Source: Actinopolyspora xinjiangensis
GTDB lineage: Bacteria > Actinomycetota > Actinomycetes > Mycobacteriales > Pseudonocardiaceae
Length of the DNA: 64,000 nucleotides
Assembly (NCBI RefSeq): GCF_900104475.1
Contig: NZ_FNJR01000002.1
Span: 1 to 64,000 of the forward strand
Direction: 5' to 3'
Shown here one piece after another: positions 1 to 64,000 of the stretch. Position 1 is the stretch's first letter. Every line of letters starts with the position of its first letter. The position numbers were made by a program, and so were the translations under genes. Below the pieces are notes generated by a model. It saw only the letters and a list, made by a program, of their open reading frames with translations. It ran no database searches and had not been told where the DNA came from.

Positions 1-1140
1 CCAGTGGGTGGGGTTGTGGGGGTGGTCGATCCAGAGCCGTTGGTGGTGTTGGGTGGCGGTGATGCCGAGGCGGGGCCAGTCGGGTTTGCCGTGGGTCAGC
101 CAGGTCTGGTGGGCGTGTTCGACGGGTTCCCACAGTGGGGTGGGTCCGGTTTCGGTGACCTCGTATCGGTTGTTCGTGGTGGTGAGGGTGATGTCGGTGG
201 TGGAGCCGTCGGGGGCGGTCATGGTGGCCGCCGCCGGTCGGCCGGTGTCCGGGTCGAGGCGCATGCCGATCGTGACTCCGTCGGGCAGGCCGTGGAATTG
301 GGCCAGCAGCCAGACCACGCGGTTGTCCCACCAGGGGGTGGGTGGGGTGGTGGTCGTCCGGCTGCGGGGGCTGCTTGTGTCGGGTGCTCGGTGTTCGCCG
401 GGGGTTGTCGGAGCGGCGCCGCGCATTCCCATGAACGAGGCCCACCGGCTGGAGAACCGGCCTTCCAGTCGGTCACCCCGCCGGTGGAGGAGAGCGAGCC
501 CGCCCGCGTTGATCGCCGCGGGCATCACGTTCACGAGCACCGTGCCCCCGGGGGTGAGTTGTTCGGCCCAGTTCCAGGGCACGCGGGGGACGGAGCAGGT
601 GGCGATGATGCGGTCGTAGGGCGCGTGTTCGGGCAGGCCGTCCGCGCCGTCGCGGCAGGCCAGCGTGGGGTGGTGGCCCAGGCGGGCCAGCCTCTCGCGG
701 GCGGCCTCGACCAGAGCAGGGTCGATGTCGACGGAGTACACCTCGCGGTCGCCGAGCCGATGGGTCAGCAACGCGGTGGTGTAGCCGGTCCCGGTGCCCA
801 CCGCCAGCACGGTGTGCCCGTCGTGGACGTCGAGGGTTTCGAGCATACGCAGGATCAGGTCGGGTTTGGTGCCGCTGGACAGCGGATGGTCTCGCCCGTC
901 GAGCGAGGTCACCAGCGTGATCGGGGAGTACGCCGCGTCCAGGCCTTCCGGCGTGGTCGCGTCCACGGGTTCCCATTCGTAGTTGTCCGGGGTCTGCCGG
1001 TAGAAGGTGGGAACCAGTTCGTGCCGAGGCGTGGCGGCCACGGCCGCCTTCCACGCGGGCTCTTGCAGCGCTCCGTCGGCCTCCAATCGTTCGGCCAACC
1101 GCGCCGCGCGATCGGTCCAGGCGCCCTCACGCTGTGACAT
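1..1140 (-). CDS. tgmC: Graspetide-associated PIMT-like methyltransferase, 3' end outside window
   Basis: The frame is open from ATG at 1140 to the window edge (380 codons, no stop seen). The N-terminal half resembles protein-L-isoaspartate O-methyltransferase: a start like SQREGAWTDRAARL, the core PITLVTSLDGRDHP, then a SAM-binding stretch LAVGTGTGYTTALL at about residues 100-115. A C-terminal extension of about 170 residues follows, as in ATP-grasp peptide-maturase methyltransferases. Known members methylate an Asp of the ester-crosslinked precursor and so yield an aspartimide. The start overlaps the tgmB stop by 14 nt, so the two are translationally coupled. Length suggests that only a few residues are missing. 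I am confident of the family; the substrate (TgmA) is inferred from linkage. Confidence 0.85.
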   Translation of the reverse strand, partial: MSQREGAWTDRAARLAERLEADGALQEPAWKAAVAATPRHELVPTFYRQTPDNYEWEPVDATTPEGLDAAYSPITLVTSLDGRDHPLSSGTKPDLILRMLETLDVHDGHTVLAVGTGTGYTTALLTHRLGDREVYSVDIDPALVEAARERLARLGHHPTLACRDGADGLPEHAPYDRIIATCSVPRVPWNWAEQLTPGGTVLVNVMPAAINAGGLALLHRRGDRLEGRFSSRWASFMGMRGAAPTTPGEHRAPDTSSPRSRTTTTPPTPWWDNRVVWLLAQFHGLPDGVTIGMRLDPDTGRPAAATMTAPDGSTTDITLTTTNNRYEVTETGPTPLWEPVEHAHQTWLTHGKPDWPRLGITATQHHQRLWIDHPHNPTHW

Positions 1141-2109
1141 GGTGGTGCTCCTCGTGGTCGGTGGGGTTTGAGGTGAGCAGTTCGGCCAGCTGGCCGGTGA
1201 TCGCCGCGCCGGTGGCGGCTTCGAGCCACCCGTACTGGCCGCCCGGGTTGATCTCCAGGAAGACCCACCGGCCCTCGGGAGTGATCACGAAGTCCAGCGC
1301 GCCGTACAGCAGACCGAATCGCCGCATCAGCGCGCACGCCGTCGGCGACCCGCTGCGGTGGGGTGGTGAGCTCGTAGTGCAGTGCTCCGATGTCGCTGCG
1401 CCAGTCCACGTGCGACGCGGCGTTTCCCGCTTCGATGCGCACGGTAGTGATCGTGTCACCAACCGCGATGACACGTGCCTCGGCCCGCTTCGGTACCCAT
1501 CGCTGGGCCAGGTGCACGGTCGACTCGATGCCGTTCAGGTCGTCGAGATCGGCCGCGTCGAGCGCCCGCGTCCAGGCAACGGAGTGGGTGTTATCGCTGG
1601 TGAGGCTGGTGTTGCCGAGCATTTTCGTGACTGTTCGCCCTCGGCCCGCGAACGAGGTGAACGAAGTCGGCTCGTTGGTCAACGCGGTCTCGGGCACGCA
1701 CAGGCCGAGCCGGGCTGCTTCGGTCAGTTGCACAGGCTTGTACGCGGCGTCGGCCAGGCGGGACGGGTGGTTGACCCATATCGCGGGTAGCGAGGCCAGC
1801 ACCCCGCCCAGGCCGTACTTCGCTTCGAGGAACGCGTGTTGGCGTACCTGTGGTTCCCACTCGTTCGGGAACCGGAACGCTTCGGGTGCGCGGTAGTACA
1901 CGCCGGTGATCTCGGAGAGGTCGATGGTGTGCGCGGGAGTGGTCAGGTGTCCGCACCAGCGGTCCCCCGCGCAGCTCGGCGGACAGGCCGAGCCGCGCGG
2001 GAAACCATCCGGTGTTCACCCGATGAACCCGCGTGCCGCGTCGTTGGACGGCCTCGACCATCGCGTCCGCACTGGGGTCGATGTCGCGGGCGAGGATGAG
2101 CACTGTCAC
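1127..2109 (-). pseudogene. tgmB: ATP-grasp graspetide ligase, two apparent frameshifts
   Basis: Homologous sequence runs through three frames. It begins at GTG 2109 (TVLILARDIDPSADAMVEAV), shifts near the five-G run at 1964-1968, continues as LTTPAHTIDLSEITGVYYRA and the middle domain, shifts again near the GCGCGC run at 1329-1338, and ends with FGLLYGALDFVITPEGRW and VFLEINPGGQYGWLEAATG. The last segment carries the ATP-grasp metal-binding ExN motif. Each change is an extra base (or -2). The intact family makes omega-ester links between Thr/Ser and Asp/Glu side chains of the precursor. Everything outside the two points looks conserved, so either sequencing/assembly error or recent decay is possible. 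It lies between tgmA and tgmC in one transcription unit. Confidence 0.8.
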
Positions 2110-2127
2110 GGATGAAGCCTTTCCGGA

Positions 2128-2466
2128 TCAGTTCGATTCGGACATGTCCGGGGCGAAGTCCTTGGCCGACCAGTCCTCGGAGGGGCCTTCCTGGCCGTCC
2201 ATGTTGGTGGTGGTCATGCCCATGTGAAGTTCGTGCAGCGGCATACCCCGCTCGTCGACGGCGACCTGGCGGTCGTGGTCGTAGCGGCCGTTCAGTGCCC
2301 TGTCCGTCGGATCGCCGACGGCGACCATGTTCCGCAGTCCCCACGGCTGAGAGGCAGGCCCGGCGGGCTGCTCCCCCTGCGGGCGTGCCAGCGGGAACTG
2401 GGCCGAGTGCGAGGCCACCGGCTCGTGGGCGAACGTTGCGTCGCGCTCGCTGGTTGGCGTTGTCAT
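2128..2466 (-). CDS. tgmA: ATP-grasp-modified RiPP precursor peptide
   Basis: A 112-aa peptide starting at ATG 2466 behind a strong Shine-Dalgarno (GGAAGGAGAAC). The leader carries QPWGLRNM at about residues 45-52, which resembles the recognition motif of ATP-grasp target peptides. The C-terminal part has a Thr-rich donor stretch (GMTTTNMDG) followed by acidic acceptors (EGPSEDW, KDFAPDM), the pattern expected for ester crosslinks. An Asp-Gly pair in NMDG is a plausible aspartimide site for TgmC. The gene lies 18 nt before tgmB. The maturation prediction is from family knowledge; ring connectivity is unknown. Confidence 0.85.
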   Translation of the reverse strand: MTTPTSERDATFAHEPVASHSAQFPLARPQGEQPAGPASQPWGLRNMVAVGDPTDRALNGRYDHDRQVAVDERGMPLHELHMGMTTTNMDGQEGPSEDWSAKDFAPDMSESN

Positions 2467-2767
2467 AACCTGTTCTCCTTCCTTTCGGGGCAGTCCTGCC
2501 CTGCTCGTGTCGTCCCCGGCGGCTTCGGAGAACCGCCGGGGACTCCCGGTGGGGACCGGGTGGACACCGCCGGGTCGGCGGTTGACGTGGAGGCACCGGC
2601 TCGGCGGCAGCGGTTCGGCGGTGGGCGGGGTGGTTTCGCCGAAGCGGGGTAGTGGGGGTGTTTCGCGCTGGGTGGTGGCCCGGTCGATGTTGTCGGGGTG
2701 TGCATCGGCCGGGCGGGACGGTCCGGTGCCGGGGGTCGGGGGTGTCAGCGGCACCGGACCGTGTTCG
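2467..2767. other. Gap upstream of tgmA
   Basis: About 300 bases lie between the upstream small ORF and tgmA. Only GC-rich shadow ORFs are present. The tgmA ribosome-binding site is at the left end. I see no clear promoter or terminator, so tgmA may be read from the upstream promoter or from an unrecognised local one. Confidence 0.4.
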
Positions 2768-3136
2768 CTACAGGGTGCGTAGCCCGGCCAGGACACGGTC
2801 GAGCAGAGCCGTCGAGGGCCGCTCGTCGGGCGCGGTAGCCTGGGCGGGCCGACCCGGTAGCTTGCTCCTACCGGGTCGGCGCTGTACTGCCGCCGACAAC
2901 GGCAGCGTCCCGCGCCAGTGCGTGAAGCGGCCTTGTCCGAGCGCGGGCATGATCTCGGTGAGGGCCGCGTCGGCCCGCACCTCCTCGGGCCCGGTGCGGC
3001 CCGCTTCTCGTCGTGGCCGCCGGGTGGTGAACGCCCCCGGCCCCGCCGTTGGCACGGGAGGTTCGCCGTGGCGACTGGTGGCCGCGTCCCGGCTCCATCG
3101 GTGAGCGGCGCCCGGTGACGACTCAGGCATCGCCAT
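2768..3136 (-). CDS. Small hypothetical protein upstream of tgmA
   Basis: A 122-aa reading frame whose ATG overlaps the stop of the preceding 80-aa ORF by 14 nt, which suggests translational coupling. The N-terminal half is Arg/Pro/Gly-rich and of low complexity. The C-terminal part (EEVRADAALTEIMPALGQGR and TALLDRVLAGL) looks more protein-like. I recognise no domain. It could be a small accessory protein of the graspetide/XRE locus or a poorly conserved ORF; the case rests mainly on the three-gene overlap chain. Confidence 0.5.
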   Translation of the reverse strand: MAMPESSPGAAHRWSRDAATSRHGEPPVPTAGPGAFTTRRPRREAGRTGPEEVRADAALTEIMPALGQGRFTHWRGTLPLSAAVQRRPGRSKLPGRPAQATAPDERPSTALLDRVLAGLRTL

Positions 3137-3365
3137 CCCCCTCGACGGGGGTGGTCCGCCCGTTCGGCTCGTGACCGGGAAGTTCCCCGGCGGGCAGGGT
3201 CTCGGCGTGCTGGCGCAGAGCGGTGGCGAACTCTTCGAGCGCGGCGGCGGCATCACGGCACTGCGCCGAGCTGTAACGGCGCCAGCCCAGCGCGAAGGCC
3301 GCGTCGCTCATCAGCCACTCGCAGCGTCGTGCCAGGATCGCGATCTCGGCGTGCGGGCTGCTCAT
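3123..3365 (-). CDS. Small hypothetical protein, helical
   Basis: An 80-aa ORF whose start overlaps the stop of the 72-aa ORF by 4 nt (ATGA). The sequence is mostly predicted helix (ILARRCEWLMSDAAFALGWR, then AAALEEFATALRQHAETLP) with an acidic Gly-rich end. No signal peptide or membrane segment is seen and I recognise no family. Its place in a tight cluster divergent from an XRE regulator and upstream of tgmABC suggests co-expression with the peptide pathway, but no function can be assigned. Confidence 0.65.
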   Translation of the reverse strand: MSSPHAEIAILARRCEWLMSDAAFALGWRRYSSAQCRDAAAALEEFATALRQHAETLPAGELPGHEPNGRTTPVEGDGDA

Positions 3366-3580
3366 GAGAGCTCACTCGCTCGGATCGCCGCGTCGAGCAC
3401 CGCCCGCAGCTCCCGGGCCTGCCGCACCGTCCACACCGTCCGGTTGTAGACCGTCGGCGTCTCGATGCGGATCACCTCGGGAGTCCACTGTGACCGCCAC
3501 ACCCGCAGCGAACCGGAGCCACCTTCGTGATGGCATCTCACCCGCACCCCGAAACCGGACGTCTCGTATCTCTGGGACAT
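3362..3580 (-). CDS. Small hypothetical protein, first gene of the leftward operon
   Basis: A 72-aa ORF starting at ATG 3580 with a good Shine-Dalgarno (AGGGAG, 8 nt upstream). The sequence has a beta-rich first half (GFGVRVRCHHEGGSGSLRVW) and a C-terminal helix (TVRQARELRAVLDAAIRAS), a layout common in small actinobacterial proteins encoded beside XRE/DUF397 pairs. It is transcribed away from the XRE gene, about 60 nt downstream of a -10-like TACTGT that lies inside an operator-like repeat. No biochemical role is known to me. Confidence 0.65.
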   Translation of the reverse strand: MSQRYETSGFGVRVRCHHEGGSGSLRVWRSQWTPEVIRIETPTVYNRTVWTVRQARELRAVLDAAIRASELS

Positions 3581-3642
3581 TCGACAAGCTCCCTATTTTT
3601 CGCGGAACGACCAGCTGTTTCCGCTCCTCGTGACCATGTGAT

Positions 3643-3660
3643 GCGACAGTATTTTGTCGT
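3643..3660. promoter_or_regulatory. Operator-like repeat at the leftward promoter
   Basis: An imperfect dyad: GCGACA, six bases, TGTCGT. On the minus strand it overlaps TACTGT, a fitting -10 box about 65 nt upstream of the 72-aa ORF. A second copy of the same dyad overlaps the XRE promoter. Binding by the neighbouring XRE protein is inferred. Confidence 0.6.
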
Positions 3661-3714
3661 GCGCGCCATCCACGATGCTTCGATCGAGTGATGTTGGTAC
3701 ACAGAAAAGTCTCA

Positions 3715-3732
3715 GCGACATAATCTTGTCGC
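3715..3732. promoter_or_regulatory. Operator-like dyad and -10 of the XRE gene, leaderless start
   Basis: A perfect 6-bp dyad: GCGACA, six bases, TGTCGC. The spacer TAATCT (3721-3726) is a good -10 box. The ATG at 3733 follows the -10 by six bases, so transcription should start at or near the A of ATG and the mRNA would be leaderless. No Shine-Dalgarno is present. The dyad in the -10 fits autorepression by the XRE protein. Confidence 0.65.
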
Positions 3733-4593
3733 ATGGCAAACACCAAGCGAACTTCTCCGAGGGCGCGTGCTCTTGGCGCAGAATTGCGCGATTTCCGCGA
3801 ACAAGCAGGAATGACAGTGCGCGATGTAGCGGAGCGACTCGGTGGGCATCACTCGAAGTACGCCAGACTCGAAACCGGGCAGACGCCGCAGTCTCCGGAA
3901 ATGGTCGTCGCACTGCTCACGACATACGGAGCATCGGAATCCGAGCGCGACAGGCTCGCGACAATGGCCCGCGATGCGACAGACGAAACGAACTGGATCA
4001 AGCCGAGAACACGATCGGTGAACCAAGATCTGACCACGCTGATCGAGTTCGAGCGGACAGCGACCTCGATCGTGGACGTCTCACCGATCATGATTCCGGG
4101 ACCGCTCCAGACCGCGGACTACGCACGAGCGGTCATGTCCAGCGGGACACCTTCGGAAGAGCTGGAAGCACAAGTCACGATGCGCGTGGGGCGGCGTGAC
4201 GTGCTGACAAGACGAAACGCCCCGACGCTGCACTCGTTCATCGGTGAATGGGCGCTGCGCGAGCCGATGGGCAGTGCCGAAATCATGGCCGACCAGCTAC
4301 GGCACCTCGCCAAGATGGCTGAACTCGACAACGTGACCATGCGCGTGATCCCCAGCAGGACCGGCGGGTGGACACCCGCGCACGCGGGTCACTTCCTGCT
4401 CTTCGAATTCGCCAAGGCGGCACCGGTGGTGCACGTGGAACACCTGCGATCCGATGCGTTTCTCAGCAGCCCTGGGGAGATCGAGGTGTACCAGGAAGCG
4501 ACGGCTAACCTCCGTGGCGTGGCGATGAGTCCAGAGGACTCGGCGGAACTCATCGCCAGCATCGCAACGGAGTTGGAGGACAGCCAGGAATGA
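3733..4593 (+). CDS. XRE-family regulator with DUF5753 sensor domain
   Basis: 286 aa. Residues about 10-65 form an XRE helix-turn-helix (LRDFREQAGMTVRDVAERLG, then HHSKYARLETGQ). Residues about 95-275 match the DUF5753 C-terminal domain (EFERTATSIVDVSPIMIPGP, LQTADYARAVM, HFLLFEFA). These regulators are typically paired with a DUF397 protein; here the DUF397 ORF overlaps the stop by 4 nt. The gene is divergent from the small-ORF/tgm operon, and a GCGACA-N6-TGTCGY dyad sits at both promoters. It probably regulates itself and the leftward operon (inference). Confidence 0.88.
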   Translation: MANTKRTSPRARALGAELRDFREQAGMTVRDVAERLGGHHSKYARLETGQTPQSPEMVVALLTTYGASESERDRLATMARDATDETNWIKPRTRSVNQDLTTLIEFERTATSIVDVSPIMIPGPLQTADYARAVMSSGTPSEELEAQVTMRVGRRDVLTRRNAPTLHSFIGEWALREPMGSAEIMADQLRHLAKMAELDNVTMRVIPSRTGGWTPAHAGHFLLFEFAKAAPVVHVEHLRSDAFLSSPGEIEVYQEATANLRGVAMSPEDSAELIASIATELEDSQE

Positions 4594-4781
4594 CGGTACA
4601 CCCCCGAGGATGGCGGAAGTCTAGCCGCTCGAACCAACACTCGCACTGCGTCGAGATCGGCCGCGTCGGTGACGGCGCCGCCGTGCGTGACACCAAGGAT
4701 CGTGCGGCCGGGTACTTCACCGCCACCGGCGCCCAGTGGGCCGCGTTCATCGATGCCGTGAAGAACGAGCGGTTCGAGTGA
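4590..4781 (+). CDS. DUF397 domain protein, partner of the XRE regulator
   Basis: 63 aa, the full length of the family. It starts with WRKSSRSNQHSHCVEIG, the usual DUF397 signature, followed by AVRDTKDRAAGYFTATGAQW and an aromatic C-terminal helix (AAFIDAVKNERFE). It overlaps the XRE gene by ATGA and is thus translationally coupled. DUF397 proteins act with the cognate XRE/DUF5753 regulator, in some described pairs as an antagonist; direct interaction here is inferred. Confidence 0.9.
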   Translation: MTVHPRGWRKSSRSNQHSHCVEIGRVGDGAAVRDTKDRAAGYFTATGAQWAAFIDAVKNERFE

Positions 4782-5059
4782 GCCGACGGCTCGTGCGGCA
4801 GCCCGGTTCGTGAACCGGTCCGAACCGTTCCTCGGGGGTCGGTTCCGAGTTTCGGCCCCGACTTTCCGGGGAGCGGTTCAGCGCGGGCCGCACCGTGAAC
4901 CCCACCGCGAACCGGCCGCCGGAGCTCTCCCGGCCATCGACTCCCCGAGCTTGGGACGCGACGGCCTTCGAGGTCCGCGAGCTCCGAACGCGGCCGGTGA
5001 GTGAGAAGCGGGCCCGAACTCCGGAGACAACTGCCCGCGAGCCGGTGCACCATGAGGTC

Positions 5060-5386
5060 GTGGACGTCGAACTGCTCTACTTCGCGGACTGCCCGAGCTG
5101 GTACCTGACCCGGGAACGGCTCGACCAGGCCCTCAGGATGTCGGGGCACCCGGAGGTGGAGGTCCGCCTGCGTGCTGTCGAGACGGACCGGCAGGCCCGG
5201 GACCTAAGCTTCCCGGGATCTCCCACCGTCCGCGTCAACGGCCGTGACGCGTTCCCGACCACGGCCGGGACGTACGGCCTGACCTGTCGGGTCTACACCA
5301 CCCCGGACGGGCTCACCGGTTCCCCCACCGTCGACCAGCTCGTCCACGCGCTCCGCGCCGCTTCCCAGAGCCACGCCTCCCAGTGA
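5060..5386 (+). CDS. Small thioredoxin-fold-like protein with CPSW motif
   Basis: About 108 aa from GTG 5060. The start is chosen because the family begins at the first beta strand (DVELLYFADCPSW). The thioredoxin-like N-terminus has a single Cys in CPSW where CxxC would be expected. The later segment FPGSPTVRVNGRDAF corresponds to the cis-Pro loop, and a further Cys lies in LTCRVY. Similar small actinobacterial proteins are annotated as thioredoxin-family or mercury-resistance-like. With one active-site Cys, a classic dithiol mechanism is unlikely. No strong Shine-Dalgarno is seen and upstream frames remain open, so the start is uncertain. Confidence 0.65.
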   Translation: MDVELLYFADCPSWYLTRERLDQALRMSGHPEVEVRLRAVETDRQARDLSFPGSPTVRVNGRDAFPTTAGTYGLTCRVYTTPDGLTGSPTVDQLVHALRAASQSHASQ

Positions 5387-5608
5387 CCTCGCGGCGTTCC
5401 CCGGCTCGTGACGATCCCCGAATCCACCCCGGTTCGGTCCCGAGGTCCGGCGCCGGTTCCACGGCCCCGCGTGCGGGCCGTCCCCGAGAAATCGGCACCG
5501 CCCCCATCGGTTCGTGCGCCCGCCGTGCGGACAGGTGCCCCCAGGTCGGTGCTCCCCAGCTCGTGTTCCCCGGCCGGCGCCGCCGGAGCGGTGCTGCCGG
5601 ATGGGACC

Positions 5609-8600
5609 TCAGGTCCCCACGTGGGTGTAACCGGCCCACAGCGTCGGTGCGTCGGGATACCGCTTGCGCAGTCTGCGCGTCGTCGCGTTGAGCACGCTGG
5701 GGGAGAACTCGGCGCGGAACTCGCCGTCGCGGGCCAGCTCCGCGTACAGCGCCGAGAGCACGTCCTCCGCCGGTCCCCGGTGCATCGCCCACAGGGTGCT
5801 GATCACGTGCCTGAAGCCCATGAAGGCGAACGCGCCCGCCATCGTCAACGCGGCGGCCGAGGGGGTGTCCTTGGTCCTGCAGCGGGCCAGGCACAGGAAC
5901 TTCGCGTCGCCGAAGTCGCGCTGGCCCAGCTCCAGCAGATTCAGCGATCTCGCGCGCTCCTCCCGGTCCAGCACCAGCCCGGCGGCGGGCTGGGCGGCGT
6001 GCTGCGTGCTCGGCTCGCAGACGTGAACCAGTTGGTGCTGGTCGAACGCGGCGAACACGTCGTCGGCGGTGTGGTCGCGCTCCGACATCAGCGTCGCCGA
6101 GGGCCAGTGCCGCGCCGGAATCCTGCCCGGCTGGTCGGGGGTCCGCTCGTCGGCCGGTCCGGCGATCAGCGCCCCGTCGGCCCCCGCCCGCTCCCGGCGG
6201 TGCTTGGCCGCCAGCAGCACGCGCAGCCCCGGGGTGTACGAGGAGATCACGCGGTCCAGCGCGCTCTCCCCCGCGGTGGACGTCGCGGCGTGCAGCGGCA
6301 GGAAGGCCGCCGCGCCCTGCGTGCTCCACCACAGCCTGGGCCAGCGCGCGCCCTGCGGCGGCATCCGGGTGTAGCCCATCCGGTCGAGGACGGGGCGCGT
6401 GACGTTCCGCCACAGCCAGTCCAGCGTGCTGCCGAGCGCGCGTTCGGTGTCGGCGGTGCGCTGCGCCTGCTGCGCGGCGTTCAGGGCCGAGGCGGCGTGC
6501 TCCTCGGCCAGTTCCGGGGTCACCGAGGGCAGGCTCACCACCAGCGCCCGACCACCGAAAACGATTACCGCGTCCGAACGGTACTCGCTCAGGTTGACCA
6601 GCACGACCGCTCCCTCGTCGGCCGCCTCGGCCAGCGCGTCGAAGGTCCGGGTCCGAAGCCTGCCCTCGTGCCCGGGCTCCGCGCGGATCTCGGTGAGCAG
6701 CTCCTCCCAGGTGTCGGCCAGCCAACGCCTGCGGCGCACGTCGTCGATGACGTCCACCCCGCCGAGGATCGGTTCCTCGGGATGTCGGTCGAGGAGCCTG
6801 CGCAGCCGAACCGCGTCGGTGGCCAGCTCCGGGTGGCTCAGGTTGAGCTGGCCGAGTTCGCTGCCCGCGGGCAGCAGCTCGGACAGCAGCGCGGCGCGGC
6901 CGTGCTCCAGCAGCTCCACCGCCCGCTCCGGCTTGCCGACCTCGATGGCGCAGGCCGCCGCGTCGGCGGTCACGTGGGCCCAGCGGCGCTGCACGGTCGG
7001 GGTGGCCACGGCGCGCTTGCCCTGGGTGACCAGCGGAAGCAACTCGACGGCCAGTGTGAACGACTCCAGCGCCTCGGACCAGCGGTGCGCCTGGGCGGCG
7101 AGCCTGCCGCACAGGTTGGCCGCCTTGAGTCGCTGGTCGGCGGGACCGGTCGGCAGCGTGGCCGCGTCGGTCAGCGTCTTGCGGGCCCAGCGGTACAGCT
7201 TCCGCCTGCCGGTGCGGCGGTAGAGCGTCTGCAGCGCGCGCCCCAGATGGGTGGCGACCGTGACCCGCTCCGGTGCCGAGTCCGGCATGGCGATCAGCGC
7301 TCTGTCGAACATCTCGATCGCCGTGTCCAGCTCCTCGTTGCGGGAGTTGAGCCGGTGGCGGTGGGCGGCCACGACGCCCAGCTGCGCGTAGGCGGTGTAC
7401 TGCGGCGCGGTGCGCTGCTGGGAGTTCCGCAGCGCCTCCTCGGCCGCTTCCCCCGCCCGGTCGAGGTCGGACTGCTGGCCCGCCCGCTCGAACCTCGTGA
7501 TCAGCGTGGAGGCGAGCGAGTTCAGCACCGCGCAGCGCTTGGCCGGGGTGGTCTCGCTGTCGGTGGCGGCCTCCCCGGCGGACACCGCCGTGTCCAGCGC
7601 GGCCGTGTTGCCCGCGTGCAGGTAGTGCCTGCGGGCCAGCGCGCCGTAGCTGGCCAGGGCCACGGCACGGTTCGGGTCGTCGCCGGCCAGGTCGCGCATC
7701 ACCGGGCTGATCGTCTTCAGCGCGCGGTAGAGGTTGCCGGACTCGCCGCTGCTGTCCAGGTGCTCCACGGTCGAGGAGGTGAGGTTCCAGATCAGCTTGC
7801 CCAGCACCGGGTTCCCCGCGTCCAGGTCCTCCAGCACTCCGAACAGCTCGTTGATCGCGGACTGCAGGTCGGCGAGATCGCCCCGCTGGCGGTAGCGCAA
7901 CCGCAGCGCTTCCGCGAAGCGGAGCAGCATCCAACGGCGGTGCTGGCCGTCCGGGAGCAGCCCCACGCCGATCCGCAGGTACTTGATCCCCTCGTCGAGG
8001 TCGTTCGGGTCGGTGGTCCGCTCGTGTCTGCGCAGCAGGGCCGTGCCCAGACTGATCAGCGGATCGGGACTGTCGGTGGGAGGGCCGCCGTCCTGGCCCG
8101 CGGACTCGCGCAGCGCGGCCTGGAAGACCTCGATCGACTCGTCGTCCGAGTCGTTGTCGGCGGCCAGCCTGGCGTGCAGCTTCAGCGCGTTGCCCAGCCT
8201 GATCAGGGCGGTGCCCCGGTGGCGCCGCAGGTCCTCGGCCGGGTCGCCCACCGAGGAGGGAGCCGTCCTCTCGGTGCGTTCGACGCCGAGGCGGGCGATC
8301 TCGACGGACTCGGCGGCCTGCTCGGCCGAGCCCGTGCGGTTCGCGGAGTCGGTCAGCGCCAGTGCCAGGTTGCTCAGGTAGAGCACCTCGTCCGGGTCGT
8401 CGCGCCTGGCGGCATCCGCGGCGGCGCGGTAGTAGGACACGGCGTCCTCCAGGTGCGCCGGATCACCGGAGGCCAGGTGCGCGAGCTGGGCGGCGCTCCC
8501 CAGATTGTTGAGCACCCCGGGGCGGGAGGGGTCCTGCTCCGGCAGCGCCCCCGCCGTGGCGCGCAGCACCTCGGTCACCCAGGACAGTTCCGTGAAGTCG

Positions 8601-8863
8601 AAGGTGCTCATCATCCGGTTGAGGGCGGCCAGCGCCTCCGCGTAGCGCTGCTCGGCGTCCTGCTCCGTCGGTCGGGCCGGGGTGGTGCTCCGCCCCTGAG
8701 GGGCGGGCTGCTGCCGCGGGGGCTGCTCCTGGGAGGGACGGTCGTCCGCCTCGTTGGTGAACCAGCTGTTGGCGGTACCGCTCGTTCGCCGTTCCGGTGT
8801 CGGCCCCCCGGAGTGGTCCTGGCCCCGGGGCGTTCGGTCCTGCTGGTTCAACTGGTCGTTCAT
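5609..8863 (-). CDS. Large TPR protein with C-terminal CHAT domain
   Basis: 1,084 aa from ATG 8863 (an ORF extension upstream is rejected). The first ~65 residues are disordered and Gln/Pro-rich. Residues about 70-700 are tetratricopeptide-like helical repeats (A/L/Y-rich, e.g. DPDEVLYLSNLALALTDSAN). The C-terminal ~300 residues are CHAT-like: ALVVSLPSVTPELAEEH, LWWSTQGAAAFLPLHAA, and FAFMGFRHVISTLWAM near the end. In active CHAT proteases a His follows the HxA stretch and the Cys lies in LSAC; here the corresponding segments read VHVCEPSTQ and LARCRT, so the Cys remains but the His is not recognisable. It may be a scaffold or signalling protein. It faces away from rpoB. Confidence 0.85.
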   Translation of the reverse strand: MNDQLNQQDRTPRGQDHSGGPTPERRTSGTANSWFTNEADDRPSQEQPPRQQPAPQGRSTTPARPTEQDAEQRYAEALAALNRMMSTFDFTELSWVTEVLRATAGALPEQDPSRPGVLNNLGSAAQLAHLASGDPAHLEDAVSYYRAAADAARRDDPDEVLYLSNLALALTDSANRTGSAEQAAESVEIARLGVERTERTAPSSVGDPAEDLRRHRGTALIRLGNALKLHARLAADNDSDDESIEVFQAALRESAGQDGGPPTDSPDPLISLGTALLRRHERTTDPNDLDEGIKYLRIGVGLLPDGQHRRWMLLRFAEALRLRYRQRGDLADLQSAINELFGVLEDLDAGNPVLGKLIWNLTSSTVEHLDSSGESGNLYRALKTISPVMRDLAGDDPNRAVALASYGALARRHYLHAGNTAALDTAVSAGEAATDSETTPAKRCAVLNSLASTLITRFERAGQQSDLDRAGEAAEEALRNSQQRTAPQYTAYAQLGVVAAHRHRLNSRNEELDTAIEMFDRALIAMPDSAPERVTVATHLGRALQTLYRRTGRRKLYRWARKTLTDAATLPTGPADQRLKAANLCGRLAAQAHRWSEALESFTLAVELLPLVTQGKRAVATPTVQRRWAHVTADAAACAIEVGKPERAVELLEHGRAALLSELLPAGSELGQLNLSHPELATDAVRLRRLLDRHPEEPILGGVDVIDDVRRRRWLADTWEELLTEIRAEPGHEGRLRTRTFDALAEAADEGAVVLVNLSEYRSDAVIVFGGRALVVSLPSVTPELAEEHAASALNAAQQAQRTADTERALGSTLDWLWRNVTRPVLDRMGYTRMPPQGARWPRLWWSTQGAAAFLPLHAATSTAGESALDRVISSYTPGLRVLLAAKHRRERAGADGALIAGPADERTPDQPGRIPARHWPSATLMSERDHTADDVFAAFDQHQLVHVCEPSTQHAAQPAAGLVLDREERARSLNLLELGQRDFGDAKFLCLARCRTKDTPSAAALTMAGAFAFMGFRHVISTLWAMHRGPAEDVLSALYAELARDGEFRAEFSPSVLNATTRRLRKRYPDAPTLWAGYTHVGT

Positions 8864-9004
8864 CCTGTTCTCCCGTGTCACCGCGGGTGCGAAACCGGGG
8901 CCGACTCCTCGGTGCCTGCGGCGTCCGCCGAGTAGGATCACGATTCCGCACGGTCACGCGTCGATCGTGTCACGACCGTTGCTCGGTGCAGACGATACGA
9001 GTGC

Positions 9005-9034
9005 GTCGTACGGTTCCGCCGGGGTATCGGTCAA
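9005..9034 (-). promoter_or_regulatory. Candidate promoter for the TPR-CHAT gene
   Basis: On the minus strand, TTGACC (9029-9034) and TACGAC (9005-9010) are separated by 18 bases. This would give a 5' leader of about 130 nt before ATG 8863. The -35 matches consensus at 5 of 6 positions; the -10 is weaker. Confidence 0.45.
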
Positions 9035-9434
9035 AAATTCGCACAGATCTTCCGGGATGTGGGAACACGGGACGTTCTCGCGGTGTTCACCCTCCCGTTG
9101 ACCTGGCGGCGGGGCGCGGCCGGGTCGGGTGCGGTGGTTCGGTTCGCGAGGGGGGTCTCGCCGTAGCCCGCTCCGGAAGGGCCGAGCCGGGGCGCTCGCC
9201 GCGATCTCGGGGCGGGTGAGCTGTGACGTCGGTCGCGGCGTAGAGTGACGATCGGAATGCGCGGCGTGGTGTGTGGTCACATCGAGTGACCATGCTTTCG
9301 TTCGGGAGAGTGATGCGGCGTGGAGCTCTTGACTCACGGCCTCCGGGCGGTCACGCTTGTTTTCGGTAGACGCCGGAGCGGATGACCTAGCGGGTGATGC
9401 GGTGATCGCCGAGGCGGGCGGTAACGGCCCCCTC

Positions 9435-9463
9435 TCGACAGCGGGCGACACGCGCGCTAGACT
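9435..9463 (+). promoter_or_regulatory. Candidate main promoter of rpoBC
   Basis: TCGACA (9435-9440), 17 bases, TAGACT (9458-9463). Both boxes fit a vegetative sigma-factor promoter, with one mismatch in the -35. The predicted start near 9470 gives a leader of about 175 nt before the rpoB TTG. The spacer contains GGGCGACACGC, which resembles the hairpin element in the rpsL and rpsJ leaders. Confidence 0.55.
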
Positions 9464-9562
9464 GCTACGTTGCGCTGCCCGCATTCCCCGTTCCCTGGCC
9501 TGAGGACTCAGCAATGGTGGCCCTGAGCTGGGGCTTTCCGGATTGCGGGCGCCATTGCACCC

Positions 9563-9592
9563 TTGACAGCCGTGCTATCCGGACACCTACAC
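9563..9592 (+). promoter_or_regulatory. Possible second rpoB promoter
   Basis: A perfect TTGACA (9563-9568) followed after 18 bases by CTACAC (9587-9592). The -10 is poor, so this is only a candidate. It would give a leader of about 45 nt. Confidence 0.3.
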
Positions 9593-9644
9593 CCAACGCT
9601 CCGGAAGCGGTTGCAGCCAGTTCAGAGTCCCGGAAGGACGCATC

Positions 9645-12600
9645 TTGGCAGTCTCCCGCGCGACCAAGGTCTCTGCAGCTTCCAACTTCACGAGGGGGAT
9701 CCCTGGGGCCCCCAGGCGGGTCTCATTCGAGAAGATCCGTGAGCCGCTGGAAGTACCAGACCTGCTCGATCTGCAGGTCCAATCCTTCGAATGGCTCGTC
9801 GGTGACGAGGCCTGGTTCCAGCGCCGGGTCGATGCCGGCGAGGAAATGCCCGTTGGTGGCCTGGAAGAGGTCCTGAACGAGATCTCCCCGATCGAGGACT
9901 TCTCGGGCTCCATGTCGCTGTCCTTTTCCGACCCGCGATTCGACGAGGTCAAGGCCTCCATCGAGGAGTGCAAAGACAAGGACATGACCTACGCGGCTCC
10001 GCTGTTCGTCACGGCGGAGTTCATAAACCAGACGACGGGCGAGATCAAGAGTCAGACCGTCTTCATGGGGGACTTCCCCGTGATGAGCGACAAGGGCACG
10101 TTCATCATCAACGGCACCGAGCGTGTCGTGGTCTCCCAGCTGGTCCGCTCGCCCGGCGTGTACTTCGACCAGACCGTCGACAAGTCGACGGACAAGGACG
10201 TCTACAGCGCGAAGATCATCCCCAGCCGGGGTGCCTGGCTGGAGTTCGACGTCGACAAGCGCGACACCGTCGGCGTGCGCATCGATCGCAAGCGCCGCCA
10301 GCCGGTGACCGTCCTGCTCAAGGCGCTGGGGTGGACCGCGGAGGGCATCCGCGAGCGGTTCGGCTTCTCCGAGACGATGCTCTCGACGCTGGAGAAGGAC
10401 CACACCACGGGCCAGGACGAGGCCCTGCTGGACATCTACCGCAAGCTGCGTCCCGGCGAGCCGCCGACGAAGGAGAGCGCGCAGACGCTGCTGGAGAACC
10501 TCTTCTTCAAGGAGAAGCGGTACGACCTCGCGCGCGTCGGCCGGTACAAGGTCAACAAGAAGCTCGGCATCGACCTGCCGTTCACCTCGGGGGTGCTCAC
10601 CCACGAGGACATCGCCACCACCATCGAGTACCTGGTGCGGCTGCACGCGGGCGAGAGCTCGATGGGCTCCGAGGGCAACGAGGTCCCGGTCGAGCTCGAC
10701 GACATCGACCACTTCGGCAACCGCAGGCTGCGCACCGTCGGTGAACTCATCCAGAACCAGGTGCGGGTCGGCCTCTCCCGGATGGAGCGCGTCGTCCGCG
10801 AGCGCATGACCACGCAGGACGTCGAGGCGATCACGCCGCAGACGCTGATCAACATTCGTCCGGTGGTCGCCGCGATCAAGGAGTTCTTCGGTACCTCGCA
10901 GCTCTCCCAGTTCATGGACCAGACCAACCCGCTGGCCGGGCTGACGCACAAGCGGCGGCTCTCGGCCCTGGGGCCGGGCGGTCTGTCCCGGGAGCGCGCC
11001 GGCGTCGAGGTCCGTGACGTGCACCCCTCGCACTACGGTCGGATGTGCCCGATCGAGACGCCGGAGGGGCCGAACATCGGTCTGATCGGTTCGCTGGCGA
11101 CCTTCGGCAGGGTCAACCCCTTCGGGTTCATCGAGACGCCCTACCGCAAGGTGGTCGACGGTGTGGTCACCGACCAGGTGGACTACCTCACCGCCGACGA
11201 GGAGGACCGCTACACCAAGGCGCAGGCCAACACGCCGATCGACGACGACGGCAACTTCCTGGAGGAGCGCGTACTCGGCAGGCGCAAGGGCGGCGAGGTC
11301 GAGCTGCTCGCCCCCACCGAGATCGAGTACATGGACGTCTCGCCGCGCCAGATGGTCTCGGCGGCCACGGCGATGCTGCCGTTCCTGGAGCACGACGACG
11401 CCAACCGCGCCCTGATGGGCGCCAACATGCAGCGGCAGGCCGTTCCGCTGCTGCGCAGCGAGTCCCCGCTCGTCGGCACCGGCATGGAGCTGCGTGCCGC
11501 CGTCGACGCGGGCAACGTCATCACCGCCGAGAAGGCGGGTGTCGTCGAGGAGCTGTGCGCCGACTACCTCACGATCATGGACGACGACGGCAACCGGCGC
11601 ACCTACCGGCTGCAGAAGTTCGCCCGCTCCAACCACGGCACCTGCATCAACCAGAAGCCGATCGTCAACGAGGGCGACCGGGTCGAGGCCGGCCAGGTCA
11701 TCGCCGACGGCCCCTCGACCGAGAACGGCGAGATGGCGCTGGGCAAGAACCTGCTGGTCGGCATCATGCCGTGGGAGGGGCACAACTACGAGGACGCGAT
11801 CATCCTCTCCCAGCGGCTGGTGCAGGACGACGTGCTGACCTCGATCCACATCGAGGAGCACGAGGTGGACGCCCGCGACACCAAGCTGGGTTCCGAGGAG
11901 ATCACCAGGGACATCCCGAACGTCTCCGAGGACGTGCTCTCCGACCTCGACGAGCGCGGCATCGTCCGGATCGGTGCCGAGGTGCAGGGCGGCGACATCC
12001 TCGTCGGCAAGGTCACCCCCAAGGGTGAGACCGAGCTGACCCCCGAGGAGCGGCTGCTCCGGGCCATCTTCGGCGAGAAGGCCAGGGAGGTCCGCGACAC
12101 CTCGCTGAAGGTGCCGCACGGCGAGACCGGCAAGGTCATCGGCGTCCGCGTCTTCAATCGCGAGGAGGACGACGAGCTTCCCCCCGGTGTCAACGAGCTG
12201 GTCCGGGTCTACGTGGCCCAGAAGAGCAAGATCCAGGACGGTGACAAGCTCGCGGGCAGGCACGGCAACAAGGGCGTCATCGGCAAGATCCTGCCGATCG
12301 AGGACATGCCGTTCACCAAGGACGGCACCCCGATGGACATCATCCTCAACACCCACGGTGTGCCGAGGCGTATGAACATCGGGCAGGTTCTGGAGACGCA
12401 CCTCGGCTGGATCGCCTCGCAGGGCTGGTCCATCGACGGGGACCCGGACTGGGCGAACAAGATCCCCGAGGAGCTCTACGACGTCGAGCCGGGCACCAAG
12501 ACGGCCAGCCCGGTGTTCGACGGTGCTCGCGAGGAGGAGATCACCGGTCTGCTGTCGTCGACGAAGCCGAACCGCGACGGTGAGCGCGTCGTGGACGGCG

Positions 12601-13127
12601 ATGGCAAGGCGATGCTGATCGACGGGCGGAGCGGGGAGCCGTACCCGCACCGTGTGGCGGTCGGCTACATGTACATCCTCAAGCTGTTGCACCTGGTGGA
12701 TGACAAGATCCACGCCCGGTCGACCGGGCCGTACTCGATGATCACCCAACAGCCGCTGGGTGGTAAGGCCCAGTTCGGTGGCCAGCGCTTCGGTGAGATG
12801 GAGTGCTGGGCGATGCAGGCCTACGGCGCCGCCTACACCCTGCAGGAGCTGTTGACGATCAAGTCCGACGACGTGCTCGGCCGCGTCAAGGTCTACGAGG
12901 CGGTCGTCAAGGGCGAGAACATCCCCGAGCCGGGTATTCCGGAGTCGTTCAAGGTGTTGCTCAAGGAGCTGCAGTCGCTGTGCCTGAATGTCGAGGTGCT
13001 CTCCAGCGACGGCGCCGCCATCGAGATGCGTGACGGCGACGACGAGGACCTCGAACGCGCGGCGGCCAACCTCGGCATCAACCTGTCCAAGAACGAGGCG
13101 CCCTCGGTCGACGACGTTGTCAACTGA
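9645..13127 (+). CDS. rpoB: RNA polymerase beta subunit
   Basis: 1,160 aa, the usual actinobacterial length. The TTG start at 9645 is chosen for the Shine-Dalgarno GGAAGGA 7 bases upstream and the N-terminus [12 protein letters not shown]. It begins the conserved RISF/VSFEKI region at about residue 27. The rifampicin pocket lies at residues 416-446 ([17 protein letters not shown], then [13 protein letters not shown]). Key positions D425, H435 and S440 (E. coli 516, 526, 531) are wild type, while T427 and A431 replace the usual N518 and S522. The C-terminal [14 protein letters not shown] motif is intact. It is co-transcribed with rpoC, 92 nt downstream. Confidence 0.98.
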
Positions 13128-13219
13128 CCTCGTCGCCGGTTCGCGGAAGCCCGGCGCGGCTTCCGCGAACCGGCCCCACGTCCACCCGGCACACACCCAA
13201 CAAAGGGAGAAGACCCGAC

Positions 13220-17131
<3,912 letters not shown>

Positions 17132-17136
17132 CACGA

Positions 17137-17170
17137 ACGGTGCGCCGGACCAGGGAGTTCGGCGCACCGT
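17137..17170 (+). terminator. First hairpin after rpoC
   Basis: Perfect 11-bp arms: ACGGTGCGCCG (17137-17147) and CGGCGCACCGT (17160-17170), with a 12-base loop and no T run. It lies six bases after the rpoC stop, in tandem with a stronger terminator. Confidence 0.6.
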
Positions 17171-17181
17171 CGCGGTCGAAG

Positions 17182-17221
17182 AAGGCTCCCTGCTCGTCTC
17201 CTCCGAGCAGGGAGCCTTTTG
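17182..17221 (+). terminator. Intrinsic terminator of rpoBC
   Basis: Perfect 15-bp arms: AAGGCTCCCTGCTCG (17182-17196) and CGAGCAGGGAGCCTT (17204-17218), with a 7-base loop and a run of four T at 17217-17220. It is the most canonical intrinsic terminator in the window. Confidence 0.88.
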
Positions 17222-17254
17222 TGTCGTGAAACTTCGGGGCCGGTTCGCGTGCCG

Positions 17255-17372
17255 GTGCCGGTGGCGGAACCTCCGGCGCCGACGGCGCTCCGGGAGTGGG
17301 CACCTCGAGTAGCTACTACGCCACGTGCCCACTGTCCTCGCGGCGCCGACGCCGGAGAACCCGCGGCGGTGC
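17255..17372 (+). repeat. Structured dispersed repeat, copy A
   Basis: About 112 bp, aligned with copies at 17500-17613 (inverted) and 43942-44062. Shared blocks are GTGGCGGAACCTC, a TAG-TACTAC centre, GTCCTCGCG and ACCCGCGGCGGTGC. Nested arms in this copy are CTCCGGCG/CGCCGGAG, GGCGCCG/CGGCGCC and AGTGGGCAC/GTGCCCACT around the centre GTAGCTACTAC. It is the most diverged copy and lies between rpoC and the convergent 17656-18129 gene. Confidence 0.8.
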
Positions 17373-17499
17373 GGGATGCGCAGCCGTAAGTGCTCGGCGT
17401 CGTTCGATCCGTCGATTTCTCGCGTAATCGCCGGGACTCTTCGACTGGGTGATCAGTTCCGACCACCCTCGTGGGCCGACTCCCACCACTCACTCCACC

Positions 17500-17613
17500 G
17501 GCACCGCCGCGGGGTCTCGGGTGCGGCTCTCGCGAGGACGCCGGAGACGTCGTGTAGTACCTACCCGATGTCTCCGACCCCGCAGCGAGAGCCGTGCCAG
17601 AGGTTCCGCCGGA
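17500..17613 (-). repeat. Structured dispersed repeat, copy B (inverted)
   Basis: Read on the minus strand it begins CGGCGGAACCTCTGGC and ends CCGCGGCGGTGC. Inner arms are CGGCTCTCG/CGAGAGCCG and CGGAGAC/GTCTCCG around GGGTAGGTACTACAC. The innermost stem differs in sequence from copy A but still pairs. It lies in the same convergent gap as copy A. Confidence 0.85.
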
Positions 17614-17655
17614 CGACCTCCTACGCAACCGGGGCGGAAGTGCTCACACCGGAGG

Positions 17656-18129
17656 TCAGCTCTCCAACTCTTCCAGCGTCTTGCGCACCCGCTGCAACTC
17701 CGCCTCCAGCTCGGCCAGCCTGGCCTCGTGCTGCTGACGGGCCTCGGACAATACCGACTCGATGGCCTCCGAGATGTCGTCGTGCAGCTCACCGGCGGCC
17801 TTGGACACCGAGGACGCCGCGATGGGCAGCCCCTGTACGATCTTCTTGCCCGCGTGCGTCAGGTCGGCCTGCCACTCGCCCTCGGCGGTGCCGCTGACCG
17901 TCAGCGTGAGCTCCACCTGGCGTGTCTTGCGCGCACCGCCCTGCTTACGCCCCTTGGTCTTCTTCTGCGTTCCCTGCTCCGCGCTGCCGCTGCCGCCGCT
18001 CGGATCGGCGGTCTCGGCCTGCCGCTCCGCGTCACCCCGGCCGGTGGCTTCCTGGCCGGTGGTGGGCTGTTCCGGAGCGGTCTGCTCGGTGGTGGGCTGG
18101 TCGGAGGTCGGTTCTTGCTGTTCGCTCAC
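17656..18129 (-). CDS. Hypothetical coiled-coil protein
   Basis: 157 aa from GTG 18129 with the Shine-Dalgarno GAGAGGGG. The first ~65 residues are a disordered Gln/Thr/Glu/Pro tail, then a basic patch (KKTKGRKQGGARK). A conserved-looking core follows (VELTLTVSGTAEGEWQADLT, HAGKKIVQGLPI), and the end is a coiled coil (ARLAELEAELQRVRKTLEEL). It probably belongs to an uncharacterised actinobacterial DUF family (DUF6319-like, from memory). No enzymatic motif or membrane segment is seen. A -10-like TATCCT at 18165-18170 (minus strand) lies about 35 nt upstream of the start. It converges on rpoC. Confidence 0.75.
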   Translation of the reverse strand: MSEQQEPTSDQPTTEQTAPEQPTTGQEATGRGDAERQAETADPSGGSGSAEQGTQKKTKGRKQGGARKTRQVELTLTVSGTAEGEWQADLTHAGKKIVQGLPIAASSVSKAAGELHDDISEAIESVLSEARQQHEARLAELEAELQRVRKTLEELES

Positions 18130-18270
18130 TTTTCCCCTCTCGGGTCGCACGGCCGAAAAAGATCAGGATAGAACGTCTGTTCGATACCGCTTCGTGCGGT
18201 GCTGCCACCGCCGCGGCGGGAAAGGCGAGGCCGCGAACGGATTCCGCCGCCGTGCCCTCGAATTCCCGGT

Positions 18271-19689
18271 TCAGTGCTCCGTCAGGCCACGTAACAGCGC
18301 ACGCAGTGCCTGTCCGAACGCGTGTCCCGGCGGAGCCGCGTAACCGATCATCAGACCTTCCCGGCGCAGCCGGTCGTCCATCCAGTGTTCGGCGAGCCCG
18401 TTCACCGCGACGGAGTGCCGACGCAGCCGTCGCAGCACCCGCCGTTCGGAAGGCCCTTCCGGAGCCAGTCGCAGCGTCAGGTGCAGGCCCGCCGCGATTC
18501 CGGCGGGATACAGCTCGTGGCGCACCTTCGACTCGGTGAGCGCGGTCACCACCCGCTGTCGTCGTCGCTCGTAACCGGCCCGGCAGCGCCGCACGTGTTG
18601 ATCGTAGCTTCCGGAACGCAGCATCTCGGCCAGGGTGAGCTGTTCTATGACGGGGGGAGTCAGATCCCCGTTCGCCCTGTGTTCCCGGACCGGTTCCACC
18701 AGGTGTTCCGGCAGCGCCAGCCAGGCCAGCCGAAGCCCGGGAGCCAGGGTTTTGCTCGCCGTTCCCGCGTACACCACCTGCCGTGGTGCGATCCGCTGCA
18801 ACGCCGCGACCGGCTCGCGGTCGAACCGGAACTCCCCGTCGTAGTCGTCCTCGACGATCAGTCGGTCCTCGGCGCGCGCGAGCCTGCCGAGCTCGGTGCG
18901 CCGTTCGGCCGACATGGTGATCCCCAGCGGGTACTGGTGCGCCGGGGTCACCACCATGACCGGGCTGTGCGCCCCGGTCGTCTCGATGCCCGAGTCGTCC
19001 AGCGGAACACCGCGCACCCGCAGCCCGCTCTCCCCGGCGATCCGGCGCAGCTTCGGCAACGAGGGGTCCTCGAAGTCCACAGCGGACACTCCGCGTCGTG
19101 CCAGCACCTCGCACAGCGTCCCCAGCGCCTCGCCGTAACCGGCGAAGACGACGATCCGCTCCGGTGAGGTGCGCACCCCGCGCACCCGGGCCAGGTACTC
19201 GGCCAGCGCCCCGCGCAGCGCCGGATGCCCCGCCGGGTGGCCGTAGTCGAGTTCCTCGGCGGGAACCGTGCGCAGCGCGCGTCGCTGGGCGGCCAGCCAG
19301 TCCGCGCGGGGGAACCCGCTCAGGTCCGGTTTGCCGGGGCGCAGGTCCCAGCGGAGTTCGGTGGCCCTGCGGGTGGCCGACTCCCGGAGCTTCCCCGGCA
19401 CGGGGGACTCGACGGCGGCGACGGTGGTCGCCGCGCCCTGCCGGGTGACGAGCAGTCCCTCGGCGACCAGCAGCTCGTAGGCGCGGGTGACCGTGCCCCG
19501 GGACACGCCGAGATCGGCGGCCAGCAGCCGGGTGGAGGGAACCCTGCTCCCGGCGGCGATCCGGTTCTCCCGGATGGCGGTTCGCAACGAGGCGGCCAGT
19601 TCGACGCTGCTCCCCCAGGCCCGCCGGTCCAGGTGGAGGTCGATCCCGCTCTTCCCGGAACGTTCCGAACTGGACCCGTCGTCACGCAT
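18271..19689 (-). CDS. MocR/PdxR-type GntR regulator with aminotransferase domain
   Basis: 472 aa from ATG 19689. A GntR winged helix lies at about residues 20-90 (LRTAIRENRIAAGSRVPSTR, LLAADLGVSRGTVTRAYELL). A fold-type I aminotransferase-like domain follows, with IVEDDYDGEFRFD and the PLP-lysine motif GTASKTLAPGLRLAW. The family binds PLP and regulates vitamin B6, GABA or amino-acid genes, often divergent targets. Here the divergent neighbour is an AhpD-like gene only 45 nt away, the likely target by position. The longer upstream frame is rejected because it crosses the neighbour. Confidence 0.88.
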   Translation of the reverse strand: MRDDGSSSERSGKSGIDLHLDRRAWGSSVELAASLRTAIRENRIAAGSRVPSTRLLAADLGVSRGTVTRAYELLVAEGLLVTRQGAATTVAAVESPVPGKLRESATRRATELRWDLRPGKPDLSGFPRADWLAAQRRALRTVPAEELDYGHPAGHPALRGALAEYLARVRGVRTSPERIVVFAGYGEALGTLCEVLARRGVSAVDFEDPSLPKLRRIAGESGLRVRGVPLDDSGIETTGAHSPVMVVTPAHQYPLGITMSAERRTELGRLARAEDRLIVEDDYDGEFRFDREPVAALQRIAPRQVVYAGTASKTLAPGLRLAWLALPEHLVEPVREHRANGDLTPPVIEQLTLAEMLRSGSYDQHVRRCRAGYERRRQRVVTALTESKVRHELYPAGIAAGLHLTLRLAPEGPSERRVLRRLRRHSVAVNGLAEHWMDDRLRREGLMIGYAAPPGHAFGQALRALLRGLTEH

Positions 19690-19734
19690 CGCACTGGACC
19701 ATATCCGAGTCCCGTGAGCGCTTAGGTTCGTGCC

Positions 19735-20199
19735 ATGACCGAACGACGCATGGACCTGTCCGAAACGACCCCGGAGCTGTACCGGGCGATGCGCGAATTG
19801 GAGCTCTCGATCCAGCGGGAGCTGGAACGGGTCGGGGTGGAACCGGAGGTGTACGAACTGGTCAAGATCCGAGCCTCGCAGCTCAACGGCTGCGCGTTCT
19901 GTCTGGACATGCACCTGACGGACTCCCGGCGGCTCGGCATCGCCCAGCAACGGCTCGACGTGCTCCCCGCCTGGCGCGAGGTGGCGGTGTACTCCGAACG
20001 GGAGCGCGCCGCGCTCGAACTGGCCGAGGCGATCACCCTCGTGGGCGAGAGCCACGTCGACGACGAGGTGTGGCGACGTGTGCGCGAGGTCCTCTCCGAG
20101 CCGGAGGCGGCCGCGTTGACCTGGGCCGCGACGGGGATCAACACCTGGAACCGGCTGGCGATCACCTCGCGGGCGCAGCCGCCGGAGCGGCGGGAATGA
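19735..20199 (+). CDS. AhpD-like / carboxymuconolactone decarboxylase family protein
   Basis: 154 aa. The AhpD-type redox motif is CAFCLDMH at about residues 55-62, preceded by LVKIRASQLNG as in the family. The C-terminus LTWAATGINTWNRLAI is also characteristic. Such proteins act as peroxidase or disulfide-reducing enzymes with a proton-relay His. A -10-like TAGGTT ends six bases before the ATG at 19735, and no Shine-Dalgarno is visible, so the mRNA is probably leaderless. The MocR-type regulator is divergent and may control it. Confidence 0.88.
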   Translation: MTERRMDLSETTPELYRAMRELELSIQRELERVGVEPEVYELVKIRASQLNGCAFCLDMHLTDSRRLGIAQQRLDVLPAWREVAVYSERERAALELAEAITLVGESHVDDEVWRRVREVLSEPEAAALTWAATGINTWNRLAITSRAQPPERRE

Positions 20200-20530
20200 C
20201 CCTGTCGTCCGGGCTGATCCGTTCTGTGTGGGATCGGGCCCCCGAGTGGTTGGTACTCTTTCGGTCGTGGCGGTGATCCGGACTCCTCGGCACACCGGAG
20301 TGCGCCGGAGGCCGTGCGGTTTCCGCGGGGCGCGCGTCGTCCGGCCGGTCGCGCCGCGGCTCGCGGTGGGACGCGAGAACGGGTGAACCTCCTGGAGCCG
20401 TTCGAGGTGAGCGTGCGACTGTCGGAACCGGACTGCCGGACTGCCGGGGTGCGTCCGGGCGGCGTCGTCGCCCCGAGCGTTTCCGGTGTCGCGGCCCGGC
20501 AAGACCGAACCGAGCAGGAGTAGCCTCCCC
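20200..20530. other. Gap before the tandem DraG gene
   Basis: A 69-codon frame (20314-20523) ends just before the next gene, but it is Arg/Pro/Ala-rich, resembles nothing, and may be spurious. The only site I can support is the ribosome-binding site GCAGGAG at 20513-20519, which favours ATG 20531. Confidence 0.4.
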
Positions 20531-23500
20531 ATGACCGACAGGCAGTCCAGGCCCGCCCAGTCCGCCGGTCACGTCGGTGCCTCCGGGCAGCCGAGCTGGT
20601 CGGACCGACTGCGCGGCGCGTTGCTCGGAGGTGCGGTCGGTGACGCGCTGGGGGCGGGGGTGCGCGGTTGGAGCTCCTCGGCCATCCGGCAGTGGCTCGG
20701 GCCGCGCGGTGTCGTGGACACCCTCCCGGTCTTCGGGCACCGGGGCGGTGTCACGGACCTGACCCAGCTGACGGTGTTCACGATGGACGCCCTGCTGCGC
20801 GCCCGGGCCACCGGCGAGCAGGACCCGCTGCCGGTGATCCGCGCCAACCACATGGCCTGGTTGTACACCCAGGGGGTTCCCTGGGGGTACGCGATGTCGG
20901 GGTACTGGCGTGTCCACCCCGAACCAAGCGGCTGGCTGCTCGGCAGGTCCGAACTGTTCTCCACCCGCAACCCGGGAGGACCCGCCCTCCGCACGCTGTC
21001 CGCGCTGACGGACCGGATTCCGGCCGAGCAGCTCACCCCCGGGCAGCCCGCTGCCGTGCCGCCGGACGACCGCCCCCTCGCGGACAGTCTGGTGTGGACG
21101 GCACCGGTGATGGTCTGGAGCGGGGAGGCCCGGACGGTCGACGCTGTGGCCGCGCGGGTTCCGTGGCTGCTGACCTCGGACTACGAGACGCGTGCGGCGT
21201 GCGCGCTGCACGCCGACGTGCTCGGCGCGCTGATCAACGGCGTCCCGCTGTGGGACGCCGTGCGCTCCTGGGAGCTCCACCGCTCGCAGCTGGAGCAGGG
21301 CGTCCCACCCGCCGGGGTGCTGCGGACGCTGCACGCGGCCGTGTTCACGGCCAGGCAGGGTGGACTCGTTGATCCGCGAATGCTGGACATCGAGTTCTTC
21401 CCCTCCAACGGGCTGGGGGAGATCGGCATAGCGTTCGCCTCGGTGGCCTCCGCCGCGACGTTCGCCGAGGCCGTCACAGCGGCGGTCAACCACTCCGCCG
21501 ACAGCAGTATCGCCGGCGCCCTGGCCGGGCAACTGGCCGGGGCGGTGCACGGCGCCGCCGCCGTTCCCGAGCGCTGGGTGGCGGAGCTGGAACTTCGCGA
21601 GGTCGTGGAGACGCTGGCCGCCGACGCCGCCGAGGCGTTCGCGCCGCCGCCACCCACCCCCAAATGGGCCCAGCGCTACGTCGACAACACCGCCGAGCAC
21701 GCGCGGGGGCTGGACGCCACGGCCTGGACCGTGGACGCAACCGCCCCGCCGACCCAGGTGCTGCCCGCGATCGGTGGTGACGAGGCGGAGGAGACGACGA
21801 ACTCCGTAGCGGAGGCGCGGGCGGACACCGACCCGTTCCCGGTCGGCGGCATCGACCCGGGAACCGATCGCATAGTGCTGCGCGGCACCTCCGCGCGTTC
21901 GCCGAACCCCGCGAGCTCGGCCGGTGCGCAGTCCCACGCCGACGTCTCCTGGCCGGAAACACCCGGTTACTCCGAGAGAGGCGCCGCCGGGCCGGTGGAG
22001 GAGGTGACCGCCGAGCCAGTGGGGGACGTGGCGGAGACCGAGCACCCGGAAGGCGTGGCCGCCCCACCGGTGGACGACAGCGAGGCGGACTCCACCGATC
22101 CGCTGTCCCGGGGGTTCATCGCACCGGAGCCCGCGCCCCCCACGGCGGAGTCTCCGGACGCCCGGCGGGCCGAAGACGAGCGGGAAGACCACGCGGAACT
22201 CACGTTCCCGGACGAGTCCGAGGTGCGCTCCGCCCCGCGCATCAGGTTGCCCGGTGTGGACCAGCTCCCGCCGTTACCCGGGAGTAGGACCGCCGGGACC
22301 CCGCCAGCCGACACCGCTTCCCCCGAGCTGTCCTCGATACTCGACTCCGCGCCGGATGTGGCATGGCCCCCGGAAGCCGGGCGGTCCGATCGGGAGGCTT
22401 CCGAGGAGGCGGAGCGACCCGACGAGGCCTCACGGCCCGATAATGGATCGCCGGAGGCCTACGGCGATGTCGTGCCGGAGGCGGCCGCGCCCGTCGCGCA
22501 CCTCGATGTCGAGCGGGACGAGCCCGCCGGATACGGGGGAACGCGGGAGTCCTCCGCCGGAGAGCCCCTCATCGGAGGACCGCCCTCCGGCGGGACGGAT
22601 CTCGAAGACCGGGGGCCTGCCCCCGTATGGGAGAGCGCCGAGGAAGGCGAACGCCCGGGCGGGGACGCCGCTCCGGGAACGACCGAAGCGGACGGATGGC
22701 CTGATCCGGCGGAGCACGCGGGCCTCTCTGACCTCGCGGCCACCGACCACGGTGAGGCCTCCGCGTCCGAACCCCACCCCGTCGGGAGTCGAGCCGGAGG
22801 CGGCCACGCGATCGCGGAGGACTCCGACGCGGTGGGTCCCTCGCTGACCGAGCGCATCCTCGGTTGCCTGCTCGGCGGAGCACTCGGGGACGCGCTCGGT
22901 GCCGGGATCACGCCGGAGAGCGCCGAGGAGATCACCGCCCGCCACGGTGCGGGGGGACCCGTCGAGCTGCCGGAGTACGCGGGTGCCAGGGGATCGGTGA
23001 CCGCCGCCACGCAGACCACGCTGTTCACCACCGAGGGACTGATCCGTGCCCGTACCGGGGACCCTGGCTCGCCGGACGCCGTGGACCCGCTGCCCGAGCT
23101 GCGGCTGGCCGCGCAGCGCTGGCTCCACACCCAGGGCGTTTCCTGGCGCTGGGCGGCCGGTGAGTTGTTCGCCGAGCACCCGGAGCCCGACGGCTGGCTG
23201 GTCGAGGTCTCGGCTCTGTTCGCCGTGCGCTCGCCCGGCTCCTCCGTCCACGGCGAGTTGGAGGCCTTCGGGGAGCGCTCCGCTCACGGGGAGCAGACGG
23301 CCCCGGTGGACAACTCCACCGGGTGCGGCGCGCTGGTCCGGGCCGCCCCGGCCGCGTTCTGGTCCGCCGAACCGGCCGAGGTCTTCGAGGTCGGGGTGCG
23401 ATTGGCCTCGCTGACCCACGGTCATCCGAGCGGTTACCTGCCCGCCGGGGCCTTCGCGGTGATCGTGCAGCAGGCGGTGTTGGGCAGGGGGCTCGACGAA

Positions 23501-24790
23501 GGGGTCTGGCTGGCCCTGCAGGTACTGGAGACGTGGCAGGGGCACGAGGACACCAGCGCCGCGCTCGCCGCTGCGGTGGATCTCGCCGCCAACGGGGAAC
23601 CGGAGCCCGAACCGCTCGTGCGGCGGCTGGGCGAGGGGCGCCGGGCGACCGAGGCCCTCGCGATCGCCGTGTGCGCGACGCTGGTGGCCGAGGACGTGCG
23701 CGGTGCGCTGCGCATCGCGGTTCGCCATTCGGGCAACAGCAGCGCCACCGGTACGGTCTGCGGCTCCATCGCCGGTGCGCTGTTGGGAGTGGGCTCGCTG
23801 CCGATGGACTGGCTGGCCGAGCTCGAACTCCGGGAAGTCGTGGAGCGGATGGCCATGGACTGCGTCGCCGCGTTCTACGCCGGGCTGCGTCCGGAGCGCG
23901 ACGGCGAGGAGGAGTCCCCGTCGTTCGACGGTGAGTGGCACCGCAGGTATCCCTCCCGGGCTCGGCGGGAGCGGGACCTGAGCTCCCCCTCCGAGCAGGG
24001 GGGCTTCGCCGACTTCTCACCCGCACCGGAGCCGGAGCCACCCGTGGAGCGGGCGGCACCGGAGGAGGCCGGACTCGGTGGGAGTTCGCGGCCCCGCGAT
24101 GCCGAGGAGGACTTCGGTGGTCCCGGCGTCTCCACCGGTTTCCCGGACGGCCCGGCCCCCGAGGAGTGGGCTCCGGAGCCGTTCGGTGACTCCCGCGCCG
24201 AGTCCGCCGCGCGGGAGGGGACGGTCACCCGCGCGGCGGAGGAGGAACCCGCCGGGGAGTGGTCCGCGCCCTCCGGAACCTCGGACGGCGCGGAGCGTGC
24301 GGTGTTCGACACACCCTTCCCCGAGCCCGCTCCGGAGCCGACCGACGGAGGAGGGGGACCGGTCTCCGGCCCCACCCAGGCGTCTCCGGCCGGGTGGACC
24401 GAACCGGGCGAGGTCGACACCGGTTCCGACGGTGGGGACACCGGTGAACAGACCCCCGTTCCGGAGGCGGCGGGTGAGGCTCTCCCGGAACCTGATGACG
24501 CTCGGAGTACCCACGTGATCCCCGTGGTGGCGGACGGCACCGCGAACGCGAACTCCATCGCCGCGGTCGGTTCCGACCCCGGGGCGGCCCCGCCCCCCGG
24601 TTCCGCCGAGGCCGGCACGGCCGACGCACCGGAGGAACCGGTCAGGAGCCCCGGTGCCCACAGCGGGGAGCCGGGACCGGGGCGGGAGAGCCCGGAAACC
24701 GGCAGCGGGCAGGCGCACCACCCGAAACCCGCGCCCCGTCGCATCAACAGCGTCAGTTCCGGGCGGCTCGACGTGCTGGACGATTCCTGA
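20531..24790 (+). CDS. Tandem degenerate ADP-ribosylglycohydrolase-like protein
   Basis: 1,419 aa. Domain 1 (about residues 22-372) and domain 2 (about 770-1118) each look like ADP-ribosylglycohydrolase: GALLGGAVGDALG and CLLGGALGDALGAG. Each has a paired inner motif LRGALRIAVRHSGNSS-like and a terminal ELREVVE helix. The linkers (373-770 and 1119-1419) are long, acidic and Pro/Glu/Ser-rich. Metal-binding residues are lost: the family TDDT motif reads TDLT in domain 1 and AAT in domain 2, and the DxDx site reads HSADSS and HSGNSS. Catalysis is therefore doubtful, and ADP-ribose binding or scaffolding is possible. No signal peptide or membrane segment is seen. Confidence 0.85.
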   Translation: MTDRQSRPAQSAGHVGASGQPSWSDRLRGALLGGAVGDALGAGVRGWSSSAIRQWLGPRGVVDTLPVFGHRGGVTDLTQLTVFTMDALLRARATGEQDPLPVIRANHMAWLYTQGVPWGYAMSGYWRVHPEPSGWLLGRSELFSTRNPGGPALRTLSALTDRIPAEQLTPGQPAAVPPDDRPLADSLVWTAPVMVWSGEARTVDAVAARVPWLLTSDYETRAACALHADVLGALINGVPLWDAVRSWELHRSQLEQGVPPAGVLRTLHAAVFTARQGGLVDPRMLDIEFFPSNGLGEIGIAFASVASAATFAEAVTAAVNHSADSSIAGALAGQLAGAVHGAAAVPERWVAELELREVVETLAADAAEAFAPPPPTPKWAQRYVDNTAEHARGLDATAWTVDATAPPTQVLPAIGGDEAEETTNSVAEARADTDPFPVGGIDPGTDRIVLRGTSARSPNPASSAGAQSHADVSWPETPGYSERGAAGPVEEVTAEPVGDVAETEHPEGVAAPPVDDSEADSTDPLSRGFIAPEPAPPTAESPDARRAEDEREDHAELTFPDESEVRSAPRIRLPGVDQLPPLPGSRTAGTPPADTASPELSSILDSAPDVAWPPEAGRSDREASEEAERPDEASRPDNGSPEAYGDVVPEAAAPVAHLDVERDEPAGYGGTRESSAGEPLIGGPPSGGTDLEDRGPAPVWESAEEGERPGGDAAPGTTEADGWPDPAEHAGLSDLAATDHGEASASEPHPVGSRAGGGHAIAEDSDAVGPSLTERILGCLLGGALGDALGAGITPESAEEITARHGAGGPVELPEYAGARGSVTAATQTTLFTTEGLIRARTGDPGSPDAVDPLPELRLAAQRWLHTQGVSWRWAAGELFAEHPEPDGWLVEVSALFAVRSPGSSVHGELEAFGERSAHGEQTAPVDNSTGCGALVRAAPAAFWSAEPAEVFEVGVRLASLTHGHPSGYLPAGAFAVIVQQAVLGRGLDEGVWLALQVLETWQGHEDTSAALAAAVDLAANGEPEPEPLVRRLGEGRRATEALAIAVCATLVAEDVRGALRIAVRHSGNSSATGTVCGSIAGALLGVGSLPMDWLAELELREVVERMAMDCVAAFYAGLRPERDGEEESPSFDGEWHRRYPSRARRERDLSSPSEQGGFADFSPAPEPEPPVERAAPEEAGLGGSSRPRDAEEDFGGPGVSTGFPDGPAPEEWAPEPFGDSRAESAAREGTVTRAAEEEPAGEWSAPSGTSDGAERAVFDTPFPEPAPEPTDGGGGPVSGPTQASPAGWTEPGEVDTGSDGGDTGEQTPVPEAAGEALPEPDDARSTHVIPVVADGTANANSIAAVGSDPGAAPPPGSAEAGTADAPEEPVRSPGAHSGEPGPGRESPETGSGQAHHPKPAPRRINSVSSGRLDVLDDS

Positions 24791-24842
24791 GCGCTCGCGG
24801 TGCGGTTCGGTCATTGCCGGGGTGCGCGGACGTGGAACCGGT

Positions 24843-24875
24843 GAGCCGCACTCACGGTGCGGGAGGGTGCGGCTC
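24843..24875 (+). terminator. Hairpin after the tandem DraG gene
   Basis: Arms GAGCCGCAC (24843-24851) and GTGCGGCTC (24867-24875), followed by a pyrimidine-rich CTCGTCTTCTC stretch rather than a T run. It lies about 50 nt after the stop and probably separates this gene from the str operon. Confidence 0.5.
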
Positions 24876-24948
24876 GGGACTCGTCTTCTCTTGTCCTCCC
24901 GAGTAGAGTCGGGAGCCGACGTTGGCGAGTCGGGCGCGCACCCCCGTT

Positions 24949-24978
24949 TTGACCCTCTGCAAACGGGGCAGGTATCTT
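24949..24978 (+). promoter_or_regulatory. Promoter of the str operon (rpsL)
   Basis: TTGACC (24949-24954), 18 bases, TATCTT (24973-24978): a near-consensus vegetative promoter. The predicted start near 24985 gives an unusually long rpsL leader of about 320 nt, which contains the structured element at 25140. Confidence 0.75.
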
Positions 24979-25139
24979 TATGACTTGGACCCGAAACCCC
25001 TCGGGTCACTCCGCATGTCCGTGCGCGAGAACCGCCCGCGTGGTCGGCGGGGGAGCGCCCGTGGATGGTGCGGAACTCTCCTGACGGCCCATCTGGGCAC
25101 CCGCCCGCTGGGACGCCGCCCCGCCACACGGCCGAGGAA

Positions 25140-25163
25140 CGGGCGACACGCCCGACCTCGTGT
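25140..25163 (+). promoter_or_regulatory. Hairpin leader element in the rpsL 5' UTR
   Basis: Hairpin GGGCG-ACA-CGCCC followed by GACCTCGTGT. The 24-nt segment matches 23 of 24 bases of the segment at 30018-30041 in the rpsJ leader. It is about 145 nt upstream of the rpsL start. A shared control of the two ribosomal operons is suggested. Confidence 0.7.
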
Positions 25164-25307
25164 CGCGGGTGAGGGCGCGGGGGAGGCCCAAGTACACAGA
25201 GACCTACGTACGCGGTGCTCGGCGCCAGGGGTGCGAACGGTGCTCGAACGAGCGCTGCTGTTAACGAGTACCACCAAGAAGCGAACGCTCGAGAAGAAAG
25301 CCGGTCC

Positions 25308-25681
<374 letters not shown>

Positions 25682-25682
<1 letters not shown>

Positions 25683-26152
25683 TGCCCCGGAAGGGTCCGG
25701 CCCCGAAGCGGTCGCTGAGTGCCGATCCCGTGTACAGCTCGCCGCTGGTCACCCAGCTGGTGAACAAGGTGCTGGTGGACGGCAAGCGTTCGCTGGCCGA
25801 GCGCATCGTCTACTCGGCGCTCGAGGGATGCCGTGAGAAGACCGGCACCGATCCGATCGTGACGCTCAAGCGCGCGCTGGACAACGTCAAGCCCTCGCTG
25901 GAGGTACGCAGCCGCCGTGTCGGTGGCGCGACCTACCAGGTCCCGGTCGAGGTGCGCGCCGGCCGTTCGACCACGCTGGCCCTGCGCTGGGTGGTTCGTT
26001 TCGCCCGTCAGCGTCGTGAGAAGACCATGATCGAGCGCCTCACCAACGAGCTGCTCGACGCGAGCAACGGTCTCGGTGCGAGTGTCAAGAAGCGCGAGGA
26101 CACGCACAAGATGGCGGAATCCAACAAGGCTTTCGCGCACTACCGGTGGTGA
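25682..26152 (+). CDS. rpsG: Ribosomal protein uS7
   Basis: 156 aa, full length. It starts [20 protein letters not shown] and has the family segment [17 protein letters not shown]. uS7 organises the 3' major domain of 16S rRNA and contacts the E-site tRNA. The start overlaps the rpsL stop by one base, so translation is coupled. The fusA start follows after 79 nt. Confidence 0.98.
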
Positions 26153-26231
26153 GGTCGGGGACGGCTGTATTGCCCGCCTCGGCTCACCGATTCGACGGCT
26201 TCAGGCTTGCTGTAGGAACGGGGACTAACTC

Positions 26232-28334
26232 GTGGCACGCGACGTGCTGACGGACCTGACCAAGGTCCGCAACATCGGCATCATGGCCCACATCGACGCG
26301 GGCAAGACCACCACGACCGAACGGGTCCTGTACTACACCGGGATCAACTACAAGCTCGGTGAGGTGCACGACGGCGCCGCGACGATGGATTGGATGTCGG
26401 AGGAGCAGAAGCGGGGTATCACGATCACCTCGGCTGCTACCACGACGTTCTGGCAGGAACATCAGATCAACCTCATCGACACCCCCGGGCACGTCGACTT
26501 CACCGCCGAGGTGGAGCGTTCGCTGCGCGTGCTCGACGGCGCCGTCGCCGTCTTCGACGGCAAGGAGGGGGTCGAGCCCCAGTCCGAGCAGGTGTGGCGC
26601 CAGGCGGACAAGTACGGCGTCCCGCGCATCTGTTTCGTCAACAAGATGGACAAGATGGGCGCCGACTTCTACTTCACCCTCGGCACCATCAGGGAGCGGC
26701 TCGACGCCAAGCCCCTGGTGCTGCAGCTGCCCATCGGCAGCGAGTCCGACTTCGAGGGTGTGGTCGACCTGGTCAGCATGAAGGCGTTGACCTGGCGTGG
26801 CGACGTCGCCAAGGGTACTCAGTACGAGATCGAGGACATCCCGGCCGACCTGGTCGAGACCGCCAACGAGTACCGCAGCGAGCTGCTCGAGTCGGTGGCC
26901 GAGTCCAGCGAGGAGCTCATGGAGGCCTACTTCGGCGGTGAGGAGCTCACCGTCGACCAGATCAAGCAGGGTATCCGTGCGCTCACGCTGAACCAGGAGG
27001 CCTTCCCCGTGATGTGCGGGACGGCCTTCAAGAACAAGGGCGTGCAGCCCATGCTGGACGCGGTCGTGGAGTACCTCCCCTCGCCCCTGGACATCCCTGC
27101 CGTGCAGGGTGTGCTGCCCGGCTCCGGCGAGGCCGCCTCGCGGCAGGCCAGCACCGAGGAGCCCTTCTCGGCCCTGGCGTTCAAGGTCGCGGTGCACCCG
27201 TTCTACGGCAAGCTCACCTACGTCCGGGTCTACTCGGGCAAGATCGAGCAGGGTGCCCAGGTGATGAACTCCATCCGGGACCGCAAGGAGCGCATCGGCA
27301 AGCTGTTCCAGATGCACTCCAACAAGGAGAACCCGGTCGAGGAGGCCCAGGCCGGGCACATCTACGCGGTCGTCGGGCTGAAGGACACCAGCACCGGTGA
27401 CACCCTCTGCGATCCGCAGAACCAGATCGTTCTGGAGTCGATGAGCTTCCCCGACCCGGTCATCGAGGTCGCGATCGAGCCGAAGACCAAGGCCGACCAG
27501 GAGAAGCTGTCCACCTCGATCCAGAAACTCGCCGAAGAGGACCCGACCTTCCAGGTCAAGTTCGACGAGGAGACCGGGCAGACCATCGTCAAGGGCATGG
27601 GTGAGCTCCACCTCGAGGTCCTGGTCAACCGGATGAAGACCGATTTCAAGGTCGAGGCCAACATCGGCAAGCCGCAGGTCGCCTACCGTGAGACGATCCG
27701 CAAGTCGGTCCAGAAGCACGAGTACACGCACAAGAAGCAGACCGGTGGTTCCGGTCAGTTCGCGCGCGTGGTCGTCAACCTGGACCCGATCGAGCAGACG
27801 GCGGAGAGCGCGACCTACGAGTTCGACAACCAGATCACCGGTGGGCGTATCCCCCGCGAGTACATTCCTTCGGTGGACGAAGGCGCGCAGGACGCTATGC
27901 AGGTCGGCGTGCTGGCGGGTTACCCGATGGTCGGTGTCAAGATGACCTTGGTCGACGGCCAGTACCACGAGGTGGACTCGTCGGAAATGGCGTTCAAGGT
28001 CGCCGGTTCGATGGCGATGAAGGAGGCCTGCGCCAAGGCCAGTCCGGCGCTGCTCGAACCGTTGATGGCGGTCGAGACGACGACACCCGAGGAGTACATG
28101 GGTGAAGTCATCGGCGACCTCAACTCCCGCCGTGGTCACGTTCAGGCCATGGAGGAGCGTGGCGGTTCCCGCGTCGTCAAGGCGTTGGTTCCGCTGTCCG
28201 AAATGTTCGGGTACGTGGGCGACCTGCGCTCCAAGACGCAGGGTCGCGCGAACTACTCGATGGTGTTCGACTCCTACGGCGAAGTTCCGGCGAACGTGGC
28301 CAAGGAGATCATCGCGAAGGCTACGGGGGAGTAA
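26232..28334 (+). CDS. fusA: Elongation factor G
   Basis: 700 aa from GTG 26232. GTPase motifs are visible: AHIDAGKTT (residues 19-27), the switch I segment [17 protein letters not shown] and NKMDKMGAD. Domain IV starts with [10 protein letters not shown] and ends with the typical [18 protein letters not shown]. It catalyses translocation and, with RRF, ribosome recycling. It is the third str gene; a hairpin without a T run lies before tuf. Fusidic-acid resistance changes were not examined. Confidence 0.98.
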
Positions 28335-28354
28335 CTCCGCTGTAGTCCCCGCAT

Positions 28355-28386
28355 CGGCCCGTTTCCGCGCCAGGGAGAACGGGCCG
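28355..28386 (+). terminator. Hairpin between fusA and tuf
   Basis: Arms CGGCCCGTT (28355-28363) and AACGGGCCG (28378-28386) with a 14-base loop and no T run. It may act as a partial terminator or processing site that changes the tuf to fusA ratio. Confidence 0.4.
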
Positions 28387-28496
28387 GTGGCACAACCCGA
28401 CAGGACTCCGCCCGGAGCTGGTTCCCACGCGAGAGGGCGCGTGCGGGGAGCGGTGTAGCGGAGCGGAAATCATGACAAGTCCAGGAGGACATTCCA

Positions 28497-29690
28497 GTGG
28501 CGAAGGCGAAGTTCGAGAGGGACAAGCCGCACGTCAACATCGGGACCATCGGTCACGTTGACCACGGCAAGACCACCCTGACCGCGGCTATCACCAAGGT
28601 CCTGCACGACAACCACCCGGACCTGAACCCCTACACGCCTTTCGAGGACATCGACAAGGCGCCGGAGGAGAAGGACCGCGGCATCACGATCCAGATCGCG
28701 CACGTCGAGTACCAGACCGAGGCGCGGCACTACGCCCACGTGGACGCTCCTGGCCACGCGGACTACGTGAAGAACATGATCACCGGTGCCGCCCAGATGG
28801 ACGGCGCGATCCTGGTCGTGGCGGCCACCGACGGCCCGATGCCGCAGACCCGTGAGCACGTGCTGCTGGCCAAGCAGGTCGGCGTCCCCTACATCCTCGT
28901 CGCCCTGAACAAGGCCGACATGGTCGACGACGAGGAGATCATGGACCTGGTCGAGATGGAGGTCCGTGAGCTGCTCAGTGAGCAGGACTTCCCGGGTGAC
29001 GACGTTCCGATCGTCCGGGTTTCCGCGCTCAAGGCGCTCGAGGGCGACGCCGAGTGGGGCCAGAAGATCATGGACCTGCTCAACGCGGTGGACTCCAGCG
29101 TCCCGGACCCGCAGCGTGCCACCGACCAGCCGTTCCTGATGCCGGTGGAGGACGTCTTCTCCATCACCGGTCGCGGGACCGTGGTCACCGGCCGTGTCGA
29201 GCGCGGTGTCATCAAGGTGAACGAAGAGGTCGAGATGGTCGGCATCAAGGAGAAGCCGATCAAGACCACCGTCACCGGTGTCGAGATGTTCCGCAAGCTG
29301 CTCGACAGCGGTGAGGCCGGCGACAACGTCGGTCTGCTGCTGCGTGGTGTCAAGCGTGAGGACGTCGAGCGGGGCATGGTCGTCATCAAGCCCGGCTCCA
29401 CCACCCCGCACACCGAGTTCGAGGCGCAGGTCTACATCCTGTCCAAGGACGAGGGCGGTAGGCACACGCCGTTCTTCAACAACTACCGTCCGCAGTTCTA
29501 CTTCCGTACCACCGACGTGACCGGTGTGGTGACCCTTCCCGAGGGCACCGAGATGGTCATGCCCGGTGACAACACGGAGATGTCGGTGCAGCTCATCCAG
29601 CCCATCGCCATGGAGGAAGGGCTGCGCTTCGCGATCCGCGAGGGTGGCCGCACCGTCGGCGCGGGTCGCGTCATCAAGGTCAACAAGTGA
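28497..29690 (+). CDS. tuf: Elongation factor Tu
   Basis: 397 aa from GTG 28497 with a perfect Shine-Dalgarno (AGGAGG, spacing 8). Motifs: GHVDHGKTT (residues 19-27), DAPGHADYV, and [10 protein letters not shown]. Domains 2 and 3 contain [20 protein letters not shown] and the C-terminus [13 protein letters not shown]. It delivers aminoacyl-tRNA to the A site. It is the last str gene; a large structured region lies between it and rpsJ. Only one tuf gene is visible in the window. Confidence 0.98.
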
Positions 29691-29695
29691 TGGCA

Positions 29696-29731
29696 GGGTT
29701 CCGGTTCCGGCGTTGACCGGGCTCGGAACCC
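29696..29731 (+). terminator. Hairpin immediately after tuf
   Basis: Arms GGGTTCCG (29696-29703) and CGGAACCC (29724-29731). There is no T run, so termination is weakly supported. Confidence 0.4.
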
Positions 29732-29783
29732 ACCCCCGATTCGTGGGCGGCACATCCGGTGTGTCACCCTGAATGGGTTGCCT

Positions 29784-29848
29784 GTTGGGGCGGTCGGCCT
29801 TCATGACCCGTGTGAATCACGGTTCGTGATCGGTTCGACCGCCCCGAC
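29784..29848 (+). promoter_or_regulatory. Long structured element between tuf and rpsJ
   Basis: Outer arms GTTGGGGCGGTCG (29784-29796) and CGACCGCCCCGAC (29836-29848) pair over 13 bases with one G-U. Inside is a second stem ATCACG/CGTGAT. It may be a terminator for str or an attenuator/processing structure ahead of S10. Confidence 0.55.
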
Positions 29849-30017
29849 TTGGGCGCGCCGTCGCCGTGAATTCCCTTCGCGGTACGGCGCTTCCGGTTGC
29901 GCGGGTGCCGCCGGACACACGTTCCGGCCGGGGCCGATATAGGTGGCAACTCGAGGTGTACGGATCCCTGCGGATCCATCTCATCGGCGACGATCGATGG
30001 GACCGGCTTGCATCGTG

Positions 30018-30041
30018 CGGGCGACACGCCCGACCGCGTGT
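30018..30041 (+). promoter_or_regulatory. Hairpin leader element in the rpsJ 5' UTR
   Basis: Hairpin GGGCG-ACA-CGCCC followed by GACCGCGTGT, 23 of 24 bases identical to the rpsL leader element. It is about 175 nt upstream of the rpsJ ATG. The promoter of S10 is not clear; a TATAGG box at about 29938 is a possible -10. Confidence 0.65.
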
Positions 30042-30216
30042 GCCGGGCACCCAGACACCTGAACAGGGGCGGGCTGCGAACCGTGGTGTCGCGTTCGCGA
30101 GATCGGTACGAGACGTGCTCTTCGCGCGTCGTCGACGGGTCGGCGCGGCGACGGCGCCGGGTCTGCGCACCGCGCTAGGTACTAGCGGCACGAGACTAGA
30201 GGAACGGCAAGCCACT

Positions 30217-30522
30217 ATGGCGGGACAGAAGATCCGCATCCGGCTCAAGGCCTACGACCACGAGGCGATCGACGCGTCCGCGCGCAAGATCGTCGAGACC
30301 GTGACGCGCACCGGCGCTTCGGTCGTCGGGCCGGTGCCGCTGCCTACCGAGAAGAACGTCTACTGCGTCATCCGCTCCCCGCACAAGTACAAGGACTCGC
30401 GGGAGCACTTCGAGATGCGGACGCACAAGCGGCTCATCGACATCGTCGAGCCGACGCCCAAGACGGTGGATGCGCTCATGCGCATCGACCTGCCGGCCAG
30501 TGTCGATGTGAACATCCAGTGA
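30217..30522 (+). CDS. rpsJ: Ribosomal protein uS10
   Basis: 101 aa from ATG 30217 ([19 protein letters not shown]); the longer upstream frame is leader. The family segments [10 protein letters not shown] and [13 protein letters not shown] are present. uS10 lies in the 30S head and in many bacteria also acts in antitermination as NusE. It leads an 11-gene S10 operon that reaches rpsQ. Confidence 0.98.
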
Positions 30523-30573
30523 GCGGTCGACGCGCATTCGTTTCAGTGACAGGCGGCGGAGAGAACGAGACCC

Positions 30574-31224
30574 ATGTCTGAAAGGCAGATGAAGGGGATT
30601 CTGGGCACCAAGCTCGGGATGACCCAGGTCTTCGACGACAACAACCGGGTGGTCCCGGTGACGGTCGTGCAGGCCGGGCCCAACCTGGTGACCCAGATCC
30701 GTACCAAGGAGAACGACGGCTACCAGGCCGTGCAGCTGGCGTTCGGCGCCATCGACCCGCGCAAGGTGAGCAAGCCCCGCGGCGGCCAGTTCGCCCGCGC
30801 CGGGGTGACGCCGCGCCGTCACCTGGTCGAGCTGCGCACCTCGGACGCCACCGACTACGAACTCGGTCAGGAACTGACGGCCGAGGTGTTCGAGTCGGGT
30901 TCGCGTGTCGACGTGGTCGGCACCAGCAAAGGCAAGGGCTTCGCGGGCACGATCAAGCGGTACAACTTCGGCAGGCAGCCGATGAGCCACGGTACGCAGG
31001 CCGTGCACCGCAAGCCGGGTTCGATCGGTGGCTGTGCTTACCCCGCCAGGGTCTTCAAGGGCAAGAAGATGCCCGGCCGCATGGGCGGTAAGCGCGTGAC
31101 CACCCAGAACCTCAGGGTGCACCGGGTCGACGAGGAGTCCGGGCTGCTGCTGATCAAGGGCGCGATCCCCGGCCCGAACGGCGGCCTCGTGCTGGTCAAG
31201 AGCTCTACGAAGGGTGGTGCGTGA
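30574..31224 (+). CDS. rplC: Ribosomal protein uL3
   Basis: 216 aa. It starts [20 protein letters not shown] and contains the conserved [15 protein letters not shown] segment whose loop approaches the peptidyl-transferase centre. uL3 is an early 50S assembly protein. The stop overlaps the rplD start by one base. Nothing unusual. Confidence 0.97.
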
Positions 31225-31922
31225 TGGCCGCGAAGCTCGACGTCCGCACTCCGGACGGCAAGACCGACGGGCAGGTCGAGCTGCCCGCGGAGCTGTTCGA
31301 CGTGCAGGCGAACGTGCCGCTGATGCACCAGGTCGTGACCGCCCAGCTCGCGGCGGCGCGGCAGGGGACGCACTCGGTCAAGACCCGGGGCGAGGTCTCC
31401 GGCGGTAGCAAGAAGCCGTACCGCCAGAAGGGGACCGGTAACGCCAGGCAGGGCTCGATCCGCGCTCCGCAGTTCGTCGGCGGTGGCACGGTGCACGGCC
31501 CGACCCCCCGGGACTACTCGCAGCGCACCCCCAAGAAGATGAAGGCTGCCGCGCTGCGCGGCGCGCTTTCCGACCGTGCTCGTTCCGAGCAGCTGCACGT
31601 CATCAACCAGGTGACCGCCGGCGACAAGCCTTCCACCAAGGAGGCCAAGGCCGCGCTGCGCAACGTCACCGACGCCCGGAACGTGCTGGTGGTGCTCAAC
31701 CGCACCGAGGAGATCGCGTGGCTGAGCCTGCGCAACCTCCCCCACGTGCACATCATCGACCCCGGTCAGCTGAACACCTACGACGTTCTGGTCAACGACG
31801 ACGTCGTGTTCAGCAAGGAAGCCTTCGAGCGTTTCGTCGCGGAACGGTCTCCGGGTCGTTCGGCCAAGACCGCGGTCACTTCCGACGCGACTTCGAGTCA
31901 GGCTGAGGAGGCAGACCAGTGA
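31224..31922 (+). CDS. rplD: Ribosomal protein uL4
   Basis: 232 aa. ATG 31224 is preferred over GTG 31221 because it overlaps the rplC stop as TGATG. The tunnel-loop region [20 protein letters not shown] is intact; it lines the exit tunnel with uL22, where macrolide resistance changes occur. The C-terminus has a ~25-residue Ser/Ala/Glu tail beyond the E. coli length. In enterobacteria uL4 autoregulates S10; that mechanism is not shown here. Confidence 0.97.
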
Positions 31923-32218
31923 TCCCCGATCCGCGAGACATCATCATCGCGCCGGTGATCTCGGAGAAGAGCTACGGCCTCATCTCCGAGAACCAGTACA
32001 CGTTCCTGGTGCGCCCGACCTCGAACAAGACCGAGATCAAGATCGCGGTCGAGAAGATCTTCGGCGTGCAGGTCAAGAGTGTCAACACGATCAACCGCCA
32101 GGGCAAGCGCAAGCGGACCCGCACCGGTTTCGGCAAACGCAAGGACACCAAGCGGGCGATCGTGACGCTGTCCCCCGATAGCAAGCCGATCGAGATCTTC
32201 GGTGGTTCGGCCGCCTGA
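31919..32218 (+). CDS. rplW: Ribosomal protein uL23
   Basis: 99 aa from GTG 31919, overlapping rplD by GTGA. The sequence [15 protein letters not shown] is the family N-terminus and the basic loop [19 protein letters not shown] follows. uL23 sits at the tunnel exit and docks trigger factor and SRP. Confidence 0.97.
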
Positions 32219-32265
32219 CACGGGCGTGCGGAACCGACCGAAGGAGACTGAGGACTGCGATAGAG

Positions 32266-33105
32266 ATGGGCATTCGCAAGTACAAGCCGACGACGGCGGG
32301 TCGTCGCGGTTCGAGCGTGGCCGATTTCTCCGAGATCACCCGATCCCACCCGGAGAAGTCGCTGGTCCGTCCGCTGCACGGTAAGGGCGGCCGGAACGGG
32401 CACGGCAAGATCACCACCCGTCACCAGGGTGGCGGACACAAGCGTGCTTACCGCGTGATCGACTTCCGTCGCAACGACAAGGACGGTGTGCCGGCCAAGG
32501 TCGCGCACATCGAGTACGACCCCAACCGCAGTGCGCGCATCGCGCTGCTGCACTACCGGGACGGCGAGAAGCGCTACATCGTCGCGCCGGACAAGGTCCG
32601 GCAGGGCGACATGGTGGAGAGCGGGCCGCGGGCCGACATCAAGCCCGGCAACAACCTGCCGATGCGCAACATCCCCACCGGTACCGTGATCCACGCCATC
32701 GAGCTCCGTCCCGGTGGCGGAGCGAAGATCGCGCGTTCGGCGGGCACCAGGGTCCAGCTGGTGGCCAAGGAAGGCCCCTACGCCCAGTTGCGGATGCCCT
32801 CGGGCGAGATCCGCAACGTCGATGTCCGCTGCCGGGCCACGGTTGGCGAGGTCGGTAACTCCGAGCACTCCAACATCAACTGGGGCAAGGCGGGTCGTAA
32901 CCGCTGGAAGGGCAAGCGCCCGACCGTCCGCGGTGTCGTCATGAACCCGATCGACCACCCGCACGGCGGTGGTGAGGGACGCACCTCCGGTGGTCGTCAC
33001 CCGGTCAACCCGAAGGGCAAGCCCGAGGGTCGTACCCGCCGTAGCAAGCCCAGTGACAAGCTCATCGTTCGGCGCCGCCGCACCGGTAAGAAGAAGCGGC
33101 GCTGA
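32266..33105 (+). CDS. rplB: Ribosomal protein uL2
   Basis: 279 aa from ATG 32266. It starts [14 protein letters not shown]; the conserved C-terminal segment [16 protein letters not shown] contains the His close to the peptidyl-transferase centre, and a basic tail [11 protein letters not shown]-like ends it. uL2 is required for subunit association. It lies 47 nt after rplW. Confidence 0.98.
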
Positions 33106-33123
33106 GCAGGGAGGTAACGACCG

Positions 33124-33405
33124 ATGCCACGTAGCCTGAAGAAGGGCCCGTTCGTGGACGACCACCTGCTCAAGAAGGTGGACGCCCTGAACGAGTCCGG
33201 CAAGAAGACGGTGATCAAGACCTGGTCGCGCCGGTCCACGGTCATTCCGGACATGGTGGGGCACACGATTGCGGTGCACGACGGCCGTAAGCACGTGCCG
33301 GTGTTCATCAGCGAGAACATGGTCGGGCACAAGCTCGGCGAGTTCGCCCCGACCCGCACTTTCAAGGGTCACGTCAAGGAAGACCGGAAGTCTCGCCGCC
33401 GCTGA
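33124..33405 (+). CDS. rpsS: Ribosomal protein uS19
   Basis: 93 aa, start [18 protein letters not shown], with [20 protein letters not shown] and the basic end KEDRKSRRR. It lies in the 30S head near uS13 and the A-site finger bridge. It follows rplB by 18 nt with the Shine-Dalgarno GGGAGG. Confidence 0.97.
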
Positions 33406-33474
33406 GCGGTTTTGTGACACGAACGAGCCGGATCGTCGCGGGAGTTCGACGATCCGGGGCAAAGGGGTAGCAGG

Positions 33475-33900
33475 ATGAATGCCCGTACCGACGACAGTGC
33501 CGCGGTTGAGAATCCGCGTGCAGTGGCGCGGGCCCGCTTCGTCCGCGTGTCGCCCATGAAGGCGCGCCGCGTGGTCGATCTCATCAGGGGCCGGAGCGCC
33601 AGCGAAGCCCTGGACGTGCTCAAGTTCGCGCCGCAGACCGCCAGTGGTCAGGTGTCGAAGGTGCTCGCCAGTGCGATGGCCAACGCGGAGAACAACAACG
33701 CGCTCGATCCGAGCACGCTGTGGGTACACCGCGCGTATGTGGACGAGGGGCCGACGCTGAAGAGGTTCCGCCCGCGTGCTCAGGGCCGGGCCTTCCGGAT
33801 CCGCAAGCGGACCAGCCACATCACGGTCGAGGTCGAGTCGCGCCAGCCGAAGGGCCAGGGCAAGTCTCGTAAGCGCAGCCAGAAGGGGAGTGCCCGGTAG
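33475..33900 (+). CDS. rplV: Ribosomal protein uL22
   Basis: 141 aa from ATG 33475. The family core [20 protein letters not shown] starts near residue 20; the tunnel beta-hairpin is at [20 protein letters not shown]. The C-terminal tail is basic and Ser/Gly/Lys-rich. It shapes the exit-tunnel constriction with uL4. The stop TAG overlaps the rpsC GTG by one base. Confidence 0.97.
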
Positions 33901-34817
33901 TGGGTCAGAAAATCAACCCGCACGGCTTCCGGCTCGGCATCACCACGGACTGGAAGTCGCGCTGGTACGCCGACAAGCAATACGCGGAGTACGTCGCGGA
34001 AGACGTCAAGATCCGCCGTCACCTCTCCAGCGGGATGGAGCGCGCCGGGATCTCGAAGGTGGAGATCGAGCGCACCCGCGAGCGGGTGAGGGTGGACATC
34101 CACACCGCCCGGCCGGGCATCGTCATCGGCCGTCGCGGTGCGGAGGCGGACCGCATCCGCGGTTCGCTGGAGAAGCTGACCGGCAAGCAGGTTCAGCTCA
34201 ACATTCTCGAGGTCAAGAACTCCGAGGCCGACGCTCAGCTGGTCGCGCAGGGTATCGCCGAGCAGCTGTCGAACCGGGTCTCCTTCCGCAGGGCCATGCG
34301 TAAGGGCATCCAGTCGGCGATGCGCTCTTCCCAGGTCAAGGGAATCCGAGTGCAGTGCAGTGGCAGGCTCGGCGGTGCCGAGATGTCCCGTTCGGAGTTC
34401 TACCGCGAGGGACAGGTGCCGCTGCACACGCTGCGTGCGGACATGGACTACGGGTTCTTCGAGGCTCGCACGACCTTCGGCCGCATCGGTGTGAAGGTCT
34501 GGATCTACAAGGGCGAGCTCATCGGCGGCCTGAAGCAGAAGCAGCAGGAGTCCGAGGTGCGCCCGCCGCGCGGTGAGGGCGGCGGTGGTGGCCGCGAGGG
34601 CGGTCGCGGTGGCCGTTCCGAGCGTGGTGGCCGTCGTCGTTCGGGTGCTTCCGGCACCACGAACGTGGGTACCGAGGGTGGCCGTGCCGCCGCGAAGGGC
34701 GGAAAGTCCGGTGGCTCCGCGGAGAGCCCGCAGCAGGAGCAGACGGCGACGGATGCCGCCGCCGCGAACGCTCCGGCTGTCAGCGAGCCGCACGCTGATG
34801 AGAAGACGGAGGACTGA
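33900..34817 (+). CDS. rpsC: Ribosomal protein uS3 with long RGG-like tail
   Basis: 305 aa from GTG 33900, against 233 in E. coli. Residues 1-215 are ordinary uS3: [12 protein letters not shown], the KH motif [13 protein letters not shown], and [19 protein letters not shown]. The last ~85 residues are an extension, first Gly/Arg-rich ([18 protein letters not shown]) then Ala/Ser/Glu-rich and acidic at the end. Long tails occur in other actinobacteria, but this one is arranged like an RNA-binding RGG segment. uS3 forms the mRNA entry helicase site. Confidence 0.97.
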
Positions 34818-34820
34818 CAA

Positions 34821-35240
34821 GTGCTCGTCCCACGCAAGGTCAGGTGGCGCAAGAGCCACGCGCCGAAGCGTAAGGGCTTCGCCAAGGGCGGCACCCGGAT
34901 CAACTTCGGCGAGTACGGCATCCAGGCGCTGGAACAAGCCTACGTGACCAACCGGCAGATCGAGTCGGCCCGTATCGCGATCACCCGGCACGTCAAGCGT
35001 GGTGGCAAGGTGTGGATCAACATCTTCCCGGACCGCCCGCTGACGAAGAAGCCCGCCGAGACCCGCATGGGTTCGGGTAAGGGTTCGCCGGAGTACTGGA
35101 TCGCCAACGTCAAGCCGGGCCGGGTGGTTTTCGAACTGAACTACCCGAACGAGAAGATCGCTTACGAGGCATTGAGGCGCGCGGTCCACAAGCTTCCGAT
35201 GAAGTGCAAGATCGTGTCCCGCGAGGGTGGTGACTTCTGA
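34821..35240 (+). CDS. rplP: Ribosomal protein uL16
   Basis: 139 aa from GTG 34821 ([19 protein letters not shown]), three bases after the rpsC stop. The tRNA-contacting segment [17 protein letters not shown] is conserved. It organises the A-site region of the 50S subunit. The stop overlaps the rpmC ATG (TGATG). Confidence 0.97.
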
Positions 35241-35482
35241 TGGCGGCTGGTGTCACCGCTACCGAGCTCCGGGAACTCAACGACGAGGAGCTCGTCTCCC
35301 GGCTGCGTGAATCGAAGGAGGAGCTGTTCAACCTTCGGTTCCAGATGGCTACCGGGCAATTGCAGAACAACCGACGGTTGCGCGTCGTTCGCCGGGACAT
35401 CGCTCGGATCTACACGATCATGCGTGAACGTGAGTTGGGCCTTTCCGTGTCTCCCGAGGGCGCCGAGGAGGGCGCGGCATGA
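35240..35482 (+). CDS. rpmC: Ribosomal protein uL29
   Basis: 80 aa, two-helix protein: [20 protein letters not shown] then [20 protein letters not shown]. The C-terminal ~15 residues ([13 protein letters not shown]) are an acidic extension. It lies near the tunnel exit beside uL23. Overlaps rplP by one base and rpsQ by four. Confidence 0.96.
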
Positions 35483-35757
35483 GCGAAACAGTCACGCAAG
35501 AGCAGCAGCGCAACCAGCGCAAGACCCGTGAGGGCTACGTGGTCTCGGACAAGATGGACAAGACCGTGGTCGTGGCCCTCGAGGACCGCAAGAAGCACCC
35601 GCTCTACGGCAAGATCATGCGCAAGACCACCAAGGTCAAGGCGCACGACGAGAACAACGAAGCGGGTATCGGCGACCGGGTGTTGCTGATGGAGACTCGT
35701 CCGCTGTCGGCCACGAAGCGCTGGCGGTTGGTCGAGATCCAGGAGAAGGCCAAGTAA
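35479..35757 (+). CDS. rpsQ: Ribosomal protein uS17
   Basis: 92 aa from ATG 35479 (overlaps rpmC by ATGA). Segment [20 protein letters not shown] is the family OB-fold start; [20 protein letters not shown] ends it. It is a primary 16S-binding protein. It is the last S10 gene; a strong hairpin follows, dividing S10 from spc. Confidence 0.97.
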
Positions 35758-35763
35758 CGCCAT

Positions 35764-35793
35764 CCGCGGGGGGCGCCAGCATGCCCCCCGCGG
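35764..35793 (+). terminator. Hairpin separating S10 and spc operons
   Basis: Perfect 11-bp arms: CCGCGGGGGGC (35764-35774) and GCCCCCCGCGG (35783-35793), followed by GTTGTTG. The position, seven bases after rpsQ, fits an intrinsic-like terminator. Downstream are two smaller dyads (GCATGCC/GGCATGC and TCCGCAC/GTGCGGA) in the rplN leader. Confidence 0.65.
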
Positions 35794-35883
35794 GTTGTTG
35801 TGACCGCGCATGCCGGGTCGGAAATCGGGCATGCCAAAGTGTCTCCGCACAGCGGGTGCGGAAACTTAGGGTCAGGAGTAAAG

Positions 35884-36252
35884 GTGATCCAGCAGGAGTC
35901 GCGACTGCGAGTCGCCGACAACACCGGGGCCAAGGAGATCCTCACGATCCGGGTGCTCGGTGGTTCCGGTCGGCGCTACGCGGGGATCGGCGACGTGGTG
36001 GTGGCCACCGTCAAGGAGGCCATACCCGCCGCCGGTGTCAAGCGTGGTGATGTGGTCAAGGCGGTAATCGTCCGCCAGAAGAAGGAGAAGCGTCGTCCGG
36101 ACGGTTCCTACATCCGGTTCGACGAGAACGCCGCCGTCCTGATCAGGCCGGGTGGTGACCCGCGCGGTACCCGTATCTTCGGTCCCGTCGGGCGCGAGCT
36201 GCGTGACAAGAAGTTCATGAAGATCATCTCGCTCGCCCCGGAGGTGCTGTGA
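35884..36252 (+). CDS. rplN: Ribosomal protein uL14
   Basis: 122 aa from GTG 35884 ([20 protein letters not shown]) with the Shine-Dalgarno GGAG; the longer upstream frame is leader. It forms part of an intersubunit bridge and binds RsfS. First spc gene. Its stop overlaps rplX ATG (TGATG). Confidence 0.97.
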
Positions 36253-36566
36253 TGAAGGTGAAGAAGGGCGACACGGTCGTCGTCATCGCCGGTAAGGACA
36301 AGGGTGCCCGGGGCAAGGTCATCCAGGCCTTCCCGGCACGGGAGCGTGTGCTGGTCGAGGGTGTCAACCAGATCAAGAAGCACACGCGCGTCTCGCGCAC
36401 CGAGCGCGGTGCGCAGTCCGGCGGCATCGTGACGCAGGAGGCCCCGATCCACGTCAGCAACATCATGGTCGTGGACTCGGACGGTAAGCCCACCCGCGTC
36501 GGCTACCGCACTGGCGAAGACGGCAAGAAGGTTCGGATCTCTCGCCGCAACGGTAAGGACATCTAA
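36252..36566 (+). CDS. rplX: Ribosomal protein uL24
   Basis: 104 aa from ATG 36252 with the KOW motif [20 protein letters not shown] at the N-terminus. It is an assembly initiator of the 50S subunit. Overlaps rplN by one base; rplE follows after three. Confidence 0.97.
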
Positions 36567-36569
36567 CTC

Positions 36570-37145
36570 GTGACTACCACGGAGAAGAACACCGAGAGGA
36601 TTGTCCCGCGGCTGAAGGCCCGCTACCGCGACGAGATCATTCCGGCGCTCAAGCAGGAGTTCGAGTACTCCAACCCGATGCTGGTGCCGGGCTTGGTCAA
36701 GGTCGTCGTCAACATGGGTGTGGGCGATGCCGCGCGGGACAGCAAGCTGATCGAGGGCGCGGTCCGCGACCTCGCCACGATCACCGGCCAGCGTGCCGAG
36801 GTGCGCAGGGCGCGCAAGTCCATCGCGCAGTTCAAGGTCCGCGAGGGCATGCCGATCGGCGCCAGGGCGACGCTGCGCGGCGCCCGGATGTGGGAGTTCG
36901 TGGACCGGCTGGTCAGCATCTCCCTGCCGCGGATCCGGGACTTCCGGGGGCTGTCGCCGAAGCAGTTCGACGGTAACGGCAACTACACGTTCGGTCTCAA
37001 CGACCAGTCGATGTTCCACGAGATCGACCAGGACTCGATCGACCGGTCGCGCGGTATGGACATCACGGTAGTGACAACGGCCACCACCGACGAAGAAGGC
37101 AGGTCGCTGCTGCGGCAGCTGGGCTTCCCGTTCCGGGAACAGTGA
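36570..37145 (+). CDS. rplE: Ribosomal protein uL5
   Basis: 191 aa from GTG 36570. Conserved segments are [20 protein letters not shown] and [19 protein letters not shown]. It binds 5S rRNA and contacts P-site tRNA. No anomaly. Confidence 0.97.
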
Positions 37146-37188
37146 CTCGTGGCCGTCGCTGCGGATCGAGACTAGGAGAACTGAGCCG

Positions 37189-37374
37189 ATGGCCAAGAAA
37201 GCACTGATCAACAAGGCGGCGCGCAGGCCGAAGTTCCGGGTGCGTGCCTACACTCGTTGCCAGCGTTGCGGAAGGTCCCGTGCGGTCCTGCGCAAGTTCG
37301 GGCTGTGCCGGATCTGCTTCCGCGAGATGGCTCACGCGGGCGAGTTGCCCGGGGTTAGCAAGTCTTCCTGGTGA
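37189..37374 (+). CDS. rpsN: Ribosomal protein uS14, zinc (type Z) form
   Basis: 61 aa with four zinc-binding cysteines: TRCQRCGRS and GLCRICFRE. This is the short zinc-dependent form; many actinobacteria carry a zinc-independent paralogue elsewhere, used under zinc limitation. The Shine-Dalgarno TAGGAG precedes the ATG. A 234-nt gap separates it from rpsH with no gene I can support. Confidence 0.97.
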
Positions 37375-37608
37375 GGTCGTGACGACGGGACGGCTCTGCC
37401 CGTGGGGGAGCGTCTCGTCACCGGCACCGAAACCAGTGGCTGCAGCCCGGCAACGGCTCGCGACGACAACGGACTGGCCGCGGCGGAACTCTCCGCGAAG
37501 CGGACAGCCAGTACCCCGACTTCGTTTAGGCCAGGGTCCAGACCTGCGGACGTGGGTTCGCGGCATCCGGGCCCGGGGAACCGAACGAGAAAGGTTGACA
37601 GGGTCACC

Positions 37609-38007
37609 ATGACGATGACCGATCCGATCGCAGACATGCTGACACGTCTGCGCAACGGGAGTCGCGCATACCACGACGAGGTCGTGATGCCGCACTCCAA
37701 ACTCAAGGCGAACATCGCCGAAATTCTTCAGCGCGAGGGCTACGTGGCCGGTTCTCGCGAGCAGCAGGGCTCCAAGACCAAGGAACTGGTCGTGGAGCTC
37801 AAGTACGGGCCCAACCGCGAGAAGTCCATCACCGGGCTGCGCCGGGTTTCCAAGCCTGGTCTGCGGGTGTATGCCAAGTCCACGAACCTGCCCAAGGTGC
37901 TGGGGGGACTCGGCATCGCCATCATCTCGACGTCGAGTGGTCTGCAGACGGACCGCCAAGCGATGCGAAACGGTGTGGGCGGGGAAGTCCTCGCCTACGT
38001 CTGGTGA
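37609..38007 (+). CDS. rpsH: Ribosomal protein uS8
   Basis: 132 aa. Start ATG 37609 ([20 protein letters not shown]); the ATG two codons later is also possible. The longer upstream frame lacks family similarity. uS8 binds helix 21 of 16S rRNA and in E. coli represses spc at the uL5 region; that was not tested here. Followed by rplF after 16 nt with AAGGAGGAG. Confidence 0.96.
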
Positions 38008-38023
38008 AGGAGGAGTTTACGGT

Positions 38024-38563
38024 ATGTCGCGCATCGGGAAGTTGCCGATCACCGTTCCCTCCGGCGTCGATGTGGACATCGACGGCCAGACGGTTACGGT
38101 GAACGGCCCCAAGGGCAAGCTGCAACAACGCATTTCCGAACCGATCAGGGTCGAGAAGGACTCGGACGGCTCGCTGCTGGTGAAGCGGCCGGACGACGAG
38201 CGGGCCAGCCGCTCGCTGCACGGTCTCTCGCGAAGCCTGATCAACAACATGGTCGTCGGGGTCAGCCAGGGCTTCCAGAAGGATCTCGAGATCCAGGGAG
38301 TCGGCTACCGCGTGGTGCAGCGGGGGCAGAACCTGGAGTTCGCCCTCGGCTACAGCCATCCGGTGATCATGGAACCCCCCGAAGGCATCGAGTTCGCCAC
38401 GGACGGCCCCGCCAAACTGTCGGTCAAGGGCGTCGACAAGCAGCTCGTCGGTGAGGTAGCCGCCAGGATCCGCAAGCTGCGTCTGCCCGAGCCCTACAAC
38501 GGCAAGGGTGTGCGCTACGCGGGCGAGAAGATCCGCCGCAAGGTCGGGAAGACGGGTAAGTGA
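38024..38563 (+). CDS. rplF: Ribosomal protein uL6
   Basis: 179 aa from ATG 38024 ([20 protein letters not shown]) with a strong Shine-Dalgarno. The duplicated fold ends with [20 protein letters not shown], the 23S binding segment. It sits near the factor-binding site. Confidence 0.97.
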
Positions 38564-38565
38564 CC

Positions 38566-38970
38566 ATGAGCGAGAGCACCACAGCCACCAGGAAGAAGCC
38601 GGTGGGCAAGAGCATCGCGGGCGTGCGTCGCCGTGCCCGCGCCCAGCGGCACGTTCGAATCCGCAAGAAGATCAGCGGCACCCCCCAGCGGCCGCGTCTG
38701 GTCGTCAGCCGCTCCACGAAGCACATCGTCGCGCAGGTCATCGACGACACGATCGGTCACACCCTGGCGGCCGCCTCCACCCACGAGCCCGACATGCGCT
38801 CGTTCGAGGGGACCAAGACGGCCAAGGCCACTCGCGTGGGCGAGCTGGTCGCCCAGCGGGCCGCGCAGGCCGGGGTCGAGAAGGTCGTCTTCGACCGCGG
38901 TGGTCACGACTACCACGGCCGGGTAGCCGCTCTCGCGGATGCCGCACGCGGCGGCGGTCTGGAGTTCTGA
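38566..38970 (+). CDS. rplR: Ribosomal protein uL18
   Basis: 134 aa from ATG 38566. Basic N-terminus ([20 protein letters not shown]) and the conserved end [20 protein letters not shown]. It binds 5S rRNA in the central protuberance. Two bases after the rplF stop. Confidence 0.97.
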
Positions 38971-39034
38971 CAGTGCGCAATTACCACATCGTCGTCGTAC
39001 GAAGGATGACAGCACGTAACGGAAGGGACGCCTG

Positions 39035-39646
39035 ATGCCTGGACGCACTCGGCGTGAAGGCGGTTCGGAATCCGGCGGCAAGGACCGCAAGGACCGCCGC
39101 GACGGTGGCCGTGGCGGGGCGGCCCAGGAAAAATCCCCGCAGTTCGAGCGTGTAGTGACCATCAACCGGGTCGCGAAGGTCGTCAAGGGTGGCCGGCGGT
39201 TCAGCTTCACCGCGCTGGTCGTCTGCGGTGACGGCGACGGCCTCGTCGGTGTTGGCTACGGAAAGGCCAAGGAAGTGCCTTCCGCCATCGCCAAGGGGGT
39301 CGAGGAAGCCAAGAAGAACTACTTCCGCGTACCGCGGGTCGCGGGCACCATCACGCACCCGGTGCAGGGTGAGGACGCGGCGGGCAAGGTGCTGTTGCGC
39401 CCCGCCAGTCCGGGTACCGGTGTCATCGCGGGTGGTCCGGTTCGTGCGGTGCTGGAGTGCGCCGGTGTGCACGACGTGCTGAGCAAGTCGCTGGGCAGCG
39501 GTAACGCCCTCAACATCGTGCAGGCCACGATCACGGCGCTGAAGGAACTCCAGCGTCCCGAGGAGGTCGCGGCTCGCCGTGGTCTCCCGATCGAGGACGT
39601 GGCTCCGGCCCGGATGCTGCGGCAGCGCGCGGGTCAGGAGGTCTGA
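39035..39646 (+). CDS. rpsE: Ribosomal protein uS5
   Basis: 203 aa from ATG 39035. A charged N-terminal extension rich in Gly/Lys/Arg/Asp precedes the core [20 protein letters not shown]. The [15 protein letters not shown] segment is conserved. uS5 contributes to the mRNA entry tunnel and decoding fidelity; spectinomycin-type changes were not seen in VVKGGRR. Confidence 0.97.
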
Positions 39647-39651
39647 ATCCG

Positions 39652-39834
39652 ATGAGCAAACTCAAGATCACCCAGACGCGGGGCCTCGTCGGCACCAAGC
39701 CCAACCAGCGTGCCGCGATGCGCACCCTCGGGCTTCGTAAGATCGGCCAGGCGGTCGTTCGTCCGAACAGCCCCACGGTTCGTGGTCAGGTCGACACCGT
39801 CGGCCACCTTGTTTCGGTCGAGGAGGTCGAGTAA
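39652..39834 (+). CDS. rpmD: Ribosomal protein uL30
   Basis: 60 aa: [20 protein letters not shown] then [20 protein letters not shown]. This is the bacterial short form. Five bases after rpsE; its stop overlaps the rplO ATG by one base (TAATG). Confidence 0.97.
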
Positions 39835-40283
39835 TGGCCATCAAGATTCACGATCTGCGGCCCGCCCCCGGCGCCAAGCGGGAGAAGATCAGGGTCGGCC
39901 GTGGTGAAGCCTCCAAGGGCAAGACCGCGGGGCGCGGCACCAAGGGGACCAAGGCCCGCAAGACCGTGGCCCCCGGCTTCGAGGGCGGTCAGATGCCGCT
40001 GCAGATCCGGTTGCCGAAGCTGCGCGGCTTCAGGAACCCGAGCCGGGTCGAGTACCAGGGCATCAACGTCGGCAAGCTGGCCGAGCGCTTCCCGCAGGGC
40101 GGCAAGGTCGGCATCGACGAGCTGATCGCCGCCGGTCTGCTCAAGAAGGGCGAACTCGTCAAGATCCTCGGTGGTGGCGATCTCGATGGGGTGAAACTGG
40201 ACGTGACCGCGCACGCGTTCACGGGCAGCGCCAAGGAGAAGATCGCCGCCGCGGGCGGCAGCACCACCAAGCGGGAGCGCTGA
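39834..40283 (+). CDS. rplO: Ribosomal protein uL15
   Basis: 149 aa. The Gly-rich N-terminus ([20 protein letters not shown], then [14 protein letters not shown]) and [20 protein letters not shown] are typical. It is the last gene of the spc ribosomal run, and a strong terminator lies downstream, so secY probably has its own promoter. Confidence 0.97.
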
Positions 40284-40357
40284 GTTCGTACGAACCGCCC
40301 GAGGGCGGAGTCGTCTCCCGGTGTTCGTCAACCGGGGCCGCTCGGCGGCTCATCGGT

Positions 40358-40394
40358 TCGGGCCGGTCGACCACTCGGTCGACCGGCCCGATTT
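40358..40394 (+). terminator. Strong terminator after rplO
   Basis: Perfect 15-bp arms: TCGGGCCGGTCGACC (40358-40372) and GGTCGACCGGCCCGA (40377-40391), a 4-base loop, then TTT. A smaller hairpin CCGCCC/GGGCGG lies upstream at about 40297. Confidence 0.8.
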
Positions 40395-40529
40395 CCGTTC
40401 GGAGCCGGTCAGCGGCCTCTCCTCGGGCGATGGACGCCCGTGTGCCGGTTTCCCGGTCGCGAGTCGCGCGGGACGGTGGTTGGGGCACGGGTTTCGCCGG
40501 TCGCGAAGAGTGTCCGAAATGGTCTCCCT

Positions 40530-40616
40530 TTGATCACCGTCGGTGTTGGTCGGATATCGTTTCGTCGCCGTTGTCCGTAGGTGGCTACTGCGGGCGGGGT
40601 GAGTGCTGTTAGAGTC
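40530..40616 (+). promoter_or_regulatory. Candidate promoters of secY-adk-map
   Basis: TTGATC (40530-40535) and TATCGT (40555-40560) have a long 19-base spacer. A second candidate is the extended -10 TGTTAGAGT ending at 40615, without a clear -35. Both lie in the 340-nt stretch between the rplO terminator and secY. Confidence 0.4.
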
Positions 40617-40737
40617 CGTGCGGTGATTCCGTGCCGCACGGTGGTACGGAATCGTTGACGGAATCCAGCCGTGGGCGACTCGTGAGTCGGCCACCGACAT
40701 CGGCCGGTGACTACCGGCTCGCGCACAGGAGGTCTGC

Positions 40738-42048
<1,311 letters not shown>

Positions 42049-42333
42049 GCTCGAAGGAACCCGGCGACGATTTCCGTGGCCGCTGCCGGGCCGGTGGGAC
42101 CGCCTCGGGAGGGGTGCCCCGCCGGGAGTGGTTTCCCACACTTCGGGCGGTGGCCATGGCGAAATCGGCCACGTCGGTTACGGTGTCGATCGCTCGATGT
42201 CCGCGTCGACGGTGCCCGCGCCGGGAGTCGTTCCCGGCCGCGCCGCGGCGCGGACGTGCGATGACAGACGGGACGAAAGAGCCCGCCAACCGGTGGCGTG
42301 AGCCATCATCACGGATTCGGAGGCAGACCCTTG

Positions 42334-42885
42334 GTGCGATTGGTTCTGGTCGGCCCGCCAGGCGCGGGCAAAGGCACCCAAGCGGCCGTGCTGAGTGAAC
42401 ATCTCGCGGTCCCCCACATCTCCAGTGGCGACCTGTTCAGGGAGAACATCGACAACGCCACGCCACTGGGCAAGGAGGCCAAGAGCTACCTCGATGCCGG
42501 AGAACTGGTTCCGGACGAGGTCACCAACGAGATGGTCCGTCAGCGACTCGCCGCCAGTGACGCGGCCGAGGGCTTTCTGCTCGACGGATTCCCGCGTACC
42601 ACCCCGCAGGCCGACGTGCTCGGCAACATCCTCGCCGAGAACGGGATGTCGCTCACCGCTGTGGTGCAGTTCGAGGTTCCCAGGGAGGAGCTGGTCCGCA
42701 GGCTGCTGGACCGCGGTCGCTCGGACGACACCGAGGAGCTCATCCGCCGCAGGTTGGACGTGTACGACTCGGAGACGGCGCCGCTGCTGGACTACTACCG
42801 GGACAAGCTGATCACCATCGACGCCTTCGGCCAGGTCGAGGAGGTCACCTCACGGGCCCTGGAGGCGCTGCGCGCTCGCGCCTGA
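42334..42885 (+). CDS. adk: Adenylate kinase, short-lid form
   Basis: About 183 aa. GTG 42334 is chosen ([16 protein letters not shown]); TTG 42331 would add one residue, and both sit behind GGAGG. The P-loop [12 protein letters not shown]-site [13 protein letters not shown] and [11 protein letters not shown] are present. The lid is the short form ([19 protein letters not shown]) without zinc cysteines. It interconverts AMP + ATP and 2 ADP. The 285-nt gap after secY contains no supportable gene. Confidence 0.96.
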
Positions 42886-43125
42886 GCGGTTTCCGCTCCG
42901 CGCGGCCGGGGTCGGCCCGGTGCCGAACGGCGGACCCCGGGCCGGGCGCGGTGGTGTGAGGCACCGCGCGTTCGTGGTGGCCCTCGGCTCGCCCGCCGTC
43001 GGGTGTCCCGGCCCTGAGGGGCGCCCGGTCGCGCGGTTCCCCGGCCCGGGCCCGGATTACCCCCGGAATCGTGGTGGGGCGACAATCGTTCGGTGAAGGA
43101 CCGTTGACTTGACGGGAGGGGCGCG

Positions 43126-43914
43126 GTGTTGCGTCGCGGTAAGGATATCGAGCTCAAGAGCGATGGCGAGATTCAGGCGATGCGTGCGGCGGGGCTCGTC
43201 GTCGCGCGGGCGCTCGCGACGGTGACCGAACACGCGAAGCCGGGTGTCAGCACCGCCGAGCTCGACTCCCTGGCCGAAGGCGTCATCCGGGAGGCCGGTG
43301 CGATCCCCTCCTTCAAGGGTTACCACGGTTTCCCGGGGTCGATCTGCGCCTCGATCAACGAGAAGATCGTGCACGGCATCCCCTCGGAGACCGAGGTGCT
43401 CGCCGACGGCGACCTGATCTCGGTGGATTGCGGTGCGATTCTGGACGGTTGGCACGGCGATTCGGCCGTCACCATCCCGGTCGGTTCGGTGAGCGGACGC
43501 GACCTGGCCCTGTCCGCCGCCACCGAGCGCGCCATGTGGGCGGGCATCGACAAGGTCGCGGCGGGCAACCGGCTGACCGACATCTCGCACGCGGTGGAGA
43601 CCGCGGCCAGGTCGGCGGCTTCCTCGGACGGGATCGACTACGGGATCATCGCGGAGTACGGCGGTCACGGCATCGGAACCCGGATGCACATGGAGCCCTT
43701 CCTGCCCAACCTGGGCAAGCCGGGCAAGGGCCCGAAGCTGCGGGTGGGGATGGCGTTGGCGGTCGAGCCGATGCTCACCCTCGGTCCTCCGGACAGCGAG
43801 GAGCTGTCCGACGAGTGGACCGTGGTGACCTCCGATGGTTCCCGCGCGGCGCACTGGGAGCACACCGTGGCGATCACCGAGGACGGGCCCTGGGTGCTCA
43901 CCGCCGCTGAGTGA
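43126..43914 (+). CDS. map: Type I methionine aminopeptidase
   Basis: 262 aa from GTG 43126. Metal ligands are visible: two Asp in [16 protein letters not shown], His in [10 protein letters not shown], Glu in AVEPMLTLG and Glu in [10 protein letters not shown]. The family substrate-pocket segment [16 protein letters not shown] is intact. It removes the initiator Met. It is the last of the secY-adk-map group; the convergent gap downstream carries repeat copy C. Confidence 0.97.
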
Positions 43915-43941
43915 GGCGACCGTGCCCCGGTTTTGGTGGGT

Positions 43942-44062
43942 GGTTCCGTGGCGGAACCTCTGGCGCGGCTTTCGCCGCGGGTGCCGGAGACCTCGGGTAG
44001 GTACTACACAACGTCGGGGCCGTCCTCGCGAGAGCCGCACCGGAGAACCCGCGGCGGTGCCG
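43942..44062 (+). repeat. Structured dispersed repeat, copy C
   Basis: It begins GTGGCGGAACCTCTGGCG and ends AACCCGCGGCGGTGC. Arms GCGGCTTTCGC and GCGAGAGCCGC pair over 11 bp (one G-U) and flank the centre GGGTAGGTACTACAC. A short hairpin GGTTCCG/CGGAACC starts the copy. It lies between convergent map and the 44237-44878 gene. Confidence 0.85.
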
Positions 44063-44236
44063 ACTGCGGGCATGGTCGGGGTTCGGCCTGCGGGAGTGGT
44101 TGGAGTTCGGCATTGCGTCGTAGCGGCACGGCGATTCCGCGAGAGATTGACGCCCACCCAGGCCGGACCGCCTCACGCATCGGGGCCCTCGCCCAGCTGC
44201 GCGGCGATTTCGCGGCCGCTTCGGGGGCGACAGCAC

Positions 44237-44878
44237 TCACTCGATCGGGTGGCGGCAGGTGTAGTGCAGCATCGGTGGCACGCTGCGCCAGGTGGTTTGG
44301 GTCACCACCTCGCCGAAACTGGTTTCCAGATGGTTCCGGAACCTGCGTCCACCCGGACTGTGCCGCATGGGCAGGTAGGTCATGGCGGTGAACGCCCCAC
44401 CGGGTGCCAGGTTCCGGCAGCACTGCCGCAGCAGGTCGCGCTGCTCCTCGTCGGACAGCAGGGACCAGGGAATGCTGCTCACGATCACGTCGGCGTTGTC
44501 GATGCCGAGCCGTGGCAGCGTGCTCCGTAGCTCGCGTGCGTCGCCGTGGACCGTCTCCATCTCGGGAAGCCGCAGACGCAGGTGACGAACCATGCTCTCG
44601 TCGAGCTCTATGCCCACGTGCCTGCCCGCGGCGGGCAGGCGGTCGCGTATCCCGACGCTGAGCGAGCCCGTTCCCGGCCCGAGTTCGACGACCACCGGGT
44701 CACCGTGCGGGGGGACCACGCGGGCGACCGTGTTCGCCACGGCGTTCGAGGTCGGGGTGGCTGCCCCGACGGTGCCGGGGTGCCGGATCGCCGCTGTGAG
44801 GAAACGCCGGTAGTCGGCGGCCGGTGCGTTCCGCAACCACTGGACGGGTGAGAAGCGGCCGTGGCGTTGGGTCGTCAA
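44237..44878 (-). CDS. PmtA-like class I SAM-dependent methyltransferase
   Basis: 213 aa from TTG 44878, preferred for its Shine-Dalgarno GAGGAGAGA; longer frames lack similarity. RFLTAAIRHPGTVGAATPTS resembles the N-terminus of the phospholipid N-methyltransferase-like group (COG3963). Motif I is VVELGPGTGSLSVGI, motif II HVGIELDESM, and SSIPWSLLSDEEQRDLL corresponds to motif IV. The substrate cannot be told from sequence; related rRNA dimethylases are an alternative. It is inserted leftward between map and infA. On the minus strand a -10-like TATGAT lies at 44930-44935. Confidence 0.75.
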   Translation of the reverse strand: MTTQRHGRFSPVQWLRNAPAADYRRFLTAAIRHPGTVGAATPTSNAVANTVARVVPPHGDPVVVELGPGTGSLSVGIRDRLPAAGRHVGIELDESMVRHLRLRLPEMETVHGDARELRSTLPRLGIDNADVIVSSIPWSLLSDEEQRDLLRQCCRNLAPGGAFTAMTYLPMRHSPGGRRFRNHLETSFGEVVTQTTWRSVPPMLHYTCRHPIE

Positions 44879-45422
44879 CTGTCTCTCCTCGGCGTGCCTG
44901 ACCGGAGCCCTCTCGTGGGACGGTCGTCGATCATACCGACATCCCCGTCGGCGCACGTTTCCTCTGTTTCGAGTGATACCCACCACGTTCGGGGGTATGC
45001 TCGGTGCGTTGGCGGGGTCTTCCTCCGTGCCGGGCGTGGAGTGGGTGGCAGTGCCGTTCCGTTCATGACTCTCAGTGTTTACCAGGTTGCGCAAAGTGAC
45101 TGTCGGCGCGATGTCCAGCCCCGATTTGGGTGGCATTCGCGCGTGCGCGTACAGTGGAGTATCGGCGCACTCGTGGCGCCGGTTCGTCATGCCGTTCTGT
45201 TCGCAGGAGGCGTGGCCCGCTGGGGCGGGCAGCGGCGCGGTTTCCCGGACGCGGGGCCGTGATTCCTGTGTGTGTCCTCCGGGCCAGCGTGTCCGTGGGT
45301 GGTAGGGCGGCCGGACCGCGCCGGAGTGGGTCTGCCTTTGGTGCCGGCTCCGGCGTCAGCGGTAAAACAACGGTACGAAGTGCCGAGAAGATGAACTGTC
45401 ACCGTCACGAAACGCGGAGGAC
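44879..45422. other. Gap between the methyltransferase and infA
   Basis: About 540 bases hold two divergent promoter regions. For infA, TTGGGT (45126-45131) and TACAGT (45150-45155) are 18 bases apart, leaving a leader of about 260 nt. Small frames in this stretch have no recognisable similarity. Confidence 0.4.
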
Positions 45423-45644
45423 ATGGGCAAAAAGGACGGGGCCATTGAGGTCGAGGGTCGGGTGATCGAGCCGCTCCCCAACGCGACCTTCCGCGTCGAG
45501 TTGGAGAACGGCCACAAGGTCCTCGCGCACATCAGTGGCAAGATGCGCCAGCACTACATCCGCATCCTGCCCGAGGACAAGGTCGTCGTGGAGCTGTCTC
45601 CCTACGACCTCTCCCGTGGGCGCATTGTCTACCGCTACAAGTGA
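45423..45644 (+). CDS. infA: Translation initiation factor IF-1
   Basis: 73 aa, OB-fold: [20 protein letters not shown] and [20 protein letters not shown], ending [10 protein letters not shown]. It binds the 30S A site during initiation. It leads the alpha operon. ATG 45423 follows the Shine-Dalgarno CGGAGG. Confidence 0.98.
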
Positions 45645-45697
45645 CCTCCACGGTGTCCGGGGTTACGGACACGCGTCGCGATCAGGGGAGCACGGCC

Positions 45698-45811
45698 GTG
45701 AAGGTCAAACCGAGTGTCAAGAAGATCTGCGATAACTGCCAGGTGATCCGTCGCCACGGACGGGTCCTTGTGATCTGCGACAACGGTCGTCACAAGCAGC
45801 GTCAGGGCTGA
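45698..45811 (+). CDS. rpmJ: Ribosomal protein bL36, zinc form
   Basis: 37 aa from GTG 45698. The zinc ribbon CxxC-C-H is present: [12 protein letters not shown] and [13 protein letters not shown]. The Shine-Dalgarno AGGGGAG precedes the start. This is the zinc-containing (C+) form. It lies between infA and rpsM. Confidence 0.95.
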
Positions 45812-46044
45812 CCGGCGGCGACGCGATCGCTACCGAGAACAACAAACCAAGCGATACAAGGGACCTCCCCGCGACCTGCCGGCTCGGGAGTTGAGTCGGT
45901 TCACCCCCGGAACCAGGCCGGGGCTTCGTGTGGGTACGGGTCCGGACGGGTCTTCCGGTTTCGGAAGGCTCCGCCCGGGTTGGCTCCGTGCACGAGGACG
46001 GTCGGGGAGTAGACCTGGAACGACGAGTGAGGAGCACCTGCCAG

Positions 46045-46422
46045 ATGGCAAGGATCGCCGGCGTCGACCTACCGCGCGAGAAGCGCATCGAGGTCGCGCT
46101 GACCTACATCTACGGCATCGGCCGCAGCAGCTCGAAGGAGATTCTGCGCAACGCGGGTATTTCCATGGACACCCGCGCCAAGAATCTCGACGACGAGCAG
46201 CTCGCCAAGCTGCGTGAACACGTTGAGAACAACTACCGGGTCGAGGGTGACCTCCGCCGCGAGGTGCAGGCCGACATTCGCCGGAAGATCGAGATCGGCT
46301 CCTACGCCGGGATGCGGCACCGTCGCCACCTGCCGTTGAACGGGCAGCGGACCAAGACCAACGCCCGTACCCGCAAGGGGCCGAAGAAGACGGTCGCAGG
46401 CAAGAAGAAGGCCAGGAAGTAA
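46045..46422 (+). CDS. rpsM: Ribosomal protein uS13
   Basis: 125 aa from ATG 46045 ([20 protein letters not shown]). The H2TH segment [14 protein letters not shown] and the basic tail [18 protein letters not shown] are typical. It contacts P-site tRNA and bridges the subunits. A 233-nt gap separates it from rpmJ. Confidence 0.97.
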
Positions 46423-46445
46423 GCCTCGCGAGGAGATAAGCACTA

Positions 46446-46850
46446 ATGCCACCGAAGGGTCGCGCCGGGACCGTCAAGAAGGTCCGGCGCAAGGAAAAAA
46501 AGAATGTAGCGCACGGACAGGCGCACATCAAGAGCACGTTCAACAACACGATCGTCTCGATCACCGACCCCGGCGGTTCGGTGATCAGCTGGGCCTCCGC
46601 GGGCCACGTCGGCTTCAAGGGCTCCCGCAAGTCCACGCCGTTCGCCGCGCAGATGGCGGCCGAGAACGCCGCCCGCAAGGCGGCCGAGCACGGCATGAAG
46701 AAGGTCGACGTGTTCGTCAAGGGGCCGGGCTCCGGACGTGAGACGGCGATCCGCTCGCTGCAGGCCGCCGGCCTCGAAGTGGGAACCATCCAGGACGTGA
46801 CCCCGCAGCCCCACAACGGCTGCCGCCCGCCGAAGCGGCGTCGGGTCTGA
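46446..46850 (+). CDS. rpsK: Ribosomal protein uS11
   Basis: 134 aa. Conserved: [39 protein letters not shown], and the end [16 protein letters not shown]. It is part of the 30S platform near the mRNA exit. It follows rpsM by 23 nt. Confidence 0.97.
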
Positions 46851-46875
46851 GAAGCGGGAGAGGAGTAGAAACGCA

Positions 46876-47481
46876 ATGGCCCGTTACACCGGTCCCGCGA
46901 CCCGCAAGTCCCGCCGGTTGAAGGTTGACCTCATCGGCGGCGACCAGTCGTTCGAGCGTCGTCCGTACCCGCCGGGGCAGCACGGCCGTGGGCGAATCAA
47001 GGAAACCGAGTACCTGCAGCAGCTCCAGGAGAAGCAGAAGGCCCGCTTCACGTACGGGGTGCTGGAGCGTCAGTTCCGGTCCTACTACGAAGAGGCCAAC
47101 CGCAGGCCCGGCAAGACCGGTGACAACCTGCTGCAGATGCTGGAGAGCCGGTTGGACAACGTGGTCTACCGTGCGGGGCTCGCGCGCACCCGCAGGCAGG
47201 CCCGCCAGTTGGTCAACCACGGGCACTTCCTGGTCAACGGCAGGAAGGTCGACATCCCGAGCTATCAGGTCGCCAAGTTCGACATCATCGACGTCAAGCC
47301 GAAGTCGTTGAACACGACGCCGTTCATCATCGCCAAGGAGACCCTTGGTGAGCGGCCCTGCCCGGCCTGGCTGCAAGTGGTGCCCTCGTCGCTGCGCATT
47401 CTGGTGCACCAGCTGCCGGAGCGCGCGCAGATCGACACTCCGGTCACCGAGCAGCTCATCGTCGAGCTCTACTCGAAGTGA
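46876..47481 (+). CDS. rpsD: Ribosomal protein uS4
   Basis: 201 aa. Starts [20 protein letters not shown], without the N-terminal zinc cysteines. The S4 RNA-binding domain [20 protein letters not shown] is clear. It is a primary assembly protein that also regulates alpha operons in several bacteria; no such site is shown here. Confidence 0.97.
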
Positions 47482-47632
47482 TACCGGGCGGAGCGGCTAC
47501 CGCATCGATGGCTGCTCCGCGGTCCGGTACGGGTGGGGACGCGACGCGTCCCCACCTCGCCCACTGTTCGCAGCGGGCACGCCATCCCTTCGGCGTAAAA
47601 TGGCGGGCGCCGTGTGGAAAGGAAAAACGACA

Positions 47633-48751
47633 GTGCTCATCTCCCAGCGACCCTCACTGTCCGAGGAGCCTATTTCGGAGACGCGCTCCCGGTTCACCTT
47701 CGAGCCGCTGGAGCCCGGCTTCGGTTACACCCTCGGCAATTCGCTCCGCCGTGCCCTGCTGTCCTCGATCCCGGGTGCGGCCGTGACCAGCCTGCGTATC
47801 GACGGTGTGCTGCATGAATTCACCACGATTCCGGGGGTCAAGGAAGACGTTACAGACGTCATCCTGAATATCAAAGAACTCGTGGTCAGTTCCGAGGACG
47901 ACGAGCCCGTCACCATGTACCTGCGCAAGCAGGGCCCCGGTGACGTCACCGCCGCCGACATCGTCCCGCCCGCCGGCGTGACGGTACACAATCCCGATCT
48001 CCACATCGCCACCCTGAACTCGAAGGGCAAGCTGGAGATCGAGCTCGTGGTCGAGCGGGGGCGTGGCTACGTTCCGGCGGCACAGAACAAGGAGTCCGGA
48101 GCCGAGATCGGCCGGATTCCGGTGGACTCGATCTACTCGCCGGTTCGAAACGTCTCGTTCGACGTTACGGCGACTCGTGTGGAACAGCGCACGGACTTCA
48201 ACCGACTCGTACTCGATGTCGAGACCAAGCCGTCGATGACCGCGCGCGACGCGGTCGCCTCGGCAGGCCGCACGCTGGTCGAACTGTTCGGCCTGGCCCG
48301 TGAGCTCAACGTCGACGCGGAGGGCATCGAGATCGGTCCGTCGCCCGCCGAGGCGGACACCATCGCAGCGTACTCCATGCCGATCGAGGATCTCGATCTC
48401 ACGGTACGCTCGTACAACTGCCTCAAGCGCGAGGGTATCCACACCGTCGGCGAGCTGGTCTCGCGCAGCGAGGCCGACCTGCTCGACATTCGCAACTTCG
48501 GTGCGAAGTCGATCGACGAGGTCAAGATGAAGCTGGTCGGTCTGGGGCTGACCCTCAAGGACAGCCCTCCGGGATTCGATCCCTCCGCGGCTGCCGCCGA
48601 GTACCCCTCGGAAGGCTGGTCGGAGGAGCCGGGGATGTCCCAGGGCATGCCCGCCGGCGGTTTCGACACCGGTCTCGACGGCGGTTACGACACCGGCTTC
48701 GACGGTTATGACGACGACGGCCAGGACTACGCGGAGACTGAGCAGCTCTGA
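47633..48751 (+). CDS. rpoA: RNA polymerase alpha subunit
   Basis: 372 aa from GTG 47633 ([20 protein letters not shown]) with GGAAAGGAAA upstream; the longer frame is upstream sequence. The N-terminal domain has [20 protein letters not shown]. The C-terminal domain has [20 protein letters not shown] and [20 protein letters not shown] ~60-residue tail, Gly/Asp-rich and acidic ([20 protein letters not shown]), follows, longer than in E. coli. Its function is unknown. Confidence 0.97.
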
Positions 48752-48802
48752 CGACTGCGCTTCGCGGACTGGTTTCCGGCCGCACCTTGAGAGGAGCAAC
48801 CG

Positions 48803-49363
48803 ATGCCCAGCCCAACGAAGGGTCCGCGTCTTGGCGGGTCGCCGTCGCATCAGCGGCTGATCCTGGCGAACCTGGCCACCGCGCTTTTCGAGCACGGGCG
48901 GATCACCACCACCGAGGCGAAGGCCAAGCGGGTTCAGCCGCTGGCCGAGCGCCTCATCACCAAGGCCACCAAGGGTGACCTGCACAATCGTCGCGAGGTG
49001 CTGAAGACGATCCGTGACAAGGACGTCGTGCACAAGCTCTTCGCGGAGATCGGCCCGTTCTTCTCCGACCGCCCCGGTGGCTACACCAGGGTGACCAAGA
49101 CCATGCCGCGCAAGGGCGACAACGCCCAGATGGCGGTCATCGAGCTGGTCAACGAGAAGACGGCCACCTCCGAGGCGGAGGCCGCTCGCGGCACCAAGTT
49201 CGCGAAGGACCAGCAGGCCACGGCCGGGTCCTCGCAGCAGAGCTCGGAAACCGCCGAGGCGGCCGCCGGGTCCGAGGAGGCGAGCGCCGCGGAGTCCGCT
49301 TCCGAGACCTCCGAGGCCGAGAGCACCAGCGACGAGGACACCGAGAACAAGGACCAGTCCTGA
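48803..49363 (+). CDS. rplQ: Ribosomal protein bL17 with acidic tail
   Basis: 186 aa, against 127 in E. coli. Residues 1-118 are ordinary bL17 ([40 protein letters not shown]-like). The last ~65 residues are Ser/Glu/Ala-rich and strongly acidic ([18 protein letters not shown]). bL17 binds near the exit tunnel. It is the last ribosomal gene of the alpha operon. Confidence 0.97.
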
Positions 49364-49368
49364 TTCCG

Positions 49369-50262
49369 TTGCGTGCCGAAGCCACTGACGAACCCGCCGC
49401 TCCCGACAGGGAGGGCGGGTTCGTTCGTGTTCGCGTCGAGCTGGCCTACGACGGCACCGACTTCTCCGGCTGGGCGCGCCAGCCCGGACTGCGCACCGTG
49501 CAGGGGCTGTTCGAGGACGCGCTGCGCAAGCAGCCGCCCGGCAGGGAACTGGCCGGGCCGGTCGTGGTCGCCGGGCGCACCGATGCCGGAGTGCACGCCG
49601 ACCGCCAGGTGGTGCACGTCGACGCCGTGCCCCTCACCGCCGGTGACCGGCACCGGCTGGAGCTCGACGAGTACGGCGTGCCCGACCTGACCCGGTTGTG
49701 CGGCCGCTGGAACCGGATTCTGCCCGGGGACGTGCGGGTGCTGCGGGCCGATGTCGCCCCGAGCGGTTTCGACGCGCGGTTCGCGGCGATGCGGCGGCAC
49801 TACCGCTACCGGGTCTCCGACGCCCCGTGGGGAGTCGACCCGTTGCTGCGCCGGGACACGTTGGCCTGGAACCGGCCGTTGGACCTGCGGCGGTTGAAAC
49901 TGGCCTCGAACGAGCTGGTGGGGTTGCACGACTTCGCGGCCTTCTGCAAGCCGCGCGAGGGCGCGACGACGATCAGGCAGTTGCAGGCGTTCGAGTGGGA
50001 GCGGGTCGATCGGCACCTGCTGGTGGCGACCCTCACCGCCGATGCCTTCTGTCACTCCATGGTTCGCAGCCTGGTGGGTTCGGTGCTGATGTCCGGGGAC
50101 ACCAGGCGCGGCGTCGAGTGGCCTGCCGAGATGCTGCGCGAGGGCACCAAGACCAGCGCGGTGGCTCCCGCTCACGGGCTGACGCTGACCGGGATCGACT
50201 ACCCCCCCGATGACCAGCTGGCCGAGCGGGTCAGGACCACCCGGGCACGGCGTTCCCTCTGA
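49369..50262 (+). CDS. truA: tRNA pseudouridine(38-40) synthase
   Basis: About 297 aa. The catalytic Asp lies in VAGRTDAGVHADRQV. Other family segments are LAYDGTDFSGWARQPGLRTV, FHSM-like DAFCHSMVRSLVGSVLM and VAPAHGLTLTGIDYP. It modifies U38-40 in tRNA anticodon stems. The start is uncertain: TTG 49369 (5 nt after rplQ) is used because there is no ATG/GTG before the conserved FVRVRVELAYDG. The 5' end of this frame contains a strong terminator-like hairpin. Confidence 0.93.
   Translation: MRAEATDEPAAPDREGGFVRVRVELAYDGTDFSGWARQPGLRTVQGLFEDALRKQPPGRELAGPVVVAGRTDAGVHADRQVVHVDAVPLTAGDRHRLELDEYGVPDLTRLCGRWNRILPGDVRVLRADVAPSGFDARFAAMRRHYRYRVSDAPWGVDPLLRRDTLAWNRPLDLRRLKLASNELVGLHDFAAFCKPREGATTIRQLQAFEWERVDRHLLVATLTADAFCHSMVRSLVGSVLMSGDTRRGVEWPAEMLREGTKTSAVAPAHGLTLTGIDYPPDDQLAERVRTTRARRSL
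49388..49424 (+). terminator. Terminator-like hairpin inside the 5' end of truA
   Basis: Outer arms ACGAACCCGCC (49388-49398) and GGCGGGTTCGT (49414-49424) enclose CTCCC/GGGAG with the loop GACA, about 16 bp with one bulge, then TCGTGTT. It is 24 nt after the rplQ stop and would attenuate truA if it terminates. Confidence 0.65.
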
Positions 50263-50343
50263 GTGTTCCCGCTAGAGATCCCACTACCAGGTTTCTCTCG
50301 TCCTGCCCGCGGAGGGGATTTCGGCCGCATGTACTGAAGCGCT

Positions 50344-50637
50344 TCATGATTCCCAGCTGACGCCGAGCCCGTCGCGCTTGCCGAAGCGTTCCAGGTGGCT
50401 GGTGATGACGTGCTGAAGGTGCGTGAGATCGTCCTCTCTCGCCGCTTCGGCGGCTATGTCCAGCCGGTCCGGCAGTGGCGTGAGCACGCACCGTCCGCTG
50501 CCGTGATCGGGAGGCAGGGTGATTCGAGTGCTTTCCGCGTCGTGTTCCACGGTGCAGTGCGGCTGCAGGTGGGAGACCAGTTGCTTGAGGTAGCGCTGCG
50601 CGCGGTCGGTGTTCATCTCGGCGTGTGTCCGTACCAT
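50344..50637 (-). CDS. DUF2218 family protein
   Basis: 97 aa, full family length. The sequence AEMNTDRAQRYLKQLVSHLQ, the basic/His stretch CTVEHDAESTRITLPPDHGS, and VLTPLPDRLDIAAEAA match DUF2218. Its function is not established; members are often beside MarR/TetR regulators or siderophore genes. ATG 50637 overlaps the MarR stop by one base (TGATG), so the two are coupled. Confidence 0.85.
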   Translation of the reverse strand: MVRTHAEMNTDRAQRYLKQLVSHLQPHCTVEHDAESTRITLPPDHGSGRCVLTPLPDRLDIAAEAAREDDLTHLQHVITSHLERFGKRDGLGVSWES

Positions 50638-51143
50638 CAGTCCGCCTCCTGGTCAGTGGTGGCGAGAGGGTTGTTCGTACCGGGGACGATGTCGGCGAAC
50701 GAACGGTCGTGGTTTTCCCGGACGAAGCGTTCGAGACCGGCCACGAACTGTTCGGCCTGGTGGCTGGGCCAGCTGCGCAGCTGCTGCTCGAATATTCCGG
50801 CGAGGCGGTCTCGTAGCACCGCGACGGTGCTCTCCCCCTCGTCGGTGAGTATCAGCAGCGTGTTGCGCGCGTCGGCGGGGTCGGGGCGTCGAGTTATCAG
50901 CCCGCCGTCTTCCAGCCGGGTCGCGTGCCGACTCACTCCGGAACGGTCCAGTCCGACCTCGGCACCGAGGGTTCCGGCAGTGACCGGTCCCAGACGCGCC
51001 AGTCCGGACAGGATCGGGTACGAGGTGATGTCCACGCCGCGGCCGACACCCGCGACGAGATCCTCGTAGAGGTTGACTCGTATGCGCCGCTGCAACAGTT
51101 CGCCGAGTGCGGCTTCGCACCGTCTTCCCAGTTCATCGTTCAC
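50637..51143 (-). CDS. MarR-family transcriptional regulator
   Basis: 168 aa from GTG 51143. The winged helix is ITSYPILSGLARLGPVTAGT, LGAEVGLDRSGVSRHATRLE, with the wing GGLITRRPDPADARNTLLIL. C-terminal helices carry the dimer interface. The 7-nt distance from -10-like TAGAGT (51151-51156, minus strand) to the GTG suggests a leaderless or very short leader. It is divergent from an MFS exporter; two perfect palindromes lie between them, the likely operators. Confidence 0.88.
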   Translation of the reverse strand: MNDELGRRCEAALGELLQRRIRVNLYEDLVAGVGRGVDITSYPILSGLARLGPVTAGTLGAEVGLDRSGVSRHATRLEDGGLITRRPDPADARNTLLILTDEGESTVAVLRDRLAGIFEQQLRSWPSHQAEQFVAGLERFVRENHDRSFADIVPGTNNPLATTDQEAD

Positions 51144-51159
51144 GCACCTCACTCTATCG

Positions 51160-51188
51160 CAATACCCGTGCGCGATGCACGGGTATTG
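51160..51188. promoter_or_regulatory. Palindrome 1, MarR operator candidate
   Basis: Perfect 12-bp arms: CAATACCCGTGC (51160-51171) and GCACGGGTATTG (51177-51188), 5-base spacer. It overlaps the marR promoter region upstream of its -10. Confidence 0.75.
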
Positions 51189-51194
51189 GTGTAG

Positions 51195-51227
51195 CCTCCA
51201 ATGCGTGCAATCCGCACGCATTGGAGG
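51195..51227. promoter_or_regulatory. Palindrome 2, overlaps the MFS ribosome-binding site
   Basis: Perfect 14-bp arms: CCTCCAATGCGTGC (51195-51208) and GCACGCATTGGAGG (51214-51227), 5-base spacer. The right arm ends in GGAGG, the Shine-Dalgarno of the MFS gene 12 bases from its ATG. It could act as an operator on DNA and as an SD-sequestering hairpin in RNA. Confidence 0.75.
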
Positions 51228-51238
51228 GTGGGAAGCTG

Positions 51239-52651
51239 ATGATTCAGCAAAAAGCCGGGGCCGTCGAGGCACCGGCGAAACTCGACGACGGTACTCGCCG
51301 ACTCATCGTGGTGCTGCTGGCTGGAGCCGTTCTGCCGCTGCTGGACACCACCGTCATCAACGTGGCCCTGGACCGGCTCGCCAGGGTGTTCGACGCACCC
51401 GTATCGACCGTCCAATGGGTGGTAACCGCCTACGCCATGGCCACGGCCATCGCCATTCCGCTGAGCGCATGGGCGATCAAACGCTTCGGTGGCAAGCAGA
51501 TGTGGCTGGCCTCGTTGAGCCTGTTCCTGGCGGGATCCGTGCTGTGCGGGATAGCGCCGAACGCGGGAAGCATGATCGCGTTCCGAGTTCTGCAGGGGCT
51601 CGGCGGCGGAATGTCCATGCCCGTCCTGCAAACCCTGCTGGTTACCTCGGCCGGACAACGACAGGCACGTCGTGCCATGGCCGCGATCGGGTTCCCCACG
51701 GTCATCGCCCCTGTCGTCGGTCCGGTCATCGGCGGGGCGATCATGAACGGGCTCAGCTGGCGCTGGGTGTTCTTCGTCAACGTTCCGGTGTGCCTGCTCG
51801 CTCTGGGACTGGCCGTCAAAGGCGTCCCCGCCACCACGCCCGAACCGCGCAGTCGTCTGGACAGCACCGGGCTGCTCCTGCTCACCGGTGGATTCGCGGC
51901 GCTCGTGTACGCGCTGACCAGTGCCGCCAGCCCCGGTGACCTGACCAGCTGGTCGTTCGCTCTCTCCGCTCTGGGCGGTGTGGCTCTCCTGGTAGCCTTC
52001 ACCGTTCATGCGATCCGCACCCGGTACGAACCGGTGGCCGACGTGCGTCTGTTCGCCATCCCCAGCTTCGCTGCGGCCACGGTGGCGATGCTGCTGTCCG
52101 GGATCATCTTCTACGGTGGGTTGATCCTGTTGCCGCTTTACTACCAGCGGATCGTCGACTACTCGGTACTCGGCGCCGGAGGAATGCTCGCCCTGCAGGG
52201 GGTGGGTGCGTTGTTGGCCCGTTCGGCGGCGGGACGTGTCGCTGAACGAGTGGGTTCCCGAGGAATGGTGCTGGGCGGGCTCGTCGCGGCCACGGTCGGT
52301 ACGGTGCTGTTCTCCCTCGTGGAACCGACCGATCAGCCGTGGCTGACAGCAGCCCTCGTTCTCCGTGGCGCGGGAATCGGCATCGTGACCGTCACTGTAC
52401 TGGGGGCCGCCTATCGTGACGTTCCAGCCGCCTCGGTCGCCCACGCCAGTAGCCTCGGTCGCATCATGCTGCAGCTCGGATCCGCCCTGGGGGCCGCGAC
52501 CATGACAACAGCTCTCGCCTGGCAACACGCCACTGCTCCCGCCGGTTCCCCACCGATGGACGACTTCCGGGCGACGTTCTGGTGGCTGTCCGTGGCAACA
52601 GTGCTCACAGCGCTGCCCTCGTTGTGGCTTCCAGGACGGAGTAGGGAATGA
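51239..52651 (+). CDS. DHA2-type MFS multidrug efflux transporter
   Basis: 470 aa from ATG 51239 (MIQQKAGAVEAPAKLDDGTR); the longer frame crosses the operators. The first membrane segment carries LPLLDTTVINVALDRLARVF with the family D residue, motif A follows at AIKRFGGKQMW, and motif C-like GPVIGGAIMNGLSWRWVFFV is present. About 14 membrane segments can be traced. It is probably a drug/metabolite exporter repressed by the divergent MarR. Its stop overlaps the LuxR-type ORF by ATGA. It might export the diketopiperazine made nearby (speculation). Confidence 0.87.
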   Translation: MIQQKAGAVEAPAKLDDGTRRLIVVLLAGAVLPLLDTTVINVALDRLARVFDAPVSTVQWVVTAYAMATAIAIPLSAWAIKRFGGKQMWLASLSLFLAGSVLCGIAPNAGSMIAFRVLQGLGGGMSMPVLQTLLVTSAGQRQARRAMAAIGFPTVIAPVVGPVIGGAIMNGLSWRWVFFVNVPVCLLALGLAVKGVPATTPEPRSRLDSTGLLLLTGGFAALVYALTSAASPGDLTSWSFALSALGGVALLVAFTVHAIRTRYEPVADVRLFAIPSFAAATVAMLLSGIIFYGGLILLPLYYQRIVDYSVLGAGGMLALQGVGALLARSAAGRVAERVGSRGMVLGGLVAATVGTVLFSLVEPTDQPWLTAALVLRGAGIGIVTVTVLGAAYRDVPAASVAHASSLGRIMLQLGSALGAATMTTALAWQHATAPAGSPPMDDFRATFWWLSVATVLTALPSLWLPGRSRE

Positions 52652-53010
52652 ACAGCGATCTTCCGGCCGGACCCATCGACACGGGAGTTGCAGTGAGACG
52701 AGTGGTATGTGGGTCGCAAGCACGGGACTGGCATCTCACCGACCGTGAAGTCGACGTTCTCGCGAACGTCGCCGCAGGCTACACCAGTGAACAGATCGCC
52801 GACGCGCTCAGCATCAGCGTACACACGGTCATCAGGCACATCAGCAACATGCAACACCGCTGCGGTGCGCCGAATCGTATGTGGCTCGTGTCGCGAGCCT
52901 ACTGCGCAGGAGTACTGGTCTCAGGTGCGTGGCCTCCTGTCGCTTCGGATCTGCGGTGTTTAGGATGCGTGCACTCCTATGAGTGCCGTGTACGAGACAC
53001 CGCGTCGTAG
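52648..53010 (+). CDS. Stand-alone LuxR-type HTH protein
   Basis: 120 aa. The helix-turn-helix is WHLTDREVDVLANVAAGYTS, then EQIADALSISVHTVIRHISN at about residues 28-75. No receiver or sensor domain is present. The C-terminus has three Cys in CLGCVHSYECR, a possible metal site. It overlaps the MFS stop by ATGA. It may regulate the exporter or the convergent CDPS-P450 genes; neither is shown. Confidence 0.82.
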   Translation: MNSDLPAGPIDTGVAVRRVVCGSQARDWHLTDREVDVLANVAAGYTSEQIADALSISVHTVIRHISNMQHRCGAPNRMWLVSRAYCAGVLVSGAWPPVASDLRCLGCVHSYECRVRDTAS

Positions 53011-53019
53011 CCACCGGTG

Positions 53020-53052
53020 CTGGTGTGTCGGGCCTGAAGCCCGACACGCCAG
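53020..53052. terminator. Bidirectional terminator between LuxR and P450 genes
   Basis: Arms CTGGTGTGTCGGGC (53020-53033) and GCCCGACACGCCAG (53039-53052) pair over 14 bp with one mismatch/wobble and a 5-base loop. It lies in a 55-nt convergent gap. Confidence 0.7.
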
Positions 53053-53065
53053 CCTCACGATCAGG

Positions 53066-54301
53066 TCACATCGGCGGGGGAGTGAAACGTAGGTGCAGTG
53101 CTTCAGGTCCGCGCGTGTACAGCCCGGTCTCACGGTAAGTGAATCCAGGTTCGTACTCGATGTCGCCCAACAAGTCGAGCAACAGGTTGGTGACCTCTTC
53201 GAGCTCGACACGAGCGAACGCGGCACCGATGCAGTAGTGCATCCCTGTTCCGAATGCGACATGGTCCGCTGCCGCGGAAAACGATCGTGCCGTTTCCATA
53301 TCAGTCCGGTCGATGTCGAACGTGTCCGGGGCGGTGAAAGCGGAAGGATCCCTATTCGCGGGGCCTGTCAGGCAAAACACCATGGTACCCGGATCTACGG
53401 GGTAACCTGCGATTTCGGCGTCGGTTACCCCGGAGCCAACCTTGCGAGGAATCACCTGCACCGGCGGCGTGTAGCGCAGTGTCTCCGCCAGCGCGGCCGA
53501 TATCAGCGAACGATCGGCGCGTACACGGTTCAAGTCGTCGGGACGATCCAGCAGATGGTGGAAGAGCAGAGCCAGTGTCTTGTCCGCAGGCTCGGTGGCC
53601 GCAAGTAGAATGTTCATGCAGAGTGCGAGGATATCGTTGGTGCTCATCTGCATGCCGTCGACTTCGGCCGAGCACAGTGCGGACATGTAGTCCCCGCCGG
53701 GGTAGCGGCGTTTTCGTTCGATGATTGGGGTTAGATACTCTGCCAGCTGTTGACTGCAACGCAGCGAGTGCTCGCGTTCCTCATCGCTCATTCGAAGGCT
53801 TGTTATGAATTCTGCTACACCGGAATGCCAAGTAAGAATATCTTCCCAGTCGGACTTGGGCAGGTCGAGCAGGTCTAATGTGACGTATACGGCAAACTTT
53901 TTGCCGAAGTCTTCGACCAAGTCCACACGTCCTTGATCGAGAAAAGGTTCGATCAGCTCGTGGGCGTTGCGTCGGATCATCGATCCGTACTGATCGCTCA
54001 GCCCTTTGCCGGATATTCCTCTGATGACGATTTTTCGTTTGTTCGTGTGCTCTTTCCCTGTCATCTGTGCCAGCACACGACCACACATGACCGGCTGAGC
54101 CCGCTGTGTCAAGGATTCGGTTGTGAATCGTTCGTTGTCGCTGAGCACGGCGCGCACATCGGCGTGGCGGCTGATGAAGTAGCCACCGGTTACGGGATCG
54201 GCCATCACCGGATATTTACTGCGGAGAGCGGGAAAGAACTGATATGGGTCGGTAAGAAATTCGGGCGACAGTATGTCGATCGGGCAACCGGGGGCGGTCA
54301 T
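53066..54301 (-). CDS. Cytochrome P450, diketopiperazine tailoring
   Basis: 411 aa from ATG 54301, chosen for AGGAGG seven bases upstream; an ATG at 54328 lacks this. The heme motif is FGTGMHYCIG with Cys357. The ExxR motif is in ALAETLRYTPP. The I-helix reads LLAATEPADKTLALLF: the acidic residue is kept but the usual Thr that follows is Pro, suggesting unusual oxygen activation or C-C/C-N coupling chemistry, as found for several CDPS-linked P450s (inference). It is 23 nt downstream of the cyclodipeptide synthase gene and has lower GC than its neighbours. Confidence 0.92.
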   Translation of the reverse strand: MTAPGCPIDILSPEFLTDPYQFFPALRSKYPVMADPVTGGYFISRHADVRAVLSDNERFTTESLTQRAQPVMCGRVLAQMTGKEHTNKRKIVIRGISGKGLSDQYGSMIRRNAHELIEPFLDQGRVDLVEDFGKKFAVYVTLDLLDLPKSDWEDILTWHSGVAEFITSLRMSDEEREHSLRCSQQLAEYLTPIIERKRRYPGGDYMSALCSAEVDGMQMSTNDILALCMNILLAATEPADKTLALLFHHLLDRPDDLNRVRADRSLISAALAETLRYTPPVQVIPRKVGSGVTDAEIAGYPVDPGTMVFCLTGPANRDPSAFTAPDTFDIDRTDMETARSFSAAADHVAFGTGMHYCIGAAFARVELEEVTNLLLDLLGDIEYEPGFTYRETGLYTRGPEALHLRFTPPPM

Positions 54302-54324
54302 CGTGAATCCTCCTGGTGTGCGTC

Positions 54325-55026
54325 TCACATGTACACGTTCTGTTCGGAAACGCTTTCGGAAATGACGGCATATCCCTGCTTCTGGCTGATGCTTACTGGA
54401 AATTCGCCCGAGAAAATTCGTTCGCCGAGTGGCCAGGGGCGATGATAGAGAAGTACTGACTCGCTGACACCGAGGATGCTCGGTGTGTCGAGAAAAAAAG
54501 GAAGTTCTGCGAGTACGTAGGGAACAGCTTTCCTGGCTTGTTCATTTGTGACTTCGGTTGTTTCGTTGCCCAAGCTGGCTAATCGACCGTGCACCGCTTG
54601 TCGTGACATGTCGGTGCATGCTTTTCGGAAAGATGCGTCATTTTCGAAAACGTGCTCGATCCATCGGCGGGAATGTTGGTAGCTGTCGAAGTTCATGAAA
54701 TCGGAGAAAGTATGGATTCGTGCTCCTGACCAGGGTGAGTGGATGCGTAGGGCACGCTGCGCGGACCGTCGGTTCCGACTGATCGCTTCACGCGCCTTGC
54801 GGCGGGCACGACCGGCAGGGGTTCCGGTCGCCTGGAGCAGTAATGAGGCTTCTTCTCCGGCCAGCAGTACGTCGAAATTGCTGGTTATCGTAGATGCCCA
54901 GCGCACCAGCTTTGCTATGTAGGTATCACTGAATCGACTGTTAAACGGGCTTACCCCGATAAGTAAGTGGTACGGGTTGTTTACAAGTTTCCGGCAGTTG
55001 TCCGTGCATGGTTCGATAGCGAACAC
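54325..55026 (-). CDS. Cyclodipeptide synthase (NYH type)
   Basis: 233 aa from GTG 55026, preferred over GTG 55083 for GGAGG nine bases upstream. It uses two aminoacyl-tRNAs to make a cyclodipeptide. The nucleophile Ser26 is in IGVSPFNSRFS; Asn29, Tyr170 and Glu174 (PYVLAELPFF) and Tyr194-His195 (SVLLYHRPW) align with AlbC S37, N40, Y178, E182, Y202 and H203, placing it in the NYH group. Basic helix RRKAREAISRNRRSAQR fits tRNA binding. The amino acids used cannot be told from sequence. The stretch is clearly less GC-rich than the ribosomal block, a sign of transfer. Confidence 0.9.
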   Translation of the reverse strand: MFAIEPCTDNCRKLVNNPYHLLIGVSPFNSRFSDTYIAKLVRWASTITSNFDVLLAGEEASLLLQATGTPAGRARRKAREAISRNRRSAQRALRIHSPWSGARIHTFSDFMNFDSYQHSRRWIEHVFENDASFRKACTDMSRQAVHGRLASLGNETTEVTNEQARKAVPYVLAELPFFLDTPSILGVSESVLLYHRPWPLGERIFSGEFPVSISQKQGYAVISESVSEQNVYM

Positions 55027-56096
55027 ACTGAAACACCTCCAGGGCGGAGCGAGTCGCTGACACGGCTCGTCGGCTGTGCTCACTCGGGGGCACTGTCTGC
55101 GGGGGTTTTCCCCCGGTGCGTCTTTGAGGTTACAAAGAATGTCGAGCAGCTCGATCGCAAATTATTGCCATCATGCAAGAATTTGCTACAGTAAAAACGA
55201 CGAAAGCGAATCGGGGGGACAAAGGCGAAACAACTGACTCCGGTGGTGTGTGGAACGCTGGATGTCACTTGCTTTTCCGGTGAACTCGTGGTGTGTACCG
55301 AGAAGTTCGGTGGGAATGGCCACTCTGGGGTGCCGTGTTCGATTCTTAGCAGTGCGAACCGTTCAGCCGGATCTGGCCGGGGCGCTGTTCTCCTTTGCGC
55401 GCCCACGTGCGCTCTTGGTTGGGGTAAGAAGATGGACGGCGGGTTGTCGAGGCAGGTATTCCGATGCGGGAAGTAGCTTCTATAAGGTTTTGTTTCGTGA
55501 TCGCTGATCCGGCTCAAAAGCTCAGTCCGGGCAGTTCGGATGACTCGTATGCGTAGCGAGTCGATACGGAAGCGGTACCGGTAGCGGTTCGATCCGCGCT
55601 GTGGTTCAGGAACGGAGCTGACAACGCGAACGGCTGGTCAGCGGGTGCGAGCGAGCCGTGCAGTGGCTACGTCTTAGGGGTGGAGGACCGTCTCGGTGTT
55701 CCAGACGTTTCGGAACAGGTCGCCGTGCGAGGTGTGGTGCCTCCGGACCAATTTAGTTTCCGGGAACCGCCGCTTCGGCGGTCTGTGTTCGTAACAGTTA
55801 TCCCGGCTGGTGAGTCCCCGAAGTGTAGTCCTACGTGTCACTGACCGATTCGGACGGTATCAGTGCCGTTCCGCTGCTCGATCCGCGTGCTGCGGATGTA
55901 TTGTCAAGTCACTTATTTTGAGCCGATCAGTGCTTCCGATCATTGTTTGCTCTGGTTCCCCGGCTTCGAGCAGCGGTAAATTCGTGAGTGAGAGCGATCG
56001 ATCTCGTTTCGTGCTGTGAGCGGACTAGTTTCCCGAGCAGCCGTGCGTCACGGATGCTCGGGAAAGCGGAACCCAGGAGGTCATGAAGCCACGGGG
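55027..56096. other. About 1 kb without convincing genes
   Basis: Lower-GC sequence upstream of the CDPS. It holds a CGGGGG-TTTT-CCCCCG hairpin at 55100-55115, a dyad GACTCG/CGAGTC near 55550, and the hairpin ACCGCCG/CGGCGGT at 55766-55782. A 145-codon minus-strand frame (55080-55517) and a 69-codon plus-strand frame (55810-56019) have odd composition and no similarity. A promoter for the CDPS gene should be here but I cannot place it. Confidence 0.45.
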
Positions 56097-56831
56097 TCAG
56101 TCCCCGCGCCGGATGGGCCCCAGGATCTCCTGCTCGCGTTTGTTCGTCACGAGCTGGATCGGGCTCCAGAGCATGTTGCCCAGGGCGATGATGCCGTCGT
56201 CCTTGAGCGTGGTCAGCTGTTGCACCTGTGGCGGGTGCAGGTGCCAGATCCGTCCGGCCAACTGTGCCTGGTTCATCGGGATCCGTTGCAGTAGCACCAG
56301 GTCCGCAGTGTTCGCGGCGGTGCCGTTGCCCACCTGCGGGTGCAGGTAAGGCAGCACGTACATGGTGGTCTGCCACGCCGAGCGCGGCGGGAACAGCTCC
56401 TGCGGGACGGCTCCGCCGTCGTGGATGACGAGCAGCGGGGCGTCCTCACTGGAACGTGGCAGGTCGAACGGGGTGAGCCGTCGGATCTGCACGAGCGGCA
56501 CCGGCCTGCCGTCGGGCGTGGTTCCCGCCGCCGCCTCCAGGTTCTTCCAGGAATCGGGACGCCCGGTGGCGATGATCACCCACGCGCCGGTGGCCATGGC
56601 GCGCAGCGCGATCTGCCGTGCCAGGTACAGCCCGCCCACCGTGACCATCCTGGTGGGTTGCGGCCGCAGGACCGAGGTGGAGATCGGTTCACCGTGCGGC
56701 CCCGACCCGATGATCATGCCGCCGCGGTCACCGGACGGGCTGATGGCGTCGAGCGTTTCCGGCGGCACGAGAAACTCCGGAACCGCCTCGCGCAGCTCGT
56801 CGGGGGTGTCGATGGTCCTGCTGCGGCTCAT
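56097..56831 (-). CDS. Unknown protein of the ESX locus
   Basis: 244 aa, start overlapping the eccE stop by ATGA. No signal peptide or membrane segment. Visible segments: PEFLVPPETLDAISPSGDRG, GLYLARQIALRAMATGAWVI and HPPQVQQLTTLKDDGIIALG. The middle has the alternating pattern of a Rossmann-like domain (VIIATGRPDSW, LLVIHDGG), perhaps an ATPase/FHA-related fold degenerate for nucleotide binding. Similar genes occur beside eccE in Pseudonocardiales. The role in secretion is inferred from position only. Confidence 0.75.
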   Translation of the reverse strand: MSRSRTIDTPDELREAVPEFLVPPETLDAISPSGDRGGMIIGSGPHGEPISTSVLRPQPTRMVTVGGLYLARQIALRAMATGAWVIIATGRPDSWKNLEAAAGTTPDGRPVPLVQIRRLTPFDLPRSSEDAPLLVIHDGGAVPQELFPPRSAWQTTMYVLPYLHPQVGNGTAANTADLVLLQRIPMNQAQLAGRIWHLHPPQVQQLTTLKDDGIIALGNMLWSPIQLVTNKREQEILGPIRRGD

Positions 56832-58141
56832 ATGGCGCCTCCCAACGGCAGTGTCGCGGTGAAGCCCGCCAGCTGCACGCCTCGCAGCGGCGTCAGGGTC
56901 ACGCCCAGTCGGTTGCTGAGCGTGCGAAGTCGCTCGTCGGCGGTGTCCAGCTCGTCGGGCGTGCGGGCGCTGACCCTGACCAGGCTGCGCAGTCCCACCT
57001 CGTCGTTCTCACCGGTGGGTGAGATGGACAGCGCCACGGTGGAGGACAGCGCGCGCACTCCGGTGAGCGCGTTGATGTTGTTGCTCAGCTGCGAGGGCCA
57101 GCCGGTGATCGCGTAGCTGGAGTGGCCCACTCCGCCCGCCGTGACGCCGTCCCAGCGTTCCTTCAGCCCCACCGAGCGCTCCGAACCCAGCACCGACTGC
57201 AGCTCGGCCGAGGCGATGCCGGCCTGCAGCAGCTCGTCCGGATCCAGCGGCCGGGTCGGCACCGACTCGCGTTCCAACGCGCTGCGCACGCGGGACAGCG
57301 CGCCGATCAGCGCGCGATGGGCGCCCACGATGCCGCCGCCGCGTTCGCCCACCGCCTTGGCGCACCGCTTCGGGTCCAGCCGTACCGTCACCCAGGTGGT
57401 GCGGCGGGCCGCCGCGGGCAGCGGTCCCAGCACCTCCAGGTAGGAGTTCAGCGCGGGTGAGTTCGAGGGCAGCGCGGCGCTGCCCGGGTAGCAGTGCCAG
57501 ATCACCTGTATCGCGTCGAGGACCACCCCCCGGTCCTCCAGGCACGGGGTGAGCGAACCGAGCGGAAGGTTCGGAGCCTTGCCGATCTCGGTGACCAGGG
57601 AGGGGGTCGGCTCCACCATGAGGACGGCGGTCCACTTGCCGTCGTTGAAGGCCATCCCGACGTGGTTGCGGTCGTGGTCCTGGCCGTGTGCCACGACGAG
57701 GTCCGGGACGACCAGTCGCAGCAGCGAGACGCGGTGGTTCTCCTCCGGGCCGATCACCCCGTCGCCGTTCTCGTCGCCGCCTTCGGTCAGCCCGGGTGTG
57801 ACGGGGTGGACCACACTGGTGTGGTTGCGGAACTTGTACCCCAGTACCAGCCCGAACATCTGGGTGAACCATCGGCCGCGCCTGCGCAGCAGGGCGATGA
57901 TGACGGCGACTCCGGCGACTCCCGCCGCGATCGGCCACAGTGTTCGGTCGATTCCGACCATGACGAGCCCGGCCGCGATGCCGAGCTCCATGACGACGAG
58001 GTTGGACACCGGCAGGGCCCCCAACCGGGCGCCGTTGGTGCGTCGCCGCGCCTGGATACGCGCCCGCGTCGTGTTGGTGGGCCCGGCGCCGGACGATCCA
58101 GGTGCTTTCGGCGGGGCCGAATGCTGCGTGGTCACGGACAT
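56828..58141 (-). CDS. eccE: Type VII secretion protein EccE
   Basis: 437 aa from ATG 58141 with the Shine-Dalgarno GGGGGAGAG; an upstream GTG-type extension is rejected. Two membrane segments at about residues 45-85 (LVVMELGIAAGLVMVGID, LWPIAAGVAGVAVIIALL) precede a soluble domain, the EccE layout. Segments NHVGMAFNDGKWTAVLMVEP and RTTWVTVRLDPKRCAKAV are typical. EccE sits at the periphery of the ESX membrane complex. It is divergent from eccB. Confidence 0.88.
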   Translation of the reverse strand: MSVTTQHSAPPKAPGSSGAGPTNTTRARIQARRRTNGARLGALPVSNLVVMELGIAAGLVMVGIDRTLWPIAAGVAGVAVIIALLRRRGRWFTQMFGLVLGYKFRNHTSVVHPVTPGLTEGGDENGDGVIGPEENHRVSLLRLVVPDLVVAHGQDHDRNHVGMAFNDGKWTAVLMVEPTPSLVTEIGKAPNLPLGSLTPCLEDRGVVLDAIQVIWHCYPGSAALPSNSPALNSYLEVLGPLPAAARRTTWVTVRLDPKRCAKAVGERGGGIVGAHRALIGALSRVRSALERESVPTRPLDPDELLQAGIASAELQSVLGSERSVGLKERWDGVTAGGVGHSSYAITGWPSQLSNNINALTGVRALSSTVALSISPTGENDEVGLRSLVRVSARTPDELDTADERLRTLSNRLGVTLTPLRGVQLAGFTATLPLGGAI

Positions 58142-58322
58142 CCGTTGGGTCTCTCCCCCTCGCAGGTAGATGCGTCTGCCCACTGTGGGTGCGGGCGAGT
58201 GTGGGTATCGGTAACCGATCGAAGAGAATACTGCGCCGAGTCGGTCGAACCGTACCCACGCGGCAACCTTTCCCGGCTACCCTGCTGAACGGTACCTCGG
58301 ACGGGAGAGCTTTAGGCTGAGA

Positions 58323-59903
58323 ATGGCATCAACACCCACGACCAAATCGCAAGTCCAGGCGTACAGGTTCGTCATACGTCGCATGGAATCGGCACTCGCC
58401 CGCAAGGACGCGGTGATGCTGCACGATCCGCTCGGTTCGCACAAACGCGCCACGATCGCGGGTGCGATCATCGCCTGCATCGGCATGATCGGTTTCCTGG
58501 TGTGGGGGTTGTTCGGCGGCCAGGGCACCGTCCCCAAACCGGGCTCGGTGGTCATCGCGAAGGGTAGCGGCAGCGTCTACGTCGTCACCTCGGACGACGA
58601 GGCCGACAAACGTCTGATCCCGATGCTGAACATGGCCTCGGCGAAGCTGCTCGTCATGGCGAAGGGGAACAACCAGGGACAGGCGATCGAACCCACCAAG
58701 GTCGATCAGGCCGCTCTCGCGGAGCTGCCGCGTGGGCCCCGGACCGGGCTGCCCAACGCCCCGGACTTCCTGCCCGAACCCGACCAGGCGGCCACTCCGG
58801 CGTGGGCGATCTGCGACGTCGCCGAGCTCAACAAGGCACTGGACACCGAGGACATGCTGAACGCGGCCGAGGTGAGGACCACGGTGCTGGGCGGAGTGAC
58901 CGGTCACGGTGCGGAGCTGGGGCGCGACGAGGCGCTGTACGTGGTGGACGCCTCCTCGGAGGAGCCGTACCTGATCTACCGCGCCCAGCGAGGCAACGAC
59001 ACCGGCGCCCGCGTGGTCAGGGCGAGCCTCACCGGGGAGGACACGGCCGTGGCCGAGATGTTCGGTCTCGACGACGCGGTCCCGCGTCGGATCAGCACCA
59101 ACATGCTCAACGCGATCCCCGAGGTGGACTCGCTGGAGGTCCCCGAGCTGGAGGAGACCACACCGCGTTACGAGAGCGGCAGCTACCAGGTGGGGGATGT
59201 CCTCGCCCGTAGCGTGCCCGGCGAACCGGCGCAGCTGTTCGTGCTGCGTCCCAGCGGCAAGCAGCGCATCACCCGGGGAGCGGCCGCCGTGCTGCACGCT
59301 TCGAGGTACAGCTCCAAGGAGATCCCCAATGCCACGGGCATGCTCACCGACATCGGCAGCGCCGATGCCGCCGACGAGCTCGACGTGGACCACTTCCCGG
59401 TGGGTGTTCCGCAGCCGCTTTCCTTCGAGGACGCGAACCGCTCCTGCCTGAGCTGGTCCGAATCCTCGGGTGAACAGCGTGTCACGGTCACCGTCGGCTC
59501 CGGTTCGCCCGCTCCCAAGGCTCCGGTGAAACTGGCCCAGTTCGACGGAACGGGTCCGAGGGTGGACTACTTCTACATGCCACCGGGCAAGGCGGCCGTG
59601 GTGCGGGGCACGACAGGCCCCGACACCGCCGAGGGCGGCCCCATCTACCTGGTCTCGAACCGAGGGGTGACCTACGGGATCAAGGACGTGGCCACGGCCA
59701 AGGGACTCGGCATCGTCAACGGCGCCGGGGACATCGGAGCGGCCCCCGCCTCCGTGCTCGGCACGCTGCCCTCCGGTGACTTCCTGGACCCGGCGCAGGC
59801 CAGCTTCGTCTACGACTCCATCCCCGTCGAGCCCGGCGCGGGAGTCAACCGGGCCCCCGAGGAGGACCAGCGGCAGGCAGGCAGCGGCGTGGCAGCCGAT
59901 TAG
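58323..59903 (+). CDS. eccB: Type VII secretion protein EccB
   Basis: 526 aa. The start ASTPTTKSQVQAYRFVIRRM is the EccB signature, then one membrane segment (IAGAIIACIGMIGFLVWGLF, about residues 44-65). The large extracytoplasmic domain contains CDVAELN and a Cys pair partner in NRSCLSW. It is the periplasm-side scaffold of the ESX core complex. A -10-like TAGGCT (58313-58318) ends four bases before the ATG and no good Shine-Dalgarno is present, so a leaderless mRNA is likely. Confidence 0.92.
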   Translation: MASTPTTKSQVQAYRFVIRRMESALARKDAVMLHDPLGSHKRATIAGAIIACIGMIGFLVWGLFGGQGTVPKPGSVVIAKGSGSVYVVTSDDEADKRLIPMLNMASAKLLVMAKGNNQGQAIEPTKVDQAALAELPRGPRTGLPNAPDFLPEPDQAATPAWAICDVAELNKALDTEDMLNAAEVRTTVLGGVTGHGAELGRDEALYVVDASSEEPYLIYRAQRGNDTGARVVRASLTGEDTAVAEMFGLDDAVPRRISTNMLNAIPEVDSLEVPELEETTPRYESGSYQVGDVLARSVPGEPAQLFVLRPSGKQRITRGAAAVLHASRYSSKEIPNATGMLTDIGSADAADELDVDHFPVGVPQPLSFEDANRSCLSWSESSGEQRVTVTVGSGSPAPKAPVKLAQFDGTGPRVDYFYMPPGKAAVVRGTTGPDTAEGGPIYLVSNRGVTYGIKDVATAKGLGIVNGAGDIGAAPASVLGTLPSGDFLDPAQASFVYDSIPVEPGAGVNRAPEEDQRQAGSGVAAD

Positions 59904-60054
59904 CGGATCGTCGGCGGGACCGGCCGGGATTTCCGGGACGGACCTCCCGGCGGCTCCCGCCCCCAGTGGGGCGCTCGTGTCACACCGGTACTCACGCGGG
60001 AGAGCGGGAGCGTCCCGTGGGGGTCGGTCGGGAGACACCTCGCCGGGTAGTGCG

Positions 60055-60085
60055 GCGGCCCGGGACCGGCTCGGTCCCGGGCCGC
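60055..60085. terminator. Bidirectional terminator between eccB and mycP
   Basis: Perfect 14-bp arms: GCGGCCCGGGACCG (60055-60068) and CGGTCCCGGGCCGC (60072-60085), with a 3-base loop. It lies in the 239-nt convergent gap and can serve both genes. No T run. Confidence 0.75.
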
Positions 60086-60142
60086 GAGTTCGTTCGCCCG
60101 CCGTCGAGGGGGTGAACCGCCGGCGGATCGCCGGGTGGAGAG

Positions 60143-61585
60143 TCAGGAGGTTTCCGGTTCGACCGGGGACTCGTTCCTGCGCCGGGCCCGTACCCGTCGC
60201 ACCGCGTTGAGCAGGAACGCGGTGAACAGCACGGTGGCCAGCCCGCCGATGGTTCCCCCCATGGCAACCGCGATGGCCGCCCAGTTCCGCTGCGGGAACA
60301 CGTGCGCCTCCAGTCGCCGCGGCTCGACGGGCGCGGCCGAGGCGTCGTGCTCGGCCGGGATGACGTCGTTGATCGCCGCCATCGGATTGACCATGCCGTA
60401 TCCGATGATGTCGTTGCTGCCGTTCGTACCGCCGTGGTGTTGGGCGGTCTCGGTGATCCGCCGCATGACCTGGGCCGCCGACAGTTCCGGGTACCTCTCC
60501 TTGATCAGCGCGGCCAGTCCGGAGACGTACGGCGCGGCGAAGCTGGTGCCCTGCAACGGTTCCGGCCGGCTGTTCGACCCGTGGGCGACCCGGTTCACCA
60601 GTCCGCTGCCGTTGGTCCCCGGGTCGAGCGAGATCAGGTCCTCGCCGGGGGCGGCGACGTCCACCCAGGGGCCGGGAATGGTGAACTCGGACGGTGCCCC
60701 CTGCCGGTTCACGGAGGCGACGGTCAGCACGTACTCGTCGAACCAGGCGGGCAGCACGGCGGTGCCGGGGTCGCCCGGTTCGTTCTTCTCGCACTCGCCA
60801 CCCGCGTTGCCCGCGGCGGCGACCACCACCACATTCTGCTCGTAGGCCTGCTTGACGGCTTTCTGGAGCTGCTGGTTGGGTTCGTTGGGGGCCAGTGCCC
60901 GCGCGATCGACTGGCAGGACGCCTGCGAGATGTTGATCACGTCCGCGCCCTGTGCCACGGCGCTGGCCACGGCCTGGGCCATGGTCTTGGTGTTGCCGAC
61001 CTTCTTGCCGCTGTCCTCGTTCTTGTAGATGTCCGAGGACTGACGGATCGACAGGATGGTGCTCTCCGGTGCCACGCCGACGAAGCCGGTCTCGTCCGAG
61101 TGGCCGGCGGCGATGATGCCCGCGACGACCGTGCCGTGCCCGTCGCAGTCCCGCAGCGCTCCGGTGTTGATGGTGGAACCGCCCTCGACGAGCCTTCCAC
61201 GCAGCCTGGGATGCCGGTTCACTCCGGTGTCGATCACGGCCACCGTCTGTCCCGCCCCGGTGAGCCCCTGGTCGTGGGCGCGACCGAAGCCGAGTACCCG
61301 CTGGCTCCAGGGCTGCCGTCTGATCCGCGATCCGTCCTCACTGGCGGCCAGGCACGCCCGCTGCCGCGTGAAGCCGCCGTTCTGGCTGAGCTTGCCCGAC
61401 GGCACTCCCACGTCGTCCGGCAGCGGAGGCGGCTGCACCGTTCGTCCGCTGTCGGGAGCGGTGCCCTCCTCGTCCTGGGCGGTGGCGGGCTGTACCGGGC
61501 CGCACACGACGAGCGTGGCGAACGCGGCCGACAGCGCCAGGACACGCCGGAAACGGCCACGGTGCACGGTTGTGGTTGAACGCAT
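60143..61585 (-). CDS. mycP: Mycosin, ESX-associated subtilisin-like protease
   Basis: 480 aa from ATG 61585 behind GAAGGAAA (GTG 61588 is also possible). The signal peptide is VLALSAAFATLVVCG with a likely cut after PATAQ. The catalytic triad is Asp119 (VAVIDTGVNRHP), His150 (CDGHGTVVAG) and Ser348 (LQGTSFAAPYVSG), with oxyanion Asn260 (AAAGNAGG). A C-terminal membrane anchor (WAAIAVAMGGTIGGLATVLF) and a basic tail follow. Mycosins stabilise the ESX complex and clip substrates. Transcribed leftward with eccD upstream. Confidence 0.93.
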   Translation of the reverse strand: MRSTTTVHRGRFRRVLALSAAFATLVVCGPVQPATAQDEEGTAPDSGRTVQPPPLPDDVGVPSGKLSQNGGFTRQRACLAASEDGSRIRRQPWSQRVLGFGRAHDQGLTGAGQTVAVIDTGVNRHPRLRGRLVEGGSTINTGALRDCDGHGTVVAGIIAAGHSDETGFVGVAPESTILSIRQSSDIYKNEDSGKKVGNTKTMAQAVASAVAQGADVINISQASCQSIARALAPNEPNQQLQKAVKQAYEQNVVVVAAAGNAGGECEKNEPGDPGTAVLPAWFDEYVLTVASVNRQGAPSEFTIPGPWVDVAAPGEDLISLDPGTNGSGLVNRVAHGSNSRPEPLQGTSFAAPYVSGLAALIKERYPELSAAQVMRRITETAQHHGGTNGSNDIIGYGMVNPMAAINDVIPAEHDASAAPVEPRRLEAHVFPQRNWAAIAVAMGGTIGGLATVLFTAFLLNAVRRVRARRRNESPVEPETS

Positions 61586-61657
61586 CACGTTTCCTTCTCA
61601 GCGGCTGTTCGGCGAACCGACCGTCCTGCCGAGTTGCGCCACGTACTCATCGAGGGG

Positions 61658-63070
61658 TCAGAACAGGCTGATGTTGAGGTCGCGGATGGTCATGTACACG
61701 TCCATGACGCCCAGGGCCAGTGGAAGCACGAGTGCGATCAGCACCGCCTCGATGATGTCCACGCTGCGGCGCTGCACGGGGGAGAACCGCCGGTTGGGGA
61801 ACACCACGCCGAGGACTATCGCGGCCACGCCCAGCAGCAGCAACGGCCAGAACACCCAGGTGAGCTTCTGCTGCGAAGTGGTCATCGTGGGCAGCAGCAG
61901 CTGGACCGTCATGCCCAGGGCGGCCAGGAGCCCGCTGAGCAGCAGCGCGATCGCCTGGCTGCCGTTGGCGTAGTTGCGGCCCCGCAGCATCAGCACGGTC
62001 GAGACCACCGCGGCCAGCAGCGGGCCCCAGATGTTCGGCGCGGTGGTGGCGATCACGGCACCGAGGGCGGCTGTGCCGCCGCATCCCACGATCAGCCCGG
62101 TCATGTACCGGTGCGCGAGGCCGGACTGGCGCTGGATCTCGTGGTAGTCGGGGAAGCCGCCGTCCTCCTTGAGGTCCTCGGAGCTGCCGGGGACGTGCGG
62201 CAGGGGCAGTTTGGCCAGCTGGATCGTGATGCGGGGGAGCATGGAGATCCCGGCCAGGCCGACCGCGGCTGCGCCCGCCGCCACCCCCGCGGCGGTGGCG
62301 GCGGGTACCAGCGTCGCGACCAGGAAGCCGATCACGGCGAACAGCGAGATCGTGGCCGCGGCGATGAACGTGATGATTCCCGCCCCGATCACCATGATCG
62401 ACACCGAGGCGAATATGAGCACGAGCGCGCTGGCCAGCAGCAGTTTCGGTCGCATGTCCTGGCCGGGAACGATGTTGAGACCCGCCACGAACGCCATGGG
62501 CAGGCCGCCCGCCGCCGCCAGCACCGTGCCGGTGGTCGCCGCCCCGTAGGCGCGGGCGACGATCGCGCCGATACCGGTCGCGAAGATCGCCACCGCCAGG
62601 CCGGTCACCGCGGCGATGACGTGGAAGATGATGCCCTCCGGGACGGCGGCCATCCCCAGGGCGACTGCGGAGGCGAGCATCGCCAGCGCGCCGGCGGCGT
62701 GCCCGGTTCGGGCCGCCGTCTCCTTGGTCCAGGGGCGGTAACCTCCCGGCTCGGCCTCGGCGAGCGCGTCCACGACGTCGTCGTACAGCGGCGGTGGGGG
62801 GTCGTCCGACTTGCGCCGCAGCTGGAGCATGTCACCGTCCACGATGCCCAGTGCGGCGAGCGTCTGGCTGGGATCCAGCGGCGCGTCGCCCAGCTTCGCC
62901 AGGCACCATCCGCCGTGACGTGCTCCGCCGTCCGGGGTGGCTTCGTGTGCCATGTCGAGCAGCATCGGCAGCAGATCCGCCACCGAGACGTCCGCGGGTA
63001 ACGCGAGGTCGATGCGCGTCTTCGGCGCCACCACCGTCACGCGGCTGAATACCGTGGTCCCGGTCGCCAC
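61658..63070 (-). CDS. eccD: Type VII secretion channel protein EccD
   Basis: 470 aa from GTG 63070. The N-terminal ~90 residues are a ubiquitin-like (YukD) domain (FSRVTVVAPKTRIDLALPAD, ALGIVDGDMLQLRRK). About 11 membrane segments follow, e.g. ASAVALGMAAVPEGIIFHVI and SQAIALLLSGLLAALGMTVQ. EccD dimers form the membrane raft of the ESX complex. It lies 72 nt upstream of mycP and is divergent from eccC. Confidence 0.92.
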   Translation of the reverse strand: MATGTTVFSRVTVVAPKTRIDLALPADVSVADLLPMLLDMAHEATPDGGARHGGWCLAKLGDAPLDPSQTLAALGIVDGDMLQLRRKSDDPPPPLYDDVVDALAEAEPGGYRPWTKETAARTGHAAGALAMLASAVALGMAAVPEGIIFHVIAAVTGLAVAIFATGIGAIVARAYGAATTGTVLAAAGGLPMAFVAGLNIVPGQDMRPKLLLASALVLIFASVSIMVIGAGIITFIAAATISLFAVIGFLVATLVPAATAAGVAAGAAAVGLAGISMLPRITIQLAKLPLPHVPGSSEDLKEDGGFPDYHEIQRQSGLAHRYMTGLIVGCGGTAALGAVIATTAPNIWGPLLAAVVSTVLMLRGRNYANGSQAIALLLSGLLAALGMTVQLLLPTMTTSQQKLTWVFWPLLLLGVAAIVLGVVFPNRRFSPVQRRSVDIIEAVLIALVLPLALGVMDVYMTIRDLNISLF

Positions 63071-63397
63071 TTGGGCCCCCTACTCCCTCGTCCTTCGATG
63101 TCCGATCCATGTGCGTGCTCTACGCGCCCTGTTCGATCCAACCAAGCGGGATGGAAATCCACGAAAACACCCCACTCCGGCGCGTGGTCCTCTTAGTATG
63201 GCCGTGCGGACCGGATCGCGGGTTCGGTTTGCCAGAACTGTCGCGAGCCAGTTCCCAGCGGATCACCGTGAGCGGGCTGTCCTGCGGCTGTGCCGTGGTT
63301 TCCGCCCCCGGCACGGGGCGCGGCCCGGCTGGTTACAGAATGCTGCTTGCGCAGTTGAAGACAGATCGCCGACAACATGGAAGGGTGCTGCTGTCCG
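63071..63397. other. Divergent gap between eccD and eccC
   Basis: 327 bases, presumably with two promoters. On the plus strand TAGTAT near 63195 is a possible -10 for eccC; on the minus strand TTGGTT and TAGAGC about 17 bases apart (near 63115-63145) could serve eccD. Neither is convincing. No gene is visible. Confidence 0.35.
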
Positions 63398-64000
63398 GTG
63401 AGCACGCTGCAGTTCAAGCGACCGCCACGCATGGCCGCTCCTAAGCCGCCGGGTGGCGAGGTTCATCTCGAGTCTCCTCCCGAGATTCCGAGGGCGGTCC
63501 CCGGAAACATCGTGCAGAAGCTCCTTCCGGCCGTCATGATCGTGGCATCCCTCGGAATGATGGTCTTCATGCTTCAGCGGGCCAGAAGCAACCCGATGAT
63601 GATGATGATGCCGATGATGATGCTGGTTTCCACCGTGGGCATGATGGCCGGTGGTAACCAGGGCGGCGGGCAGAGCAAGGCCGAGATGAACGAGGACCGC
63701 AAGGACTACTTGCGCTACCTCGGGCAGATGCGGGAGCGGGCCAGGCAAGCCGCCGACGAGCAGCGGTTGGCACGCACCTGGGTGCACCCCGACCCCTCGA
63801 CGCTGTGGTCGATCGCCACCAGCCGTCGGATGTGGGAGCGCCGCGCGGGCGACAGCGACTTCTGCCAGATCCGGGTCGGCCTGGGATCGCAGCGGCTGGA
63901 GACCCGGCTCGTTCCGCCGCAGACCGGCCCGGTCGATGAGCTGGAGCCGATCACGACGTTGGCGCTGCGCAGGTTCGTCCGCGCGCACTCGCTGGTCTCG
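63398..64000 (+). CDS. eccC: Type VII secretion ATPase EccC, 5' part
   Basis: 201 codons to the window edge from GTG 63398. The N-terminus STLQFKRPPRMAAPKPPGGE is the EccC signature. Two membrane segments follow (VMIVASLGMMVFM and a Met-rich MMMMMPMMMLVSTVGMMAGG at about residues 68-88), then the cytoplasmic stalk (RKDYLRYLGQMRERARQAAD, LARTWVHPDPSTLWSIA). The FtsK/SpoIIIE ATPase domains lie beyond the window. EccC is the motor of ESX secretion; whether this is a fused EccC or a split EccCa/EccCb cannot be seen. Confidence 0.92.
   Translation, partial: MSTLQFKRPPRMAAPKPPGGEVHLESPPEIPRAVPGNIVQKLLPAVMIVASLGMMVFMLQRARSNPMMMMMPMMMLVSTVGMMAGGNQGGGQSKAEMNEDRKDYLRYLGQMRERARQAADEQRLARTWVHPDPSTLWSIATSRRMWERRAGDSDFCQIRVGLGSQRLETRLVPPQTGPVDELEPITTLALRRFVRAHSLVS

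Follow-up and report, generated by a model that had tools for sequence, protein, structure and literature searches.

We describe a family of long hairpin repeats that is real, present in a quarter of the sampled genomes of its bacterial family (presumably Pseudonocardiaceae), structured and unusually placed, with most copies beginning shortly past stop codons and, in three chromosomes, the best-conserved copies following the direction of the replication fork. The repeats look like an undescribed family of small mobile elements. The best explanation, to which we assign a probability of about one half, is a non-autonomous MITE-like element whose folded DNA strand would be recognised at the fork by a putative enzyme, with gene conversion among the copies. 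Three copies lie in the window, the whole 64,000-nt stretch of DNA analysed, which comes from the salt-loving actinomycete Actinopolyspora xinjiangensis (Table 1). A search of titles and abstracts, outside the subscription journals, returned no description of the hairpin family; those parts of an S. erythraea transcriptome paper that were consulted (PMC3610266) do not concern it.

Copies in the window and extent of the family

The sequence-only reading had proposed three copies, A, B and C, and their positions were borne out by covariance model R1, built from 31 copies of the window genome (G000; 5.04 Mb, 33 contigs). Copy A starts 130 nt past the stop codon of an rpoC-like gene, with rpoC's own terminator in between; copy B starts 44 nt past the stop codon of the facing DUF6319 gene, and copy C 34 nt past that of an M24 peptidase (map-like) gene. 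Both A and B are oriented sense to their own genes.

Table 1. Features of the window that bear on the hairpin family. Bit scores are circular, as the 31-copy training set of the model includes A, B and C.
Feature	Position	Strand	Basis
Copy A core, 112 bp	17262..17373	+	covariance-model match, 102.3 bits
Copy B core, 112 bp	17500..17611	-	covariance-model match, 122.9 bits
Copy C core, 113 bp	43949..44061	+	covariance-model match, 112.0 bits
Leader segment of copy A, type nTCGGnTTGCGTGGnnGGTCGnG	17232..17261	+	consensus upstream of 119 stop-adjacent copies; placed by position
Leader segment of copy B	17612..17641	-	119-copy consensus; placed by position
Leader segment of copy C	43919..43948	+	119-copy consensus; placed by position
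24-nt direct repeats (TGCGGGnrTGGTyGGrGTTCGGC / TGCGGGAGTGGTCGGAGTTCGGCC type) 3' of copy C	44062..44111	+	alignment; by eye
rpoC (RNA polymerase beta-prime), host gene of copy A	13220..17131	+	five Pfam RNA_pol_Rpb1 domains
rpoC's own intrinsic terminator, 3' of the stop codon and 5' of copy A	17182..17220	+	terminator-like site 17198-17214 plus T run; long hairpin extent by eye
DUF6319 gene (PF19844), host gene of copy B, faces rpoC	17656..18150	-	Pfam match
Metallopeptidase M24 gene (map-like, PF00557), host gene of copy C	43126..43914	+	Pfam match
Methyltransferase-domain gene (PF13649), faces map-like gene across copy C	44237..44740	-	Pfam match

The stems that had been named for A and B are present, those of copy A belonging to a rarer subfamily. 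Copy C departs from that description: its middle stem contains one G.T pair and its innermost stem is broken, the 5' arm being of the GCCGGAGAC type and the 3' arm of the GTCGGGGCC type, so that the two arms come from two subfamilies. The string GTAGNTACTAC occurs three times in the window without a mismatch and never with a single one; with up to one mismatch allowed, 0.29 matches were expected by chance and three were reached in 1 of 100 shuffles. When single copies were folded as DNA and compared with 200 shuffles each, copy B folded clearly better (1 of 200 as good), and A and C did not (22 and 149 of 200 as good). It is the comparison between copies, and not the single folds, that makes the case for structure.

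R1 produced 140 matches in G000 at E<=1, some places being matched on both strands; once opposite-strand and weaker matches had been set aside, 93 places were left (30 best and 63 listed, the window's three included). With about 90 more places in G000, and matches in relatives as well, the family clearly extends beyond the three copies with which it was first described. A blastn search with copy C gave 40 long matches in G000, itself counted. Model matches numbered 123 in G013 and 41 in G012 (both at E<=0.01) and 139 in G062 (E<=1e-4). With either of two models, R1 or R2, matches were found in 15 of the 60 sampled genomes of the family and in none of the other 45. All 104 stretches returned by an exact-core scan of the named GTDB collection were in four Actinopolyspora species (righensis, mzabensis, biskrensis and alba). 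Under strict filters, R1 matched only G000 among 296 genomes of the class (12 candidates scored per genome), and R2 matched 6 of 121 genomes of the order, all from the same family (31 candidates per genome); these absences outside the family are weak negatives beyond close kin. Plasmid, phage and viral collections gave no blastn match, and a pattern scan of viral contigs gave 17 matches, all judged by reading to be due to chance and none matching the model. A phage, plasmid or viral origin was rejected, as no copy was found in those collections.

Position behind genes and orientation with the fork

Genes were called with a home-made codon log-odds finder, not a standard caller. For G000 we used a set of 91 copies, leaving out two listed places and all weaker matches. 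None of the 91 overlaps a gene by >20 nt; together with the many short, related and dispersed copies this agrees with the term MITE-like, one of the possibilities raised from the sequence. A same-strand upstream gene was seen for 72 of the 91 copies (stop codons TGA 53, TAG 17, TAA 2), and in 64 of those 72 (64/91 overall) the core begins 29-48 nt past the stop. In three other genomes, copies that have a same-strand gene upstream fall within this range in 18/27 cases for G013, 12/17 for G012 and 23/25 for G062 (best 30, 20 and 30 copies, respectively). Seven G013 copies are outliers at >=79 nt. In six of them, by reading, stop and core are separated by an intervening feature, which is an intrinsic terminator at L180, L185 and L192 and a second, related element at L172, L173 and L199; copy A, behind the rpoC terminator, is an outlier of the same kind. 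Many copies lie between convergent genes: 39/91 in G000 and 24/41 in G012.

Two other rules of placement were considered and rejected. Three tRNA genes were found among 44 loci scanned, and no copy adjoins any of them. In 52 of 171 copies, those that are not 25-50 nt past a called same-strand stop, T(G/A)(A/G) triplets show a peak at 30-39 nt upstream (26, compared with about 7.5 per bin); missed genes could explain this peak, and a target motif independent of stop codons was not retained.

A blastp comparison of the genes upstream of the best copies in G000, G062, G013 and G012 gave two cross-genus links at >=70% identity, the map-like gene (G013 and Actinopolyspora) and one gene common to G012 and G062. 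Judging from the best copies, which were the only ones compared, most sites look independent between genera. The map-like gene thus has a copy past its stop in two genera (L175 of G013 and copy C of the window), which may reflect recurrent targeting or old common descent, the two being indistinguishable. The dnaA gene of G062 has a copy of its own 33 nt past the stop (C1 1927-2040), and none is listed beside dnaA in G012 or G013.

Orientation was analysed on G012, G013 and G062, each a single contig starting at dnaA and representing a circular chromosome, on the assumption that replication starts at the dnaA end and terminates near mid-chromosome. In G012, 38 of 41 copies are fork-oriented, compared with 412 of 733 genes nearby on the leading strand (p 3e-7 under that rate); the gene count comes from 40 surrounding 20-kb regions, some of which overlap, so that a few genes were counted twice. 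Fork-oriented copies in G013 number 29/30 for the best 30 and then 22/32, 23/30 and 20/31 (94/123 in all), and in G062, by score rank, 14/15, then 10/15, 20/30, 30/40 and 19/38, a total of 93/138 (the 139 matches minus one opposite-strand duplicate). The bias in these two genomes is therefore strongest in the best-scoring copies and weaker in the rest; beyond the first 15, the G062 copies (79/123) are not far above the gene baseline of 193/337 measured at 4.11-4.51 Mb. In convergent regions, where either gene end is available, the fork orientation was followed by 22/24 of all G012 copies, 14/15 among the best 30 of G013 and 8/11 among the best 30 of G062. Copies that are antisense to, or divergent from, their neighbours are still mostly fork-oriented (4/5 in G012, 3/3 in G013, 4/5 in G062; 11/13 together). 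No significant bias was detected in G038, an Actinopolyspora genome, with 30/47 copies; its best fit, 32/47, compares with an average of 29.7 and a maximum of 35 for random strands. On the terminus side of G062 (5.24 Mb) there is no listed match in 1.48-2.71 and 2.81-3.23 Mb, nor is there one in 2.08-2.77 Mb of G013.

Fork-coupled insertion is reported for elements of the IS200/IS605 type, which transpose as single strands, enter the lagging-strand template and mirror the direction of replication (PMC5371812, PMC6006769). Other transposases couple to the beta clamp and produce a similar bias in which single strands are not used, as described in PMC5371812. The fork bias of the hairpin family may also arise from selection or from beta-clamp-coupled transposases.

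Structure, covariation and turnover

The core, about 112 bp long, extends to roughly 150-250 bp with its leader and downstream repeats. At the foot GCGG pairs with CCGC, followed by a symmetric AAC/AAC internal loop; stem P1 (18 bp, starting CTC/GAG) is separated by an asymmetric internal loop, tGcGGG against GTCC, from the inner stem P2 of about 9 bp, on which stands a short apical stem. The latter is GTAG-NNA-CTAC in most Actinopolyspora copies and other paired sequence in G012; the centre, which the sequence-only reading gave as GTAG-NTA-CTAC and called fixed, is thus not fixed across the family. The sequences of P1 and P2 vary widely between copies and genera with pairing kept, and the loops and feet are conserved.

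Several companion repeats were seen. Many cores are followed on the 3' side by 24-nt direct repeats, one to about four per copy, and a similar unit lies inside the leader. A second, related family has the same apical motif (TTGAGTAG..CTACGCGGC or ATCGAGTAG..CTACGCCAC) with other outer stems (GCCGGCACGTGAGGCG .. CGCCTCACG); it occurs at L131, L087, L084, L172, L173, L199, G000 C14:~109,910 and the G062 orthologue of C14:264,577, in some places also directly past a stop codon. A separate short palindrome of the GGCGATTTCnCGnGAAATCGmCG type is intergenic and lies 3' of several Actinopolyspora copies (e.g. L137, L143, L155).

Pairing was counted in 87 copies from six genomes (32 from G000, 32 from G013, 20 from G012 and one each from G038, G035 and G005), which remained of the 102 model-fitted rows of alignment A2 after 15 opposite-strand or duplicate rows had been dropped. 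We observed pairing in 93.7% of stem cells, compared with 36-50% when the 3' side was slid by 1-3 columns and with at most 76.4% in 200 column shuffles. Both sides have changed at 27 of 40 pairs, a count that does not represent independent events, the 87 rows being related and fitted to the model. With these double changes and the further copies, the description of a dispersed structured family with covarying stems holds. Compensatory changes fit a DNA structure as well as an RNA structure.

The composition of the pairs bears on this choice. Among 3377 stem cells, read on the sense strand, 3125 are Watson-Crick, 39 G.T, 86 A.C and 127 other. Two adjacent columns, mainly in G000, hold 44 of the 86 A.C cells, and without them A.C stands at 42 and G.T at 38; counted by column and genome, the numbers are 27 and 23. 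Selection on a sense transcript should tolerate G.U and not A.C, and the observed G.T is no commoner than A.C; taken with the fork orientation, this favours a folded DNA strand, or templated correction of a palindrome, over RNA. No T-tract follows A or B (a terminator scan of 17100-17700 finds the rpoC terminator only), and none was seen in the aligned copies, which continue with CCGCGGCGGTGCC. The window has no Rfam match at the gathering score, and at lax E-values 17100-17700 gave sub-threshold microRNA matches only. The suggestion of an RNA-level terminator module accordingly went unsupported, with no T-tract after A or B, G.T not above A.C, and an orientation that in the best-conserved copies mostly follows the fork, also where the gene points the other way.

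Ten Actinopolyspora genomes, the window's included, were compared by reading at the map-like and rpoC sites. Six of them carry an element behind the map-like gene, three have a degenerate one there and one has none. Behind rpoC the terminator is present in all ten. Copy A is intact there in four genomes; in G066 it has fused with B, the junction being at the apical loop, and elsewhere it is deleted (G060), absent (G061, G067, G038) or reduced to a remnant (G065). Stem types switch at orthologous sites with pairing largely kept: in P2, among a few types, at L116/L308, L113/L122 and L080/L106, and in P1 at L082/L098; the flanks of these sites are 97.6-98.5% identical upstream and 94.5-97.2% downstream. 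In comparison with its G062 orthologue copy A differs in both stems, which stay paired, with loops and adjoining sequence nearly the same. A copy of the same subfamily as A is present in G000 at C25:257301. It is a plausible donor for the stems of copy A, judging from the sequences, and its presence weakened the idea that these stems were rewritten de novo. The two-type inner arms of copy C are as expected of a conversion tract ending inside the stem.

Over a 400-kb comparison of G000 with G062, 253 kb lie in chained blocks that are 94.2% identical. The same stop codon can be followed by different elements: at C14:109901 the second family stands in G000 and the first in G062, and at C14:309470 the first stands in G000 and both in G062. 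L084 and L087 represent a site with and without the element. We found no target-site duplication and no clean empty site with defined ends, empty sites being complicated by other changes; in the sole presence/absence pair that adjoins a stop codon, a second element complicates the comparison. Terminal inverted repeats were read by eye in some G012 copies.

By reading, the apical palindrome or its immediate border is where at least six truncated or fused copies end (L457, L134, L090, L302, which is the rpoC fusion, C14:99,938 and the G062 orthologue of C14:315,012), and breaks occur elsewhere too (L121, L034, L055, L312, L139). The 28 rows listed as halves include several intact copies whose partners are divergent. 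In a fold-back copy at L116 (L116:5696), 17 nt of the 5' arm continue into their exact complement, which takes the place of the normal 3' half; a template switch would leave such a product.

Genus g34 has one match in each of its three sampled genomes. In G399 and G391 the match lies 13 nt past gatB (the G399 gene carries the GatB_N Pfam domain), and the 111-nt cores have exactly four differences, which form two compensatory pairs (15:90 and 22:83). Around the cores, 1486 nt of gatB differ at 95 alignment columns, and 380 nt (1621 to 2000) at 136. The third genome, G033, has its copy 35 nt past a different gene. The gatB pair resembles a maintained site more than a mobile one.

Possible explanations and known systems

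In the explanation that we prefer, a mobile MITE-like element, the object recognised would most likely be a folded single DNA strand: a long imperfect hairpin with stems of any sequence provided they pair, conserved unpaired AAC facing AAC, an asymmetric loop and an apical palindrome. Insertion would proceed via the lagging-strand template or another fork-coupled route, with stop-adjacent DNA as the preferred target, and the mobilising enzyme would be encoded elsewhere in the genome. Stem exchange would most simply be ectopic gene conversion among copies, and templated correction across the hairpin may add to it. What the sequences themselves show is a large number of copies, subfamilies specific to lineages, covarying Watson-Crick stems, a position close behind stop codons for most copies, fork orientation of the best-conserved copies in three chromosomes, different elements behind one and the same stop codon in close relatives, and stem types swapped between orthologues. 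No transposase was found, the Y1 family (PF01797) being the only one searched; since PF01797 was detected in just 5 of 15 element-bearing sampled genomes (G005, G012, G025, G038, G046) and not in G000, G013, G014, G026, G030, G033, G035, G040, G052 or G053, the enzyme is probably not of the Y1/RAYT kind. A bolder form of this explanation, a fork-coupled mobile DNA hairpin of a new kind in which a non-Y1/RAYT enzyme reads the shape of the folded strand and inserts it beside stop codons, the stems being continually rewritten by conversion and self-templating so that covariation would arise without RNA function, is speculative and, taken as a whole, doubtful. Several observations speak against a mobile element: the lack of a transposase, of a target-site duplication and of a clean empty site among the results, the lack of plasmid, phage or viral copies, the unbiased G038, the weak single folds of A and C, and the single-copy gatB site with its two compensatory changes in two species.

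The strongest alternative is a 3'-UTR module that acts at the RNA level and has spread through its usefulness at gene ends: it could terminate transcription with the help of a factor or without a U tract, form an RNase-resistant 3' end, or bind a protein. On the whole we consider it less likely than a mobile element. The 29-48 nt spacing past a same-strand stop (64/91), the frequency of copies between convergent genes (39/91 and 24/41), the sense orientation of A and B and the conserved unpaired positions, which suggest a bound factor, are what such a module would lead one to expect. The gatB orthologues also speak for it, with one listed match per genome, two compensatory changes and no donor seen, and they make an RNA function at some sites conceivable. 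The pair counts, G.T 39 and A.C 86, are the opposite of what a sense RNA predicts; in addition, T-tracts and Rfam matches are missing as detailed above, copy A sits behind an rpoC terminator kept in 10/10 genomes, and the best antisense and divergent copies mostly follow the fork (11/13). An RNA role in the 3'-UTR is thus the less likely.

A polar, cruciform-forming DNA sequence that serves replication, segregation or repair through a host protein bound to it, and that is selected for fork polarity, would account for the strong polarity of the best copies (38/41, 29/30, 14/15) and for the stretches of G062 (1.48-2.71 and 2.81-3.23 Mb) and G013 (2.08-2.77 Mb) with no listed match. Such a chromosome-organising site is improbable: 45 of 60 family genomes have no match, listed matches range from 1 to over 100 among related genera, unlike an essential polar site, G038 is unbiased, and polar sites leave the stop-codon spacing unexplained. 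We give a similarly slim chance to an origin free of selection, in which one long imperfect palindrome, dispersed in the distant past, has its pairing kept by hairpin-templated mutation and conversion only and its position reflects tolerance of insertion at gene ends. Nearly pure Watson-Crick stems, stem types that switch at orthologous sites, the L116 fold-back (17 nt and exact complement), the two-type arms of copy C and breaks at the apex agree with it; conserved unpaired positions and the narrow 29-48 nt spacing are unexpected without selection or targeting, and the high copy number requires some spread.

A canonical REP/REPIN moved by a RAYT (Y1 HUH) transposase is very improbable and was largely refuted by the absence of transposase and by anatomy: GTAG-bearing dispersed palindromes oriented with the fork as IS200/IS605 are (PMC6006769 and PMC5371812) agree with it, but PF01797 was not found in 10/15 element-bearing genomes, G000 and G013 included, and the 31-copy alignment has GTAG inside the apical stem of a 112-nt core, not at the foot, so the term REP-like fails in its strict sense. 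PMC6006769 defines a REP by the tetranucleotide GTAG or GTGG, situated 0-2 nt 5' of a hairpin of 7-20 bp, and by a length of 21-65 nt. With REP/REPIN and IS200/IS605 elements the hairpin family has in common dispersed intergenic palindromes, a folded single strand as the likely signal and fork orientation (reported for IS200/IS605 in PMC5371812); it differs from them in its 112-nt multi-helix core, conserved internal loops, lack of a foot tetranucleotide and tight spacing from stops.

The MIRU of mycobacteria insert at start codons and carry an internal ORF that keeps translational coupling, as reported in PMC12548453. They are likewise small, apparently mobile actinomycete repeats fitted to gene boundaries (PMC12548453). 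Unlike the MIRU so described, the hairpin family lies mostly past stop codons and forms a long hairpin.

Covariation normally counts as strong evidence of a functional RNA; here it is strong, G.T is as rare as A.C and the best-conserved copies follow the fork, so that the family offers a natural test of whether DNA hairpins yield covariation of the RNA type. The list of repeats with fork orientation would also gain a member that occurs mostly in hosts without Y1 transposase and is placed with unusual precision at gene ends. For annotation of the industrially important Pseudonocardiaceae, its copies could pass for terminators or small RNAs.

The ERIC sequences of enterobacteria are structured interspersed repeats of the same kind as BOX, RUP and SPRITE of pneumococcus. 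Compared by description, the hairpin family resembles the latter three, which PMC3049150 regards as parasitic: the repeats are interspersed, highly structured and each belong to one lineage. A further comparison is with the attC sites of integrons.

These are hairpins that depend on structure over sequence, are recombined as a folded single strand directly past a stop codon, and carry RYYYAAC and GTTRRRY core sites at their feet. The likeness lies in the folded-strand hairpin, in structure over sequence and in the position past a stop codon; unlike attC, the 31-copy consensus has feet GCGGAAC and GAGAACCCGC, with no GTT at the 3' foot, and the genes that precede the copies are chromosomal ones, rpoC and the map-like gene among them. 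Thus, on the features tested, the family is not a member of REP, MIRU, attC or Rfam; it is a family of small structured interspersed repeats with unexplained rules of placement and orientation.
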